The notes under the pieces: generated by a model | Seen by the model: only the letters and a program-made list of their open reading frames with translations | Databases searched by the model: none | What the model was told of the DNA's origin: nothing | Source of the DNA: a virus | Length of the DNA stretch: 64,000 nucleotides | Virus record (IMG/VR): IMGVR_UViG_3300035682_000031 | Coordinates: 1-64,000 of that record | Strand: one strand, 5' to 3' | Program-made: the position numbers and the translations under genes | Part shown: piece after piece, positions 1 through 64,000 of the stretch | How positions within the stretch are numbered: the first letter of the stretch is position 1 | Layout of the letters: every line of letters begins with the position of its first letter

Positions 1-52
1 CTACAGACCCATCGCTTTGTAGGCATGTTATCATAGTTTCTGCAACAACACA
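1..52 (-). other. N-terminal start of a first intein in the polymerase (truncated by window edge)
   Basis: Polymerase codon 335 is Cys, followed by VVAETMITCLQSDGS. This matches splicing block A: an initial Cys, an acidic-Thr pair, alternating hydrophobics and a D-G turn. It sits directly after the GAxTxR polymerase motif, where homologues continue toward motif A instead. Only 17 intein residues are visible, so blocks B, F and G and any endonuclease cannot be checked. Confidence 0.65.
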
Positions 53-1054
53 ACCTCCTAAACGATGCGTGTGTGCGCCTGAGACTTTGTATGGCAACGC
101 GAGAAAACCTGTCTCGGCCAACCGAATGAAACTCTCGCAACGTGTTTGCTCAATCGTCGATTTAAGCCCCAGCCGAGCTTCGATAAGGCAGCGTACCAGC
201 TCATTGTCATGTTCCAGTAGGTCAATCATACCCTGATCCGTTTTGGCGAACGCAAAGGCTTCTTTGCCCGTTTTCGGCGACACCTTCATCGGGATATCAA
301 CATCCAAAATCTCAAGCACTTGAGCCAATTTTGGGTTGCTCATAACTGTACCCATCAACTGCATTTCAGAATCGACACCAAGCATCTGCATCAGTTTGTC
401 TTTCAGAATCTGACGACGTGCCACAACGCGTGTCAGCTCCTCTTCGATCATTGGCTGATCCAAAATAAATTCTGGGTTCGTGTACATTCGGATAACCAAG
501 TCATGCCATCGATGTTCTAATCCGGTCAATAACGGCGCCATGTAGTCGGCGAGTTTTTCCTGAATTATGCAATCATCCATACAGTACTCGCCGTAGGCTG
601 CTAGTTCTGCTTTAGAGAAGTCTGAATAACGTTTGCCCAAAGCCTTGACAACCTCGTCACCCTTAGGTGGCAGATCAAAACCTTTTGCTCGGAAAAACTT
701 GGACAAAGCCGCCAAAGAGGCACCCCCCGCTAACTTTGACACACCGCTGGTATTCGCCATCGCCATCGTATCGCGCCATGCAATTGGGTTAATGCCGTAG
801 AACCACGACGATATCGCACCATCAAAGATTGTATTCTGACAATCTACTACACACTCGTTCAAGCGCATATCGTGTAACGCTTCACGGACATACGGCTTGG
901 GCACCCAGATCGGCGCACTACCGTATTCCTTTATGCCAACGCCGATCACTTCGAACTCAGGGTGCAGAATGTATTCCTGCGTGGTCATTTTAGAAAGGCT
1001 GTAATCTTTCGAGTAGAAAGTTTCGTAGTCAATCGTTACACGTCTGGCAGTCAT
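1..1054 (-). CDS. DNA polymerase family A, N-terminal part, running off the window into an intein
   Basis: The reading frame is open from the ATG at 1054 to base 2 (351 codons). It shows a 3'-5' exonuclease domain: Exo I D9-x-E11 in TIDYET, Exo II with D78 in NTIFDGA, Exo III Y157-xxx-D161 in YCMDD. The polymerase domain begins with STIEQTR and GAHTHRLGG, the phage GAxTxR region. After G334 the frame continues as CVVAETMITCLQSDGS, which looks like an intein N-terminus rather than polymerase. The start has GGGGAAATC before it and an ATGA overlap with the gene upstream. The catalytic motifs are missing here, but motifs B and C lie at the right edge of the window on the same strand, so this is probably one gene crossing the sequence ends. 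Confidence 0.88.
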   Translation of the reverse strand, partial: MTARRVTIDYETFYSKDYSLSKMTTQEYILHPEFEVIGVGIKEYGSAPIWVPKPYVREALHDMRLNECVVDCQNTIFDGAISSWFYGINPIAWRDTMAMANTSGVSKLAGGASLAALSKFFRAKGFDLPPKGDEVVKALGKRYSDFSKAELAAYGEYCMDDCIIQEKLADYMAPLLTGLEHRWHDLVIRMYTNPEFILDQPMIEEELTRVVARRQILKDKLMQMLGVDSEMQLMGTVMSNPKLAQVLEILDVDIPMKVSPKTGKEAFAFAKTDQGMIDLLEHDNELVRCLIEARLGLKSTIEQTRCESFIRLAETGFLALPYKVSGAHTHRLGGCVVAETMITCLQSDGSV

Positions 1055-1260
1055 GATTTCCCCAAAACCAAGCGTCCGCCGAACTGCAAATGAGCTTCAA
1101 TCTCTCTAACCGACTCATACACGCTTAAGTGGCTATCCGGGTCTCCGGTCATGTACAAAAAGGTGCCGCCTTCTTCGTCGGGTGAGAAATGCTCGACTGC
1201 GTCCATGTTGACTCGGATCACAGTGACGCCATCTTTTTTACTCTTTAGTCGTAACCACAT
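1051..1260 (-). CDS. Small conserved phage protein, FlbD-like fold
   Basis: A 69-residue protein, function unknown. It resembles small FlbD-like phage proteins: a hydrophobic strand (VTVIRVNMDAVEHF), an acidic-glycine turn, then GGTFLYMTGD and a C-terminal VYESVREIEAHL helix. It starts at the TAATG overlap with the upstream gene, after the strong Shine-Dalgarno AGGAGGTGAAATA. One of the repeated GGGGCTAATTAGCCCC hairpins lies just upstream of that site. Its stop overlaps the polymerase start (ATGA), which suggests translational coupling to the polymerase. Confidence 0.7.
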   Translation of the reverse strand: MWLRLKSKKDGVTVIRVNMDAVEHFSPDEEGGTFLYMTGDPDSHLSVYESVREIEAHLQFGGRLVLGKS

Positions 1261-1619
1261 TATTTCACCTCCTGTGTGGGGCTAATTAGCCCCTGTTGAA
1301 TGTTACCGACGACTTGCTCAACAAACAAAGCCTCGGACTCGTTGGATACTGCTTTGCCTTCTTCTCGGATGAACTGCACCAGATGCACGGCCTCATGTGC
1401 GGCGGTCGCTTCAATCGAGTGATTGTGGCTCTGTGGTTCAGTTGACAAGATAATGCCCATACGCGGCCCTGTCTGAGTGCGCCATGCGTAACCGTTGATA
1501 CGTCGATCAACATCTATGTGATGCCCTGTTTTACGCGCTACAGTCACACGCATTTTTGTGGTCAGATCAAACTCAACCAAACCCAAAACTGTTTTTATCG
1601 TGCTGCTAATTTCCTGCAT
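1260..1619 (-). CDS. Small HExxH-motif protein (putative zinc metallopeptidase-like)
   Basis: A 119-residue protein. The segment TAAHEAVHLVQF contains HExxH, typical of zincins, and a downstream acidic stretch (NESEALFVEQVV) could supply the third ligand. An upstream ISTEPQSHNHS segment may form the edge strand. At about 120 residues it is a minimal domain, so it could be a small peptidase or a catalytically dead relative. GGAGGCACT precedes the ATG. It overlaps the VRR-NUC gene by 25 bp, and its last codons contain the hairpin repeat (GLISP). Confidence 0.6.
   Translation of the reverse strand: MQEISSTIKTVLGLVEFDLTTKMRVTVARKTGHHIDVDRRINGYAWRTQTGPRMGIILSTEPQSHNHSIEATAAHEAVHLVQFIREEGKAVSNESEALFVEQVVGNIQQGLISPTQEVK
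1278..1293 (-). repeat. Hairpin repeat copy 1, GGGGCTAATTAGCCCC
   Basis: Exact palindrome at the 3' end of the HExxH gene, about 18 nt before the start of the next gene and immediately upstream of its Shine-Dalgarno. One of eight copies in the leftward early region. Confidence 0.9.
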
Positions 1620-1924
1620 AGTGCCTCCAGTTCCGTTGTGTCATCCGAGACAATGAGGCAATGTCCGGACGCTTCTTCAATTTTAATGTGCTGTTGTAAT
1701 TGCAACCCCGTGGCTCGACCGCGACGCGCCTTGGCCTCAATCGCTAGGAAATGTCCGTTGATACAACAGATAAAATCAGGCACACCGATACGACTCATCG
1801 GGCCAGCTACGGGCATGAAGTGCCACGCGTTGTGGGTGTCGAGAATTTCTTTGATCTTCGCTTTAACTTTGCCCTCGGGTGTCTTCGGCGCAGCGGGTTT
1901 GCTTGCCTTGGTATATAACCTCAC
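1595..1924 (-). CDS. VRR-NUC domain nuclease
   Basis: A 109-residue protein with the compact VRR-NUC (PD-D/ExK-like) pattern: an N-terminal helix (EGKVKAKIKEILD), then IGVPDFICCINGHFLAIEAKA with the G-x-PD and E-x-K catalytic elements, then TGLQLQQHIKIEEASGHCLIV. This is the usual size for stand-alone phage VRR-NUC proteins, which cut branched or nicked DNA in replication and repair. It sits two genes upstream of the polymerase in the same overlapping string. Confidence 0.85.
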   Translation of the reverse strand: MRLYTKASKPAAPKTPEGKVKAKIKEILDTHNAWHFMPVAGPMSRIGVPDFICCINGHFLAIEAKARRGRATGLQLQQHIKIEEASGHCLIVSDDTTELEALCRKLAAR

Positions 1925-2127
1925 GGGGTTTCTCCGAGATACTTGATGCGAATGACTGCCGCAAAGTGTGGGTCGATCACACGGGACTGCTTGGGGTTCA
2001 AAGACAGATAACGCGATAGCGTACTGCGAGAAATGCTGTTGTCTTCTGCGAAAATACCAAGCGGCACCGCGCGATCCTCAACGATTTTACGCAGTTCTTG
2101 TGCGCTCATGGGTCGGAAGATGTTCAT
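1921..2127 (-). CDS. Small protein with possible helix-turn-helix
   Basis: A 68-residue protein of unknown function. The stretch GIFAEDNSISRSTLSRYLS reads like a helix-turn-helix recognition region (SRSTLSRYL), so it may bind DNA. The start overlaps the upstream stop (ATGA), and its own stop overlaps the VRR-NUC start. No homologue is recognised with confidence. Confidence 0.6.
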   Translation of the reverse strand: MNIFRPMSAQELRKIVEDRAVPLGIFAEDNSISRSTLSRYLSLNPKQSRVIDPHFAAVIRIKYLGETP

Positions 2128-2375
2128 AAACGATCCTTGAAAAACTGACTACACGTTACACCATTAGCGATCACTGCGTCGAGACCAACTACCCCGTATG
2201 TATTACCGAGCGCGTCGGTAATGGCATTACCGTAATCCACGAACAGTCTAGTATTGTCTTCGTGACAAAAAATAGCGTGTAGCGCCTTCGCTTCCTCTTC
2301 GGATTCTACGCGGATAGAAAGCTGGAACGGTTCGAACCGAGGTTCTTGTGGAAGTTTTTGTTTTTCTGCTTTCAT
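2124..2375 (-). CDS. Hypothetical protein, first gene after the 2.45-kb promoter
   Basis: An 83-residue protein of unknown function, with a charged N-terminus followed by an alpha/beta segment (LSIRVESEEEAKALHAIF). The ATG at 2375 follows AAAGGATATAGT. It is the first cistron downstream of a sigma70-type promoter and a leader hairpin, and heads the run that leads into the polymerase. Confidence 0.6.
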   Translation of the reverse strand: MKAEKQKLPQEPRFEPFQLSIRVESEEEAKALHAIFCHEDNTRLFVDYGNAITDALGNTYGVVGLDAVIANGVTCSQFFKDRL

Positions 2376-2395
2376 ACTATATCCTTTATAAAAAT

Positions 2396-2432
2396 CCCAC
2401 GCGACAAGGGGGGATGGGGTATGCCGCGTGGG
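2396..2432 (-). promoter_or_regulatory. Leader hairpin with short T run (possible attenuator)
   Basis: CCCACGCG (2396-2403) pairs perfectly with CGCGTGGG (2425-2432) across a 21-nt loop. In the leftward transcript the hairpin is followed by ATTTTTAT, then the Shine-Dalgarno of the 2375 gene. Lying between promoter and first gene, it could attenuate transcription or stabilise the message. Confidence 0.45.
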
Positions 2433-2448
2433 GGTACTACTTAATCAA

Positions 2449-2477
2449 ATTGTAACCTATGGTAAAGCGTGTGTCAA
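2449..2477 (-). promoter_or_regulatory. Leftward sigma70-type promoter TTGACA-17-TACAAT
   Basis: On the minus strand the -35 TTGACA (2477-2472) is separated by exactly 17 bp from TACAAT (2454-2449). The -10 region reads ATAGGTTACAATTT, identical over 14 bp to the promoter at 56136. It would drive the 2375 gene through the polymerase. Its -35 box overlaps the stop codon of the small upstream gene. Confidence 0.75.
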
Positions 2478-2599
2478 ACTAATTTAAACAGTGCCGACAG
2501 ACACAGATTAAAAAATCCTAATACTATGGCAATGCTCGGCGGTGTCGCACGCGCCGTATAAATCATAGCTACTATATAAAAAATATCGGATGTGCTCAC
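2474..2599 (-). CDS. 41-residue membrane peptide, GTG start
   Basis: A short frame starts with GTG in a GTGA overlap with the stop of the 263-residue gene upstream and runs to TGA at 2474. The product begins MSTSDIFYIVAMIYTA and has a hydrophobic C-terminal half (IAIVLGFFNLCLSALF), consistent with one or two membrane spans. Function is unknown. The coupling overlap is the main evidence that it is translated. Confidence 0.5.
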   Translation of the reverse strand: MSTSDIFYIVAMIYTARATPPSIAIVLGFFNLCLSALFKLV

Positions 2600-3387
2600 T
2601 TCACCACCTCAAAGTCAAATAACGTATCGGCGCGTTGTTGTGCACCTGCTTTTGTTTTGTAGATCAGACCGTTTTGCAGTCGAATTCTATCGGCGCTATT
2701 ATCAGTCCATATGTCATTGAACACTTTTGCTATACCAGGGCGCACGTCTAACGTCCAAAACAGACTCCCGTTGTTTGGTTTCTGTTCTTCCGGCGCTTCG
2801 ATCACTTTGCCGCCCGTGATGATCTGGCGTGGTTCTGGTTTGACGCGGTAAGTTGAATCCGTGTCTATGGTTCGGTCAGTGGCGTCACAACTAATCCATG
2901 AACTGCTATTGAACTTCATCTCAAGTCCGGCTTTACTTCCATACGCCAGCACCCACTCCGCCGCTTGCATAAACGTCAACTCCGTACCGGCTGGGTATGT
3001 TGGCTTGGCTGGTTCTTTCACGCGTGGTTGCGTCGGTGCATCTGGATTACGACGGTACTTATTAAACGTGACAAACGCGCCTTCCTTGAAAGGGCGTAAA
3101 TCATTACAAGGAACCCAATATTCTTGGTCACTTGCTGATACTTCCCAATGCTTCCACGGCGCGTCGTAATCTAAGCAGTCTTGTTTATATTGATCTTCAA
3201 GACTTGGGAATGGAGGTGCGTCTGGGTTGCGGCGGTACTCTATTCCTCGTATCCAGCTCGGCTTTGATGGATACGCAAAATCTTTCCAGTGTTTCTTGCT
3301 GATACCTCTATATTGCCAGTTCTCAATCGCTTTCGGATTCACCGCATATTCTGCGTCGAACAGTTTTTTCAGGTCTTCGTGTGCCAT
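2596..3387 (-). CDS. Phage protein with two YRRNPDAP repeats, paralogue family member 1
   Basis: A 263-residue protein. Two copies of YRRNPDAP (near residues 51 and 111) bracket a segment with aromatic motifs (KHWEVSASDQEYW). The C-terminal half, from AGTELTFMQAAEWVL through YRVKPEP to the Trp-rich end, is clearly related to the 212-residue product at 4065-4703. Its role is unknown; such proteins are common in phage early regions. The ATG at 3387 follows AAAGGAATTAAAA. Confidence 0.65.
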   Translation of the reverse strand: MAHEDLKKLFDAEYAVNPKAIENWQYRGISKKHWKDFAYPSKPSWIRGIEYRRNPDAPPFPSLEDQYKQDCLDYDAPWKHWEVSASDQEYWVPCNDLRPFKEGAFVTFNKYRRNPDAPTQPRVKEPAKPTYPAGTELTFMQAAEWVLAYGSKAGLEMKFNSSSWISCDATDRTIDTDSTYRVKPEPRQIITGGKVIEAPEEQKPNNGSLFWTLDVRPGIAKVFNDIWTDNSADRIRLQNGLIYKTKAGAQQRADTLFDFEVVK

Positions 3388-3389
3388 TT

Positions 3390-3632
3390 TTAATTCCTTT
3401 CTGTGAACCAGCGAGTTGGCATGTGAAGTTCGACATCTTTGCCTGATAACGTATCCATCGAACTCAACGGCCAGACCACAGTGAAATCTTGTGGCTTGGT
3501 CATGTCGTCTTCGCCGTAATTCATTTCATAGTCGATCTCATCCAAAATGGCGTCTACATCAACATTGCCTTTGACATGAGATCGAATCAGCGTGTGGGCT
3601 TGAACAAGCCCGTTGGGTGTGAATGTTTTCAT
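3390..3632 (-). CDS. Hypothetical protein
   Basis: An 80-residue acidic protein of unknown function with no recognisable motif. The segment DVDAILDEIDYEMNYGEDD is strongly acidic. It overlaps the stop of the upstream paralogue gene (ATGA at 3629-3632) and is followed after 2 nt by the 263-residue gene, so it belongs to the same leftward transcript. Confidence 0.55.
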   Translation of the reverse strand: MKTFTPNGLVQAHTLIRSHVKGNVDVDAILDEIDYEMNYGEDDMTKPQDFTVVWPLSSMDTLSGKDVELHMPTRWFTERN

Positions 3633-4075
3633 AAGAATGCTCCTTCAATCGCTGTTGTATACGCGACACAGTCTTGCTCGTTTAAAAACACCATACCGGC
3701 GCTGAGTCGAATCAGATCTTCGTCGTCACCGGTCCACCTTGTCTTAATATATTTATGTGTTGATCCTACGTTCGGCCAGAAGTAACAGATGCCGCGCGCC
3801 GGCGCTGCGGTTTCGCCGATGGGTACGTCTACGACGAGCCGTCGAGTTGCCGTTGGACTTTTTCGATATTGGGCAGTCAGTGAGATGCTGGATGAACCCT
3901 TGGCTTGTGGGTACCATAATGTACCGTGCATGTTCTGTCGTTCCAAGCCGAACAAATCACCGTGTTCACAGTAGTATGCGAGTACTTCTTCGAGCGCCAT
4001 AACAGGGTTCTCATTTGCCCCTCTAGCGTTGAAATTACGCCGCTCGAACCATTGTTTAATCCGTTTAATCATCAT
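3629..4075 (-). CDS. Hypothetical protein, paralogue family member 3 (divergent)
   Basis: 148 residues from the ATG at 4075. A longer frame opens at 4138, but GGGGGCG lies just upstream of the tandem ATGs at 4075/4072, and the later start gives a short overlap with the gene upstream. The C-terminal part (GICYFWPNVG...DDEDLIRLSAGMVFLNEQDCVAY) aligns in pattern with the ends of the 263- and 212-residue products: a Trp/Phe strand, an acidic turn, a hydrophobic strand, then a helix. Function is unknown. Confidence 0.6.
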   Translation of the reverse strand: MMIKRIKQWFERRNFNARGANENPVMALEEVLAYYCEHGDLFGLERQNMHGTLWYPQAKGSSSISLTAQYRKSPTATRRLVVDVPIGETAAPARGICYFWPNVGSTHKYIKTRWTGDDEDLIRLSAGMVFLNEQDCVAYTTAIEGAFL

Positions 4076-4703
4076 TCGCCCCCACGATTGCATCAAAGTG
4101 TGCCCGTGCTGCGCCTTCGGTTCGGTGGACAAAGCCACGTTTCAATAGGTTATGATCGATAATGTCATCACCCCATTCGCATCTGGTCACGGCGGGTTCG
4201 TGTCCGAGTCTAATTGTCCAATAACGAGCTCCCCGAACCAGTACGTCCGCCTGCGGTGCTGGATACTCACGACCATTGATCGCGCGCATTTTTTGTGGTT
4301 CGACTCGATAAGCTATCCCCCTACTCACCACATGGGATGGAGTACATTCAATCCACTCGTCATACAAATTGCTGAAAAACTGTAGCCCCGTCTTATCACC
4401 ATGCGTATCAATCCACTGCGCCACTTGCATGAACGTCAACTCTTGGCCGGGTTTGAACTCACATTTGTCTTGTGCGTGTCGCACCGCCATAATGTCATAG
4501 TCGCTGGGCTGTCCGTCCCATCGAAAGCCGATCTCTGTGTACCAGAACGCGTAGCGATGACCTATCTTGACCCAAACTGGGTATGTGTTGGTTCCCTTTA
4601 ATCGTTCTATGGATGATACGACATGTTCCGATCCGTCTCGGAGTATGACCGTATCACCAGCAGCGACGGGTGTATCTACACCGTTTAGATTAAGTGTTGC
4701 CAT
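4065..4703 (-). CDS. Hypothetical protein, paralogue family member 2
   Basis: A 212-residue protein. The N-terminal part is beta-rich (GDTVILRDGSEHVVSSIERL). The central PGQELTFMQVAQWIDTHGDKTGLQF matches the corresponding segment of the 263-residue product closely, followed by a shared YRVEP motif and a Trp-containing strand. Duplication and divergence inside this operon is the simplest explanation. The start follows GGGAGAAACAGAAA and lies just after hairpin repeat copy 2. Confidence 0.65.
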   Translation of the reverse strand: MATLNLNGVDTPVAAGDTVILRDGSEHVVSSIERLKGTNTYPVWVKIGHRYAFWYTEIGFRWDGQPSDYDIMAVRHAQDKCEFKPGQELTFMQVAQWIDTHGDKTGLQFFSNLYDEWIECTPSHVVSRGIAYRVEPQKMRAINGREYPAPQADVLVRGARYWTIRLGHEPAVTRCEWGDDIIDHNLLKRGFVHRTEGAARAHFDAIVGANDD

Positions 4704-4722
4704 TTTCTGTTTCTCCCAGTTA

Positions 4723-4738
4723 GGGGCTAATTAGCCCC
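4723..4738 (-). repeat. Hairpin repeat copy 2, GGGGCTAATTAGCCCC
   Basis: Exact copy. The stop codon of the 60-residue gene lies inside it, and the Shine-Dalgarno of the 212-residue gene follows immediately. Confidence 0.9.
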
Positions 4739-4913
4739 GCCAGTTCAATTTAAAAGTCTCGTTGCCAATGTGACACGTCTTCTGTTTGCGATGCGGCTGT
4801 GCGTCGTCCGCAGGCCACCTATGGTATTCCTGAGTGCGCGCTGCGTCAAGGTAGGCGATGATGTCGTTACAGGTTCTCAACATTTCGTCGTGTTTAAGAT
4901 ACAAGGTTCTCAT
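4731..4913 (-). CDS. Hypothetical small protein
   Basis: A 60-residue basic protein of unknown function (MRTLYLKHDEMLRTCNDII...). It starts in an ATGA overlap with the 55-residue gene upstream. Its TAA stop is formed by the hairpin repeat, so hairpin and stop are physically merged here. Confidence 0.5.
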   Translation of the reverse strand: MRTLYLKHDEMLRTCNDIIAYLDAARTQEYHRWPADDAQPHRKQKTCHIGNETFKLNWRG

Positions 4914-5077
4914 TCGTGACCCTCTCGTAAGTGTTCCTCAATAAAATAATTCAGCGTTTCCCACGTAACGCCATAATTGCAATCATGTCGCTGTTCAACG
5001 CGCGTCAGAATCCATTGGGCTTCCCAGTCCTCAAGTGGTCTATCACCGTACATATCTGCGTAGACGATGTCAAGCAT
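4910..5077 (-). CDS. Hypothetical 55-residue protein
   Basis: A short frame starts at 5077 after GGGGCG with 7-nt spacing and ends in an ATGA overlap with the next gene. The product begins MLDIVYADMYGDRPLEDWE and is rich in Trp, Glu and Asp. It overlaps the upstream gene by 8 bp. Function is unknown; the gene-packing pattern supports translation. Confidence 0.55.
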   Translation of the reverse strand: MLDIVYADMYGDRPLEDWEAQWILTRVEQRHDCNYGVTWETLNYFIEEHLREGHE

Positions 5078-5330
5078 CGTCTACGCCCCAAACCACGGCG
5101 ATCTTGCTGCCATGCTCATAAAAATCTGAGATGTTTACGGGCGCGATAAAGGTCATCGCCCGCGCCAACTCCTCCTCGCTATATAAATGATCACCCACAT
5201 AGCGATACCCTTCATCATCGGCTGGGCCGGCTTGTAACAGTTCGCCATTGATGCACACGATGTACATATCCGCGTATGGCAACTCGCTCAGTGGTTTTTC
5301 TGGGTTGCGCATCTCGATAAGTGTTGTCAT
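5070..5330 (-). CDS. Hypothetical protein
   Basis: An 86-residue protein of unknown function. It begins MTTLIEMRNP, close to the first residues of the 35-residue product at 7022-7129, and both have a purine-rich Shine-Dalgarno directly upstream, so the starts may share ancestry. It overlaps its neighbours at both ends. Confidence 0.55.
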   Translation of the reverse strand: MTTLIEMRNPEKPLSELPYADMYIVCINGELLQAGPADDEGYRYVGDHLYSEEELARAMTFIAPVNISDFYEHGSKIAVVWGVDDA

Positions 5331-5596
5331 AATATTTCCTCTAAGGCGTCGATCCAGTCTTCGATCATTTGCTTCACTTGGTCACGATTTCCTTCGTTCA
5401 AAAGGTCTTTCATTTCGCGTAGAAAAGTCCAATCGTGAAGCGCAGTATGCGGGCTTTTTGACGCGTGTCGGTTGTTTTCAATCGCCCATGCAATGCCATG
5501 TCGAAACACATCTGATAGTTGACTTGGTGTGCCAATATCTAAGCCATGAGCTTCAAGCCCCGCCTCTTCAAGTTCGGTCAAAGGTTTTTTGTTCAT
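5327..5596 (-). CDS. Hypothetical protein
   Basis: An 89-residue, mostly helical acidic protein of unknown function ending QVKQMIEDWIDALEEIL. It is embedded in the leftward string with ATGA overlaps at both ends. No motif is recognised. Confidence 0.55.
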   Translation of the reverse strand: MNKKPLTELEEAGLEAHGLDIGTPSQLSDVFRHGIAWAIENNRHASKSPHTALHDWTFLREMKDLLNEGNRDQVKQMIEDWIDALEEIL

Positions 5597-5859
5597 GACC
5601 TATCCTCGTTATCCGATTTATTTTTACCCCAATAATTTATGCAAAAAGGGCAAACCCATCCATGCTTGGTTAATTCCCAACCGCATCTTTTTAATTCGAC
5701 CGAGATGTATCGAGCCGTAGAATTAAGATCTTTGTAAGTATCGTTTGCAAGCATTCCGCCGCCCACGTTGTCATGTGACCAACAAGTTTCATCTCCGCTC
5801 CATTTCTTAGTCGGAGCATCACTTGATTTTTCACATCGCACTTCAATCCACCATGCCAT
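5593..5859 (-). CDS. Small Cys/Trp-rich protein, possible zinc ribbon
   Basis: 88 residues from the ATG at 5859. An earlier in-frame Met at 5940 is less likely, because GGAAAGGATGGTGGGTA directly precedes 5859. The protein has an N-terminal Cys (VRCEKSS) and a C-terminal RCGWELTKHGWVCPFC, which together could form a zinc ribbon (CxxC knuckle). Role unknown. Confidence 0.6.
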   Translation of the reverse strand: MAWWIEVRCEKSSDAPTKKWSGDETCWSHDNVGGGMLANDTYKDLNSTARYISVELKRCGWELTKHGWVCPFCINYWGKNKSDNEDRS

Positions 5860-5905
5860 TACCCACCATCCTTTCCTGTTAAAATAGAGCGGTGAACCAC
5901 CCGTA

Positions 5906-6772
5906 TCATTTTTGCGTCTTGAGTACGGCAATAAGCACATCTGCTTCTGTTTCCCATGCCGCCGACCGTGCCGAATCTGCCGCCGACTGTACCGACGACC
6001 ATGCCGCCGACTGTGCCGACTGTGCCGACTGTGCCGACCATGCCGCCGACTGTGCCAACCATGCCGCAGAATATACCGACTCTACCGCCGACCATGCCGA
6101 CGACCATGCCGCCGAATATCCCGAATCTGCCGCCGACTGTGCCGCCGACTGTGCCGCCGACTGTGCCGACTGTGCCGCCGAATATGCCGAATCTGCCGCC
6201 GACCGCGCCGCCAAATTTGCCGCCAACTGTACCGGCCGTGCCGCCGACCGCGCCGCCGAATATCCCGAATCTGCCGCCGACCGCGCCGCCGACTCTACCG
6301 CCGACTGTGCCGCCGATCGCCTTGAATCGTCATTCGCTCCAGCCTCCAGCCAATCAATTACATTTTGAAGAGACGACCGGCATTGTTCCGCGTAGTGCTC
6401 TTCGTTGTCTTTTAATAAAACAAGACTTCGCTTATGACGCTCAACCGCGACTTGTCGCCAAACATCATTTAAATCAGCACCTTCTGGGATAGCGTTGAGA
6501 ATCTCAAGCGTCAAGCCCTTCCGTCGCTCAGGCGTAACACCTTCGAATGTTCTTTCAAACAACATGGCAAGGTGCTCAGGTATGCCGAAAAGTTCCTCAA
6601 AATCCTTATGGTTTCCATTGGCCATGCAGCCGACTAGGCAGCCTTTAAATTCGGCAGTGCCATATTCACCTTTCCCGTATGTACCCGCCAGAAACGCATC
6701 GGCATCATAATGTAGCTGAGCCAAGCGCAATGCGCTTTCTTTGGTGTGTGTCGTGTTTGTAAACGCTTTCAT
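5906..6772 (-). CDS. Protein with long Ala/Ser-rich helical repeat tail
   Basis: A 288-residue protein. The first ~145 residues are ordinary sequence with a helical domain (PEHLAMLFERTFEGV...LNAIPEGADLNDVW). Residues ~150-275 are a long run of short units of the type SAAxSAA with Tyr, Trp, Gln or Asp in the variable position. The last ~10 residues (EADVLIAVLKTQK) are normal again. The repeat should form an amphipathic or rod-like helix. Such tails are known in other phage hypothetical proteins, but no function is established. The underlying DNA is a simple GC-rich tandem repeat prone to slippage. Confidence 0.7.
   Translation of the reverse strand: MKAFTNTTHTKESALRLAQLHYDADAFLAGTYGKGEYGTAEFKGCLVGCMANGNHKDFEELFGIPEHLAMLFERTFEGVTPERRKGLTLEILNAIPEGADLNDVWRQVAVERHKRSLVLLKDNEEHYAEQCRSSLQNVIDWLEAGANDDSRRSAAQSAVESAARSAADSGYSAARSAARPVQLAANLAARSAADSAYSAAQSAQSAAQSAAQSAADSGYSAAWSSAWSAVESVYSAAWLAQSAAWSAQSAQSAQSAAWSSVQSAADSARSAAWETEADVLIAVLKTQK
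5950..6310 (-). repeat. Imperfect tandem repeat encoding the SAA-type tail
   Basis: On the plus strand the region is a run of GCCGCCGA, CTGTGCC and ATGCCG units with 3-nt phasing and about 9-18-nt higher-order units. All the repeats stay in the coding frame of the leftward gene. Long antisense frames through it (PPTVP-type) are by-products of the same composition. Confidence 0.75.
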
Positions 6773-7038
6773 GATTTTCCTAAACTGGCGATCAACGCCT
6801 GACGTTCTTTTTCGACTTGCTGTGGGTCAATGTCTAACGCCTCCATGATGAGGTCATCCTCGTTTTTATATGTCGGATAATATAGCCAGTCGCCCGAGAC
6901 ATTATTAGTTTCCTCACACAATATGAAACCGCGTCCGCGTAAATATTCCAAAAAGTTTTGGATTATCATGCGTTCTGAGTGCGCGGCGCTGAGTTTGTCG
7001 AGTTCGGGATACTCGGCTGGTTTATTTTCGGTCGCCAT
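6769..7038 (-). CDS. Small conserved phage protein
   Basis: 89 residues from the ATG at 7038, preceded by GAGAGG. A TTG 27 nt earlier is possible but lacks a site. It contains HSERMIIQNFLEYLRGRGFILCEE, a pattern seen in many phage early proteins of unknown function. It overlaps the 35-residue frame upstream and the SAA-repeat gene downstream. Confidence 0.6.
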   Translation of the reverse strand: MATENKPAEYPELDKLSAAHSERMIIQNFLEYLRGRGFILCEETNNVSGDWLYYPTYKNEDDLIMEALDIDPQQVEKERQALIASLGKS

Positions 7039-7129
7039 CTTGTGCCTCTCGGTTAAGTTTTTCAATACTAGATAAAATTTCCATCAACTCGTATCGCGTC
7101 AAGTTGTGCATTTCAATAAGTGTTGTCAT
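7022..7129 (-). CDS. 35-residue peptide upstream of and overlapping the 7038 gene
   Basis: A short frame with a very good ribosome site (TAAAGGAAATTGAT before the ATG at 7129). The product starts MTTLIEMHNLTRYELMEIL and ends 17 bp inside the next gene, so its translation may feed the next start. The first residues match those of the 86-residue gene at 5330. Confidence 0.45.
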   Translation of the reverse strand: MTTLIEMHNLTRYELMEILSSIEKLNREAQDGDRK

Positions 7130-13847: not shown

Positions 13848-14119
13848 ACAACCTCCCCGCGATGTTCAAACTGCTCATTGTATTTACGGATGTAACGAGA
13901 TGTTTCAGGCAATATAAAGTAACGCAAACCGTTACCGTCTGCTTCGTCCACAGGGATAGGCTGGCCAGCTTCTACATAGGTTTTTATATGGTCGATTACC
14001 AACGTCTGCAATTCCAAGTCTGTTTCTGCAAAAAAAGATTTATTGAGACTTGGGAAGTCTAAAAACCCACCACGATAGACCGTGGCAACGTAAGACAGGG
14101 GTTCAAAAGTTTCGTTCAT
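13844..14119 (-). CDS. Hypothetical protein
   Basis: 91 residues from the ATG at 14119, after TTTAAGGAGCTTTAT. Alpha/beta sequence (YVATVYRGGFLDFPSLN; DLELQTLVIDHIKTYVEAG) of unknown function. It lies between the glycosyltransferase gene and the DUF4177-like gene in one transcript. Confidence 0.6.
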   Translation of the reverse strand: MNETFEPLSYVATVYRGGFLDFPSLNKSFFAETDLELQTLVIDHIKTYVEAGQPIPVDEADGNGLRYFILPETSRYIRKYNEQFEHRGEVV

Positions 14120-14129
14120 ATAAAGCTCC

Positions 14130-14936
14130 TTAAATTTTAAAAACGTCAATTTCATCAGATTGTGCAGCCATCATTTCTTGCAGACGCATCACCCGACAGG
14201 TTCTAAATTCTACTTCTTGGTCAAATGACGACCAGTATGTCACGTCTTCGGGCATAGCAATCTTACCGATATAATTCCCCTTGCGTGTAGCTCGTACGAT
14301 ATGATTATTTGCACCAACATGCACGCGCACACATGGCTTGCCGACAACAACAGCTTCGGTAAAACAGTTGCGCCACACAGCACGGAATACACCGTCCTCA
14401 CCACCGTGGTCGCGGAGAAATTCATCTTCTGGGAAACGCACAATCTTGGCCAGTTCAGTTCGCATCACAGTGTTGCCGATGGAGCCATACACCAGATCAC
14501 CAGCGATGGACTTGTAATACCCAGACGTTTCGATCTCTGGCGGTAGTCCCACGTATTCCATCGGCATAGCGATAAGATTGGTGCGCGATTGCGGGTGTAA
14601 GCCGAGTACGACTTCGTCGAGACGGTTGTCGATGTATTCGTCATCAGCGTCGAGGAAGGCGACAAGCGGTGTGCTAACGCTGGTAAGCCCCATATTACGA
14701 GCATAACCTGCCCCATGCGGCTGTCCGTATGTACGGCCTGTTGACTCGTAAGAAACGCCTCGATAATGGGCAAGCTGACACGCGCGTACATGGTCTGAGC
14801 GGCACGAACCGTCCACAACAATAATGACTTTATGCACACAATTCTGGTGTAGCGCGGACTGCACGGCACGGCCAAGCGTATCAGCGTGCTTATAACAGGG
14901 GATGACCACGGTTGTGGCCAGTTCAGATTCGATCAT
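14130..14936 (-). CDS. Family 2 glycosyltransferase
   Basis: A 268-residue protein with a GT-A fold. The N-terminus TTVVIPCYKHADTLGRAVQS is the classic nucleotide-sugar-binding start. KVIIVVDGS and the metal-binding LDADDE near residue 107 complete the GT2 signature, and a later HGGEDGVFRAVW holds the likely ED catalytic pair. It heads a short leftward operon opposite the late genes. It could glycosylate modified phage DNA or alter host surface polysaccharide; the sequence does not decide. Confidence 0.9.
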   Translation of the reverse strand: MIESELATTVVIPCYKHADTLGRAVQSALHQNCVHKVIIVVDGSCRSDHVRACQLAHYRGVSYESTGRTYGQPHGAGYARNMGLTSVSTPLVAFLDADDEYIDNRLDEVVLGLHPQSRTNLIAMPMEYVGLPPEIETSGYYKSIAGDLVYGSIGNTVMRTELAKIVRFPEDEFLRDHGGEDGVFRAVWRNCFTEAVVVGKPCVRVHVGANNHIVRATRKGNYIGKIAMPEDVTYWSSFDQEVEFRTCRVMRLQEMMAAQSDEIDVFKI

Positions 14937-14965
14937 GGGGGGACCCTTTCTCTAAAAAGTAACCT

Positions 14966-14994
14966 ATAGTACCATAAATAAGTTATTGACACAA
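14966..14994 (-). promoter_or_regulatory. Leftward promoter TTGTGT-17-TACTAT of the GT2 operon
   Basis: Minus strand: -35 TTGTGT (14994-14989), 17 bp, -10 TACTAT (14971-14966). The -35 box overlaps that of the rightward late promoter by three bases. A GTAACCTAT motif (14959-14967) overlaps the -10. Confidence 0.5.
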
Positions 14995-15014
14995 TAAAAA
15001 TAACCTGTTATAAT
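14986..15014 (+). promoter_or_regulatory. Perfect-consensus rightward promoter TTGACA-17-TATAAT for the late side
   Basis: TTGACA (14986-14991), 17 bp, TATAAT (15009-15014). It starts rightward transcription about 20 nt before the first late-side gene. The spacer contains TAACCTG running into the -10, giving a TAACCTGTTA imperfect palindrome that could be an operator. Confidence 0.88.
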
Positions 15015-15043
15015 GATTTCCATACTAACGTCGAGATACCCCC

Positions 15044-15556
15044 ATGACACAAATCAAAACCCAGTACGATGACAACGCCGAGGCCGAACTGATCCGGCTC
15101 TGGACGGCTGGCGATCGTGTCTCAGAGATCGCACGCAAGACAAACCGTAGCATATACAGTGTGCGGACCAAGTTAAAGCACCTGCGTAAAGCGGGTACCG
15201 TCGATGCACGTCGTTTGTCTCCGATTACCGTGAAGAAGATTGCACGAGATATTTACGATGCAGTCGATCATCCACACATGCTTAAAGATCTTGCGCTGAC
15301 CGAGTATTTCGTACGTTTGGCCAATGGGCGTCGAGCTCTGGCCGAAGAACACCTACAACAGTTTCAGGATCAATCTGGCCGTTGTGTTTACTCAGGCGCT
15401 GCGATGTCACCCAACCGACCTGGACTGGTGCCAGTAGTTGACCCAGAGCTGGGCGCGTTTGCGTGCGATTTTATTATTCGAATGAAACAGGATTATAAGG
15501 CAGCGAGTTTCATAGCGTTGTGTCGAGTAATCGCCGAGAAAGACAGAAATGGATGA
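15044..15556 (+). CDS. Putative transcription regulator: HTH plus degenerate HNH-like domain
   Basis: A 170-residue protein. The N-terminal segment AELIRLWTAGDRVSEIARKT followed by NRSIYSVRTKLKHLRKAG is a clear helix-turn-helix of the GcrA/MerR-like reader type. The C-terminal segment LQQFQDQSGRCVYSGAAMSP resembles the start of HNH-type domains seen in phage regulators, but the catalytic His-Asn-His residues are not evident. It is the first gene after the consensus late-side promoter and next to two divergent promoters, so autoregulation or early/late switching is plausible. Confidence 0.65.
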   Translation: MTQIKTQYDDNAEAELIRLWTAGDRVSEIARKTNRSIYSVRTKLKHLRKAGTVDARRLSPITVKKIARDIYDAVDHPHMLKDLALTEYFVRLANGRRALAEEHLQQFQDQSGRCVYSGAAMSPNRPGLVPVVDPELGAFACDFIIRMKQDYKAASFIALCRVIAEKDRNG

Positions 15557-15752
15557 CGAGATATTATATGCTTGCCAAATCGCGGATTGTTCATCGTTGA
15601 AGTCGGCTGTAAAATTATTGGACAGCACTACTAAAAAATGTGGAGAGCGGCAATTGTACCGACTACACCGCGCCGGATATTTACCGACCGGAATATATGA
15701 GTATTTGTTAACGCTTCGCAAAGCTTTTCCCGACCAATATGTAAACAGCTGA
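15549..15752 (+). CDS. Small helical protein, possible DNA-binding
   Basis: A 67-residue basic, helical protein with KKCGERQLYRLHRAGYLP as a potential recognition segment. The ATG overlaps the upstream stop by 8 bp, coupling it to the regulator. No known family. Confidence 0.55.
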   Translation: MDDEILYACQIADCSSLKSAVKLLDSTTKKCGERQLYRLHRAGYLPTGIYEYLLTLRKAFPDQYVNS

Positions 15753-15888
15753 CACCCATGCACGAACGCGCGGTTGTTATCCCCACAAGTGATTGACTAT
15801 GCAGATATAATGTGATATGCTCAATGTGTGGCGATGTCTTGTTTGGGTAGTTATCTGGGGGGATCTTGACGTCGTCACCCCTAACATT

Positions 15889-16107
15889 ATGCCAATTGAC
15901 AAAACAACCTGTTGCCCGTATGGGACATTCCAAGAGACCGTCATTGTGACCAACAAGACGAACAACTCTCCTGCGAATCAACAGGCACAAGTGTTGATGG
16001 GCAAGCAGAAAATGCCGCTGGATAAGTTCATGGCCAAATTTCCATGTGAGACTAAGTTGTACAACACGTCTTACGTTTGTCCACCAAAAGGGTCAGAGAC
16101 CCTTTAA
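15889..16107 (+). CDS. Hypothetical small protein, start uncertain
   Basis: The frame is open from 15817. The part that looks protein-like starts at MPIDKTTCCPYGTFQ (15889, 72 residues), but neither Met has a good ribosome site. The end lies in a hairpin AAAGGGTC-AGA-GACCCTTT near 16088-16106. No function recognised. The following Acb2-like gene starts 16 nt later. Confidence 0.4.
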   Translation: MPIDKTTCCPYGTFQETVIVTNKTNNSPANQQAQVLMGKQKMPLDKFMAKFPCETKLYNTSYVCPPKGSETL

Positions 16108-16123
16108 CCCGCAGGAGAAGTAG

Positions 16124-16354
16124 ATGACTACAGAACTAACATACGGCCAGAAGGCGGTTGGACTCACATTCAACCCAAGTAATGATGATAAAGTCCAAAT
16201 TATCAAAGCGCAATTCTCCGATATTATTGACGGGTTGAGTAATGAACGAGACCGCACAAACCATGACGAGGTAAAGCGCATGTTGTCGGTTGCGATCACA
16301 GAAGCACAAACAGCACAGATGTGGGCGGTCAAAGCCGTTACTTGGCAATATTGA
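16124..16354 (+). CDS. acb2: Acb2/Tad1-hairpin-domain protein, anti-CBASS cyclic nucleotide sponge
   Basis: A 76-residue protein. It begins ELTYGQKAVGLTFNPSNDDK, continues with a helix and ends with SVAITEAQTAQMWAVKAVTW. The conserved YGxKAVGLTFNPS start and AITEAQxAQMWAVKAxTW end are the signature of the Acb2 family as I know it. Acb2 proteins form hexamers that trap cyclic di- and trinucleotides of CBASS and Thoeris signals, blocking effector activation. AGGAGAAGTAG precedes the ATG. Its place among the first rightward genes fits early antidefence action. Confidence 0.85.
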   Translation: MTTELTYGQKAVGLTFNPSNDDKVQIIKAQFSDIIDGLSNERDRTNHDEVKRMLSVAITEAQTAQMWAVKAVTWQY

Positions 16355-16521
16355 ATAAGCCAGTGGAAGTGCCGAAGGTTGGCTTTAATGAGGCTTTGCA
16401 GCGAATAGCCAAGTTTGATAGGAGAAAGTTGTCTGATAATTTGAAACAAAAAATAGCAAAGAAAGAACCTTACTGCATTAAAGAAGTGGTACAGGGCATT
16501 TCGCTATTGCTTGTAAATTAA
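16350..16521 (+). CDS. Possible small protein overlapping the Acb2 end
   Basis: A basic frame open through NKPVEVPKVGFNEALQRIAK and KFDRRKLSDNLKQKIAKKEP to 16521. It looks like real protein but has no strong ribosome site. A TTG at 16350 overlaps the Acb2 stop; a GTG inside Acb2 (16321) is the alternative. It could also be expressed by coupling. Role unknown. Confidence 0.35.
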
Positions 16522-16984
16522 GTCTATATTATTATTGCCGCGTCTACTAACATAGACTGGCTTACAAGTGACAGGGTATCCCCGAGTCACCCTGCCTTGA
16601 CTTAATGTATTATGGTCATATAGGTATTAGCCATATCCGAGCCCTCCATTTTAGAATTACCCGTCTAAATCGGTGCCGCCGCTAAGCTGGCTTGGGTAGC
16701 AAATTGAAAGCCTCATGCCTTAGAACATTGGGCTTGTGTTAAACGGGGCTAAATTTAGTCCTGTCAAGTATATAATTTCCCCGGAGATTGCAGGTTCGAA
16801 CCCTACATTTCCGACCAATTCCATTGAGGTGTTTAACGGTAAACACGCTGGGCAGATAGCCCAGAGATTGCAGGTTCGATCCCTGCCTTTGGAGCCCCAT
16901 CTATGATGAAGATGCTGGTTCGAGTCCAGCCTGTCGAGAGCCGTGTAAAAGCGTCTTGGCGGTAGCTTAAAGGTCAAAGCGTCG
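16522..16984 (+). other. Non-coding region with tRNA-like fragments
   Basis: 463 bases without a supported gene. It contains three tRNA T-arm motifs (16790-16806, 16870-16886, 16914-16930) with TTCGA loops, and at least two D-arm-like segments (16829-16846 and GCTT-AAAGGTCA-AAGC near 16964-16979). There are also extra hairpins: AGTCTAT/ATAGACT at 16521-16558, CAGGGT/ACCCTG near 16572-16594, and GGGGCTAAATTTAGTCC at 16745-16761. Only one full cloverleaf can be drawn. The pattern suggests a decaying or unusual tRNA cluster. Confidence 0.5.
16820..16894 (+). tRNA. tRNA-like cloverleaf, anticodon GAT (Ile), with irregular features
   Basis: All arms fold in standard order: acceptor 5' TCCATTG, D-stem GTGT/ACAC with GG in the loop, anticodon stem CTGGG/CCCAG with loop CAGATAG, 5-nt variable region, perfect T-stem GCAGG/CCTGC with loop TTCGATC, acceptor 3' CTTTGGA. 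Anomalies: two T-T mismatches in the acceptor, A at position 8 instead of T, A at position 33 instead of T, and no encoded CCA directly after the discriminator. It may be a pseudogene or a decoy. Confidence 0.4.
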
Positions 16985-17494
16985 TCACCCCTTAAAACCG
17001 CCCGGTGGTACGTTTGTAACCACATTGCCGGTCTCGGTTATTTTTACACCCACATCTGAATTTTCTGCGCCGATTATATAACGTCCCGGCTTGCATTTGT
17101 ATGAACACCAATCATTCTTCGATGATACCGATCCAATAATTTGCTGCCCAAGACACCCGCAATAGGTTTCGTCGAACCCTTTGCCTCTGACAGGTGTAAC
17201 GGTATTGATGACGGTTTCACCCCCAAACACAACGGCGACGATGGTTGGATTTTTGAACACGTCTTTTCCTGAGAATTCGACCCAGTCCAGATAGCCGTTT
17301 TCTACCGTTGCGCCTTCACCCACAGTGCTGAATGGTTCATCCGAATCCAACTTAGTCCATGTGCAATCGACAAACACACACCCAACGCCAAACTCGCATT
17401 TAGCATAAAAAGTGCAGTTGATAAAAATACACCCGTCTCCGAACGTGTCTCCGGGACCGAATGTCTGACCTTCAAATATTTGACCGTTTGCCAT
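16985..17494 (-). CDS. Beta-helix-like protein, opposite strand within the late region
   Basis: A 169-residue protein transcribed against its neighbours. The first half alternates FxxCTF and FGxGC elements (GDGCIFINCTFYAKCEFGVG, then GCVFVDCTW), resembling right-handed beta-helix or pentapeptide-like rungs. The second half is Gly/Cys-rich (CGCLGQQIIGS; CSYKCKPGRYIIGAE). Its ATG lies inside the promoter that serves the terminase genes, with no Shine-Dalgarno, so it may be expressed from a leaderless or weak transcript. The orientation suggests a moron-type gene. Confidence 0.6.
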   Translation of the reverse strand: MANGQIFEGQTFGPGDTFGDGCIFINCTFYAKCEFGVGCVFVDCTWTKLDSDEPFSTVGEGATVENGYLDWVEFSGKDVFKNPTIVAVVFGGETVINTVTPVRGKGFDETYCGCLGQQIIGSVSSKNDWCSYKCKPGRYIIGAENSDVGVKITETGNVVTNVPPGGFKG

Positions 17495-17507
17495 AATATG
17501 ATATACT
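17480..17507 (+). promoter_or_regulatory. Promoter TTGACC-16-TATACT just before the small terminase gene
   Basis: -35 TTGACC (17480-17485), a 16-bp spacer, -10 TATACT (17502-17507). The next ATG is at 17515, only 7 nt after the -10, so the transcript would be nearly or fully leaderless. No Shine-Dalgarno is present there. Confidence 0.55.
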
Positions 17508-17514
17508 CGCGCGT

Positions 17515-17958
17515 ATGAATACCCCCGCTAAGTATACCTCACAAAGAACTCCCGTGGAAATCGCAACCATCGCACTTGATATGGTGTTGTATGGAGACGA
17601 CGATCTGGTTGGTGTTCTTGAAACACACGCGTTAACCGAAGAAGAACTATTACATTTAATGGACGATCCGCACTTTGTTGCGGAGATGCGACGCGTGAAC
17701 ACCGAGATGGCAACCCCACACGGCGCGATTAAAGTTCAGTCATTATCCATGCTGTACGGCCATGTCGCTACCGTAAACTCGATTGCTTCGGACACTATGG
17801 AAGCTGGTGCTACGAGGCTTCGGGCAATCTCGCAGTTGGCTGCATGGGCCGGTTTAGGGGAAGAGGACGGCAAAACCGGTGGCGGTCCTATGGTAAATAT
17901 TTCGTTCACGGGGATCACACCGACAAACACAGTGATAGAGGTTAATCGAGATGAGTGA
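17515..17958 (+). CDS. Putative terminase small subunit
   Basis: A 147-residue protein directly upstream of and overlapping the large terminase by 8 bp. Helical acidic sequence (EIATIALDMVLYGDDDLVGV; LTEEELLHLMDDPHFVAEM) ending in a Gly-rich tail, typical of small terminases, which bind packaging sites and load the large subunit. The call rests mainly on position and size; no specific DNA-binding motif is identified. Confidence 0.65.
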   Translation: MNTPAKYTSQRTPVEIATIALDMVLYGDDDLVGVLETHALTEEELLHLMDDPHFVAEMRRVNTEMATPHGAIKVQSLSMLYGHVATVNSIASDTMEAGATRLRAISQLAAWAGLGEEDGKTGGGPMVNISFTGITPTNTVIEVNRDE

Positions 17959-19480
17959 CGTGAATATCAATCTGGATATGACCAAGTATCCTACACTGGT
18001 TGAGTTTACCCAAAGTCCAGAATATATCCGTATGATAATCGGCCCTGCCGGGTCGATGAAGACATCATGGTGTTTCAACGAAATATTAAAATTTGCTTGC
18101 GCGCAGGAGCCCGATGCGTTTGGTGTACGTAGCACCCGTTGGTGTGTAGTGCGAAACACGTATCAAGTTTTGAAAGATTCCACCCTCCGAACAGCAAAAA
18201 ATATTTTGGGCGTCTTAAATTCTGGGTTGAAGCCAGAGCAGAAGAAGGCCATTGTATTTATCGAAGGCACACTACCCAAAGCGCGCGCTAATTTCGATCT
18301 TCCCGACGGCACAACGGTTGAATTTGAAATCGACTTCTTGGCTGTGGATTCTGTAGACGTTGTGGGTAAATTGCTCGGTTACGAGTTCACAGGATGTTTC
18401 CTAGACGAAGTTTCTGAACTACCCAAAGAGGTTGTACTGGCTGCTGCGCGGCGTGCAGGACGGTACCCGTTCAATGTTAAAGCTACGTGGTTTGGTTTGT
18501 TCGGTGCAACCAATGGCCCAAAAGAAGATCATTGGCTGTATAATTGGTCTATGGGTGGGGATGAGGACTTTAAAAAACTCATGCTTGAAATTGAATCTAA
18601 GACAGGACGAAAGTTCTTTCGATTGTTTCAGCAACCTCCTGCGCTCCTTCGACCAGATAAAGATCATCCAAACTGGCGAGAAAACCCACGGGCAGAAAAT
18701 GTCCATAATTTACCGGGTGAGTATGGATATTATTTTGCCATGTTGGCAGGTAGTGACCCAGAAATTCAAGCCTACGTCGAAGGCAAGTTTGCCAAGCTAG
18801 TAACCGGCGAAGTCGTGTTCAAAGAGTTTAGCGAATCTTTCCATGTTATAGATAATGAAGACTTGCCACCAGTGGCCGGGCATGATCTGGTATTGGGGGC
18901 TGACTTCGGGCGCACACCGGCAATATTGTTGGGCGCCGAGGCCGCTGACGGAACGCTCTATATCATTGACGAGATATTGGGTGAGGATGTGTCGATTGAT
19001 AAGCTGATAGATGAGTATCTCAAACCCGTAATGACGCAAAGATACAAGGGCAGCGTCGTCAGTGAAGCGTGGGGTGACCCTGCAGGTTCGAACAAAGGGC
19101 AGGCAAATGATCTATCCCCATTCGAAGTCGTGAACCAGAAAGGCATTCCAATAACGGCCGCGTTACAGCATAATTTATATCCGCCACGGCTAGACGCTGT
19201 TCGATACTACTTGGAGAGAATTGGCTCAAACGGCAAGCCAAAGATTCGTATTGCAAAGCGATGTGTTTATCTGATAAAATCACTCGGGTACAACTACATC
19301 TATGAAAAAACAGCAAGTAATTCAACGATTACAAAAGATACACCGACCAAGTCCCATATCGGTTGGGTTTCGGATGTTGCAGATGCGTTACAATATTTAT
19401 GCTTGGGTTTACGTCTACGCGGTGTTAAGCCAAAACGGGACAAAGGTTTCAAACCCAAGAAAAAGAAAAATCGAGTTTAA
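17951..19480 (+). CDS. terL: Terminase large subunit
   Basis: A 509-residue DNA packaging motor. The N-terminal ATPase has Walker A GPAGSMKTS (K37) and Walker B CFLDE (D152, E153). The C-terminal RNase H-fold nuclease has GADFGRTPAILLGAE with D318 and GDPAG with D376, followed by a basic Lys-rich tail. Length is in the normal range. The start overlaps the small subunit. It cuts concatemeric DNA and pumps it into the prohead through the portal encoded downstream. Confidence 0.95.
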   Translation: MSDVNINLDMTKYPTLVEFTQSPEYIRMIIGPAGSMKTSWCFNEILKFACAQEPDAFGVRSTRWCVVRNTYQVLKDSTLRTAKNILGVLNSGLKPEQKKAIVFIEGTLPKARANFDLPDGTTVEFEIDFLAVDSVDVVGKLLGYEFTGCFLDEVSELPKEVVLAAARRAGRYPFNVKATWFGLFGATNGPKEDHWLYNWSMGGDEDFKKLMLEIESKTGRKFFRLFQQPPALLRPDKDHPNWRENPRAENVHNLPGEYGYYFAMLAGSDPEIQAYVEGKFAKLVTGEVVFKEFSESFHVIDNEDLPPVAGHDLVLGADFGRTPAILLGAEAADGTLYIIDEILGEDVSIDKLIDEYLKPVMTQRYKGSVVSEAWGDPAGSNKGQANDLSPFEVVNQKGIPITAALQHNLYPPRLDAVRYYLERIGSNGKPKIRIAKRCVYLIKSLGYNYIYEKTASNSTITKDTPTKSHIGWVSDVADALQYLCLGLRLRGVKPKRDKGFKPKKKKNRV

Positions 19481-19491
19481 GGAGGTTCACA

Positions 19492-19584
19492 ATGTTGGTA
19501 TCTCAGTCATTACGCTGCGGGTCACAAGGATGTTCTACAAAAACCCCAGTCCGCCCACCACAATTAGCTAAATCTACCTGCTGA
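19492..19584 (+). CDS. 30-residue conserved peptide between terminase and portal
   Basis: The strong ribosome site AAGGAGGTTCACA precedes an ATG at 19492. The product begins MLVSQSLRCGSQGCSTKTPV and ends in RPPQLAKSTC. Its TGA overlaps the portal start (TGATG). Short Cys/Pro-rich peptides with an RPPQLAKxxC ending are, to my recollection, found at this place in related podoviruses. Role unknown. Confidence 0.65.
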   Translation: MLVSQSLRCGSQGCSTKTPVRPPQLAKSTC

Positions 19585-21533
19585 TGATGCGCAAAAAGAA
19601 ACTGCGGGTTTCTCAGGCCCTTGGTTCATTTGTCAGAGCTAAGTTTACTGCCGCACAAGATTTTAAGCGACGAGATGTCTATGATCGCTTGCTTCGTTGC
19701 GTCGATATGGTGCGAGGACGCCCCATTGTAGACTTGGATGACGAGATTGAATGTGGGCTTACAATGAATATCGTAAGTCCCATTGTGCGTGGTATTGTGG
19801 GTATGCTGCGGGACATTTATGCCAACAACGCAGATCAGCCTTTTGTTTTGGACTCGAGTCCAGTTGTAGATCTTCCAGAAACGGTACGAGAACAATTAGA
19901 AGCTGAGTTAATCGCGCGCTATCCACAGATGATTCAAAATTTGGGGTACGACCAGAGCGCGTACAAAGCAGATATAGAACAGTTAAAACAAACCACGATC
20001 AAGATGGAAAACATGCGCGCGGTGCGCGCAGCCTCCGCGCTGACACCAGTCGTAAACGATCAACTTCTCGACGCCGGCTGGAGCGCAGAGTTTGAGAACA
20101 AATTTTTGCATAATTATGTTGTGTTCCCCACAGCGATTATGAAAGTGCCCGTTTGGCGTGTTAAGAAGTGGAAACGCTGGAATGGTACTACAATGGCGGT
20201 AGAGGAGAAAGTGGTTTGTACCGTTGAAACGGTATCGCCATTTGATTTTTACCCTGCCCCCGGAGCTTCTTGTGTGGAAGACGCAGAGTACGTAATTGAA
20301 CGGCGTCGTGTAAATAACAGCGAGTTGCGTTCTTATTCCAGCGTCAATGGGTTTGATGATGAAGGACTGGATTTGGTACTGGAGACATATCCAGATGGGC
20401 ATGTTGAGGAGTACGAAGATGGCCAAAATACGACAAACCAAGAACTCGGCATTGATTCAATGGATGAAGGGTTTGAAGGATTTTACGATGCACTTGGTTA
20501 TTTTGGTGTAATCCCAGGTTCTTATCTTGTCCAGTACGGAGTGGACGGCGTAGAAGCTGGATTCAACTACGAGGCCGAAGTTTGGACCGTAGGTGATATC
20601 GTAATTAAAGCAAGATTGAATCCAGACTCGGTTGGTCGTCGACCATTTCGGGCTTGTTCTTTCGAACCGATCCCCGGCGAGTTTTGGGGTGAATGTCCAG
20701 TCACACGATTAGAGGACATCCAACGAGTGTGCACGTCAACTGTTGCGCACATGATTCGAAACCTGTCTTTCAGTAGTGGTCCAATCTTAGAAGTCGTTCG
20801 TTCGCGTTTCGAGGACGACACAGACGCAGAAGATTTTAGCCCGTACACTACCAAAGATATAAAACCAGATCTAGCAGGCAATCAAGGACGTGCTATTAAC
20901 ACAGTTGAGACACAATCTAAAGTGTCCGAGTTTATGGCGTTGTTTGATAAATTTGTTGAGTTAGGATATGACGCTGTTGGTATTCCGAAAGCGCTGTTCG
21001 GTTCGCCTGACGGCTTAGGTACGATTGGGCGTTCAGCAGGTGGTATTGCTGCTGTTTTCACACAGGCATCTAAGTCTATCAAATATTCAATGCGTTTGTT
21101 GGAAGAAGGAATTATTGAGCCGTCTATTCAGTGGTTTGTAGATTACACAATAATGACCACACGAGATGACACGCTCAAAGGGGACATTCGTGTTCGAGCA
21201 CGCGGCGTCACTGGTATTGCAGATCGCGAGGCAAAGCGAGAAGGTCTGGAATGGGCGTTGCAGTCTATTGCTCCGATGGTAGGTATTGTAGATCCGACGA
21301 CGGGACAACCTGTCATTCCGGCAACCGCACCAGCAAGAATTTTATTTGAGATATTTAAAGCAAGAGGCATTCCAACGGACGGTGTTTTCACTACGGATTT
21401 CGATTTGCAGGATGCCTTGCAAGCAGACACAAGTGGCTCGGCGCAGAATACGCCGGAAGTAGTAGCGACACCAACACTAGATGGTCGAAGTGGTGATATG
21501 CAGCAGGCATTGACATCTGAGAACGGTTTGTAA
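19584..21533 (+). CDS. Portal protein
   Basis: A 649-residue protein immediately after the terminase, of the size of podovirus portals. It contains the typical portal features: an acidic N-terminal helical region (RDVYDRLLRCVDMVRGRPI), a central beta-rich wing (AEVWTVGDIVIKARLNPD), the clip/stem region with RLEDIQRVCTSTVAHMIRN, and a Gly-rich loop (SPDGLGTIGRSAGGIA) before a long helix. It forms the dodecameric DNA channel at the capsid vertex. Confidence 0.85.
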   Translation: MMRKKKLRVSQALGSFVRAKFTAAQDFKRRDVYDRLLRCVDMVRGRPIVDLDDEIECGLTMNIVSPIVRGIVGMLRDIYANNADQPFVLDSSPVVDLPETVREQLEAELIARYPQMIQNLGYDQSAYKADIEQLKQTTIKMENMRAVRAASALTPVVNDQLLDAGWSAEFENKFLHNYVVFPTAIMKVPVWRVKKWKRWNGTTMAVEEKVVCTVETVSPFDFYPAPGASCVEDAEYVIERRRVNNSELRSYSSVNGFDDEGLDLVLETYPDGHVEEYEDGQNTTNQELGIDSMDEGFEGFYDALGYFGVIPGSYLVQYGVDGVEAGFNYEAEVWTVGDIVIKARLNPDSVGRRPFRACSFEPIPGEFWGECPVTRLEDIQRVCTSTVAHMIRNLSFSSGPILEVVRSRFEDDTDAEDFSPYTTKDIKPDLAGNQGRAINTVETQSKVSEFMALFDKFVELGYDAVGIPKALFGSPDGLGTIGRSAGGIAAVFTQASKSIKYSMRLLEEGIIEPSIQWFVDYTIMTTRDDTLKGDIRVRARGVTGIADREAKREGLEWALQSIAPMVGIVDPTTGQPVIPATAPARILFEIFKARGIPTDGVFTTDFDLQDALQADTSGSAQNTPEVVATPTLDGRSGDMQQALTSENGL

Positions 21534-21562
21534 TAGAATGCGGTTATTAACAGGGACAATCC

Positions 21563-21934
21563 ATGGCACAGCGTTGTAAAACTTATTCGTTTGCGGTAGA
21601 TGTGGTGGGTGAAAATGCCACATCTCCTACCGACGATTGGGAATTCACGATAGGTGTCCCGGCAGTTATTCATGCAGATACGCCGATCGAAGGACACTGT
21701 TTTGCATATTGTGTGTTTCGCATAGTAGAATGTCCTATAGGATGCACTACGACGCCGTATGAGTATGAACTACCACTGAGTTGCTGTATGCCAATATTAC
21801 CCCCCGGTAAATACAGAATTTGTTTTCCTGAGCAAAAGAAACTAACATACGAAGATGTCCAGACAACACTGGATATGATGTTAGAAGACGTTGATCAGAC
21901 GTTTATTGACATCATGGCATTGAACTGCCAATAA
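21563..21934 (+). CDS. Hypothetical Cys-containing structural protein
   Basis: A 123-residue, beta-rich protein with eight cysteines, including SCCMP and an IVECPIGC segment. It ends with a helix (DVQTTLDMMLEDVDQTF). It lies in the head gene cluster and resembles in style the other Cys-rich products here, so a virion role is likely but unproven. CAGGGACAATCC precedes the ATG. Confidence 0.55.
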   Translation: MAQRCKTYSFAVDVVGENATSPTDDWEFTIGVPAVIHADTPIEGHCFAYCVFRIVECPIGCTTTPYEYELPLSCCMPILPPGKYRICFPEQKKLTYEDVQTTLDMMLEDVDQTFIDIMALNCQ

Positions 21935-21947
21935 GGGGAGGTGTATT

Positions 21948-22802
21948 ATGGGATGCAGCAGCAAGTGTGGATCGGATCAAGCTCTGATCGAACTCATCGT
22001 TAACAATGCAATTTTCAAGGCGATTAACGATCACGTTATACAAGCCGCTCTGAAAGATTGCGACGGTAATTGGATGGGTGCTGAGACTCGTGTAGTCACC
22101 TGTGCAACATTGGCAACACAAATCTGTACGTTGTTCCAAGACGGCGATTTGTGTATTGATTCAGTCACAGCGTTCTCATACAACCCCACAAGTTTCATTC
22201 TCACATTGACAACGACAGGCAACACGTTTGCTGTCGATCTCTCATCACTCGCGGATGCAACAACTGACACGTTTGTGGTCAGTGGGTCAATTTCTGGCAA
22301 CACCATGAACTTGGTGCGCAACGACACTGGTACCGTAGCTGTAGATCTCACACCACTTACTAGCCAAATTCGCACTTATGTAAACTGCTTGGGCGCGTCT
22401 ATCCCCAACGGTGCATCAATCGCAACGTGCTCTGATTTGACAGCGGCAATCAATACAGTTACAGGCAGCATTCCACAGTACGTTAGTTGTACAGGTGTTG
22501 CTATCACTACGGGCGCCTCTTTGGCGACGTGTTCTGACTTAAGTACCGCAATAGCGGGGATCGGCCCCATTCCAGCGTACGTAGATTGTAATGGTGCACC
22601 AGTATTGAACGGTGCCGCGTTAGCGACCTGTTCAGATTTGGTAGCCGCGATCAGTGGATTTGCACTACAAGCAGTGCCCGCACCAAGCCCAGGCACAGAG
22701 TTACCGACGTTGGTGATTGGAGATCGTTCTGAATTGATGGGCAAACCGGTTGTAATGGTAGAACTTTTGCCAGGTTTGTTTGTACCAGCGTACAATATCT
22801 AA
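21948..22802 (+). CDS. Putative decoration or fibre-like protein with three ~35-residue repeats
   Basis: A 284-residue protein. The N-terminus is Cys-rich (MGCSSKCGSDQALIELIVNN). Residues ~163-260 hold three repeats built as YVxCxGxxxxxGAxxATCSDLxxAI, each about 35 residues, followed by a Pro-rich segment and a strand-rich end. The repeats could form a shaft or stacked beta layer. Position between portal and scaffold suggests a head decoration or head fibre, by inference. Confidence 0.55.
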   Translation: MGCSSKCGSDQALIELIVNNAIFKAINDHVIQAALKDCDGNWMGAETRVVTCATLATQICTLFQDGDLCIDSVTAFSYNPTSFILTLTTTGNTFAVDLSSLADATTDTFVVSGSISGNTMNLVRNDTGTVAVDLTPLTSQIRTYVNCLGASIPNGASIATCSDLTAAINTVTGSIPQYVSCTGVAITTGASLATCSDLSTAIAGIGPIPAYVDCNGAPVLNGAALATCSDLVAAISGFALQAVPAPSPGTELPTLVIGDRSELMGKPVVMVELLPGLFVPAYNI

Positions 22803-22814
22803 ACGGAGAACATT

Positions 22815-23045
22815 ATGACGATCATTGCGTTATCCCAAGCAGAAGCCCGTGCTATCCAGTCGTTACGCAGCCGATCAGAAGTTCCTGTGGTGCGCGCAGT
22901 TTTGGAACGCAGTTTAACGGAAGCTCGTGCAGCTTATGAAAATACTGTACCCGCAAACGAAGATCTTCGACAAGACGTCATTGCACATAAACGGATCATT
23001 TCGTTTTTGTTTGATGACACGGTTGAAAAAGGATGGTCAAAATGA
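22815..23045 (+). CDS. Small helical protein (paralogue A)
   Basis: A 76-residue, entirely helical protein (LSQAEARAIQSLRSRSEVPV; LERSLTEARAAYENTVPANE; DVIAHKRIISFLFDD). The same three-helix arrangement recurs in the 68-residue product at 23329-23535. A small chaperone or structural role in head assembly is possible. AACGGAGAACATT precedes the ATG. Confidence 0.55.
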   Translation: MTIIALSQAEARAIQSLRSRSEVPVVRAVLERSLTEARAAYENTVPANEDLRQDVIAHKRIISFLFDDTVEKGWSK

Positions 23046-23329
23046 TGAATTTTAGCGTAGCCTGCGGGGAAACGAAATGGATTGCCGTTACTGGCCTCGG
23101 CGCAGGAGAAGCGTTTAAACTCCAGTTTGCCGCTTGTGAAGGGTGTACTGCGGCTGATACGGACTGGGAGACTTATTCTCCAGACGGTGCCCCTGTAGTT
23201 TTGGATGAAGTGAATAATCCTATCAGTGTCTGTACACCAGGTCGATATCGCGTTGTTCCGGATGGTATTGTTAGCACAGGTGCGAAGGTTTGTGAAATTG
23301 GCACTTGTACAAACTGCGGGGGTTGCTGA
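23042..23329 (+). CDS. Small Cys-rich beta protein
   Basis: 95 residues from the ATG at 23042, which overlaps the upstream stop (ATGA). Contains CGETKW, AACEGCT, SVCTPGRY and the tail KVCEIGTCTNCGGC, nine or so cysteines in all. The YRVVPDG pattern suggests a small Ig-like or jelly-roll fold. Likely a minor virion protein by context. Confidence 0.55.
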   Translation: MMNFSVACGETKWIAVTGLGAGEAFKLQFAACEGCTAADTDWETYSPDGAPVVLDEVNNPISVCTPGRYRVVPDGIVSTGAKVCEIGTCTNCGGC

Positions 23330-23535
23330 TGAAGGACCAAAAACAAATACAGGCTGAAAAAGTCTTATTGGGTCAAGTTCGCGCGTCTCCGATTTATCGA
23401 CAGTTTATCCAGTTATTACGCGATAAACAAACCGAGGTTCGTGAGGTTTATGAAGCTCAAACTGCCAACGAGCATACTCGTGGTAAAATTAACCAGATGA
23501 CCGAAATCATCAACCTTTTAGAAGGAAAACAGTAA
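23329..23535 (+). CDS. Small helical protein (paralogue B)
   Basis: 68 residues from the ATG at 23329 (ATGA overlap). A helical product (QIQAEKVLLGQVRASPIYRQ; EVREVYEAQTANEHTRGKIN) with the same layout as the 76-residue product two genes upstream, suggesting a tandem duplication around the Cys-rich gene. Role unknown. Confidence 0.55.
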   Translation: MKDQKQIQAEKVLLGQVRASPIYRQFIQLLRDKQTEVREVYEAQTANEHTRGKINQMTEIINLLEGKQ

Positions 23536-23536
23536 A

Positions 23537-24487
23537 ATGTCTACTACCCCCCAGGATGATTACAATGAATTAGAAGAGTTGTTGCGGGCTACCGCTCCGG
23601 ACCCCCAAGGTTCCGAGGATGATGCAAAGCCCAACACACCTCTTGAGTTTGACCCAGAGCAATACGTTTTTGGCGATGGTGAGGATGAGAACGTTGAAGT
23701 AGAGACGCCAGCAACGCCCGCAGCAACTGTTACACCCGGTGTAACAGGAACGATCGATCCGACCATCTTGGAGTTGCAGCGCGGACAAATGGCAACAAAT
23801 AAGAGTATCGCAGATGCTCTTGAGCGCCTAAGTTCTAATCGACAGGCAGAAACAGCGCCTGCGCCAGATACGTTTTTTGATGTTCAGGATGTAACGGACG
23901 AGGAAGCAGGTGTTTATAAAGCTGCCATGCCATTTGTCCAAAAAGTTGTGAATAATAGTGCGCGACGTATTTTAGCGGACTATGATGAGCGTTATGTTAA
24001 ACCGGTCTGGCAAGAAAACCAAGAGCTGAAACAGCGTTTGGCGCAGATCGACAGCAACGTTCAGACCAGCGCGCAGAGTGCATTGATGGGACAATTGCGT
24101 TCGGCAGTGCCAGAGTACGACAATATATTGCAATCGCAGGAGTGGCAGAATAAGCTGAATGAGCCAGTAGCTTCAGGCGCGTCAATGACTTATCGTACGA
24201 TTGCAGCAGAGATGGCACGGGTTGGTGACGTAGCGGGTGTAGCAGCGCTCATGAATTCTGCGCGTAAACAAGTACCGGACCCACAGAAAAACGTGTCTCC
24301 GGGTCGCACACCAGCAGCAGCGCCCGCATCACGCGCTAATGTGCCACAAAAGAAATTGCCTTATTCAAAACTGGATCAGGCACAAAGAGAGTATTTATCG
24401 GGGCAAATGACGGCCGATAAATTTCAAAAGATTGAGTCGTTGTATACGAACGCCGACTTAATGGGTAACGTGGATTACAATCGGTAA
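23537..24487 (+). CDS. Capsid scaffolding protein
   Basis: A 316-residue protein directly before the major capsid gene. An acidic, Pro-rich N-terminus (DDYNELEELLRATAPDPQG) is followed by a long helical middle with coiled-coil character (WQENQELKQRLAQIDSN), a Pro/Ala-rich linker and a basic helical C-terminus (KKLPYSKLDQAQREYLSGQM) suited to bind the capsid protein. This composition and position are standard for podovirus scaffolds. Confidence 0.8.
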   Translation: MSTTPQDDYNELEELLRATAPDPQGSEDDAKPNTPLEFDPEQYVFGDGEDENVEVETPATPAATVTPGVTGTIDPTILELQRGQMATNKSIADALERLSSNRQAETAPAPDTFFDVQDVTDEEAGVYKAAMPFVQKVVNNSARRILADYDERYVKPVWQENQELKQRLAQIDSNVQTSAQSALMGQLRSAVPEYDNILQSQEWQNKLNEPVASGASMTYRTIAAEMARVGDVAGVAALMNSARKQVPDPQKNVSPGRTPAAAPASRANVPQKKLPYSKLDQAQREYLSGQMTADKFQKIESLYTNADLMGNVDYNR

Positions 24488-24526
24488 TACACGTTTTTTA
24501 GGTAAACTAATAGGGGGGATCCTATC

Positions 24527-25471
24527 ATGCCAAATAAGGTACTGCCATCGGCGTCCGGTTATAATGTGTACGGCTTCTTGAAGTCACCGGTCTTTGCTAA
24601 AGGCTTCATTTCGTATTTCTACCCAAAGTCGCTTGTCGCTCAAATTTCGGAAACGAATTTCGAGGGTACGAGTTTCAAAGAGGGTTCTGAAATCGTTTTT
24701 AAACGTGCTCCGCGAGCAGAGTTGTTTTCGTACCGTAAAAACCAAGAGCTGGAAGTTTCCAGCATGGATACGACACCGATCACAATGACCATCAAGCGCG
24801 GTAGCTATTTCAACGTGAAGTTGGATATCGTCGACAAGATGCAAATCGATGAAATCATGAAAGCATTGGAGTTGTTCAAACAAGATGCGTCTGAAAAGCT
24901 GGCGATCGAGATTGATCGTAAGATGATCGACACAATGTTGCGCGAAGCTGCTCCATGTAACAAAGGTAATAGTGCTGGTATTCGCACCGGGCGTTACAAT
25001 TTGGGTGTTGGTGGTGCTCCAGTAGCGTTATCTGGCGCTAACGTGATGAAGATGATTCGCACGTTGAGCTTAGTGTTGGATGAACAGAATCTGCCAAAAT
25101 CCGGTCGATTTATCATCTTGCCGCCCGAAGCAACGTTGGCGTTTGATGAAACTATTTTGAACAATACCTGCGCGTCAGGTTTGAACAAAGCGTTGATTTT
25201 AACAGAAGCGTACAACATCCCTCAGTTGGCCGGCTTTACGGTTTACTTCTCATCAAACATGCCGTCGTACGCAGAAAATGGCCAGATCGCTTATCCGATT
25301 ATTGCTGGTTTGAAGGGTGCCACTGGTTATGTGATGCAGTTGGAAAAAATGCAACACATCGACCAAGATTCACGATCATTTAGTGAATACTGGCGTGGTT
25401 TGTGGATCTATGACTGGAAAGTTATTCGTCCTGAGATGTTGGCCGCCGCTTACGTTACAATCGCTGTTTAA
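24527..25471 (+). CDS. Major capsid protein, HK97-like
   Basis: A 314-residue protein. A basic N-arm, an extended E-loop (EGSEIVFKRAPRAELFSY), a long spine-like helix (DIVDKMQIDEIMKALELFKQ) and a P-domain with GRFIILPPEATLAF, then an A-domain ending VIRPEMLAAAYVTI fit the HK97 fold as seen in other podovirus capsids. It has its own strong site (GGGGGGATCCTATC) after the scaffold gene. Confidence 0.85.
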   Translation: MPNKVLPSASGYNVYGFLKSPVFAKGFISYFYPKSLVAQISETNFEGTSFKEGSEIVFKRAPRAELFSYRKNQELEVSSMDTTPITMTIKRGSYFNVKLDIVDKMQIDEIMKALELFKQDASEKLAIEIDRKMIDTMLREAAPCNKGNSAGIRTGRYNLGVGGAPVALSGANVMKMIRTLSLVLDEQNLPKSGRFIILPPEATLAFDETILNNTCASGLNKALILTEAYNIPQLAGFTVYFSSNMPSYAENGQIAYPIIAGLKGATGYVMQLEKMQHIDQDSRSFSEYWRGLWIYDWKVIRPEMLAAAYVTIAV

Positions 25472-25482
25472 GGAGAGCACAA

Positions 25483-26184
25483 ATGCAATGGAATCTATTT
25501 GATTCGGGTGATAAGTTAAAGTACCCATGGGACGGGCAATACCCGAATTCGGACACCCCAGGTGGTGTCCACTACGCCGCCCATTTACCACGGCGTCACC
25601 TCGTATTACCGTTTATCTTTGATGCGGCTGTTCCTCCATACAGCAACTTCATTGCTCAGGTAATCGAGGAAAACCCAACTGGTACAGGCCCGTTGATTGC
25701 TGGCGATACTATCGCGTCACACTATTTGTATGCAGGTACCAAGGTTAACGACCTTGTGTTTCACAACAAAAAAGTGGCGAGAGGCGCTTATGCTAGTGTC
25801 CAAGTGAAGACCGCAGCCACGTTAATGCCAGTTGGCCCCGGGATGATTGTGGATTTAGCCACACCTAGTTGGACGTTGTTATCACTGTTCGTGCCTGAAG
25901 TTGGTACTGGCGTGTTCACAGACGCTGATGGTGACGGTTTGGACGACGACGATGTTCTTCCAGCGGTTGGTAGAGGTGCGGCAAATACACTTTTCTTGGT
26001 CGAAGATTGTATTGTCGAAATCACCATTATTATGGGCAACTTGCAATCTTCTTGTTTCGCGCTCATGGCAGATTTGACGTATTTCAACGACCAACACGAG
26101 TGCGCATGTGTGCCGCCACCGTGCAATCCAACGTATCCAGAACCAGGCTGTGCTGTTCGTAATGAACCAGTACCAGTCCCCTAA
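25483..26184 (+). CDS. Capsid-associated structural protein
   Basis: A 233-residue protein right after the capsid gene. Beta-rich with GAYASVQVKTAATLMPVGPG and a calcium-loop-like DADGDGLDDDDV segment (residues ~146-157). The C-terminus is Cys/Pro-rich (CACVPPPCNPTYPEPGC). Position and style suggest a decoration protein. The Asp-rich loop may bind calcium and stabilise the shell, by inference. Confidence 0.6.
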   Translation: MQWNLFDSGDKLKYPWDGQYPNSDTPGGVHYAAHLPRRHLVLPFIFDAAVPPYSNFIAQVIEENPTGTGPLIAGDTIASHYLYAGTKVNDLVFHNKKVARGAYASVQVKTAATLMPVGPGMIVDLATPSWTLLSLFVPEVGTGVFTDADGDGLDDDDVLPAVGRGAANTLFLVEDCIVEITIIMGNLQSSCFALMADLTYFNDQHECACVPPPCNPTYPEPGCAVRNEPVPVP

Positions 26185-26185
26185 A

Positions 26186-26208
26186 TTAAGGGTGTGAACC
26201 ACCCTTAA
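26186..26208 (+). promoter_or_regulatory. Intergenic hairpin after the capsid pair
   Basis: TTAAGGGTG/CACCCTTAA forms a 9-bp stem with a TGAAC loop, two bases past the stop of the 233-residue gene. It is followed by CCCCCC, not by a T-run, so it probably protects the 3' end of the capsid message or reduces readthrough partially. Confidence 0.6.
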
Positions 26209-26233
26209 CCCCCCATTTCACAGGAGTATAAAA

Positions 26234-26533
26234 ATGAGTCGATTTCCTTTAGCCGTAGTAGACCGTCATGGTTACGTATGGCCAGTTTCAGATTCACAAA
26301 CCTTGGATGACGAAATTGAGTCGTCAGGGTCACGTTATATTTATGATGAAGCAGACCTAAAACGCTGCCGAACCAAAATGAAAAAAATCGAATCGGACAA
26401 GAAAACGGCTGTCCGATCAACCAGCCGTCAAGAAGCGGATCGAATCGTAGCGGAAGAACAAGCCGCGAGTGGTCAACCAAGTCTTGACTCTTTAAAAGAT
26501 AATGCACTAGCAGCATTAGGGATTACCGAATAA
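26234..26533 (+). CDS. Hypothetical small structural protein
   Basis: A 99-residue protein starting with a beta segment (FPLAVVDRHGYVWPV) and continuing as a charged helix (ADLKRCRTKMKKIESDKKTA). Unknown function; it lies between capsid and adaptor genes. CAGGAGTATAAAA precedes the ATG, and the stop overlaps the next start (TAATG). Confidence 0.55.
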   Translation: MSRFPLAVVDRHGYVWPVSDSQTLDDEIESSGSRYIYDEADLKRCRTKMKKIESDKKTAVRSTSRQEADRIVAEEQAASGQPSLDSLKDNALAALGITE

Positions 26534-27222
26534 TGATTACTGGGCGCGAATTGATTACCGATGTTTCTCGGTATCTTACAGACCAAGAAGAAGGCTTCGA
26601 GTTCGAACACTGGACGGAAGCCGATCTCTTTCTGTACTTTCGGCTAGCGCTCTCAATCGTTGCAAACACAGCAAAAGAGAAGTTTACAAAACGGATCGAG
26701 GTGCCGTTAAAAACGGGCACCATGCAAACCCTCCCGGACAAGTGCGAAGAGTTCGACACGGTAAACGGAACATTGAATACATTAACGGGCGATATTACTT
26801 TCGCCCGTCGTGTTAAGACCAGTAATATCAGAGCATTAAATCGCCCGTTGTGTAAGTCTACGACCAATTCTGACGATGGTTATACTGTCGATAGTTGGGA
26901 TTATGACGAGGACGATTCAAATACGATTTATGTGTACCCGCCCGTTCCAGCGGGGACTGACGCAAAAATGGTGGTGACTTGTTATTCTCCACCGGATCCA
27001 ACGTCTTTGGACGAGCAGGTTAATATATCTTCATCATATTTGTCGGCGATATTTGAATTGATGCTCTACTACGGGTTTGGTGTAGATATCGAATCGGTTC
27101 CGAGCCGTGATCGAAGTGAAACACACTGGAACAAAGCGGCAGAATTGTTGGGACTGGATGCTAAAGCACCAGCAAACAAGTATGCGTATACACGAATTCC
27201 GGAAGCACGAGTTAAACGATGA
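26533..27222 (+). CDS. Head-tail adaptor-like protein
   Basis: A 229-residue protein with the pattern of podovirus adaptor proteins (DUF6682-like). The N-terminal helix ITDVSRYLTDQEEGFEFEHW precedes WTEADLFLYFRLALSIVA. A strand block follows with TIYVYPPVP and VVTCYSPPDP, then the C-terminal helix LSAIFELMLYYGFGVD and a WNKAAELLG segment. Expected to form a ring below the portal. Confidence 0.7.
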   Translation: MITGRELITDVSRYLTDQEEGFEFEHWTEADLFLYFRLALSIVANTAKEKFTKRIEVPLKTGTMQTLPDKCEEFDTVNGTLNTLTGDITFARRVKTSNIRALNRPLCKSTTNSDDGYTVDSWDYDEDDSNTIYVYPPVPAGTDAKMVVTCYSPPDPTSLDEQVNISSSYLSAIFELMLYYGFGVDIESVPSRDRSETHWNKAAELLGLDAKAPANKYAYTRIPEARVKR

Positions 27223-27878
27223 AAACAATCGCCGATTTTGTTGACTTAGTGATCAGCGCTTCGAAAGAGGCGGAAGACATTCACCCTACGATCTTACAAG
27301 ACATGATTCGCAGCACCGTGAAAGAATTTGCATCACGTACGCGAATTTTGGTGTCGGAATATTATTTCGAGACCCAGTGTAAAGTGCATGATTACCAATT
27401 TGATATCCCAGCCTGTCACCAGTTGGTTGCCGCAGAGGTTGTGGCCGTAGGTCCTTCGACAGATTGTGGCGTAGCCTTGTTTGATTGCGATTGGCGAGTT
27501 CTGAGTGCGGGACAAGATCAAACTGTATATGGGTATCGTGGGCCAGATCAGTATGACATCGACGTGCATGATCCGGCGAACAAAGCAATTATCCTGAAAG
27601 ACATCCCAGCGTCACCGCATTGGGTGTATGTGAGTTATTCCTGGACAATTGGACGAGACGATTGCCAAGTCCCTGAATCGTTTTATGAGGAATGGGGACA
27701 GGCGATCCTTTACGGAACATTGTTTCGGATACTAAAGCGAGAAGGCTTGAACTGGGCGTCTGATTACGCGTTGTATCAATCGGAAATTTCCGCAGCCAAG
27801 TCCCGTAAAAAACACCACTACAGTCCAAAAAGAGTTAAAGCCCACACAGTATCGTTTTTAGGTCGGAGACGACGATGA
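27219..27878 (+). CDS. Second adaptor/connector-like protein
   Basis: A 219-residue protein with an architecture parallel to the previous one: helix (HPTILQDMIRSTVKEFASRT), beta block with YDIDVHDPANKAIILKDIP and WVYVSYSWTIG, then a C-terminal helix (EEWGQAILYGTLFRILKREG) and a basic tail. Probably a second ring of the portal-tail connector. It overlaps both neighbours by four bases. Confidence 0.65.
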   Translation: MKTIADFVDLVISASKEAEDIHPTILQDMIRSTVKEFASRTRILVSEYYFETQCKVHDYQFDIPACHQLVAAEVVAVGPSTDCGVALFDCDWRVLSAGQDQTVYGYRGPDQYDIDVHDPANKAIILKDIPASPHWVYVSYSWTIGRDDCQVPESFYEEWGQAILYGTLFRILKREGLNWASDYALYQSEISAAKSRKKHHYSPKRVKAHTVSFLGRRRR

Positions 27879-28474
27879 GTAGAATTCTGTATCAACACGA
27901 CAATGGTTGCGCTCCAGATTTAGGGTGTCATTTGCCACCGCCCGTATTCGAATGCGAGCCAGTTTGTAACCCATGCGATCCATGTGAGAGTACATGTGAT
28001 CCCAAAACTCGCGCACGCGATTCGGTTGCAGTTCTCCAAACCGAGGTGGAGCGTTGTGTTTCGTTGTTAGGTCGAGGATGTAACGCTAAACAGCTACCCG
28101 GATTTTTACACTGTATCGCGATGAAAGTGCGTCGTAAGGGCTTATGCACCGTAATTACAGAAGAAATACCACGCAAGGCGTTGCACGATGGATCGATTTG
28201 TTTTTCTTGGTCAAATAAGTTTCGCGATTTGCAACCCGGCTACTATGAAGGCGATATTTATTTAGATGGTAAGTCGTGCATTACATGGCCGTTTCATATA
28301 CCGCCGTGTGGGGGCTCAGTTACTACAGAAAGTATTACCGAGGAAGAGATGCCATGCGATATAATGGGGTGTGGTGAGCCTCCTTGTTGTGTTGGGGAGG
28401 TGCCTCCGTTAGAAGTTGAACCAAGCGTTAACCCAGACGTCGAATGCGATCCATGTGGAGATGAACAATGTTAA
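27875..28474 (+). CDS. Cysteine-rich structural protein
   Basis: A 199-residue protein with more than 20 cysteines. The N-terminal tail FECEPVCNPCDPCESTCDPK and the C-terminal MGCGEPPCCVGE and CDPCGDEQC segments are Cys/Pro-rich and flank an ordinary beta domain (ISWSNKFRDL-type strands; YYEGDIYLDGKSCITWPFHI). The paired Cys tails could cross-link subunits or bind metal. The function is not known. Confidence 0.6.
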   Translation: MSRILYQHDNGCAPDLGCHLPPPVFECEPVCNPCDPCESTCDPKTRARDSVAVLQTEVERCVSLLGRGCNAKQLPGFLHCIAMKVRRKGLCTVITEEIPRKALHDGSICFSWSNKFRDLQPGYYEGDIYLDGKSCITWPFHIPPCGGSVTTESITEEEMPCDIMGCGEPPCCVGEVPPLEVEPSVNPDVECDPCGDEQC

Positions 28475-28893
28475 ATGTGAGCAAATGGAGTTCCAGTAGT
28501 AAGTTGACCAGTTCAATCGGTACGACAGATACACAGGCGAAAGTTAACGCCGGTGACGGCTTTAAGTTTGCGGTACCGACAGGCGACTATTATTATGCAA
28601 CATTGCGTGCCAACGGTGTGTTTGAACATGTGCGAGTTATTGCTGTGGATTCGGACACATTAGTTGTTCAGCGCGGTCAAGATAATACGGTTGCACAATC
28701 ATTCCCAGCCAATACATGTATCGTAGTTGAGTGGAACCCAGCCCAGTTATGTGAGTATGTGAAGCAGTGTGCATTGAATGAAACACCAACCGGTGTTGTT
28801 CCCGGTACGTACTGCATGAGCTGCGACACATGCTTCGAGGTTGGCTCCGATGGGCGGATCAAATCTGTGAATGGGAGTACACAATGCCCGTAA
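28468..28893 (+). CDS. Tail-fibre-associated adaptor domain protein
   Basis: A 141-residue protein. The central YYYATLRANGVFEHVRVIAV and DTLVVQRGQDNTVAQSF reproduce a domain also present at the start of the collagen-like protein at 30550 (EFFFVTLGG ... [17 protein letters not shown]). The domain is typical of podovirus tail fibre attachment proteins. The C-terminus has CMSCDTCFEV. Confidence 0.6.
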   Translation: MLNVSKWSSSSKLTSSIGTTDTQAKVNAGDGFKFAVPTGDYYYATLRANGVFEHVRVIAVDSDTLVVQRGQDNTVAQSFPANTCIVVEWNPAQLCEYVKQCALNETPTGVVPGTYCMSCDTCFEVGSDGRIKSVNGSTQCP

Positions 28894-29306
28894 ATTATAT
28901 TACATCGCTGTCTATAAAGGCGTTGAAGCCGATCAAGCCGGCGGATAACACGATCACTGTTTCGCGCTCTGATGCGGCTAAATTGAATGCTGTTGGTGTG
29001 GGTAATTACACAGATTTAACGCTTCGTTTGATCGGACAAAATGACGTGTCGGAGGTCGTGCGGTATAATCACACGCAAGATATAACAGGTACTGGCACGA
29101 GTATGGTAGATGTCATTGTAATGCGCGACGTTCATAATACGGGTCGTCGCTCGTTCTCTGTTTTTACATGCGCACGAGCCGAACTCAGCCAACAAGATAT
29201 TTTAGACATTGTTTGTAACGCCCCCTGTGTAGTTTCACTAAGTACCGCCTTGTCGACAGCCCAATCCACCATCGCGTCACTAAGCACCATCGTAGGCGCA
29301 CCTTAA
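28884..29306 (+). CDS. Small tail protein with short fibre-repeat tail
   Basis: 140 residues from the ATG at 28884, which follows GGGAGTACACA and overlaps the upstream stop. A beta-rich body (VSRSDAAKLNAVGVGNYTDL) is followed by a C-terminal VVSLSTALSTAQSTIASLST repeat that matches the repeat at the start of the next fibre protein, so the two may be co-assembled or derived by fusion/fission. Confidence 0.6.
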   Translation: MPVNYITSLSIKALKPIKPADNTITVSRSDAAKLNAVGVGNYTDLTLRLIGQNDVSEVVRYNHTQDITGTGTSMVDVIVMRDVHNTGRRSFSVFTCARAELSQQDILDIVCNAPCVVSLSTALSTAQSTIASLSTIVGAP

Positions 29307-29324
29307 AATCACAGGAGAATTACT

Positions 29325-30530
29325 ATGTCATGCAGCACAAAATCTATTGCGCAAGCACTAAATACCACAAACTCAACATTAGCAGCACTGCTTACTGATC
29401 AGAGTTCACTAGCGTCACTAAGCGCCTCGACTTCAACAGGTTTGTCTACAGTTAACAGCGCCGTAGCGTCATTAAGTACGCTCGCGAGCACTGGGTTGTC
29501 TAGTGTAAGCTCCGCAGCGGCGTCGTTGTCAACCGCGTTGTCGAGTTCTTCTGAGTCATTGATTTCCCTGAGCACATCAACGTCGACAGGTTTGTCGAAC
29601 ACAAATTCTGCTATCGCGTCATTGAGCACCGGTGCAATTATCACGAATACGGGCCTGTCTACAGTCAACAGCGCAGTTGCGTCGTTGAGTACCATTGTCG
29701 ATACCAAAGCGGATTTAATAGCTGGAACGGTTCCGGCTTCGCAGTTACCAAGCTATGTTGACGATGTTTTGGAGTTCCCTAATCTCGCATCTTTCCCAGT
29801 CGTGGGTGAGGCGGGTAAGATCTACACAGATACCAGCACAAATCTAGTTTACCGATGGAGCGGTACAACTTATGTACCTTTGGGAGGCGACTACGCCGTC
29901 ACTACCAAGGACGAGGGTACGATCCTTACTACAGCTACAACTGAATACAACTTTACTGGCGGCGGCGTAACTGCGGCGAACAGCGGCGGTATGGTAACTG
30001 TAACCGTACACAGCGCGTCAGAAACACAAGTTGGCGCAGTAGAGTTAGCAACACCCGCCGAAACTGCGGCGGGCGCATCAACAACACTTGCCGTAACGCC
30101 CGCTGGATTATCAGCAGCACTATCGAAGTTCGACGGGGTGGGAGACCAATATAGCAATTCGGGAACGCTTACTATGGGTGACTACCCGATGAGTTCATAT
30201 TATTCTCGAACGATTTCGACCCTTGTGGTTCCCCGTGACGGAACGATCATAGTAAACTCACTATGGCAATTAGGTCCAAGCATTTTACCAAGGCTTGACT
30301 CGGACACCACGGACTTTATGTATCACGATGTAACCGTTGAGGGGCGTAATCCACGGAACACGAGTACCACATTTGCGCCCTGCAGTGTGGCGGGGTACCG
30401 CGGCGGAGTCACCACAACCACGGGAACCGTAACTGCGGGCGAAATCATTTATGTCGGCCTAACTACAGCTTATGCGGGTGGTATTTATTGGGAAACCACA
30501 ATTACTTATATTACTGGTGTAGGCGAGTAA
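29325..30530 (+). CDS. Tail fibre protein
   Basis: A 401-residue protein. Residues ~10-125 are repeats of ASLSTxxSTGLSxxNSAxA with a spacing near 7-11, predicting a trimeric coiled or beta-helical shaft. Then comes a KADLIAGTVPASQLPSYVDD-type linker common in fibres, a globular module (GKIYTDTSTNLVYRWSGTTY) and an EVGAVELATPAETAAGAST-like fibre hinge. The C-terminal part is beta-rich and probably binds the receptor. Confidence 0.75.
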   Translation: MSCSTKSIAQALNTTNSTLAALLTDQSSLASLSASTSTGLSTVNSAVASLSTLASTGLSSVSSAAASLSTALSSSSESLISLSTSTSTGLSNTNSAIASLSTGAIITNTGLSTVNSAVASLSTIVDTKADLIAGTVPASQLPSYVDDVLEFPNLASFPVVGEAGKIYTDTSTNLVYRWSGTTYVPLGGDYAVTTKDEGTILTTATTEYNFTGGGVTAANSGGMVTVTVHSASETQVGAVELATPAETAAGASTTLAVTPAGLSAALSKFDGVGDQYSNSGTLTMGDYPMSSYYSRTISTLVVPRDGTIIVNSLWQLGPSILPRLDSDTTDFMYHDVTVEGRNPRNTSTTFAPCSVAGYRGGVTTTTGTVTAGEIIYVGLTTAYAGGIYWETTITYITGVGE

Positions 30531-30549
30531 CCATAGATAAAGGACAGAC

Positions 30550-31452
30550 ATGAATTGCCCAGCAAAACTCGTGTCGCTGCCCTGTTCAAAGACGGGGCAC
30601 GCGTACACAGCACAACCCTTTGGTTCATCTGACACAGTTATACAACTGCAACAGGGTGGGGCCAACGCGTTTCCACCATTGTTGGCTGGCGAATTTTTCT
30701 TCGTAACACTAGGCGGATGTGGCGCGTGTTGCGGACCGTTGAAAGTTATTGCGATTAACTTGGATCAATTGACGGTTGTTCGCCGAGCGGATAACTGCGG
30801 GTGTGTACCATCGAACGCTAAAGTTTCTTACGATGCTACTTCGCCTGATTACATTCGAGCAATCGCGGCGGAAATAGGTATCAATACCACGTCACCGCTG
30901 ACATACGATTGTGAAACCAATACGCTTGGGTTTGACTGTAATGCGTTTAATATGTCGGATTGCGGGTGTGGTGGCGAAGGTTCTGGCGGTGGTGGTATCG
31001 GTGAACAAGGTCCTCCTGGTCCTACTGGACCACAGGGTCCAGCCGCATTAAACGGCGCGCCTGGTCCAGTAGGCCCTCAGGGTCCGATCGGTCCAACAGG
31101 CCCACAAGGTTCTGCGGGAGCAACAGGCCCTAAAGGCGATACAGGCAACACGGGGCAACCGGGTATCCAAGGTAATGCGGGTGCAACGGGTGATACTGGG
31201 GCAACAGGTCCTACGGGGGCTACTGGCCCCAAAGGCGATCCGGGTCCGGGGTGGGCGTATGTTACGAACGCATCTGAGGCTTGGGTGATCGGTGCTCCCG
31301 GAGAAACAATCACGTTGGTTATTGGCGGTTCCACAGTTGCAACACACACAATTGGCGGTGATGGTCGAGTCGCAGTTCCCAAATTGACCCCACCGGGTGA
31401 GATAGTATTTGTTCGCCACATCGGATTTTATGTGGGTGCTGGAGTTACGTAA
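30550..31452 (+). CDS. Collagen-like fibre protein
   Basis: A 300-residue protein. The N-terminal ~135 residues carry the attachment domain shared with the 28468 product plus Cys clusters ([23 protein letters not shown]). Residues ~155-232 are collagen-type Gly-X-Y repeats ([14 protein letters not shown] and on). The C-terminus is a small beta domain. Collagen-like repeats in phages form triple-helical fibre shafts. Confidence 0.8.
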
Positions 31453-33305
31453 TGCGTGTTTCAAATTTCGGCGGTATTAAGAGCAAGGTGCATCGGACCA
31501 AGTTAGATGCACCTTTTGCCGTTGTTGCGGAGAACGTAGATTTGTACGGCGAGCGGCTACAAGGGTTAAAGACACCATTGTATCGTGGTGATATTGTTGA
31601 TGTTTTTAATAATCCAATCGATGGTGAAGTCGAAACGATTTACCGTGCGGGCGATACTTGGGTTGGGTTTAAGAAGCACACATTCATCGCACCAGATCCA
31701 CAGGATCGCGCTGGCCCAAATTCATTTTTGTTTGTGCAAGATGGCGAGTTGTGGCGATCATCACCACGCCAAATCATGCGTGCTACTGGACCAATCAAAG
31801 TGGGTATCGATTATCCCCATGAACCACTAAGCGTCGCTGCTTTACCTGGCCAGGGGTGCAAAGCCGAATTTCCGGACCCCATTTGTGGCCCCGGCTCGTC
31901 CGACACATGCGATCAGGGCTCAGACCCTCCAGATGGTCGATCATACAAAGTCACGTACGTTTCACCGTGCATGGAGGAGTCTGCTCCGTCGCCAGCGTCT
32001 GAGATTGTTGACGTGCAGAATGGCGACGGTGTCGCTTTGCTAGACCCAAACACTCCTCCATCTAATGCGACGTCTCGTCGATGGTATCGGTCAGTCGTTA
32101 GTTCTAAAGGTGAAGTGCTGTGGCTGTTAGTATCTGAAACTTCGATTTCAGCACCTGGGTTCGTTGACTCCAAATGTATTTTTGAGCTTGGTGAGGCTTT
32201 GTCAACCGAACATCATTTCCCACCGCCGGATTGCTTGGAGGGTGTTGCCAGTGCCGGCAATTTGGTTACTTTGGTATGGTCAAACAGAAACATTTGGGCG
32301 TCCGAGGTAAAGTTGCCACATGCGTACCCAGAAGAATATAAGCAAACGGTGTTATACGATATTGTTGGTATTCAGGGGTATACAGAAGCAGTTGAGGGTG
32401 TGACACACTATCGAGCAGCCGTTTTGACCAACGGGTTGCATTATTTATTGGTCGGCAAGTTACCTGAAAAACTTGAATTGCACGAGATCCAAGATTGGTA
32501 CCCGTGTGTGTCGGCTCGAAGTATTGTGGTCGGAGAAGGTCTGGTTATTTTTACTTCTGAGCATGGACTGTGTTGGTTTACTGGTTCCAATGTGAAGGTA
32601 ATCACCGATCAATATTTTACCGAACACGAGTGGAAAGCGTTTCAACCCAATACACAAAGGTTGGTTTTCTGGAGCAAGCGACTCTGGGGTTTTTACGGTG
32701 ACGCGACTTTAGGCGGCGGTTTTTGTATGCGGATCAGCAATTCTGACACAGACCGGATCGAGTATTTTTCAACGCTCAGCGAGACGTATTCAGCGGGTTA
32801 CGCCCACGCTGATGTACCAATGTATGTGGTTAAATCAGCCTCACCACGAGCAGAGCTGTTTGAATGGTGCGCTGGATCAACGCGTATGCGTTATCGCTGG
32901 CGATCTGGTGATTTTGTCCAGTCCGGTTTATGGCAACCCGTATCGGCAAAGGTAGTCGCCGAATACGGCGCGCGAGTACGTCGTTCTAAAGAGGCACAGT
33001 TGGCGTTTAATGCGTGGAAAGCTGAGTTGCGTACGTATGACCAAGAGGATTTTTTCAACGCTCACCCAGACTACAAACCGTTCCATACAGCGTTAACGTG
33101 CGATGGTCCAGTAGTTGCGTTTGCAGTGTACGCGGATGACGAGCTATTTTACAAACGCGACGTGCGAAATATTAGGCCGTTCAGACTACCACGCATTCGG
33201 CGCACGGTGAATTGGGCGATTGAAATTTCTGGCACAACAGAAGTCGGCGAAGTTCATGTGCAGACATCGCACAACGATTTAGTGCAAGAGGGCGGCAATT
33301 CGTAG
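31452..33305 (+). CDS. Tail nozzle/stabilisation-like structural protein
   Basis: A 617-residue protein. It starts NFGGIKSKVHRTKLDAPFAV and continues AENVDLYGERLQGLKTPLYR, the usual opening of podovirus tail nozzle (tail tubular B-like) proteins. Repeated strand-turn-strand units (YKVTYVSPCMEESAPSPASE; ATSRRWYRSVVSSKGEVLW) suggest a beta-propeller. It overlaps the collagen gene by one base (TAATG). Likely the distal tail tube. Confidence 0.7.
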   Translation: MRVSNFGGIKSKVHRTKLDAPFAVVAENVDLYGERLQGLKTPLYRGDIVDVFNNPIDGEVETIYRAGDTWVGFKKHTFIAPDPQDRAGPNSFLFVQDGELWRSSPRQIMRATGPIKVGIDYPHEPLSVAALPGQGCKAEFPDPICGPGSSDTCDQGSDPPDGRSYKVTYVSPCMEESAPSPASEIVDVQNGDGVALLDPNTPPSNATSRRWYRSVVSSKGEVLWLLVSETSISAPGFVDSKCIFELGEALSTEHHFPPPDCLEGVASAGNLVTLVWSNRNIWASEVKLPHAYPEEYKQTVLYDIVGIQGYTEAVEGVTHYRAAVLTNGLHYLLVGKLPEKLELHEIQDWYPCVSARSIVVGEGLVIFTSEHGLCWFTGSNVKVITDQYFTEHEWKAFQPNTQRLVFWSKRLWGFYGDATLGGGFCMRISNSDTDRIEYFSTLSETYSAGYAHADVPMYVVKSASPRAELFEWCAGSTRMRYRWRSGDFVQSGLWQPVSAKVVAEYGARVRRSKEAQLAFNAWKAELRTYDQEDFFNAHPDYKPFHTALTCDGPVVAFAVYADDELFYKRDVRNIRPFRLPRIRRTVNWAIEISGTTEVGEVHVQTSHNDLVQEGGNS

Positions 33306-33335
33306 TAGAATTAAAGTAAATAAAGGAGGTGCATC

Positions 33336-34403
33336 ATGGCTGATGCAGCATGTCAGTACCAAAATCAGATCCAAGTCCAGCCCGTTACCAACAGCGGGAC
33401 GAACGGTACGTGTATCTCCTCGCCGCATATCGTCCAATACCCCAAGGTTCCGCGTCGTGATGATGGTAAGTGGATGGCGCTCGGTTCTATTATTGGCGGT
33501 TTGATCGGCAAGTTCGCTAACGGCGATAAACTTGATCAAGCGTCGGACGCAGAATCTACTTGGGCAGACTTAAACAACCGACTCAAGGAAAAAGGGCTTG
33601 AAGAGTGGGCATTGGTTCCAGTTGAACGCGCGTTGGCTGGGGATTCTGACACTCGACTACTTGGGCGCGCTACGCTCAACTGGCAATATGAGGCAGATGA
33701 AAAAGCCTATGCGGATAAGTTAAAGGCATGTGACGACGCATTGCACGAACGGTTATGCGCCTTAGCACAATGCGGTTATACACCAGACTACGACGGTATT
33801 TTGACGCGTGCTCGTGCTGACGCCGAAAGTCTAGTTGCTGCCAAAACCGCAGCAATTAAACGTGAGGCAACACGGTACAACACAGGAATGAACCGAGCCG
33901 TGTGTATCGACATTGTGGATGCGGGTATCATCGCGGCAGTAGCAGCGGCGTCCGATAGTCGGGAGAAAGAACGTCAGGCAGCGTGGAAATTCAATTGGGA
34001 TATTACGTTGCAAGGGGTTCAGCAGATCGAAGGTGACCGACTCAAACGCGCAACTTTGGCTCGTGACTACGATAATACGGGGATCAATATAGAACAAAAT
34101 CGGTATACTAATCACAACAACAACGCGTATAATTCGTTAAAACTCGGTGCTGATATGCTTGCCAGTGCGGGTCAGAATTTTGCTTGGTTGGCGGAGTCTT
34201 TACGTCGTAGTGCTGAAAAGGACACGGGTAATTTCGCGTCTCTCGGTGCTCTTATTATTCCGTTACTACTAACCACATTTGGCGGTTGTTCCTTCACATC
34301 AAAAGATTGTGATTGTCCCGCAGAGGAACCCGCAAATCCAACGGAGTCTGGAGAAACAGGCGGTTCGACCGTGGGCGAAGGCGGTCAGGGTGGGATTCCG
34401 TAA
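33336..34403 (+). CDS. Putative internal/ejection virion protein
   Basis: A 355-residue protein. It has a long helical middle (DAESTWADLNNRLKEKGLEE; ATLNWQYEADEKAYADKLKA), a hydrophobic stretch LGALIIPLLLTTFGG near the C-terminus and a Cys/Gly/Pro-rich tail. The helical plus membrane-active composition suits an ejection protein, as does its place before the other internal proteins. AAAGGAGGTGCATC precedes the ATG. Confidence 0.55.
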   Translation: MADAACQYQNQIQVQPVTNSGTNGTCISSPHIVQYPKVPRRDDGKWMALGSIIGGLIGKFANGDKLDQASDAESTWADLNNRLKEKGLEEWALVPVERALAGDSDTRLLGRATLNWQYEADEKAYADKLKACDDALHERLCALAQCGYTPDYDGILTRARADAESLVAAKTAAIKREATRYNTGMNRAVCIDIVDAGIIAAVAAASDSREKERQAAWKFNWDITLQGVQQIEGDRLKRATLARDYDNTGINIEQNRYTNHNNNAYNSLKLGADMLASAGQNFAWLAESLRRSAEKDTGNFASLGALIIPLLLTTFGGCSFTSKDCDCPAEEPANPTESGETGGSTVGEGGQGGIP

Positions 34404-34693
34404 TGGAAACGATGAACCTATATCCAGATTATCCGAATTTTGAAGCAGGGCTTACGCCCACGGCTTTCGATTCTGGATTATCCCCATACGATACAATATC
34501 TGCGCCGATGGAAGCGTGGCAGGTTGACCAGTCGATTATGGAAGACCCAACACAAGGGCAGAATTTCTTGGCGTCGAGTAGAGACTCAACCGTTATGCCG
34601 AATAGCATAAATGCGATGAATGACGACTACGAGATGTTTACTTGGTATGGACTGCCGACTTCGGCACCAGCATTTTATGAGGAGCAACAATAA
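34403..34693 (+). CDS. Hypothetical structural protein
   Basis: 96 residues from the ATG at 34403, in a TAATG overlap with the previous gene; an earlier frame start at 34313 lies wholly inside that gene and is unlikely. Sequence is rich in Tyr, Pro, Asp and Met (NLYPDYPNFEAGLTPTAF). No family recognised. Confidence 0.55.
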   Translation: METMNLYPDYPNFEAGLTPTAFDSGLSPYDTISAPMEAWQVDQSIMEDPTQGQNFLASSRDSTVMPNSINAMNDDYEMFTWYGLPTSAPAFYEEQQ

Positions 34694-35265
34694 TGGCATC
34701 ATATTTCAGCGGGGTAGGTAATCCCGGTTCGTACGGCGGTGGCGGTTTTGGTGGCTTGGGCGATTTTGGTCAGTCTTTGTACACCGGTTTGAGCAATGCT
34801 ATGCCGATGTTGAACAACTATTACAATTTCCAAGATGCGCGCGCTATGGATCAAGATCGCATGAACGCAAATGTTGCTGGCTTGCGCGCTTCACAATATC
34901 AGAACGCCGTTTCTGGATTGGAAAACGCGGGCAATCAAGACGAAATTATTCGTCTTTTGAACTCGCAAGCGGGGCAACAAGGGTACACGCAGGATTCGTT
35001 ATCTGGTCGTGCCCCAGCGTCTGCGTATTATAATCCACCAGCGGCTCCTGCCAACACATTTGGCGCTTCGCAAGCGGGTGCGGTTCAGAACGCGGGTGTC
35101 GCTACGGCTCCAGCGGGGATCGTTGACCAGGCGTTTTACCAGTCATTAACGAACGATCCTAACATGGCGGCGACCGGCAGTATGTACGATGGCGGCACCG
35201 GGTTGCAGATGAATGGTGGTGGATTATATGCCGCAGGGGCATATAATCCAGGATTTCGCTACTAA
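34693..35265 (+). CDS. Gly/Ala/Asn-rich structural protein
   Basis: A 190-residue protein. A Gly-rich start (SYGGGGFGGLGDFG) is followed by a helical segment (RMNANVAGLRASQYQNAVSG) and an Ala/Pro/Gly-rich tail. Low-complexity proteins of this sort accompany podovirus internal proteins. Role unknown; probably packaged in the virion. Confidence 0.5.
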   Translation: MASYFSGVGNPGSYGGGGFGGLGDFGQSLYTGLSNAMPMLNNYYNFQDARAMDQDRMNANVAGLRASQYQNAVSGLENAGNQDEIIRLLNSQAGQQGYTQDSLSGRAPASAYYNPPAAPANTFGASQAGAVQNAGVATAPAGIVDQAFYQSLTNDPNMAATGSMYDGGTGLQMNGGGLYAAGAYNPGFRY

Positions 35266-35275
35266 GGAGTAACAC

Positions 35276-36667
35276 ATGGCTACGATGGACTACAACGCAC
35301 TTGCGGCGCAACAAGCGGAACAGATTGCGGCATATCAAGCCCGACAGGCCGATAATTTGCGTAACGCGCAGCGTACAGCGGAGATGGTGGCACGTAATGT
35401 GGCTTACGCCGGTGCCGCAGCGTATTTACAACGCGGAACACAAGTGCCCGTACAAACTACGGTGACACCATACAGTAACGAAGGGAGCGGTGCTAATTTC
35501 AATGCTGGTGCACAAGGGACACAAACCATCATGCCTGACCAACGTGCCATCGGTGGTACGAACCAATCTTCGAGTGTCGCACAGCGCCAAGGGGCAACAC
35601 CACAACGCGGCCAGTCTGTGAGTAAAGCATCTGTGCGTGCTCGCGGTACACCTTCGACACCTGATGTGCAGCAAGCGACTCCGGCAGCAGTACAGTCACA
35701 GGCAGCACCAATGCAACAGGCTATTCCGCAGGCTGCATACGATCCAATGTACCAAGGCGGACCCGTTGTAATTGCGCCACAGAATGCACCATACCAAGGC
35801 GGTTGTCCTAGTGGTAATTGTGCTCATAACTTTGAGAACGTGCAAGCTCGCGCTGCGTATTTAGCGGGCGGTGGGCAAATGAACGAATTTGAACTGCAAA
35901 AGATGGCGGAGCGTCAAGCTCGTTATGCACCCGCATTTCGTGACGCCGCAGCGAGTTCAGATATGGGCGCCATGCGTACCATACAGTCCAATCCAGCTTA
36001 CGCACAATCGGTAGCTGCCAAAATCCAAGCGGGTCAAAGTCCTCAGTTGGCCAATGCGAATACAATGGCAGAAATGGCTGGCCGGTTCGGATATACAAAC
36101 GTAGCAATCGGAGCGCTCCCAAACCAAGTAGCAGCAGGTAATGCGCAATCTAATACAATCGCAGCGAACGCTTTACAAACGGGCGCACCGTACCAAGGCG
36201 CACCGATTAGTACGGGTGGGCAGTATAATACGAATATCGCGAGTCCAAGCGGAGTTTATAACTACGCGGTAGATCCAAGCAGTGGTAATGCAACCGTAAA
36301 TTTTGCTACTCCCGGTATGGGGCAGGGCGTTGGTCAAACAACATTACCACAAAGCGCGGTCGGCGGGTTATTCGCAAATACTACACCGGGTCAGGTTCAG
36401 ACTGGACGGTCCAATGCGGCCGCAGCGACAACAAAAACACAAACGGAACTCGCAAAAGTTCAAATGACTAACGACGCAAGACGGTATAATACGGACGCGA
36501 CCACACAACGGCAATTAGCGTTGCGCCAACTTGGTCCTGTACCACGCGTATCGGCAGCTTTAACTCCTGGTCAGATAGCCCGAGATAATTTAGCGGTCGC
36601 GAAGTACAACCAATTCATGCAACAGAATCCCGGCTTAAATGCAGCACAACTTGGGATTATCAAATAG
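35276..36667 (+). CDS. Ala/Gln-rich internal virion protein
   Basis: A 463-residue protein, Ala-, Gln- and Asn-rich throughout, with an N-terminal helix (DYNALAAQQAEQIAAYQARQ) and disordered-looking stretches. Near the middle is GGPVVIAPQNAPYQGGCPSG, with another YQGAP motif later. Context between structural genes and the lysozyme gene suggests an ejected internal core protein. Confidence 0.55.
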   Translation: MATMDYNALAAQQAEQIAAYQARQADNLRNAQRTAEMVARNVAYAGAAAYLQRGTQVPVQTTVTPYSNEGSGANFNAGAQGTQTIMPDQRAIGGTNQSSSVAQRQGATPQRGQSVSKASVRARGTPSTPDVQQATPAAVQSQAAPMQQAIPQAAYDPMYQGGPVVIAPQNAPYQGGCPSGNCAHNFENVQARAAYLAGGGQMNEFELQKMAERQARYAPAFRDAAASSDMGAMRTIQSNPAYAQSVAAKIQAGQSPQLANANTMAEMAGRFGYTNVAIGALPNQVAAGNAQSNTIAANALQTGAPYQGAPISTGGQYNTNIASPSGVYNYAVDPSSGNATVNFATPGMGQGVGQTTLPQSAVGGLFANTTPGQVQTGRSNAAAATTKTQTELAKVQMTNDARRYNTDATTQRQLALRQLGPVPRVSAALTPGQIARDNLAVAKYNQFMQQNPGLNAAQLGIIK

Positions 36668-36676
36668 GGATAAGTT

Positions 36677-37411
36677 ATGGCAACCGCATTAGATATTCTT
36701 CGGCACGAAGAAGGTTTCCGTGAAAAACCCTATTGGGATGTTACTGCTTATCGAGTTGGGTACGGTTCCGACACCTATACCGATGCTTCCGGTCGCGTTC
36801 ATCGAGTTACCCCGCAGACGCGCGTTACTCGCGAAGATGCGGAGCGTGATTTAGCGCGTCGAACAGCAGAGTTCCAAAGAGGTATCGAGAACACAATCGG
36901 TGCGGATGCTTGGGGTCGTTTGGCCCCCGGCGCGCAGGCGGCGTTGACGTCTGTCGCATATAATTACGGGTCTATCGGCAAGTTAAAAACACTTTCCTCC
37001 GCCGCTCGTTCGGGAGACAACCGGGCCATAGCTAATGCAATTGCATCGCTCCCCGCAAACAAAGATCGTCGGCAGCGAGAAGCTGCTCTAGTGCTTGGTC
37101 AAAGTGTGCCATACAAAGCAGCGGGTAATTTTGGTGCACAGCAAGCTAGTTCGGCACTACCGCAATCTGCTTATGATCCGACACCTCCTGTGGCTATGCA
37201 GGTTGCAGCGCCAAAACCTATTCCATTTTTGGGTTTAGAGCCTGTACCAGACGACCCCGCGTTCGAGTTCGGTAGCTCCCAATTCACATACAAAGCCCCT
37301 CCAATCCCAACAGCGCCCAGCTTGAGTCAGTTGGGACTCAACCCGTTTGATGGTATGCAGGCAAAAGACTTCGTGCCAGTACCAATGATTAAAGGATTAC
37401 TCCGTGGCTGA
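36677..37411 (+). CDS. Virion-associated lysozyme (GH24-like)
   Basis: A 244-residue protein. Residues 1-145 form a T4-lysozyme-type domain: LRHEEGFREKPYWDVTAYRV places Glu12 before Gly13 as general acid and Asp21 as partner, followed by GYGSD and, later, the ALTSVAYNYGSIGKL helix typical of GH24. The C-terminal ~90 residues are Pro-rich. Located among ejection proteins and away from the endolysin, it probably opens the peptidoglycan during DNA entry. Confidence 0.8.
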   Translation: MATALDILRHEEGFREKPYWDVTAYRVGYGSDTYTDASGRVHRVTPQTRVTREDAERDLARRTAEFQRGIENTIGADAWGRLAPGAQAALTSVAYNYGSIGKLKTLSSAARSGDNRAIANAIASLPANKDRRQREAALVLGQSVPYKAAGNFGAQQASSALPQSAYDPTPPVAMQVAAPKPIPFLGLEPVPDDPAFEFGSSQFTYKAPPIPTAPSLSQLGLNPFDGMQAKDFVPVPMIKGLLRG

Positions 37412-40400
37412 TGTTTACCAATATAACCCTCTCATGGGCACACTCCCCGACGGTAGTCAGTATTCTGTCGATGATCCACTGGCTGTAGCCGCCGCTCAAC
37501 AACGTCTGCTTCAACAGGCTCAAGAACGCCAACGTGCGGAACAAGAAGCCGCGCTCCAAGCGCAGGAACAAATGTTCGCGGAAGCGCAAGCGGCGCAAGC
37601 GGTACAGGCGGCGCAATCTCAAGCAGCACAACAACCGGCGGCTGGATCAACGCCGTCTACAGCATCCAGTGCTCCTGAGTTTGACTGGACAGGGTTGAAA
37701 GGTCAACAAGGTTATGCCGATTTGGATTACACGTCCAAACTTGAGTTTATCGACGAGACTGCAAAATCCGTTGCCGCCGAACGCAAATACACACCGCAGC
37801 AAACGCAGGAGTTTAAGAAACTACTGTTGGCTCACGAGAAAGAAGCTGGACTAAAAGCTCCGGAGACAGGTGTTGTGCGTGGTTCTCTCGCCGCTGTCGG
37901 CGAAGCGGGTGGCCGTTTTGTCGAAGGTATCGGGGATACTTATGATGCGTTGCAGGGGTTGGCAGGTATCGATAACGGTCGTTCCGATCTGTCTCGCGTG
38001 GGTAAAGGTTTAGGCGATGCAGCTTTTGATGCCAGTTCTCCAGCTATGAAAGACGCGGTTAAGCGCGCACAGTTTTTGGCCAATGCCGGACGTGCCGGTG
38101 ATTTAGTAGATTTCGTCGTGAGTAATCCGTCTGTGGCGGCGTACTATGGAGTGACGAGTCTTGCCCCACTCTTAGTTGGCGGTGCGGAGCTCAAAGGACT
38201 ACAGTTGGGAGCCAAGGCTCTGGGCGGGGCTAAACTGGTCGAAGAAGGTAGTGCAGTGGCCGGACTGATGAACAAGATTCGTGGTGTTGGTACAGCAATT
38301 ACAGAATCGGGCACCGCTGGCAAATGGGCTGGCGGTGCGGTTAAACTCGCGTCTCGTACAGTAGCGAGCCCAATTAACAATGTGATGGGCTTCAACCAGT
38401 TTGGTTCGGACTTGAACCAATTGTCTGATCAAGGTGTCCCTATCACTGATGATGTACGTTCTGAGGTCGCTAAAAAAGCGGCGTTAACGGCAGCGATTGG
38501 CGGGGTATTTACACATGGCGGCGGTACTGCGGAGTCATTGGTACAACGTTTATTGCAGGGCGGGTTGTCTAGAGAGGCAGCACCACTGGTTGCAGATGGG
38601 TTACTTGATCAGGCAGTAAAACAGGGCTTTATAAAACGGGTTGCTGGCCGTCTCGGTACGGGTTTTGTACGCGTGGGTGGCAAAGAGGGTTTTGAAGAGT
38701 TTTTGCAAGAATCGATGGGCAACTATATTGACCAGACAATCCAACCAGACGGTACGATTGATCCAGATAAAGTCGACTATAAGAAGGTGGTTGGTTTCGG
38801 TACACTAGGCGCTGTCGCCGGTATCGGCCCTGGTGCAATCGCGGCGAATATCGAAGCACGTGCTGACGGTAAAGCCCGTAACGCATTGTTGCGTGCGGAC
38901 GAGGAAGCAAAAACCGCCGAGGCGGAAGACATAGCGACTCAGACCGCACAGGCAGCGCAAGCTGAACAAGAGGCAGTTCAGGCACAACGTGATGCACGCC
39001 TCGCAATCAATCCGATTTATCACGAGTCACCAGAAGAAGTTCTAGGTCGTGGAGCGGTCGTTGCAGCACAGAAAAAAGTAAAAGATTTTATCGATCCACA
39101 GTTCACCGAGGGTTCTTTCGACGACAGAGTTAGGGCAACGATCAACTCGTATGCTGCCGTGGAGCCCTCGGGCGGTACGCTGGAGGCAGGTGAGAAAAAG
39201 GCACTGAAAGCGTTACAAGATTATCAAACGTCACTGCCAGCGCAAGCGATGGAGAAGGTTCAGACTACAGTCACGACTCCTGGACAAATAGCAGCACTTA
39301 AGCGCACTGTGCAGGAATACAACGACCTCAACACGCAAATTGCAGATCTACAGACACAAGCTGAATCGGATCCAATGGTAACTGAGCAGATTGCACCGTT
39401 ACAAGAGCGTTTGGCGCAGATCGAAGACTCATTCGGTGCAACAACTCCAGCTGATATGGAGCGCATAGCTGCTCGTGCAGAAGCGCGCCTCGGCACAGCG
39501 GATGAGCGCGCCGCAGTGAATAGCCTGACACAAAATCCAGACCAAGGTATGCTGAATCTGGAATCTGATCTGAGCGCTTTGGATGCTATCAACGCAGAGC
39601 AGAACCCATCGTTTAACACCGGGTACACTCCAGCGGATAGCATCCTAAACACAACGCCCGCACAAGAACGCCGCGATATTCGTGCGGCTCTGGTTACACA
39701 ACGTCAGGCGCGAATCAGCGATTTTATGGACCAGTACGCTCCTGAAAATACAACGTTCCGACAACAGTTAGACGCGGTTCGTACTAAACTGTCCGTTGGC
39801 GATATCGGTAACAGCGAGCGTACTTTCGGCCGACTACTTACTGCTATGGAAGCGCAAGCCGCTGATGGTCGTACACCAAATGCTGCGATGTTGATCAACA
39901 TGTTGGACAGTGCTCGTCAGACGGTCGCTAGTAATGATGTTACCGTGGCGCTGCGTATTGAGCGACAAAATGCTTTAAACCAAGCATACATTGCCGCCAA
40001 CGGAGTTTTGCCAGTCGAGGCGTTTTCTGTCGGTCTGAATTCACCTGCTGCGAGGGATGTATTTGCTACGGAGTTGACAACACAGTTCGACGGTCAAAAC
40101 GCAGCCGAGGTGCGTGCGCAGCAAACAGCAGCAATAAAAGCAGCGACGTTCGCCACACGCCAAAAGGCAAACCCACTGAACGCGGATCTGACAAACCAGC
40201 AGCGTAATGCAGATGTGAACCATTTAAAAACACTCCAACAAGCATTAGATGCAAGTCCACTCGCCGTCGTAGCCAAGGACAGTATTATGCTGACCGAGGA
40301 TCACCCTATGATGACGCAATTGCGCAAAACCACGTCGTTGCAAAAAGCGTTGCGGAATCTGAGTGCGGAACTCCAACGACGTGTTGGTAAAGGCGATGCA

Positions 40401-43400
40401 CGCGCGCGCGTTCTTAATGAAATCGCCGACAATTCTGAATCCGTAAAGGTCGAAGTAACCGATCAGATGCCTGATGGTGTTGCCGGACAATATGATGCCG
40501 CTACTAACACGGTTAAGATCCATCCGCGTAACGCACATCCAGAACACACGTTAATCCACGAGTCCGTTCATGCGGCCACTGTGTATGCAATCCGTTTTGA
40601 AAATGATTTATCCAAAGAAGCAAAACAAGGACTTAGTGATCTACGTGACCTGTACAATAATCCAGACGTGCAAGCCGTTTTGGTCAACGAAGTAGCAGCC
40701 ACTTCTCTGGAGGAGTTTGTAGCTGAAGCGATTGCGAACCCGCGCATCCATGATTTGTTGAACAGTGTTCGAACAGTGCCTAACGTACTGGCGCGCAACG
40801 AACCAAGTAAATTCCGCGTGTTTATCAACGCAGTTATGAAGTTGTTCGATTTGAAGCCAGGTGAATACAGCGCGGCAGCCGACGTGTTTGTTAATACGCG
40901 TAAGCTGTTTAAAGACTCTATGTTCTTGCGCGACGTTGTTGGTCGAACAATCGACGAGACATTCAATTTGGGTAAGCCGCTTATCAAAGAAACTCAATAC
41001 TTGCAAGGGCACCGCCCCGGCAGCAAAGACGCAATTGGACACGCGTTTAGACTGGAAGATGGTACATGGGATGCCGAGTGGATTGACTTGGACGGCAATA
41101 CACAGCAGCAGTTTTTCGATACTGAGGAACAAGTTCGTCAAGCCTTCGGTATGGACGGCGTGCGTGCGGACGTTCGAGGGAAAGCACCTACAACTGGGCA
41201 CCCAGTGCAACAGGTAGACGCGTACACAACCGTACACCCAATACTAAAACCATTGGTTCGAGCACTACGTCCATTTTTGAAAAACGAGACGATTCTCGAC
41301 TATTTGCAATGGACACAGTCGTTTTTTAATCAGTTCGCCAACGGGCAGGAGTATTTAGCGCAGCTCGATCGTGAGATGGGTATTGCCAGACAGGACAACA
41401 GTTTGGAGGCGCAAGTACAAAACGAAGTGAATCGGTCTAAAGCCGCTTTAATTCATGGCGGATCCATGGAACTGTCGTACGCGGACCAAATCAACACAAT
41501 GATCAAACGCGCTAATGCGCAGAACGTTACTGCCAAGGAACTGGAGAATTACGCGCACGCTATGGCAGCACAAGAGCGCAACAACGCCTTGCGCACGGGT
41601 GACACATTTGATGCGGTCACGATGATGGATCGCACGACGTTCTCAGGCTTCTCATGGACAGACCCCAAGACAGGTAAAGAAGTGCCTGATGACGATGGAT
41701 CCCTCTACCTACGTACGCTGTCCGAAGACCAAAAAGCCAAGTTAGAAAATATCATGCAGCCAGTGCGCACCGTGATGCGCAATCTCGCTGATGAAGAGTT
41801 GGTGCAAGGCATTATTAACCAGAAAAAACACGCGGCATACATCTCACGCAAGTTCTACTTACCTTTGAAAAACGAGGGTGTTCATTCAGCGTTAAGTCAA
41901 GAGCGCGCCACCGGCCGTGATACTAAAGCGGACAACCCTCTGGCGATGGCGCAGAAAGATATGGTTGCTCGATACCAACGTATTGCCAAAGTTAAGGGCT
42001 GGAAAAAGGTTGTCACAGTGTTGCGTGATTCACCATCTAAGACGCACTTTAAACTGGATCCTCAAAAAGTCGAATACGATGACGATGGTGAGGCGATCTG
42101 GCGAAATTTGGATGCTCGTAATGAATACAGTTTCACTGTGCCATATCCGGATGGTAAATCGATTCGTGTTACAGCCACGTCTGATCTGGCACGCAAGGCA
42201 GTTACGCGAATCGATATGAATGAGTTTTCTCATGCAATGGGAAAGATCAACCGTTTGTTCTCGGCCGCACGCACGGTGTGGAGCCCAGCATTCGTCGCGG
42301 TTCAACCGGTGTGGGACGGTTTGACTACAATCATGAACGCCCAAGGCGCAGTAGGTCTAGGTACTGACGGTAAGTACGTTATTCCTGATCACGAGGCTAA
42401 AACGTTCACCATGCAGGTTATGAAAAACAGTATCCTTGGTTTGCCAGAACTCGGTAAGAAATTCACCTCTGGTTTCGGTCGTGGCGAGCTGACGCCCATG
42501 CTGAGAGCCTTCTATGCCTACGGTGGCAGTGTGAATGCCGTTGCTCGCCAGGGGTTCGAGTCGTTTGAGAAGTCACTGTCTCAGGATATAACTGCCGGTC
42601 AAGGTGCAGTGGACGTCTTGCTCGGTAATGTGTCTCGTGGTCTTGGGCACGCGGTTGATGCGTTGCATGTGACTGAGGATATGTATCGATACGGTATCTT
42701 TAAAACGTTACTCGAACGTGCCAATAACTATAAACCGTTTACTTCGGCAACCTCTCTGGAGTCATTTATTCGGTCTAATCCTGACGTTGTCGCGCAAGCC
42801 GCGCGAGCGGCCAAGGACATTACGGGTAACTTCGAGCTCAAAGGAAACAACCCGTACGTCCGTACGATGTATGCGTTCTTCCAAGCGTCCATGACCGGCA
42901 TGACACGGACGTTACCTATGATCTTCTCGTCACCACATGGTCGTCAAATGGCGTTTGGTTTATTCATGATGGCCATGCTTACTGCGGCTGCGCAATCTGG
43001 CGGCGAGGATGACAGTGAAGGTAAAGAAAACTCGCTGAACAACAGTAAATTTTTCCATACAAAAGGTTTTGGTAATCAATTGATCTTTGGTAGCATTGGT
43101 TTGCCTATCCCTCCGGAGTTTCGTCCATTGGTCTTGGCGGGTATGAGCGCCGTCGGCGTGGCAAAAGGTTATATCACACCAAGTGATGCAGCAGTCAATG
43201 TTGCGTCGACAACATTCAAAAGCCTAACCCCAATCACAGGCAGCGAGTCAGATAATTTCGGCGCTAAATTAGCATACGCTATCGCTCCAGCCGCATTGCA
43301 GTGGCTCCCACCGATTGTAACCGGCGAAGATTATTTCGGCAAATCCACTGCGGCATCGTACGTAAAAGGTCCCGACGGCAGGCCTGTGAATAATCCGCTA

Positions 43401-43970
43401 GATTTTGAGAGCGGACGGAACCAAGATTCTGATACGAGTAAGAAGTTGGCCGAACTGTTGTATCGTTATACGGGCACGGATATTTTACCCTCGACATTGG
43501 ACGGCGCATTCGCGTACGTAGTGGGTTCGAACTTGCAGAATTACAAGAACATGAACACTGCGCGGGATGAAGGTGCTAATATCGCGGAAGCGTTTGGGAA
43601 AACAATATTCAAACGATACGGTACGGAATATGATTCTTTTGCCATCAAAGACGCCGCCGACGAAGTTGAACGTGACGCTCTAGCGCGTGGCAGGATCGCT
43701 GAACGTAATGACGACATGGATATGCTGAACGGCGATCCTCTGGCGCAAGCGGCTATGAAGATTTCCAAACAACGTGCTGCAGATGCTAAACAGGTCAAGA
43801 TCGATGGTATGACGCGTAAAGATTTGTATGAGAAACGCGATGAAGCGCTGGAAACGGGCTACGAAGATTCAGCAACATACTTGGAAGCTGAGATCGAGGC
43901 TTTACAGGAGCAATTGATTGACGCCGATGCAAACGCACTTGACCAATACGATTTACTGAAGGGGAATTGA
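37404..43970 (+). CDS. Giant internal virion (ejection) protein with HExxH peptidase motif
   Basis: A 2188-residue protein, by far the largest here. The N-terminus is Gln/Ala-rich coil, followed by hydrophobic Gly/Ala-rich segments. Around residue 1052 is TLIHESVHAATVYA, a zincin HExxH motif with a likely downstream acidic ligand (EEFVAEAIANP). A long helical part follows, then possible membrane-inserting stretches near 1855 (GLFMMAMLTAAAQSG). The C-terminus is coiled (EAEIEALQEQLIDADANALD). Multi-domain proteins like this are ejected ahead of DNA and may carry enzymes into the host. It overlaps the lysozyme gene by 8 bp. Confidence 0.75.
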   Translation: MADVYQYNPLMGTLPDGSQYSVDDPLAVAAAQQRLLQQAQERQRAEQEAALQAQEQMFAEAQAAQAVQAAQSQAAQQPAAGSTPSTASSAPEFDWTGLKGQQGYADLDYTSKLEFIDETAKSVAAERKYTPQQTQEFKKLLLAHEKEAGLKAPETGVVRGSLAAVGEAGGRFVEGIGDTYDALQGLAGIDNGRSDLSRVGKGLGDAAFDASSPAMKDAVKRAQFLANAGRAGDLVDFVVSNPSVAAYYGVTSLAPLLVGGAELKGLQLGAKALGGAKLVEEGSAVAGLMNKIRGVGTAITESGTAGKWAGGAVKLASRTVASPINNVMGFNQFGSDLNQLSDQGVPITDDVRSEVAKKAALTAAIGGVFTHGGGTAESLVQRLLQGGLSREAAPLVADGLLDQAVKQGFIKRVAGRLGTGFVRVGGKEGFEEFLQESMGNYIDQTIQPDGTIDPDKVDYKKVVGFGTLGAVAGIGPGAIAANIEARADGKARNALLRADEEAKTAEAEDIATQTAQAAQAEQEAVQAQRDARLAINPIYHESPEEVLGRGAVVAAQKKVKDFIDPQFTEGSFDDRVRATINSYAAVEPSGGTLEAGEKKALKALQDYQTSLPAQAMEKVQTTVTTPGQIAALKRTVQEYNDLNTQIADLQTQAESDPMVTEQIAPLQERLAQIEDSFGATTPADMERIAARAEARLGTADERAAVNSLTQNPDQGMLNLESDLSALDAINAEQNPSFNTGYTPADSILNTTPAQERRDIRAALVTQRQARISDFMDQYAPENTTFRQQLDAVRTKLSVGDIGNSERTFGRLLTAMEAQAADGRTPNAAMLINMLDSARQTVASNDVTVALRIERQNALNQAYIAANGVLPVEAFSVGLNSPAARDVFATELTTQFDGQNAAEVRAQQTAAIKAATFATRQKANPLNADLTNQQRNADVNHLKTLQQALDASPLAVVAKDSIMLTEDHPMMTQLRKTTSLQKALRNLSAELQRRVGKGDARARVLNEIADNSESVKVEVTDQMPDGVAGQYDAATNTVKIHPRNAHPEHTLIHESVHAATVYAIRFENDLSKEAKQGLSDLRDLYNNPDVQAVLVNEVAATSLEEFVAEAIANPRIHDLLNSVRTVPNVLARNEPSKFRVFINAVMKLFDLKPGEYSAAADVFVNTRKLFKDSMFLRDVVGRTIDETFNLGKPLIKETQYLQGHRPGSKDAIGHAFRLEDGTWDAEWIDLDGNTQQQFFDTEEQVRQAFGMDGVRADVRGKAPTTGHPVQQVDAYTTVHPILKPLVRALRPFLKNETILDYLQWTQSFFNQFANGQEYLAQLDREMGIARQDNSLEAQVQNEVNRSKAALIHGGSMELSYADQINTMIKRANAQNVTAKELENYAHAMAAQERNNALRTGDTFDAVTMMDRTTFSGFSWTDPKTGKEVPDDDGSLYLRTLSEDQKAKLENIMQPVRTVMRNLADEELVQGIINQKKHAAYISRKFYLPLKNEGVHSALSQERATGRDTKADNPLAMAQKDMVARYQRIAKVKGWKKVVTVLRDSPSKTHFKLDPQKVEYDDDGEAIWRNLDARNEYSFTVPYPDGKSIRVTATSDLARKAVTRIDMNEFSHAMGKINRLFSAARTVWSPAFVAVQPVWDGLTTIMNAQGAVGLGTDGKYVIPDHEAKTFTMQVMKNSILGLPELGKKFTSGFGRGELTPMLRAFYAYGGSVNAVARQGFESFEKSLSQDITAGQGAVDVLLGNVSRGLGHAVDALHVTEDMYRYGIFKTLLERANNYKPFTSATSLESFIRSNPDVVAQAARAAKDITGNFELKGNNPYVRTMYAFFQASMTGMTRTLPMIFSSPHGRQMAFGLFMMAMLTAAAQSGGEDDSEGKENSLNNSKFFHTKGFGNQLIFGSIGLPIPPEFRPLVLAGMSAVGVAKGYITPSDAAVNVASTTFKSLTPITGSESDNFGAKLAYAIAPAALQWLPPIVTGEDYFGKSTAASYVKGPDGRPVNNPLDFESGRNQDSDTSKKLAELLYRYTGTDILPSTLDGAFAYVVGSNLQNYKNMNTARDEGANIAEAFGKTIFKRYGTEYDSFAIKDAADEVERDALARGRIAERNDDMDMLNGDPLAQAAMKISKQRAADAKQVKIDGMTRKDLYEKRDEALETGYEDSATYLEAEIEALQEQLIDADANALDQYDLLKGN

Positions 43971-43971
43971 T

Positions 43972-44169
43972 ATGATTGACAATGAAAACCAATCTGTTAA
44001 AATAGGTGCAATAAAACGTTTGTTATGCTTTACGCACTTGGGCATCATCACTGATATTATTGCACCAGTTGGTGTTCGAGAGTGTTACTGTTGTACTGTG
44101 TGGCGAACGTTAGCCGTGGCGGGAATCCCCCTGTTCTGTCTCGGCTTTGTACTTGGACGTTTCTTATAG
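43972..44169 (+). CDS. Small membrane protein
   Basis: A 65-residue protein with a Cys-rich middle (RECYCCTVW) and a C-terminal hydrophobic span (TLAVAGIPLFCLGFVLGRFL). It starts three bases after the giant gene. Unknown role; a single-span inner-membrane peptide. Confidence 0.55.
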   Translation: MIDNENQSVKIGAIKRLLCFTHLGIITDIIAPVGVRECYCCTVWRTLAVAGIPLFCLGFVLGRFL

Positions 44170-44217
44170 GGGGCATTGCTGACTATAAAACATCCCTTCA
44201 ACTCAAGGAGAATTAAA

Positions 44218-44412
44218 ATGGCAGTGAAAAAACCTATTGTCAGCTACACCGACAAGCACGACGAAATGCTTCCAACTGATACGCTTGACCCAACTTCGTT
44301 GCCCATCACGATGAGCGTCTGGAAGATTACAAACGCGATGGCCAAGAGTTGTTGGCGACGCTGGATGTTGACTCGCCGGTCAATATTGAAATTTACACGC
44401 GTGAGTTATTGA
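44218..44412 (+). pseudogene. Truncated fibre-like N-terminus at the left edge of the glycosyltransferase cassette
   Basis: From the ATG at 44218 (site AAGGAGAATTAAA) the frame encodes MAVKKPIVSYTDKHDEMLP and TDTLDPTSLP, a typical start of phage fibre or spike proteins. It then turns into unrelated, poorly protein-like sequence. Near 44300 a different frame becomes clearly coding instead. A similar KLPIVASTDTHEVLAPADKV start occurs at 48412 beyond the cassette. The gene thus looks cut by the insertion. Confidence 0.55.
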
Positions 44413-44429
44413 GCCTTTTTGCAAAATAG
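44304..44429 (+). pseudogene. C-terminal remnant of a cassette gene, different frame
   Basis: Reading from 44304 gives HHDERLEDYKRDGQELLATL and DVDSPVNIEIYTRELLSLFA before a TAG at 44427. This has normal protein character, unlike the overlapping continuation of the 44218 frame. It has no start of its own and probably represents the last ~42 residues of a gene whose front was lost when the cassette joined the phage. Confidence 0.5.
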
Positions 44430-44447
44430 TCTGAAAATGGAGCGGTT

Positions 44448-45812
44448 ATGACGGTTAAAGTCATCAGTTTGTTGGATCGTTATGATGAAGTGGTGCTGCG
44501 CAATCACCAGTACTACGCGCGCTTGTACGGCTATACGCATCAGTCTATCGAAACCCGCATGTATCCGCATGCGCACTTAAAAGTGACCTACAAATACAAT
44601 TATTTGTTGCAGCAACTCAAGTCGATGGATGAAGGTGATATTGTCATGATGATTGATCATCATTCGTTAGTATTCTGCCCGATTGATGTGAATGTGCTCA
44701 TGAGCGGGCGCGACAGCGTGGTAGTTAATGGCCCGACCGATGTCGATGCAGCCGATATTCCGATGACGAATTTTTTGTTGGTGCGCAACACTGCAGCGAT
44801 TCGTGCAACATTGCACGAAATTTTGGCTGCTTTGCATGGTGTGTTGGGTTCTCAAGATCACCCAGACGAAGAAGTTCTACTGCAAAAATTCTCGTTGCTG
44901 GGCATCAATACTGGCATCGGCGACACTTACATCAATGTTGATTGGCGCATCAACGATTGGTTCAAATCCAAGATTTTTGTGGTGTTTCTAGGCGCGAGTA
45001 ATTCGTGGACTGATGATGGTCGAACCATGCACCAAAAAGTTCGCCACATGACCCATGATGCGAATTTGGAGCGCTTATTGATGCGTCAAATCAATGATCA
45101 TTTCATTGAAGGCAAGCCGATGATGCAAGCACCGAATTACCCAGCGATTTCGGACGATACGGTCAGTCACTTCAATCCCGAAGCCAAAATCGCCTTGGTC
45201 ACCTTGTACACACACCACATCACAACTTATGCCCGTGTTTCCGAGCACAACGTCAAACGCTACTGTGACCGCCACGGTTATGCCTATCATGTCTATCGAG
45301 CGATTCCCGAAGAGCTTGACCCGAACATCAACGGCACATGGGTCAAAAGCTGGCTGCTTAAAAACAATATCGCCAATCACGACTGGATCATCTGGGTCGA
45401 CGCAGACGTCTTATTCCGCAACCATATCCAAAAGCTCGAGCCACTGCTCGAAGGACGTGATTTATTGTTCGCCAAAGACCTCTGCGCATGGCCGATCAAC
45501 GCCGGTATTATGGGATTTAGAAACACGCCTGCGAATGTTGAGCTGATCGACAAGATTTGGCAGCGCATGCTGGAAGTCAACGACAAGTCGACTGTTTACA
45601 GTGATCAAGGTGATCAGTTCCACACGATCAATGTGCTGGGTGAGGAGGGTATTTTGAATGAAAAGAATATTGTCAATTGCTTGAGTATCAATACCGCTCC
45701 GCCGATGTCCACACCTGCTACATTCTTGACGCATTATGTTGGTTGGGGCGAGCCGTATCGCTCGGTGTATATGGCGCACGATGATATGCTGTCACAGCGT
45801 CAGCACGGTTAA
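44448..45812 (+). CDS. Glycosyltransferase, GT34-like, tandem copy 1
   Basis: A 454-residue protein. The N-terminal ~200 residues form one GT-like domain (KVISLLDRYDEVVLRNHQYY; IVMMIDHH). The C-terminal half starts AKIALVTLYTHHITTYARVS and has the DxD motif in DWIIWVDADVLFRN, then INAGIMGFRNT and WGEPYRSVYMAHDD. This resembles galactosyl/mannosyltransferases of the GMA12/MNN10 type. GGAGCGGTT precedes the ATG. Likely target is host surface polysaccharide or a virion glycan, by inference. Confidence 0.75.
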   Translation: MTVKVISLLDRYDEVVLRNHQYYARLYGYTHQSIETRMYPHAHLKVTYKYNYLLQQLKSMDEGDIVMMIDHHSLVFCPIDVNVLMSGRDSVVVNGPTDVDAADIPMTNFLLVRNTAAIRATLHEILAALHGVLGSQDHPDEEVLLQKFSLLGINTGIGDTYINVDWRINDWFKSKIFVVFLGASNSWTDDGRTMHQKVRHMTHDANLERLLMRQINDHFIEGKPMMQAPNYPAISDDTVSHFNPEAKIALVTLYTHHITTYARVSEHNVKRYCDRHGYAYHVYRAIPEELDPNINGTWVKSWLLKNNIANHDWIIWVDADVLFRNHIQKLEPLLEGRDLLFAKDLCAWPINAGIMGFRNTPANVELIDKIWQRMLEVNDKSTVYSDQGDQFHTINVLGEEGILNEKNIVNCLSINTAPPMSTPATFLTHYVGWGEPYRSVYMAHDDMLSQRQHG

Positions 45813-47005
45813 GGAGCGAACATGACAAAAGTTTTAACGGTACTGGAATATCAAGACGACGAGATTTTGCGCAATCATGAGCATTATGCGCAACGTTATG
45901 GCTACGCGCATCAATGGGTCGAGACCGATTTTATGGCGCACGAAAAATTGCGCACGGCGTTCAAATACAATTATCTGTTGCAGCAACTCAAAACCTGTAA
46001 GGAAGGCGAGTTGGTCATGTTGATCAATGGGCATACGGCTATTTTTAAACCGTTGTCGATTGTCGAGGCGATGGAAGGATTGGATCGGTTCGTATGCTAC
46101 GGCCCTGGTTCCAACGACGCGCCCGATGCACCGTATTTGCCGCTCAATAATTTATTGATTGTGCGCAATACCCAAGCCAACCGTGATTTTTTGCACGACA
46201 TGTTGTTCGCTTTGCACGGCGGTTTGGCCGTTCGACCGGAACATTTGAACGAATACCAATGGTTAGAACAGTTCTCGATTTTGCCGACCAACGCGACATT
46301 GCTCAATACCTACATGAATGTCAATTGGCAGATTCCAAATTGGTTTAACGCGAATATTTTTGCAGTGAATTTGGGCATGGGCACCAAGTACGATAACGCG
46401 AGCAATCCTAAGCAAGATTTATCACACGACAGCAATCTTGAAAAAGTCTTGTTGCGTCAAATCAATGATCATTTCATTGCAGGTAAGCCGATGATGCAAG
46501 CACCGAATTACCCAGCGATTTCGGACGATACGGTCAGTCACTTCAATCCCGAAGCCAAAATCGCCTTGGTCACCTTGTACACGCACCACATCACAACTTA
46601 TGCCCGTGTTTCCGAGCACAACGTCAAACGCTACTGTGACCGCCACGGTTATGCCTATCATGTCTATCGAGCGATTCCCGAAGAGCTTGACCCGAACATC
46701 AACGGCACATGGGTCAAAAGCTGGCTGCTTAAAAACAATATCGCCAATCACGACTGGATCATCTGGGTCGACGCAGACGTCTTATTCCGCAACCATATCC
46801 AAAAGCTCGAGCCACTGCTCGAAGGACGTGATTTATTGTTCGCCAAAGACCTCTGCGCATGGCCGATCAACGCCGGTATTATGGGATTTAGAAACACGCC
46901 TGCGAATGTTGAGCTGATCGACAAGATTTGGCAGCGCATGCTGGAAGTCAACGACAAGTCGACTGTTTACAGTGATCAAGGTGATCAGTTCCACACGATC
47001 AATGT
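45082..47005 (+). repeat. 553-bp nearly identical duplication (45082-45634 and 46453-47005)
   Basis: The two blocks lie exactly 1371 bp apart. I could see only three mismatches (two near the start, one A/G near 45209). The flanking parts of the two genes are much more diverged. The block covers the catalytic half, including the DxD motif. Confidence 0.9.
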
Positions 47006-47180
47006 CTTGACTGAAAATAATATTCTGAGTGAAGCCACGGTGCTCAATTGCCTGTCGATTAACACCGCACCACCGATGTCGAATACCGACAGTTTGTTGA
47101 CCCATTATGTTGGTTGGGGCGAGCCGTATCGCTCGATTTACATGGCGCATGACGACGCTATTTCACAACGCCGCGCATAG
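45822..47180 (+). CDS. Glycosyltransferase, GT34-like, tandem copy 2
   Basis: A 452-residue paralogue of the preceding protein. N-terminal ~205 residues are about half identical (VLTVLEYQDDEILRNHEHYA), the catalytic middle is virtually identical, and the C-terminal ~55 residues diverge again (ENNILSEATVLNCLSINTAP). The split suggests different acceptors or regulation with a homogenised active site. AAGGAGCGAAC precedes the ATG. Confidence 0.75.
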   Translation: MTKVLTVLEYQDDEILRNHEHYAQRYGYAHQWVETDFMAHEKLRTAFKYNYLLQQLKTCKEGELVMLINGHTAIFKPLSIVEAMEGLDRFVCYGPGSNDAPDAPYLPLNNLLIVRNTQANRDFLHDMLFALHGGLAVRPEHLNEYQWLEQFSILPTNATLLNTYMNVNWQIPNWFNANIFAVNLGMGTKYDNASNPKQDLSHDSNLEKVLLRQINDHFIAGKPMMQAPNYPAISDDTVSHFNPEAKIALVTLYTHHITTYARVSEHNVKRYCDRHGYAYHVYRAIPEELDPNINGTWVKSWLLKNNIANHDWIIWVDADVLFRNHIQKLEPLLEGRDLLFAKDLCAWPINAGIMGFRNTPANVELIDKIWQRMLEVNDKSTVYSDQGDQFHTINVLTENNILSEATVLNCLSINTAPPMSNTDSLLTHYVGWGEPYRSIYMAHDDAISQRRA

Positions 47181-47188
47181 GATTGAAT

Positions 47189-48331
47189 ATGACATTACCT
47201 CGTAACTTACAAATTGGCATCACCATCGGTTTGCATCACGAGAACGAAAGTTTGTGGAGCAACGGCATCAAACAAAATGCCGTATATTTGGCTGAGGCTT
47301 TGAAGCATTGCCCAAGTGTGCAATCGGTTTGCTTGGTTAACACCACGGCGGTGCCGATCACGTCGGCACTGCCGTGGGATTTAGAGCGTTGTCCGACGAA
47401 AACCTTTGAGGATGCCAAAGATCACGTCGATGTATTGATTGAGCTGGGCGGTCAGATTGATGCGATGCAAACTGATTACCTCAAGCGTCGCGGTGCGCGT
47501 GTAGTGTCCTATTGCTGTGGCTTTGAATACGTGCATGCGATGCAATCGATTTTGTTTGATCGTCAAATGTGGGGCAGTAATCTATTTATCAATCAACGCT
47601 ACGACGCGATCTGGATGATTCCGCAGGTTGAAAATATCAGCAAAGATTATTTCACGACCTTCCGTCGGCGCCCGGCGCAAGTCGCGCCGTTTGTTTGGGA
47701 TCCGATGTTCGTGCGTCAACGCAGCAGCGACCAACCGCATCATGGCGAATATCGTCCGCGTGCCGCCGATCAGGCCAAACGCATCAGCATCATGGAACCG
47801 AATCACGATGTCGTGAAATTTTGCCTGTATCCGATCTTAATCGTCGAAGAAACGTTTCGTGAAATGCCCGATGCCATTGAATTTTTGCATGTCACCAACT
47901 CGGAGCGTTTGGCCAATAACAGTAAAGAGTTTGTTTCGTTGATGTTGCAACTCGATATCGTACAGAATAACAAGGCTGCATTTGTCGGTCGTTTCGATAC
48001 GCCGTTGTTCCTTGCCGAAATGACCGATATTGTGGTTTCGCATCAATGGGAAAATGCATTGAATTATTTTTATTTCGATGTGGCATGGCAAGGTTATCCG
48101 TTGGTGCACAACGCGCATTTATGTCCGGATTTGGGTTACTACTACAACGCCAATGATGTTACGGATGGCAAAAATCAGTTGATCAATGTCTTAAAAAGTC
48201 ATGATCAAAATTGGCAAGATTATTTAGAGCGTCAACGCGCTGTGATCGCCCGTTATCTGCCCGGTCACGCCGATGTGACGGCGGGTTATGAGCGCTTGCT
48301 GTTCGAGTTGATGCAACAGGAGCCGATCTGA
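47189..48331 (+). CDS. DUF2827-type glycosyltransferase
   Basis: 380 residues from the ATG at 47189 (AGGATTGAAT upstream). The opening LQIGITIGLHHENESLWSNG and GIKQNAVYLAEALKH, followed by GARVVSYCCGFEYVHAMQS, match DUF2827 proteins, a GT-B-like family found mainly in beta-proteobacteria. A later VSHQWENALNYFYFDVAWQG could bind the donor. With the two GT34-like genes it forms a small glycan-modifying cassette. Confidence 0.75.
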   Translation: MTLPRNLQIGITIGLHHENESLWSNGIKQNAVYLAEALKHCPSVQSVCLVNTTAVPITSALPWDLERCPTKTFEDAKDHVDVLIELGGQIDAMQTDYLKRRGARVVSYCCGFEYVHAMQSILFDRQMWGSNLFINQRYDAIWMIPQVENISKDYFTTFRRRPAQVAPFVWDPMFVRQRSSDQPHHGEYRPRAADQAKRISIMEPNHDVVKFCLYPILIVEETFREMPDAIEFLHVTNSERLANNSKEFVSLMLQLDIVQNNKAAFVGRFDTPLFLAEMTDIVVSHQWENALNYFYFDVAWQGYPLVHNAHLCPDLGYYYNANDVTDGKNQLINVLKSHDQNWQDYLERQRAVIARYLPGHADVTAGYERLLFELMQQEPI

Positions 48332-48651
48332 TGAACGCCGCGCCCTCGTTTCATGTCACCGCCATTTGCTTGGCTCGTTATTTCTGCGCATGTCGTAACC
48401 GCAACTGTCTAATGGCCACCAAACTACCCATTGTTGCAAGTACGGACACGCATGAAGTGCTGGCTCCAGCGGATAAGGTAGCTGGCAGTGCGGTTCAGCT
48501 TTCGTCTGATCTGGGGCAACCGCTCTACTACGGGTTTCTCTCACGGTGCGAGGGACTTGATTTTTTAATTGTTCTAAGGAGAATATTATGGCAGGTGGCG
48601 GACGTGGCTTATTGGCTACACAAAACATCTCAACGGCAAGCACATGGTTAG
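48331..48651 (+). pseudogene. Chimeric frame at the right edge of the cassette
   Basis: The ATG at 48331 overlaps the DUF2827 stop (TGATGA), as a fourth cassette gene would: MNAAPSFHVTAICLARYF. From 48412 the same frame switches to MATKLPIVASTDTHEVLAPA and DKVAGSAVQLSSDLG, a phage fibre-like start, and then degrades and overlaps the holin-like gene. I read it as the fusion of a truncated cassette gene with a truncated phage gene. No ribosome site precedes 48412. Confidence 0.45.
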
Positions 48652-48830
48652 GTATCGGTGCTACGATCATCGGCTCGCTTCCACAAGATTTGCTGAGTAA
48701 TTGGTTGTCTGGTAGTAGCGGTAATACGTTGATGGTATTCGGCGCGATCATTACCGTTGTGCGGTTGATTGACTTCCCAACATTGCTCTACAAGTTAGGC
48801 TTGAAGAAAGTCTACGGGGACGAGATCTAA
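48588..48830 (+). CDS. Holin-like small membrane protein
   Basis: An 80-residue protein with two hydrophobic segments (ASTWLGIGATIIGSLPQDLL; TLMVFGAIITVVRLIDF) and a charged C-terminus. Size, topology and position two genes before the endolysin suit a holin. CTAAGGAGAATATT precedes the ATG; the stop overlaps the next start. Confidence 0.65.
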   Translation: MAGGGRGLLATQNISTASTWLGIGATIIGSLPQDLLSNWLSGSSGNTLMVFGAIITVVRLIDFPTLLYKLGLKKVYGDEI

Positions 48831-49198
48831 TGAACGTGGACCCACTATTGCTTTCGATAATCCTAGCGGCACCGTTGTTGCTCAGTATATTGTTACGCAA
48901 AGACTTTCTGTTTATGTGGGTCCAATTCACCATGAACACTCTATTTGAGTTGTTCGCAAAGGATCTTAGCGAGACTAACTATTTCACAATGGCTACTCTC
49001 GCTAATGTCGTTATTGCCTTGGTAGCACTACGGACCAGCCACATGTATGCTTTGGCGTACGCTGTTTACGCAACATTTACATATCTGCGCATGGATGAAT
49101 ATATTGGTTACAGCGGCGGGTACTTTGCTATTTTATCCAACATATTACTATGTCTTATTTTGATAACGCGTTTCATACGAAATAACAATAAAGGGTGA
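48830..49198 (+). CDS. Membrane protein of the lysis cassette, about four spans
   Basis: A 122-residue protein. Hydrophobic segments near residues 5-21, 53-68, 70-85 and 97-114 (e.g. LLSIILAAPLLLSILL; YFAILSNILLCLILITRFI). It is likely an inner-membrane partner in lysis, either a second holin or an antiholin. It overlaps the previous stop by one base (TAATG). Confidence 0.6.
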   Translation: MNVDPLLLSIILAAPLLLSILLRKDFLFMWVQFTMNTLFELFAKDLSETNYFTMATLANVVIALVALRTSHMYALAYAVYATFTYLRMDEYIGYSGGYFAILSNILLCLILITRFIRNNNKG

Positions 49199-49201
49199 CG
49201 T

Positions 49202-49558
49202 ATGAGTTTTCTGTTGAACCGAGATAAACGCCAGTATGTAGCTGCCGGGGTTTTTATGTTCCTCGTGATTTGTCTGTTGATGTTTCTGACGTATATCGAC
49301 ATTCCTTCACAAAACAAAGATCTCATCGTGTCGATTGTGTCAATGCTCGTAGGTCGTTCTAGTAGTGCCATGGATAAATTATTTGGTGACACGGACACTG
49401 AGCGAGACAAACTGATCGCTCGTGTCGATTCATTAGAACGCGCTATAACGATAAAGACGGCAGAATTCGATGTAATCAAAGGTGAGAATGACAAACTCAT
49501 GCGCATGTTAGCTGGGCGTATTGCCGTTGTTGCTGACGTATTGGAGGATCAAGAATGA
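49202..49558 (+). CDS. Membrane-anchored coiled-coil protein, possible inner spanin or holin
   Basis: A 118-residue protein. One strong N-terminal span ([19 protein letters not shown]), then an amphipathic segment and a coiled coil ([20 protein letters not shown]). This layout is like Rz-type inner spanins, but no nested Rz1 lipoprotein frame was found. Directly upstream of, and overlapping, the endolysin gene. Confidence 0.55.
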
Positions 49559-50094
49559 CACTCGACGCTAAATTTTTCGCAGGCATTAAAAAGACCGTAT
49601 TCGGTGGCAAATTGAAACAGTCACAAGTAGACGGATTGAATGCTGTATATACGGCTGCCAGAGCGGCTACAAACGATCGCCGATGGATTGCCTATATGCT
49701 GGCCACGGCAACATGGGAAACCGCCTCTACGATGCAGCCTATTGCCGAATACGGCAAAGGCAAAGGTCGTAAGTATGGTGTCATGGACGCGATCACGCGT
49801 CAGACATACTACGGTCGGGGTTATGTGCAGCTTACGTGGCATTACAATTATTTGAAGATGGGTGAGATTCTGGGTATTGACTTGGTTCACAATCCGGACT
49901 TGTCCATGCAGCCAGACGTTGCGGCTGAGATCCTGGTGATCGGCATGACACGCGGTACGTTCACAGGGCGCAAGTTGGAGGACTACTTCAACAAGACCAA
50001 ATGTGATTGGGTCAGCGCCCGCCGTATTATAAACGGCACAGATAAGGCGCGAGAGATCGCTACCATCGCCGAGAAGTACTTTGTCCTGATATAA
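49555..50094 (+). CDS. Endolysin, GH19 chitinase-like
   Basis: A 179-residue protein. The fold signature of GH19 phage endolysins is present: [20 protein letters not shown] with Glu55 as likely acid, then [18 protein letters not shown], then a Pro-containing [19 protein letters not shown]. No signal peptide or SAR segment, so it needs a holin. It is the last gene of the late transcript, 1 nt before the terminator. Confidence 0.88.
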
Positions 50095-50121
50095 GAAAAG
50101 CCCCGCATTGCGGGGCTTTTC
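50095..50121. terminator. Bidirectional rho-independent terminator between converging operons
   Basis: GAAAAGCCCCGC/GCGGGGCTTTTC forms a perfect 12-bp stem with an ATT loop, with A- and T-runs in both directions. It lies between the rightward endolysin stop and the leftward Ntn-hydrolase stop. Confidence 0.95.
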
Positions 50122-50127
50122 GTTGAG

Positions 50128-50619
50128 TTATAGAAAGTCGCTGACTTTCAGATCGTCGATTCCGAACCCAGTCACGCAGGCGCCTTTTTCGACGCTACAA
50201 ACAATCGTTATGGCTGATGGGTCGTTTATTGTACGGTGCAATACTTGCGCAGCGAAGCAGTACGGCTCATTTCCTATAGCATAGAACCCGTCTGCGGGTA
50301 GATGAACAACAACACCGTGATCAACTTGCAAAACGCTGCACGCCTGTTCAACACGGTCAACTTCCACCACGAGCGCACGCATGTCTTCAAACGTTGGAAA
50401 TTCCCAACAGTCGCTCGGTGTCAAATTCTCGACGCATTTGGTTATCTGGTTAAGAAAATTACCAACTTCTGGGAGAGATCCCGCAACACCTACTAGATAG
50501 GTAAATCGGTCTCTCGGCGAATAGATCGAATACACTTTCCGGAAGGCGTGTGTAAAAGCTCCAGCACTGCACACTCGATCTGCGGCGAGGACGCCGTCTT
50601 TGTAAACAACAATAGTCAT
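50128..50619 (-). CDS. Proteasome-like Ntn-hydrolase
   Basis: A 163-residue protein beginning MTIVVYKDGVLAADRVCSAG. Removal of Met would expose Thr2, the nucleophile of HslV/proteasome beta-type Ntn-hydrolases. The DGVLAAD strand-turn and YLVGVAGSLPEVGNFLNQI match this family. Phage versions exist, but their substrates are not known. It ends the leftward replication transcript, and its start overlaps the upstream winged-helix gene by four bases. Confidence 0.7.
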   Translation of the reverse strand: MTIVVYKDGVLAADRVCSAGAFTHAFRKVYSIYSPRDRFTYLVGVAGSLPEVGNFLNQITKCVENLTPSDCWEFPTFEDMRALVVEVDRVEQACSVLQVDHGVVVHLPADGFYAIGNEPYCFAAQVLHRTINDPSAITIVCSVEKGACVTGFGIDDLKVSDFL

Positions 50620-50972
50620 TCTTCAATCCTTTCATACATTCTGGCATGTATTGGGTAACCATAAGTCTTTGTTTTTGCTGGTGACAACACGCGCACCAAC
50701 CCTTCGCCAACCATACGCTGGAGTACAACTTGCGCCGTGGGGCGTGTGCATTCGCCGATACGCTGGACGTCTCCAGTCGTCATGCGCGGCGTCTCTTTGT
50801 AATTTTCCAGCAGAGTGTCACGCAGTGCGATATAACGACGTTCTCCAGCGCGTTTCACTTTTTCTCCGCAGGCGATATAATCCTTTCTCTTTCTCTTTCG
50901 CTTTTTGCGAGTTGGTAACATTTGCGGCGGGTTAAGCGCCGCAACTACAAGCGCAGCGATTGCTTTATTCAT
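50616..50972 (-). CDS. Basic winged-helix protein
   Basis: 118 residues from the ATG at 50972, overlapping the primase-helicase stop. A very basic stretch (TRKKRKRKRKD) precedes a winged helix: RMTTGDVQRIGECTRPTAQV and VLQRMVGEGLVRVLSP with a YGYPIHARMY wing. Likely a small DNA-binding regulator or replication accessory. Confidence 0.65.
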   Translation of the reverse strand: MNKAIAALVVAALNPPQMLPTRKKRKRKRKDYIACGEKVKRAGERRYIALRDTLLENYKETPRMTTGDVQRIGECTRPTAQVVLQRMVGEGLVRVLSPAKTKTYGYPIHARMYERIEE

Positions 50973-53922
50973 GCGTCTTCTCCGGTTCTGGTAGTTGCAA
51001 AATACGACGAGCATCTGCATTGGTAAGGTCGATCTCCCACGCACGCTCACTGCCAGAGCTTTGGGCTAACGAAGTATTGGACAACATACGTTTCACCGTC
51101 CGGATACCACCTACAGCTTGGAATGCGGTCGTCATTGCACTTGTCGATATATTATTGACTTTACAATACTCAGCCATACCAGACACGGTAATCCACATTT
51201 TGTGTGAGTATTCCTCAACACGAATCAAAACACTTTGTCGTGGCACAGCATCGAACACATGCGTTTTTTCTTGGCTGATAATGAGGCGTCGATCTAAATG
51301 ACTGTTCAGGAAGCGTGCTAATAAGTCTTCGGATTTCAACTCGTTCTGACCCGACTTGGCACCCATGAACCGAATGTGATTGATCGCAAATTCCTCGACC
51401 TCGGCCATATCGAACGGATGCAATCCGAGCATAGCACCAACTTTTCCGCCGACAACAACTGCGGTAGCATGTTCAACCCAAAAACGGCTTTGGAATTGTT
51501 CTACGCCACAGGCGAGTTGAATCTTCTCTTGCGTTTCGATCCACATACGTTGAGCTTCCTCGCGGTTTACAACTATCCAGTCGATCAGGATACGTCCCGC
51601 TACGCCTGAGAATTTTTCCGTTTCTCGCGCAATTCGGGTACCCAATGTAGGGTCTGCACTGAACCACGGCAAAACATCACATTCGAATTCTGTGACGCGC
51701 CCAACAACCGCAGTCAATGCAGCGCGATCCTGAGCCACTTTATCCCAAATAGATGTGTTGCCGGTCGAGTAGATGAAAGACCCCCAACGGTTGCCCCCTG
51801 ATCGGATGTCGTCGACGTTACCCTGCATACGTTCTTTGGTTTTCATGTCCGTGGTTGTATAAACCAAATCGACAATAAACTTAGCCGTACCTTCAGTAAT
51901 CTCATCTCGGAGCAACGGGACACTATTCAGATACCCCAGATTGGCAACGAGAGCGTTCACAGTCGCACCAGAACCTGTGCCCTTGAACGTGATTTCCCGT
52001 GGATCCCCAAAAACGCGCATGGCTAACTGCGCGGCCGCAGTCTTGCCTCGACCAGTACCGTCTGAGTACAAGTGTATGATCCCCGATCGGTTATCATGCG
52101 GGCTGAACGCCGCAGACATGGGAGCGCCCATCGCAGCACATATGACGTATTGGGCAATCATTGATTCTGGTCGATTCGGGTAGGCTTGACTAAGCAATTC
52201 GTTCCATACTTCCAGAGGAGGCCGCCCTGCCGGGGCTGTGTAAGTCATGACCTTTAGGATTTTTTTGGCTAACACCGTGTCGTTCACTGGTGCTGGGCGT
52301 GGGCCGTTGCGTGTAAACTCCTGGTTGCCGTAAATGAACGTATTGTCCTCCGTCCAGCCCATCTGACTCGGCGCTGTTCGCGCTCGACTGTTATCGCCGA
52401 GTTGCTTAATCATACGTTGTGCGTATGTTTTCATGTGTTTCTTCTCCGTTTCTTGAATGTGTATACCTACGCCCCATAGCTTGGCAAAGAATGTTTCGCC
52501 GCCCGCAGCTACCATCTCGGATGTAAGTTCAAACTCTTTAACGCCGTCGTGTTTAGAATGAAATCTGCACCAGTACCGAGCGCGTTCGATGTCATCAATA
52601 CGCTCATAGATGTAGACGTCTGTGTTCCAAACTTCGATCTCTTTGTCAACGAAAAATACTGTTCCATCACCGTTCTCCACACGTTCTTTGGACATCAAAT
52701 AGATGCCGCCTTCGGGCTTGCGATAGTACGGGAAAGGATAGCTAGGGATACCGAATTCTTCCTCGACATTTGTATCGCGTGACAACGGGGCCTTAACGAT
52801 CACAGGTATGTTGTTTGGATTCATACCCAAAACAATCGGTGATTTTATACGTCCTTTATGCGGGCAACCTTTACATCGATCAGGTGCCATCGATTCAAAC
52901 GAATCACATGTGTACGGTCCTTTGCAAGCGGCGGCTTTGAGTTCGGTTTCTTCCGGCGTGTAGCCGGCATACTCGGAAGAAATTCCATGCACCCATTCAT
53001 CCCGATCGTCGCAGAAGTTTGCGATTGATAACCCAGCGCGCCAGAGTGGTTCGCTGACCGTATCTTGGTGGTTGTAGATGAAATCGATTTGTGCACACCC
53101 AGCACGTTCGACCTTGCCCAGCATAATGATCTTTTTGAACGCCACGGGGTTGCCTTGTGGAACCATAAGACCAAGATCTGCTGTCGCATAATCCGGTGCT
53201 GGGGTAAACTCAATACCTCCTACGGGGGTTGTATGCACAACCTCGCGGACGCTACGGGTGGCAGTGAGTTCTGACTCGAATGGGGCAATAGCGTCCAACA
53301 GACTTTGGTACGTTATCGGTTCATCTTGATACACAGTTTCAACAACACGACCGGACTTACTGTGTACTGTACCGACCGGACGCAAAACAGAAGCAGCATC
53401 TGCGGTTCGTGTCGGATCTACTTTAAGTCCTACCAAGGCCAACAGAGCCTTTAACTTCAACGCGGTTTGCAACCATTCAGCATAAGGTACATCTTCGGTA
53501 AGTGCCCAAAATACATGCAGCCCTGCGCCAGACGAGTTGATAAACGTAGGCGCGGGAAACTCCGCTGCTTCTATAAATGTGAGTAGTTGATTAAATGCTT
53601 CATCGTACGTCTCATAAGAATTGGCTGGGTCTTTGGCAAATTTGTCGAAGCCGGCATCGATGTCAAGCCAAAAAGCTCTCAGGGCGATACACTTTTCGGC
53701 CAATCGACGCGGTTTCTCACCTTCCCAAGATTCGAAAGCCCCCAGAGCAAAATACACATCGGAGGCTTTCGTTGCCACCCAATCAATTGCGCGTTGAGTT
53801 TCACTAGCATTTGCCAGATCAACCCAACGATGAATCATGTACTGGCTGTTTTCTTCTGTAGCGGGAACCAAACCCGTGATCGCGTTTCTCCCCTGCCGAC
53901 TTGTGAGCAGTGCCAGATCCAT
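50965..53922 (-). CDS. Primase-helicase
   Basis: A 985-residue protein. The N-terminal third has archaeo-eukaryotic primase features: RAFWLDIDAGFDKF (metal-binding acids), then INSSGAGLHVFWALTEDVP. A Cys-rich zinc patch (CKGCPHKG) lies near residue 355. The C-terminal part is a superfamily 3-like helicase with Walker A SDGTGRGKTAAAQLAM near residue 624 and a following acidic motif (LLRDEIT). A single protein for priming and unwinding fits a phage lacking separate DnaG/DnaB genes. Confidence 0.8.
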   Translation of the reverse strand: MDLALLTSRQGRNAITGLVPATEENSQYMIHRWVDLANASETQRAIDWVATKASDVYFALGAFESWEGEKPRRLAEKCIALRAFWLDIDAGFDKFAKDPANSYETYDEAFNQLLTFIEAAEFPAPTFINSSGAGLHVFWALTEDVPYAEWLQTALKLKALLALVGLKVDPTRTADAASVLRPVGTVHSKSGRVVETVYQDEPITYQSLLDAIAPFESELTATRSVREVVHTTPVGGIEFTPAPDYATADLGLMVPQGNPVAFKKIIMLGKVERAGCAQIDFIYNHQDTVSEPLWRAGLSIANFCDDRDEWVHGISSEYAGYTPEETELKAAACKGPYTCDSFESMAPDRCKGCPHKGRIKSPIVLGMNPNNIPVIVKAPLSRDTNVEEEFGIPSYPFPYYRKPEGGIYLMSKERVENGDGTVFFVDKEIEVWNTDVYIYERIDDIERARYWCRFHSKHDGVKEFELTSEMVAAGGETFFAKLWGVGIHIQETEKKHMKTYAQRMIKQLGDNSRARTAPSQMGWTEDNTFIYGNQEFTRNGPRPAPVNDTVLAKKILKVMTYTAPAGRPPLEVWNELLSQAYPNRPESMIAQYVICAAMGAPMSAAFSPHDNRSGIIHLYSDGTGRGKTAAAQLAMRVFGDPREITFKGTGSGATVNALVANLGYLNSVPLLRDEITEGTAKFIVDLVYTTTDMKTKERMQGNVDDIRSGGNRWGSFIYSTGNTSIWDKVAQDRAALTAVVGRVTEFECDVLPWFSADPTLGTRIARETEKFSGVAGRILIDWIVVNREEAQRMWIETQEKIQLACGVEQFQSRFWVEHATAVVVGGKVGAMLGLHPFDMAEVEEFAINHIRFMGAKSGQNELKSEDLLARFLNSHLDRRLIISQEKTHVFDAVPRQSVLIRVEEYSHKMWITVSGMAEYCKVNNISTSAMTTAFQAVGGIRTVKRMLSNTSLAQSSGSERAWEIDLTNADARRILQLPEPEKTHE

Positions 53923-53937
53923 AAATACTCCTGACGG

Positions 53938-54297
53938 TTAAGGGGTTTTCTGCGATAACATTACGTCGAGTGTTAACAGCAGTATAGCTTCGATTTTTGA
54001 TCCATCGGTTGTCGGTAATAAACCTCGGCTATGTGCTTCATTCAGCAGAGAGGTGAATTGCCGCACAGAAACCATTTCAGCTGGGGACAAATCCTTAGTC
54101 CCCCGAAAGATAGTGGTTAGTGTTTTATCCGACACGCCAATCAGTGACGCGATAATTTGCGAAGGCACACGGGCAATCATAATGGCATCCCAAAAAGCCC
54201 GAACCTCCGAGCCTTCTGGGAACATCTTCTCAACACAAGATTGCGTTAGCTTTGCAACACGAAACCGATTGGCTGAGTTGTGTTGGGGGGATTCCAT
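53938..54297 (-). CDS. Hypothetical protein with possible HTH
   Basis: A 119-residue helical protein. The stretch PSQIIASLIGVSDKTLTTIF followed by RGTKDLSPAEMVSV looks like a helix-turn-helix of the Cro/phage-regulator kind. It lies between the SSB-like and primase-helicase genes, so could regulate or assist replication. AATGGAATCC context; exact role unknown. Confidence 0.55.
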   Translation of the reverse strand: MESPQHNSANRFRVAKLTQSCVEKMFPEGSEVRAFWDAIMIARVPSQIIASLIGVSDKTLTTIFRGTKDLSPAEMVSVRQFTSLLNEAHSRGLLPTTDGSKIEAILLLTLDVMLSQKTP

Positions 54298-54300
54298 TTG

Positions 54301-55482
54301 TTATCCTTTCGCTGCTTGTTGAGCGGCCATCTTCGCACGGATCTTTTCGACTGTGCTCATGCCCGCTTGCGGATCAGTTGTCGGTGCTGCCGCCGCTACA
54401 GGTTGAGCTGCTACTTCTGGTGCCGCCGGTTGAGCTGCTACTTCTGGTGCCGCCGGTTGAGCCGCCGGTTGTTCAACAATTATCACGTCGATCACCGGTA
54501 AAGGTTCCGGCGTTGCTACAGGTTCCGGCGTTGCTACAGGTTGAGCGGCTACAGGTTGAGCGGCTACAGGTTGAGCGGCTACAGGTTGAGCGGCTACAGG
54601 TTGAGAAGCGGGTTGAGCAGCGGGTTGAGCAGCGGGTTGAGCAGCTACAGGTTGAGCAGCTACAGGTTGAGCAGCTACAGGTTGAGCAGCTACAGGTTGA
54701 GCAGCTACAGGTTGAGCAGCTACAGGTTGTACTGGAGCTGCCAACGCTGGCGTTTGTGGCGGATTCAAAACACTCTTCAATTTCTCAGAGCCAACCAACG
54801 AACGCACACGCTCAAACGACGCTTCGTCAGCCCAAGACTTCCACGAGAATCGCATACCTTCGGTCTGGCCAATGGGATATGAAATCGTTGTGATCATCTT
54901 TGCCATGTCCATGTCTACGCCTGATGATGCGCTTTGTGCTTTGGCCAAAGCCGTGCTGTAAGCATTCAAACCAAACCATTGACGACCGTCTACTGGAGGT
55001 TCGTTCTTAGAAAAAATACCTTTAGCCGAGACGCGCAATTCAAAAACTTCGTCTGGAATGCCAGGCAAAATAACTGCCAAACGTTTTGTGTAGCCGCAAG
55101 CGCGACCACGACCGCCTTGGCCTGATCCGTCGACGTTGTTTGGGCACACGTCGCAAGATGCTGCGGCTTTATGTTCGACGTGTGCGTCTGGTACATCACC
55201 AAGCAGGGACGAACAAGTAGGAGCCGCGTTTTCGCCTTTTACAAACTGTCCGGCATACCACACACGAGATACCGCGCGCGCGTCTGGCATAGCGCCGATG
55301 ATGATTACATCCAGCTCTCGATAAGTACCGCCAAATTGTTGCTCTCCAGCCAAGACACGGAACACGCCGCCTTCACCGCTAATGCGCGGGTTTGCTGCAA
55401 CGGCCATCGCATTGAGGCCGGAATTTAACTTTTCAGTTGCAAAGGCTGGTAATTGTTGGGTAATAAGTGCTAAATCAGACAT
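54301..55482 (-). CDS. Single-stranded DNA-binding-like protein with QPVAA repeat tail
   Basis: A 393-residue protein. The first ~240 residues form a beta-rich domain with a Cys cluster (CSSLLGDVP ... SCDVCPNNVDGSGQGGRGRACG), arranged like phage SSB/recombination-mediator proteins with a zinc site. Residues ~255-375 are tandem QPVAA/QPAA units, a flexible Pro-rich linker. The end MSTVEKIRAKMAAQQAAKG is basic and helical. Position in the replication operon supports ssDNA binding. Confidence 0.65.
   Translation of the reverse strand: MSDLALITQQLPAFATEKLNSGLNAMAVAANPRISGEGGVFRVLAGEQQFGGTYRELDVIIIGAMPDARAVSRVWYAGQFVKGENAAPTCSSLLGDVPDAHVEHKAAASCDVCPNNVDGSGQGGRGRACGYTKRLAVILPGIPDEVFELRVSAKGIFSKNEPPVDGRQWFGLNAYSTALAKAQSASSGVDMDMAKMITTISYPIGQTEGMRFSWKSWADEASFERVRSLVGSEKLKSVLNPPQTPALAAPVQPVAAQPVAAQPVAAQPVAAQPVAAQPVAAQPAAQPAAQPASQPVAAQPVAAQPVAAQPVAAQPVATPEPVATPEPLPVIDVIIVEQPAAQPAAPEVAAQPAAPEVAAQPVAAAAPTTDPQAGMSTVEKIRAKMAAQQAAKG
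54527..54730 (-). repeat. 15-bp tandem repeat encoding QPVAA
   Basis: On the plus strand GCTACAGGTTGAGCG/A recurs about a dozen times in a row with few substitutions, interrupted near 54600-54635 by the shorter GCGGGTTGA type. All units keep the reading frame. It lies inside the SSB-like gene. Confidence 0.88.
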
Positions 55483-55487
55483 GGTGT

Positions 55488-56108
55488 TTACTCCGTTGTA
55501 GTTGAGGTGGGTTTGCTGCGTGGTTTAGTGACCACAGGGTTATACTCGGTTGAAAAATCTACGCCGTCGGGTAGTGAAATCTTACGAAGTTGATCACTTA
55601 ATTCTTTAGCGTAGTCGGGAAATTCAGCTTGGTTTTCTGCGATCTCTTTGCGCAATTCGTTCGCGTCGTGCTCACGTTGCTCTAAGAACTTGGCCAGATT
55701 AGTTGTTGCTAATCGCATTTGCAGAACGTCAATATTACCAGTTTCTTTGACCCATGTGTAAAGTTCTCCTTGGTCTCGAACACGATATTTTTTGTCGACA
55801 CGTAGAACCACAGTGCCGTAAACGGTTTTGACGGTTTGGGTGTCTTTCAGGGCAAGAATCTTAACGCGTAGTTCATCACGGATAAGCTGCATGTCGTTAT
55901 CTAACCCTTCCATCTCCGCATCGTGTCGGGCTTGCATTGCGGCTTTAGCGTCTCGCAGTTCGATGAATTTGTAGGTTAGGTTGGCGATGTTAGCGGCCTT
56001 GAGCGCGTTGAGTTTGTCATCTTCACTAAGATCTTCGAGGACGGCTGCGAACTCTTCTGGCGTAAGCCCGCTGATCAGATCGATGAGATCTTGGTCTGGG
56101 GTTGTCAT
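55488..56108 (-). CDS. Coiled-coil protein, Gam-like
   Basis: A 206-residue protein. An acidic N-terminus (LTPEEFAAVLEDLSEDDKLN) is followed by a long helix (ELRDAKAAMQARHDAEMEGL), a central beta element (KTVYGTVVLRVDKKYRV) and the end LPDGVDFSTEYNPVVTKPR. The helix-hairpin-helix outline and the TEYNPVVTKPR end resemble Gam-like host-nuclease-inhibitor proteins. It is the first gene after the 56.14-kb promoter and precedes the SSB-like gene. Confidence 0.55.
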   Translation of the reverse strand: MTTPDQDLIDLISGLTPEEFAAVLEDLSEDDKLNALKAANIANLTYKFIELRDAKAAMQARHDAEMEGLDNDMQLIRDELRVKILALKDTQTVKTVYGTVVLRVDKKYRVRDQGELYTWVKETGNIDVLQMRLATTNLAKFLEQREHDANELRKEIAENQAEFPDYAKELSDQLRKISLPDGVDFSTEYNPVVTKPRSKPTSTTTE

Positions 56109-56135
56109 GGGGGGATTCTCCTATAAAGTGTGTAA

Positions 56136-56164
56136 ATTGTAACCTATTGCGTGTCCTGTGTCAA
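56136..56164 (-). promoter_or_regulatory. Leftward sigma70-type promoter TTGACA-17-TACAAT
   Basis: Minus strand: TTGACA (56164-56159), 17 bp, TACAAT (56141-56136), with an ATAGGTTACAATTT context identical to the 2.45-kb promoter. It drives the Gam-like, SSB-like and primase-helicase genes. Its -35 overlaps the stop region of the helicase gene upstream. Confidence 0.78.
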
Positions 56165-57765
56165 ATAGATTTAATCATTTGTTGATACATTCCGAGCAGA
56201 TCGTTTTGCCAATCTTGTCGATTGTCCAACGCTTCATAATACTTTTTCTCAGTGTCGGTCGCATAGATCCGGGCTCGCACCATAGATTGTGTTTGTCCGG
56301 GGCGATCCATCCGCTCGTTCGCCTGTTGAAAAATCTCAGGCTTGATGAGTGGGCTGACCCAGATTGTCGTGTTGGCGGCGGTGAGCGTGAGACCGTGTGC
56401 GATCGTATCAGGGATGGCCAGAATCACTTCGATATCCTGAGTGCGTTGAAACTTGTGCATGATCTCATCACGCTTGGCTCCTGACACGCCGCCGTGGATC
56501 ACTGCGACCTTGTAGTCCTTCTCCAAGTGCTTCTGCACCAGTTCCAACGTGTGACGGTACGGGACGACTACGATTGATTTGCCCAGCGGTTCATCCCACG
56601 ACCCAATGCCTGATGCTCGTCCCTCTTCGATCAACTGAACGATTTCTTCGATGCGAGGTTTGCTGTCTACAGCAACGGCGTTACCCTCGTCGTCATAAAC
56701 TGCACCAACAAGGATCTGCATGTACTTGGTTAATGCAGCCGCAGCGTGGACAGGAGTGATCGTCGTACCATCTGCGGTATACACGACCTCTTTATCCTTG
56801 AGTGCCTTCAACATCTTGCGTTGTTCGGCGGTCATCTCAACCTCTCGCCACGCCTCAGTCGTACCCGGACGGTTCAGCAGCACATCGTTTTTGTCGATGT
56901 GGATCGCCGGTTGTAAGGCGTCGAACACGGTGTCTCGCGCGTTCTTTTTAGGAACCCAGCGAAACGGTCCTTGTTGGTTCATTGTCATAAACTTCCAGTG
57001 CGTGATGAACTCTGGCACGCGCTCGGGACAAACCAACTTAGCTTGACCAAATGCGTCCTCTGGACTCTTAGGTGTTGGCGAACCCGTGAACAGCCACACA
57101 CGCTTGGCCTTGTGGGTCAGTGCGTTCATTCGTTGCCAACGATCAGTGTTTGCGTTTTTAAACGCTGTTGACTCGTCGATCATAATTAGATCGTAGTCGT
57201 TTGCAAGCAACTGATCGTGCACAACCGAGAGACCGTCGTGGTTGATGATGTGAAAAACAGTGTTCTCTTTGACACGACGTTCACGAGTCTTCTTGTCACC
57301 GCGCAGCAGGGTATAAGCGAACCGAGGCACGAGATCAAACAACGTGTCCCCCCAAGCAGGTTTCATGGTTGTCTTCGTGCATACGATCAACACGCGCTTC
57401 ACTTCGCCGATGGATATTAAATAATCTGCTGCCCACACACCTGACGCTGTCTTGCCCACACCCATGCCACCGAAACAAAACGACCGGTGATGGGTCGTTA
57501 GAAAGTTTACGATCCGCTCTTGGTGATGGTATGGCGGGTACTTACCCCGCATGAACGGGTACTCGTAATCTCGGATAGCCGTAGACGCAGACGGAGCGCC
57601 GAGACGTGCCAGAGATACCATGTTCTCGTATGTCCACTCCACACCGATCTCGAACGAGCCGTCAGTCCACTCTTGACCAAGCACGGCGTTCGGTATGGTC
57701 TGACACACAAGATTGTGCATCTTGGTTCGGATAATCAGTGTTTCCTCGTCGAGAACTTCGATCAT
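56161..57765 (-). CDS. SNF2-type DNA helicase/ATPase
   Basis: A 534-residue superfamily 2 protein. Walker A GGMGVGKTASG (K105), motif II DLIMIDESTAF, motif III FTGSPTPKSP and C-terminal motif VI ANERMDRPGQTQ, the SNF2-like arginine finger pattern. The size is minimal, with no accessory domains, as in many phage SNF2 helicases that aid replication or recombination. It overlaps the 59-residue gene upstream (ATGA). Confidence 0.88.
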   Translation of the reverse strand: MIEVLDEETLIIRTKMHNLVCQTIPNAVLGQEWTDGSFEIGVEWTYENMVSLARLGAPSASTAIRDYEYPFMRGKYPPYHHQERIVNFLTTHHRSFCFGGMGVGKTASGVWAADYLISIGEVKRVLIVCTKTTMKPAWGDTLFDLVPRFAYTLLRGDKKTRERRVKENTVFHIINHDGLSVVHDQLLANDYDLIMIDESTAFKNANTDRWQRMNALTHKAKRVWLFTGSPTPKSPEDAFGQAKLVCPERVPEFITHWKFMTMNQQGPFRWVPKKNARDTVFDALQPAIHIDKNDVLLNRPGTTEAWREVEMTAEQRKMLKALKDKEVVYTADGTTITPVHAAAALTKYMQILVGAVYDDEGNAVAVDSKPRIEEIVQLIEEGRASGIGSWDEPLGKSIVVVPYRHTLELVQKHLEKDYKVAVIHGGVSGAKRDEIMHKFQRTQDIEVILAIPDTIAHGLTLTAANTTIWVSPLIKPEIFQQANERMDRPGQTQSMVRARIYATDTEKKYYEALDNRQDWQNDLLGMYQQMIKSI

Positions 57766-57941
57766 TTTTCTGACTCCATGTGAATGCCGATGTTGAATAG
57801 TTCGAGTGATAGCGCGAGAACTTGTTCACGACTTAACCAAACGTTATTGTGAGGTTCTTCGTATGACTCAAGTATCAACTCGGTGTCGAGTCTTCCATGC
57901 ACCAGTACACGCTCATCGACTAATAAGTTTAAAACGCTCAT
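57762..57941 (-). CDS. 59-residue hypothetical protein
   Basis: A short frame with ATGA overlaps at both ends, joining the RdgC-like gene to the helicase gene. The product begins MSVLNLLVDERVLVHGRLDT and is acidic and helical toward its end (REQVLALSLELFNIGIHME). Function unknown. Confidence 0.6.
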   Translation of the reverse strand: MSVLNLLVDERVLVHGRLDTELILESYEEPHNNVWLSREQVLALSLELFNIGIHMESEK

Positions 57942-58777
57942 GATATAAATTCCATGTAGTCAGGTAACAAATGTAATGCAACGGCAGCAAAAGCTCGGAC
58001 GGGATCGCGGTGTTCAGACTCTTGCGAAGACAACTTTAATTCACGAACCAGCAGCATGTTTGGTTTGGCATCGCTGACGTCGCCGAAGTTATTGATCTTG
58101 CACAACACCTGATCCGTATCGAAACTTGCCTTGGTAAACTGATAATCCAGTTCAAGGTTTTCTTGGATGTGTCGATCTTCCAGTGACACATTTGTGAATG
58201 ACAGAATCTTGTGCAAGTATTGCATCTCAACATATCGACCCGTAGTAAATTCGCTGGTCTCGCGCGCTCGCATTTTGTGATGAAACGCTGAACCTCGGAA
58301 TCGATGCAACACGAACTTAACGTCTCGAAAGACTTCGAGTTTTTTCAACTGTGCTAAAACCATTTTGTACTTTTTCTGTGACGTGCTCGAGATCGCCATG
58401 TAATTACCGAACATCATGATATGCAATGGTTTTTCTTCCGGCGCTGCGTCCTTGGTCATACTGTCTGTCAGGTCACGCGTGAGTGTTTTGCGTTCGAGCG
58501 ACGTCGGGATAAGCCCCTCGTCTTCGCGTAGTTCGAGCAGCATAGCGTCCAATGCGACGCGTACCTTATCCGGCTGCACATATTTACGACGCTCTGTGAA
58601 CGTCATGACCACACCGTATTCCGTGTTCGCAACCAACTGATCCGTCTCTTTAGCAACAGGTGAGAACCCGCATTGGTACTTCTCAACGTGCTGCATAGTT
58701 GCCGGTAGTCGCAAGGGGTCTAACATTTCGGTTGTCAGTTGGACTGTTCGATCCATTTCCAAGTACACGATGTTCAC
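57938..58777 (-). CDS. RdgC-like recombination-associated protein
   Basis: A 279-residue protein, GTG start in a GTGA overlap. The early part follows the RdgC pattern: an initial aromatic/Phe-Ser-Pro region (YQCGFSPVAKETDQLV), then a strand, then ERRKYVQPDKVRVALDAMLLE and SLERKTLTRDLTDSM, equivalent to the conserved region of RdgC, a ring-shaped dsDNA-binding protein that limits RecA. Similarity is judged by eye and moderate. Confidence 0.5.
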   Translation of the reverse strand: MNIVYLEMDRTVQLTTEMLDPLRLPATMQHVEKYQCGFSPVAKETDQLVANTEYGVVMTFTERRKYVQPDKVRVALDAMLLELREDEGLIPTSLERKTLTRDLTDSMTKDAAPEEKPLHIMMFGNYMAISSTSQKKYKMVLAQLKKLEVFRDVKFVLHRFRGSAFHHKMRARETSEFTTGRYVEMQYLHKILSFTNVSLEDRHIQENLELDYQFTKASFDTDQVLCKINNFGDVSDAKPNMLLVRELKLSSQESEHRDPVRAFAAVALHLLPDYMEFIS

Positions 58778-59040
58778 GGTGCCCCCAGTAGTTTTTTCAA
58801 ACGCTCAATTTCTCTACTGGCGTCATCTAATTCGATTTCGAGACGGTCCGCGTCTTTTTCGTCAGTGCAGTAATCCAATTGGGCTTCTAAGTCAGCGATC
58901 CTGGACTCCATATCGGCACGGTCATCCGTAAAATCTTCGATCAAAAGTTCAGCCCATGTGGGTAGATTGGTTTCGCATTGGAGGATCGCATACCGTTCGT
59001 CAAAAGACAGGCCGCTCTCATTTAAAATTGGATTAACCAT
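58774..59040 (-). CDS. Small coiled-coil protein
   Basis: 88 residues from the ATG at 59040 (GAGGGGCAATATA upstream); in-frame Mets further up lie inside the previous gene. The C-terminal half is an acidic coiled coil (DDRADMESRIADLEAQLDYC; ADRLEIELDDASREIERLKK). Unknown role. Confidence 0.6.
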   Translation of the reverse strand: MVNPILNESGLSFDERYAILQCETNLPTWAELLIEDFTDDRADMESRIADLEAQLDYCTDEKDADRLEIELDDASREIERLKKLLGAP

Positions 59041-59311
59041 TATATTGCCCCTCGAATTTTCCATATTCGTAATCGAGGAAATACGCGGACACCATGTCTT
59101 TAAATTCATCGGCCACATCGTCTCGAAACAAATCTCTGTGCCGGTGTCCATCTATGTGGATACTAAGACTATCAAGCGTTGGTTCAGTCGCTGGTTCTGT
59201 TTCTGTAGCATCTAAAAATTCACCACTGAGATATGCGATCGCGGATGCTATACCAGATAACCCACAAAAATCTTCGAACTCATATTCAAACTCGTAAACA
59301 TATTTCATCAT
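59033..59311 (-). CDS. Hypothetical acidic protein
   Basis: A 92-residue protein of unknown function, very acidic and Tyr/Phe-rich at its ends (YVYEFEYEFEDFCGLSGIAS; FKDMVSAYFLDYEYGKF). Its overlap with both neighbours places it in the same transcript. A DNA-mimic role is conceivable but not shown. Confidence 0.55.
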   Translation of the reverse strand: MMKYVYEFEYEFEDFCGLSGIASAIAYLSGEFLDATETEPATEPTLDSLSIHIDGHRHRDLFRDDVADEFKDMVSAYFLDYEYGKFEGQYNG

Positions 59312-59625
59312 TATTCTCCTATCAGCTTTCGGGTCTTTTGCAAGTATTCAATCAGCTTCTGCACACCGCGATCACCAAAACCTCTGTAGCTATTGAACCG
59401 TACTGTCCATCGCTCAGTGCTTGGCCAGAACCGAACTTGGTTTCCGAAGCCATTCTTCATTTCGAGACACTCGTTACCGCGCACATGCTCGAACGTAATA
59501 TCCGCGTCTCGTAACGCTTGTACTCGCTCTTCGATTTCTCGCTGACGTTTTTTCTTCCGTGCATTCCCAGAGCGTAGTTCCGCACAAACGAATATATCTG
59601 GGTCAACTGTTGTCTCGTAGCTCAT
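59311..59625 (-). CDS. Hypothetical protein
   Basis: A 104-residue protein. A basic helix (GNARKKKRQREIEERVQALR) is followed by strands with VRFWPSTERWTVRFNSYRGF. The layout suggests nucleic-acid binding. No recognised family. It starts in an ATGA overlap. Confidence 0.55.
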   Translation of the reverse strand: MSYETTVDPDIFVCAELRSGNARKKKRQREIEERVQALRDADITFEHVRGNECLEMKNGFGNQVRFWPSTERWTVRFNSYRGFGDRGVQKLIEYLQKTRKLIGE

Positions 59626-59849
59626 GGCATCTCAACCTTCTCAACCGCGACCAATGCGCGAGCGTCGAACGATAAGTTGTCGTCAACGACGATACGAGAC
59701 GGGATGGTCACAGGCTCGGTATCAAGGCGTTTGCGGAATCGCTCCGCCAAAAGGTATCGGTAAAAGTCATCCGCAGTGATCGGTGCTTCCTGCGGTAAGT
59801 GTGCGTCGACGGTTGTGCCGCCGGCGAGGTAACATCTGAAATGTTGCAT
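59622..59849 (-). CDS. Hypothetical protein
   Basis: 75 residues from the ATG at 59849, preceded by AAGGATTGATT; a TTG two codons earlier is less likely. Contains FRCYLAGGTTVDAHLPQEAP. Unknown function. Confidence 0.55.
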   Translation of the reverse strand: MQHFRCYLAGGTTVDAHLPQEAPITADDFYRYLLAERFRKRLDTEPVTIPSRIVVDDNLSFDARALVAVEKVEMP

Positions 59850-59858
59850 AATCAATCC

Positions 59859-60002
59859 TTAGTAAATGCCACTGGGTGTGTGGGCAAGTAAGTCTTTTGT
59901 TATAGGTGTACCTTCGGGATGACCGTTGCGCATGTTGTACGTTTCCTCGGTATCTCCCGGGTGAAATTCGTCATCGAACCAGCCATCTAAATAATTTTCC
60001 AC
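59859..60002 (-). CDS. 47-residue acidic protein, GTG start
   Basis: A short frame with GGAGAATA five bases or so before GTG at 60002, directly after the upstream stop. The product begins with ENYLDGWFDDEFHPGDTEE and ends LLAHTPSGIY. Function unknown; the spacing and site support translation. Confidence 0.5.
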   Translation of the reverse strand: MENYLDGWFDDEFHPGDTEETYNMRNGHPEGTPITKDLLAHTPSGIY

Positions 60003-60003
60003 A

Positions 60004-60384
60004 CTATTCTCCGATAAGTCGGCGAAGTGCTGGGTTGTTTGATGTTTTGCATATATAAAATCGAACCTTATCCAGGATGGCAGGCAGGTCGCGTCGTAGC
60101 GTATCGTTAATACACTCGGCTAACCCCTTCGATATGAATTCCCAAATCTGCCAGTCTTCGTGGTTCTTGCGCCGACCCTCGTCAATGAACGTTGTCCAGT
60201 CAACTCGGCAGTCTTTGTCGTAGATGGAGTCCACCGCAAAATCTAAAGGCAATCCTTGTTCGGTTTTTAGGCAGAACAACAATGCGCCGTCAATTACAAA
60301 TCCTTTAGGTTCAAAATACATCGGAATCATGTCACTCGACCCGATCCAACCGTACAGTCCGATTGCCTGTTCGTTTACGTCCAT
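60004..60384 (-). CDS. Hypothetical protein
   Basis: 126 residues from the ATG at 60384 with CGGAGAATGAT upstream; the longer frame from 60552 lies over the previous gene. Contains QAIGLYGWIGSSDMIPMYFE and a C-terminal helical part. No known function. Confidence 0.6.
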   Translation of the reverse strand: MDVNEQAIGLYGWIGSSDMIPMYFEPKGFVIDGALLFCLKTEQGLPLDFAVDSIYDKDCRVDWTTFIDEGRRKNHEDWQIWEFISKGLAECINDTLRRDLPAILDKVRFYICKTSNNPALRRLIGE

Positions 60385-60385
60385 A

Positions 60386-60664
60386 TCATTCTCCGTTAAA
60401 TTTTTTGCGCAAATCGTCATCTGACAAGTGCGCCAGATTAGGCATCGCCGTGCGAAGCGCACGTAGCATCTCGTCCTGTGGCGATGTCTTGTCACCGACT
60501 TTAAGTCCGACCTGACGGTCGAATGTATCAACTGAGGTAAGCAACTGGTCAATCACACCGAGCTCACGGACGAGGGTTGCGCGGAGTGATTCGAGTAGTG
60601 CCAGTGCTGTATCGCCACGCATTTTCAGTGCGTTGTTTTTGTCACGATCTAAGTTTTCAGTCAT
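60386..60664 (-). CDS. Hypothetical helical protein
   Basis: 92 residues from the ATG at 60664 (GGAAAAACGAC upstream). Helical, with LALLESLRATLVRELGVIDQ and MLRALRTAMPNLAHLSDDDL. Unknown function. It overlaps the stop of the upstream gene by 8 bp. Confidence 0.55.
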   Translation of the reverse strand: MTENLDRDKNNALKMRGDTALALLESLRATLVRELGVIDQLLTSVDTFDRQVGLKVGDKTSPQDEMLRALRTAMPNLAHLSDDDLRKKFNGE

Positions 60665-60938
60665 GTCGTTTTTCCAATTCTGATAACACAAGCGATTCAC
60701 GTCTATCAATCTCGTTTAAATACCCTCGCAATTTAGCGGCCGTTGGGTACATCAAATGATCGTCCCCGAGGTCGTCCATGTATGCTGGGTAATATCCTTT
60801 GGAATAGGTGTCTCGCAACTCTTTAAATCTAAACAACTCGCGCCGCAACCTGTCTGTTTCCCATTTGCTTATTTCCAGTCTGTACCCACGCGCACGAGAC
60901 GATTTGTATTTTTCCACGAAGTCCGGTGTGGTATTCAT
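60657..60938 (-). CDS. Hypothetical helical protein
   Basis: A 93-residue, charged helical protein (WETDRLRRELFRFKELRDTY; LRGYLNEIDRRESLVLSELE). Function unknown. Its ATG overlaps the stop of the 18-residue frame upstream (ATGA). Confidence 0.55.
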   Translation of the reverse strand: MNTTPDFVEKYKSSRARGYRLEISKWETDRLRRELFRFKELRDTYSKGYYPAYMDDLGDDHLMYPTAAKLRGYLNEIDRRESLVLSELEKRHD

Positions 60939-60991
60939 ACCTGAACCCCCGCTCGCGCCAAGATTTCAACCAAATGTTCTGCCTGTGTCAT
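60935..60991 (-). CDS. 18-residue micro-peptide linking two genes
   Basis: An ATG at 60991 overlaps the HNH gene stop (TGATG) after AAGGAATAACAACTG, and the 18-codon frame (MTQAEHLVEILARAGVQV) ends in an ATGA overlap with the next start. It may serve chiefly to carry ribosomes between the two genes. Confidence 0.4.
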   Translation of the reverse strand: MTQAEHLVEILARAGVQV

Positions 60992-61242
60992 CAGTTGTTA
61001 TTCCTTCCCCGGTTTTTCTTAACTGGTAGCAACCGAATATTTTTCGGATCGTCCAGCGCACCGCCGTCTTTAACTGCTTTGATATGATCCACGTCTTTGC
61101 CCTTGAGCGCAGCCGCACCATGTTTCTTTTCCAACGCATACCGTACTCGCCCGAGGGCTGCACGCTTTGCTTTCTGTTCGGGGCGCGCGTTGTATGCCGA
61201 GTGTTTCGTACCTGCACCGCCTCGTTTTTTAGTAGTGGTCAT
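60991..61242 (-). CDS. Small HNH endonuclease
   Basis: An 83-residue basic protein. KDVDHIKAVKDGGALDDPKNIRLLP has the H-N pattern of small HNH nucleases (DH, then N about 14 residues later), followed by NRGRNNN. No zinc-binding Cys pairs, as in compact phage HNH proteins. It might nick DNA during replication or packaging, or be a mobile remnant. Confidence 0.7.
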   Translation of the reverse strand: MTTTKKRGGAGTKHSAYNARPEQKAKRAALGRVRYALEKKHGAAALKGKDVDHIKAVKDGGALDDPKNIRLLPVKKNRGRNNN

Positions 61243-61574
61243 TGTAAGCGCTCCTTCTCGCCTGTGTAAATTCCTGGGCGTTCGACGACTTCGATTGTCG
61301 GATCGTTGGCTACAGGACCTGGGTTCATTTGTGCTCCGATAACATCCACAAAGTTGCGATACCCCGCCGAGATGTCCTCCATTACGTTCATAACCGTTTC
61401 GGTAGTGCCATCTTGTGCAGCGACGACAAACTGATACAAAAATGCACCGATGATGTATTGTCGGTGTTCTTCCGGTGTACCCTCACGCCCAATGTGTTCG
61501 TCATGCTCCGCCACGGCCTCCAGACTAAAGTCAGAGAACGTCCGTTCAATCGGTGTTAATGTTTCATTTTCCAT
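61239..61574 (-). CDS. Hypothetical protein
   Basis: A 111-residue acidic protein of unknown function with a helical core (EEHRQYIIGAFLYQFVVAAQ; TETVMNVMEDISAGYRNFVD). It overlaps the HNH gene by four bases and follows the Cas4-like nuclease gene. AAAGGAAAAACAAG precedes the ATG. Confidence 0.55.
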   Translation of the reverse strand: MENETLTPIERTFSDFSLEAVAEHDEHIGREGTPEEHRQYIIGAFLYQFVVAAQDGTTETVMNVMEDISAGYRNFVDVIGAQMNPGPVANDPTIEVVERPGIYTGEKERLQ

Positions 61575-61587
61575 CTTGTTTTTCCTT

Positions 61588-62256
61588 TCATTTCTTCTTA
61601 TCCTCTCGCCACTCCGGGCAAAAAGTTACGGGACACCAAGGACACAACGCGGATGGCTTCAACTGCCACACATCTTCGGCCTTGGCACGTTCAACACGAG
61701 CAATCTTGGCGAGCCAGAACTTAAACATCGAGTCCAGATCTTTGCGGTGATACACCGTGTCCACCACCTTGTTCGCCTCAACAAACAGCAACATCGCGCG
61801 GATTTCTAACAAGTGTGGGAACAAAGCAAACGCCATCGTCGCCATCAAGTGACATTGATCAGTGTCGGGATACCGTCCTTTGCCTGTCTTGTAATCCGCA
61901 TAATATCCCGTCGTGAAGTCAGGATGCACTACCAACAAATCAGCGATACCGATCATAAGGGCGTTTACTCTATCACCATAATCTACCGCATTACCGTTGC
62001 CGTCCAGCGCCATTTCAAGTTCACAGAACTTCGTGCCGGGGATGTTGCTCAACTCGACTAGTAGATCACGATGTTTGAATAACTCCGGTGGCAACGGTTC
62101 ATTCGATTCGATAAAATCCTCAAACGCTTTATGAACTTTGGTACCCCACTCGGTCGCCACGCTACCGGTAAATCGGACGGATTTCAAGATACGCTTCTCG
62201 TGGTACATGCTCGGACATTGGTCAAAGTCTTTGAGAGCTGAATATGAATACCTCAT
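61588..62256 (-). CDS. PD-(D/E)XK nuclease, Cas4/RecB-like
   Basis: 222 residues from the ATG at 62256, coupled by ATGA to the small gene before it. YSYSALKDFDQCPSMYHEKR is the classic RecB/Cas4 start. TEWGTKVHKAFEDFI follows. The active site is seen as IGIADLLVVHPD and YYADYKTGKG (D, D-x-K). The C-terminal CPWCPVTFCPEW could complete an iron-sulfur cluster with the first Cys. Probable 5'-3' exonuclease for replication or recombination. Confidence 0.82.
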   Translation of the reverse strand: MRYSYSALKDFDQCPSMYHEKRILKSVRFTGSVATEWGTKVHKAFEDFIESNEPLPPELFKHRDLLVELSNIPGTKFCELEMALDGNGNAVDYGDRVNALMIGIADLLVVHPDFTTGYYADYKTGKGRYPDTDQCHLMATMAFALFPHLLEIRAMLLFVEANKVVDTVYHRKDLDSMFKFWLAKIARVERAKAEDVWQLKPSALCPWCPVTFCPEWREDKKK

Positions 62257-62333
62257 TTGGATAATCCCGCTAAATAGCATATCGTTGCCATCATTGTTAC
62301 AACAAAAATAACGTCGCCCCAATCCGTGTTCAT
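62253..62333 (-). CDS. 26-residue membrane micro-protein
   Basis: The ATG at 62333 follows AAAGGGGAAGAA and overlaps the previous stop; its own stop overlaps the nuclease start (ATGA). The product MNTDWGDVIFVVTMMATICY plus LAGLSK is a single membrane span. Confidence 0.5.
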   Translation of the reverse strand: MNTDWGDVIFVVTMMATICYLAGLSK

Positions 62334-62416
62334 TTCTTCCCCTTTGCAATTGCCTCGGCGTATAACCACGCGCATAAAAGAACCAACCACCAAAGCCCCC
62401 AAAAGTGGGCGTCCAA
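62330..62416 (-). CDS. 28-residue membrane micro-protein, TTG start
   Basis: A TTG at 62416 follows AGGTGATTTT. The peptide begins MDAHFWGLWWLVLLCAWLYA, a Trp-rich single span, and ends in an ATGA overlap with the 26-residue frame. Tandem membrane micro-proteins here sit between polymerase and nuclease genes. Confidence 0.4.
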   Translation of the reverse strand: MDAHFWGLWWLVLLCAWLYAEAIAKGKK

Positions 62417-62433
62417 AAAATCACCTAGTGTCA

Positions 62434-64000
62434 CTAACAATCACCATACCTTTCCGCGAATTTTGCATCGCATTTTAGAGGTAAACCCTGAATCCAATCA
62501 GGACACGTTGTCATACAACCGACCATAAGGTCTTTGGTTTCTTGACCAAGTTCTGTCGGTACAACCACGGCAAATTCATCGTGTGTATTCAACTTTGGCT
62601 CGACACCGAGATCCATCATCCAAATGCCTTGGTGTTTCATAATATCGAACGCAATCGCTTGGGTGCAGTTATGAACAATCACCGGACCACTGTCGCCTTT
62701 GACAACAAATCTAGTTTTTGGTCCGCAGTTAAGGATGTCGTAGACCCGAAAACGTCCTGTCCGCGTTCCAACCGATAACGAATTGTGCTGTTCGGAACAC
62801 CCGACAGTTGACTTAACAACACCACGTCCAAACCAATGCTGTTTCGTCTGTTCAAACAATTTCGCTTTCTCGTTACCCAATGGCAGTTCTTTGGTGAATA
62901 CCCCGCGTTGTTGTCGACACGATCCAAGTCCGTACCTGGCCGATACGATGGCCCCATGTCCGCCCAAAACGCTTCGAACGAACCCTGCCATGCTTCGCAT
63001 ACTGTAATTCCCCGCCCACCGTAATTTCCCCACGACTGATGGGGCGGCAGTTGGCAACGATCGCGCATACTCCGCCAAACCCAATAGACCGGATGTTTTG
63101 ACATGCCGTGTGTCTTTGGTAGCGACTGTAACATTTTCGTCATGCACCCACAATTGGGCGTCCCGCCACGTTTTGTTTCCTTCGCAACGTCGGCGCCCAA
63201 CTTCACACACTCGTGGCCACAGTCGCATAGGTATGTCCATGCCCACTTCAAACCTGTCGTGTGATGCCTCGATACACATGTCAACATTCCGAATTTCTGG
63301 CCGGTAAGGTCTCGGCTGTTGTGATGCACTTTGCCACTTTTGATACTCATTCAATACCTCGTGATCTGGAGTCATAAAAACACCGTCTACTGTAACACAA
63401 TCCTGTTCTGATTTGGTAAGTATTCCACCATGAGTTACAAAACTATCCCCGTCGTGAACCTTATCAGATAAACGTACGTCTTGTATTTTCTTCCACCCGT
63501 GGTCCGTCAAAACCAGAGTATCCTCGGCTATGCAGTTTTCAATGAACTTACCACCGTAGATGTACGTTTTGACTTTAGAACGACCGCGAATCGAATCAAA
63601 CACAATCGAGCGTTTACCCTCTTCATCCAACTGCACACGCAGCCCTGGGTAAGTCATCCAAGTGCCACTCGGCAAACGAATTGATGGCACAACTTCCCCA
63701 AACAAAACTCGGCTGCCGTCGTAGTAAATGGCGTCTTCCTTCGGGCCGAGGAAATAACCTTGACCACCAATAGCCATGTGCTCCAAAACTTCTTGTGCTC
63801 GTTTCCATGACCGCACGATATGTGCGTTCTTGCGACGGTACGTCACAATCGCGAGTTCGGACTGCTCATCCATCAGATTCACGCCGTAAGTAGTTTTGGC
63901 AAATGTACCGAACTTCTTCTTACCCAAGCCGTAGCCTGCACCGAGTACTGTTGCCTTACCTGCCGGACGCTGGATACTGCAATATGGCTCAACGCCTTCC
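62434..64000 (-). CDS. DNA polymerase family A, C-terminal part interrupted by an intein
   Basis: Open from the right edge (frame from 63999). The extein reads through SIQRPAGKATVLGAGYGLGK, polymerase motif B (R, K and YG), then on to YIYGGKFIEN, where an intein begins. After the intein it resumes CTQAIAFDIMKHQ and reaches motif C in KLNTHDEFAVVV (HDE), ending at 62434. The extein of homologues runs directly EN-CTQA. Together with the N-terminal part at 1-1054 this makes one split-by-map polymerase. Confidence 0.9.
   Translation of the reverse strand, partial: EGVEPYCSIQRPAGKATVLGAGYGLGKKKFGTFAKTTYGVNLMDEQSELAIVTYRRKNAHIVRSWKRAQEVLEHMAIGGQGYFLGPKEDAIYYDGSRVLFGEVVPSIRLPSGTWMTYPGLRVQLDEEGKRSIVFDSIRGRSKVKTYIYGGKFIENCIAEDTLVLTDHGWKKIQDVRLSDKVHDGDSFVTHGGILTKSEQDCVTVDGVFMTPDHEVLNEYQKWQSASQQPRPYRPEIRNVDMCIEASHDRFEVGMDIPMRLWPRVCEVGRRRCEGNKTWRDAQLWVHDENVTVATKDTRHVKTSGLLGLAEYARSLPTAAPSVVGKLRWAGNYSMRSMAGFVRSVLGGHGAIVSARYGLGSCRQQRGVFTKELPLGNEKAKLFEQTKQHWFGRGVVKSTVGCSEQHNSLSVGTRTGRFRVYDILNCGPKTRFVVKGDSGPVIVHNCTQAIAFDIMKHQGIWMMDLGVEPKLNTHDEFAVVVPTELGQETKDLMVGCMTTCPDWIQGLPLKCDAKFAERYGDC
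62668..63534 (-). other. Intein in the polymerase, 289 residues
   Basis: Starts at Cys (63534-63532) after polymerase ...GGKFIEN and ends at Asn (62670-62668) before Cys+1. Block A: CIAEDTLVLTDHGWKKIQDV. Block B: VFMTPDHEV with the TxxH residues. Block F: VYDILNCGPKTRFVV. Block G: GPVIVHN-C, with His-Asn-Cys. All splicing residues are present. Between B and F lie ~190 residues that do not resemble an endonuclease in this frame; an HNH gene occupies the +1 frame instead. Confidence 0.92.
62679..63350 (-). CDS. HNH homing endonuclease encoded out of frame inside the intein
   Basis: A 223-residue protein in the +1 frame relative to the intein, on the same strand, starting at 63350 after GAGGTATTGA and stopping 11 bases before the intein end. 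Parts in order: a Zn/AP2-like start RDLTGQKFGMLTCVSRHHTT with CDCGHE and CGCM, then the HNH core YWVWRSMRDRC, YGGRGITVCEAW, DLDRVDNNAGYSPKNCHWV, then a C-terminal DNA-recognition helix region (LSQLSGVPNSTIRYRLERG). This is the full layout of free-standing phage HNH homing enzymes. Confidence 0.92.
   Translation of the reverse strand: MSIKSGKVHHNSRDLTGQKFGMLTCVSRHHTTGLKWAWTYLCDCGHECVKLGADVAKETKRGGTPNCGCMTKMLQSLPKTHGMSKHPVYWVWRSMRDRCQLPPHQSWGNYGGRGITVCEAWQGSFEAFWADMGPSYRPGTDLDRVDNNAGYSPKNCHWVTRKRNCLNRRNSIGLDVVLLSQLSGVPNSTIRYRLERGQDVFGSTTSLTADQKLDLLSKATVVR

What the first reader, a model, noticed from the sequence alone, without database searches (positions are those of the whole stretch)
62668..63534. 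Complete HNH homing endonuclease gene nested out of frame inside a splicing intein
In ordinary inteins the endonuclease is an in-frame domain between blocks B and F. Here the polymerase-frame intein has intact splicing blocks (Cys1, TxxH, His-Asn-Cys), while a complete HNH protein is encoded in the +1 frame from just after block B to 11 bases before the splice junction. It has its own ATG and a GAGG ribosome site. It therefore overlaps block F and most of block G. About 220 codons must stay open in two frames at once, and the enzyme would be made separately from the polymerase. This looks like a free-standing HNH gene that invaded a mini-intein without breaking it. I do not know whether such arrangements have been described.
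Basis: partly seen in the sequence, partly recalled or inferred. Interest (0 to 1): 0.93.

Follow-up and report, generated by a model that had tools for sequence, protein, structure and literature searches.

The report
Homing-enzyme gene hidden inside an intein
A self-removing insert in a phage DNA polymerase also carries, in a second overlapping reading frame, a complete DNA-cutting "homing" enzyme, and this double use of the same DNA is an old, widespread and selectively maintained arrangement rather than an oddity of one genome.

Summary
The phage family-A DNA polymerase carries a 289-aa intein (62668-63534, minus strand) with intact splicing motifs. A complete 223-aa HNH-family ORF (62679-63350) lies entirely inside it in the +1 frame, with GAGGT and ATG. 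This is not chance or a sequencing error. The same layout occurs in named phages (Shewanella SFCi1, APSE, Caulobacter RLK) and dozens of IMG/VR contigs. Over 56 non-redundant nested inteins the polymerase frame has 0 stops across the HNH gene; synonymous shuffling predicts 363, while the third frame has 684 against 666. None of 60 free-standing HNH relatives is open in that frame. Substitutions shift from polymerase-frame position 3 in the splicing blocks to HNH position 3 in the overlap, so HNH is the frame under protein selection and the intein linker is merely kept open. AlphaFold gives two confident Hint halves around a disordered linker. Most likely a splicing intein whose homing endonuclease is a separately translated, overlapping gene; splicing, translation and cleavage are untested. 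Out-of-frame hidden HNHs have been published (ShiLan; a brucellaphage terminase remark), so the novelty is a conserved variant. Just outside the window the same polymerase carries a second, apparently split intein with its own HNH gene.

The parts
62434..64000 (-). C-terminal part of the phage family-A DNA polymerase ORF that hosts the intein (the ORF starts outside the window, ATG at record position 64368)
   Evidence: PHROG_7766 4e-22 and PHROG_17 5.8e-16, DNA polymerase; ORF limits
62668..63534 (-). intein in polymerase frame, 289 aa; exteins ...YGGKFIEN | C...VHN | CTQAIAF
   Evidence: Cys1, TPDH, VHN, Cys+1 read directly; full-length relatives; Foldseek top hits all inteins
63283..63534 (-). 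N-terminal Hint part (blocks A, B and about 25 residues after B), intein residues 1-84
   Evidence: AlphaFold pLDDT about 92-96 over residues 1-80
63361..63372 (-). block B TxxH (TPDH)
   Evidence: sequence; T55 and H58 invariant in 39 sequences
63356..63360 (-). GAGGT, Shine-Dalgarno-like site for the nested gene, inside the codons for Glu-Val of the intein
   Evidence: conserved GAGGT before ATG in most relatives of this insertion-site group
63351..63353 (-). in-frame TGA of the HNH frame immediately before its ATG (argues against a frameshift fusion from upstream)
   Evidence: sequence; previous stop at +181
62679..63350 (-). nested HNH-family endonuclease ORF, 223 aa, +1 frame, ATG start, stop at 62681-62679; GTG at 63329 is a possible alternative start at the site used by the APSE-like group
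   Evidence: PHROG_374 2.6e-51; orthologues in the same position
62770..63279 (-). polymerase-frame linker of the intein (residues 86-255), predicted disordered, dual coding with HNH
   Evidence: pLDDT < 50 over most of it; amino acids not evidently constrained
62668..62757 (-). C-terminal Hint part (blocks F and G), overlapped by the end of the HNH ORF
   Evidence: pLDDT about 93-94 over residues 261-290; HNH stop position

Best explanation
This is a mobile intein whose homing endonuclease is a second, overlapping gene instead of an in-frame domain. The polymerase mRNA is read in frame 0 to give polymerase with a 289-aa intein; the two Hint halves fold together around a disordered linker and splice out, restoring the polymerase. 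Ribosomes also start at a GAGGT/ATG site just after block B and read the +1 frame to make a free HNH-type nuclease. By analogy with known homing endonucleases this would cut intein-less polymerase genes near the insertion site, and repair from the intein-bearing copy would spread intein and nuclease together. Shown: both ORFs, conservation of the layout, protein-level selection on the HNH frame, selection against stops in the intein frame, conserved start signal, predicted Hint fold. Inferred: splicing, internal initiation, cleavage and homing.
For: Dual ORFs read directly. Same layout in isolated phages and IMG/VR contigs, HNH from about +202 nt in the +1 frame. Frame-0 stops 0 vs 363 expected over 56 nested inteins, third frame 684 vs 666. 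Loci found by the HNH frame alone: 16/16 nested open, 0/60 free-standing relatives open (1072 stops vs 1095 expected). Substitutions by polymerase-frame codon position, L057/L071: Hint N 8:10:32, overlap 91:36:26, Hint C 6:1:12. GAGGT/ATG conserved, with matching codon choice in frame 0: NAT in 27 of 28, GAG in 23 of 28, neighbouring codons mixed. Hint halves confident and linker disordered; Foldseek top hits are inteins. HNH-deleted mini-inteins keep frame 0, e.g. L077 = L062 minus 177 codons. Intein-less polymerases abundant. Mobility hint: L060 vs L004 intein 97.6% identical, downstream polymerase 86.5%.
Against: No experiment. The HNH protein has no Pfam hit, only a marginal match to I-HmuI (1u3e, E 0.091), no fold match in the PDB, and reads LDRVDNN where a classical first His would be expected, so nuclease activity is unproven. 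The window's own GAGGT-ATG spacing is 5 nt rather than the usual 8. Some close pairs show the intein less similar than the exteins (L026/L028). The Foldseek E-values for the intein are modest (about 0.01) because more than half the model is disordered.
Confidence: 0.86

Rival explanations
1. Sequencing or assembly error: the HNH is really an in-frame intein domain displaced by an indel.
For: One contig, L051, does have a frame-breaking indel.
Against: The same frame offset recurs in dozens of contigs and in sequenced isolates; one indel cannot restore both blocks F/G and the HNH frame; frame 0 lacks stops throughout.
Confidence: 0.01
2. The HNH frame is a relic: an old insertion now only tolerated as an open linker of a splicing intein, with no nuclease made.
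For: HNH-deleted and decayed copies exist (L063, L066, L069, L075, L077; L073 has a stop in the HNH frame and one in the downstream polymerase).
Against: In the overlap substitutions fall mainly on HNH third positions; the start signal is conserved with matching codon choice; the window HNH is full length.
Confidence: 0.06
3. The HNH is made as a fusion with the intein N-half by programmed frameshifting rather than by internal initiation.
For: Frames differ by one base and overlap.
Against: A stop in the HNH frame lies directly before the ATG (63353-63351) and at +160 or +181 in nearly all relatives, so a shift could only happen in a short stretch; GAGGT/ATG is conserved.
Confidence: 0.04
4. 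The polymerase-frame linker is itself a functional protein domain.
For: Blast similarity in frame 0 runs across the linker.
Against: That similarity is what HNH conservation imposes on the neighbouring frame; the linker is predicted disordered, HNH fourfold sites there change freely in the more diverged pairs, and mini-inteins lack it.
Confidence: 0.02
5. A group I intron rather than an intein removes the insert, as annotated for Sodalis phage SO-1.
For: GenBank notes on SO-1 gp38/gp39.
Against: No Rfam match at E up to 1 in the region; intact protein-splicing motifs and an open frame across the insert.
Confidence: 0.01

Closest known systems
APSE-1 P45/P46 and the DNA polymerases of Shewanella phage SFCi1 and Caulobacter phages RLK, RW, KcrB, GB2A
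   Same: Homologous intein and homologous HNH in the same +1 frame and position. In NC_000935 both CDSs are annotated, the HNH truncated.
   Different: SFCi1 shares the EN|C site; APSE and RLK inteins sit three residues earlier in the polymerase (GKS or GKL | CEN). Start codons differ (GTG or ATG at +202). The window HNH tail runs on into block G.
ShiLan domain and Pacc40 gp60 insertion (PMC11855218)
   Same: An HNH gene hidden out of frame in an insertion that stays open in the host frame.
   Different: Those have no detectable splicing domain, and the authors found no ribosome binding site for ShiLan; here the carrier is a clear Hint intein with a conserved Shine-Dalgarno-like start.
[quoted passage not shown]
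   Same: Same idea stated in one sentence.
   Different: Different host gene; no test of dual coding in the passages read; homology to this family not tested here.
Canonical HEN-containing inteins (such as PI-SceI, 1lws)
   Same: Hint splicing domain plus homing endonuclease as one element.
   Different: Endonuclease normally an in-frame domain between blocks B and F; here a separate overlapping gene.
'Fractured genes': split inteins with an endonuclease gene between the halves (Dassa 2009, from memory; the paper was not read)
   Same: Freestanding HEG associated with an intein; the upstream intein of this same polymerase has that look.
   Different: The window intein is not split: frame 0 is continuous.

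Membership tests
Intein (Hint protein-splicing element) | Cys/Ser1, TxxH block B, block F, His-Asn at the end, Cys/Ser/Thr +1 | tested here: met
   C, TPDH, VYDILNCG, VHN, C; these columns invariant or nearly so in 39 sequences
Intein (Hint protein-splicing element) | Hint fold | tested here: met
   Two halves pLDDT > 92; Foldseek top hits Mtu RecA and gp41-1 inteins, probability 1.00, E about 0.01
Intein (Hint protein-splicing element) | Inserted at a conserved site that is uninterrupted in homologues | tested here: met
   481 phage records have one place covering at least 80% of the joined exteins; listed rows are single pieces across the junction
Intein (Hint protein-splicing element) | Splices | not testable with these tools
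   needs expression
Canonical endonuclease-bearing intein | Endonuclease is an in-frame domain of the intein | tested here: not met
   HNH profile matches only the +1 frame
HNH homing endonuclease | Homology to phage HNH families | tested here: met
   PHROG_374 2.6e-51, PHROG_3377 2.8e-40
HNH homing endonuclease | Classical HNH motif or fold | tested here: inconclusive
   No Pfam hit; marginal I-HmuI match E 0.091; no PDB fold match; LDR in place of the usual first His
HNH homing endonuclease | Cuts the intein-less allele | not testable with these tools
   needs assay; only indirect mobility evidence
Split intein / fractured gene | N and C halves in separate ORFs | tested here: not met
   Frame 0 continuous over 289 codons; met only by the other intein outside the window
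ShiLan-type insertion | No splicing domain in the host frame | tested here: not met
   Hint domain present

The most novel reading that the evidence does not exclude
A distinct, ancient class of 'two-frame' inteins in phage polymerases in which the homing enzyme is uncoupled from the splicing protein, which arose at least twice (HNH in +1 and, in a second clade, +2), and which may be the stepping stone to split inteins: once frame 0 is lost inside the HNH gene, the intein halves become separate ORFs, as in the other intein of this polymerase.
Probability: 0.5. Interest if true: 0.78.

Novelty: new variant of a known kind. Interest (0 to 1): 0.6.

Why it matters
Inteins are taught as splicing domain plus in-frame endonuclease, or mini-intein. 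Here the same DNA codes a splicing linker and a complete nuclease in another frame, held for a long time across many phages. That gives a long natural overlap in which one frame is under protein selection and the other only needs to stay open. It explains how a homing nuclease could be made independently of polymerase splicing, suggests a route to split inteins, and means annotation misses or mislabels these genes (APSE P46 truncated, SO-1 labelled a group I intron, no separate HNH CDS in SFCi1 or RLK).

Tried and rejected
A direct IMG/VR scan with the single window intein found nothing; the four-sequence alignment was needed. The frame-0 N-part found no plasmid relatives. Pfam and NCBIfam gave nothing useful for the HNH or the intein. 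Rfam found no intron. PDB fold search with the HNH model was uninformative. I considered that R..DG conservation after block B in frame 0 showed an independent constraint on the linker; I dropped it because it can be imposed by FG.LT in the HNH frame. Upstream extein identities are partly contaminated by neighbouring inteins in some loci, so only downstream identities are used for mobility. The Gosselin 2025 preprint on non-canonical actinobacteriophage inteins and Gorbalenya 1998 'Non-canonical inteins' could not be read, so priority is not settled. NC_019446, tried from memory as a brucellaphage accession, is not in the collection.

Full report
WHAT IS THERE. On the minus strand the C-terminal part of a phage family-A DNA polymerase (62434-64000, continuing to 64368 in the 65,222-base viral record) carries a 289-codon intein from Cys1 at 63534 to Asn at 62668, followed by Cys+1. 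Blocks A, B (TPDH), F (VYDILNCG) and G (VHN|C) are intact. Wholly inside it, in the +1 frame, is a 223-aa ORF from ATG 63350 to its stop at 62681-62679. It matches phage HNH families strongly (PHROG_374, 2.6e-51), whereas the polymerase frame of the same DNA does not. GAGGT lies 5 nt upstream of the ATG, and a TGA in the HNH frame directly precedes the ATG, so a frameshift fusion from upstream is unlikely.

IT IS A FAMILY, NOT AN ACCIDENT. Both frames match, over the same DNA, Shewanella phage SFCi1, the APSE phages of aphid symbionts and Caulobacter phages RLK, RW, KcrB and GB2A. A scan of IMG/VR with a four-sequence alignment gave 71 loci. Placing Hint and HNH profiles on all frames showed HNH in the +1 frame, with the profile match starting 202-229 nt after Cys1 in nearly all, and blocks F/G back in frame 0. 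A second, separate clade inserted at another polymerase region (such as GKVMELA|CGYGGG; Sodalis SO-1, Salmonella SETP3) has its HNH in the +2 frame. No intact copy in these sets has the HNH in frame 0. Bacterial genome contigs gave nine more loci, all open in frame 0; five carry a strong HNH match in +1, two show the +2 layout and two are short.

MORE THAN CHANCE. For 56 non-redundant nested inteins I shuffled synonymous codons in the HNH frame. Frame 0 has 0 stops against 363 expected; the third frame has 684 against 666. For the window alone it is 0 against 7.5 (0 of 2000 shuffles open), third frame 9 against 10.8. A check free of frame-0 ascertainment used loci fetched by the HNH protein only: 16 nested copies have 0 stops against 116 expected, while 60 free-standing relatives have 1072 against 1095 and none is open. 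The sequences are related, so the events are not fully independent, but the contrast is very large.

WHICH FRAME IS SELECTED. In close pairs the substitution pattern flips by region. In the Hint blocks changes fall on polymerase-frame position 3; in the overlap they fall on polymerase-frame position 1, which is HNH position 3. L057/L071 reads 8:10:32, then 91:36:26, then 6:1:12; L042/L044 reads 1:0:3, then 30:3:6, then 0:0:2. So the nuclease protein is conserved, and the intein linker is free in sequence but may not contain stops. AlphaFold agrees: residues 1-84 and 260-290 are confident, most of 86-255 disordered, and Foldseek's leading hits are intein splicing domains (E about 0.01, probability 1.00). 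Start signals are conserved too. Of 28 members with the DHEVx(N/D)(D/E) stretch, 27 use the NAT codon that creates the ATG and 23 use GAG that creates GAGGT, while the neighbouring Asp and His codons are mixed, 19:9 and 16:12.

HISTORY AND MOBILITY. A tree of 116 HNH proteins puts 46 nested +1 copies, the window among them, in one group (100/89) and the 8 nested +2 copies in another (99/97), apart from the free-standing ones. Two long-branch +1 rows (L019_286, L079) fall outside the main group and their placement is unsure. Mini-inteins without the HNH keep the frame: L077 equals L062 minus exactly 531 nt, 177 codons (lengths, sequences; the junction was read by eye because the aligner misplaced the 3' part). 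Intein-less polymerases are common. L060 and L004 are 97.6% identical in the intein but 86.5% in the polymerase just downstream, hinting at transfer; other pairs are less clear.

THE NEIGHBOURING INTEIN. Beyond the window (record 65222-64257) the same polymerase has another intein that looks split: the N-half ORF stops at 64937-64935, an HNH ORF runs 65056-64259, and the C-half has its own ATG at 64368 and continues into the window's polymerase ORF. L011, L025 and L045 have the same site with the same frame offsets (C-half +2, HNH +1) and their own C-half ATG. This resembles the 'fractured gene' layout. That nested-frame inteins lead to split ones is my inference.

KNOWN OR NEW. Hidden out-of-frame HNHs without a splicing domain are published (ShiLan and Pacc40; PMC11855218), a brucellaphage paper mentions a putative intein-encoded HNH out of frame in the terminase (PMC4422536), and APSE-1 P46 is annotated inside P45. 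A preprint on non-canonical actinobacteriophage inteins and Gorbalenya 1998 could not be read. In what I could read, nobody showed a conserved splicing intein with a selected overlapping HNH gene and a conserved internal start. I therefore call it a new variant of a known kind, with priority unsettled.

LIMITS. Splicing, translation of the HNH, nuclease activity and homing are not shown. The HNH assignment rests on PHROGs; Pfam, PDB sequence and PDB fold searches did not confirm it clearly.

Noticed in passing
record G000 positions 65222-64257, just outside the window; also L011:184-1400, L025:1871-3081, L045:1335-2542: A second intein of the same polymerase appears naturally split: N-half ORF ends in a stop, an HNH ORF follows in the next frame, and the C-half starts at its own ATG in the third frame. 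The frame offsets are the same in four viruses.
   Followed up: partly
L006:3001-3903, L007:3001-3903, L052:2954, L057:2756, L060:2669, L066:2747, L074:562, L076:4001: An independent intein lineage at another polymerase region carries its HNH in the +2 frame, frame 0 open. SO-1 is annotated as a 'type I self-splicing intron' instead.
   Followed up: partly
L063:4001, L066:4001, L069:3672, L075:2210, L077:4922, L078:2903: HNH-deleted mini-inteins of the same families that keep frame 0; L077 is L062 minus exactly 531 nt, apparently at a short ACCG repeat.
   Followed up: partly
L034:7292-8206, L047:4001-4915: The nested +1 intein also occurs in what looks like a different host gene or site (AALNKLLQIS | ... 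HN | CG(V/A)AYTD), so it is not confined to the polymerase site.
   Followed up: no
L008 (Mycobacterium phage Pacc40, gp60) about 2501-2980: HNH gene inserted out of frame in a helicase/methylase with no splicing domain seen; uninterrupted versions in about 100 mycobacteriophage records. Already described in PMC11855218.
   Followed up: yes
L073:4001-4924: A decayed copy: the HNH frame has an early stop and the downstream polymerase also has a stop.
   Followed up: no
window 60991-61242, minus strand: A small separate 83-aa ORF with a weak Pfam HNH match (E 0.0058, below cut-off) shortly downstream of the polymerase.
   Followed up: no
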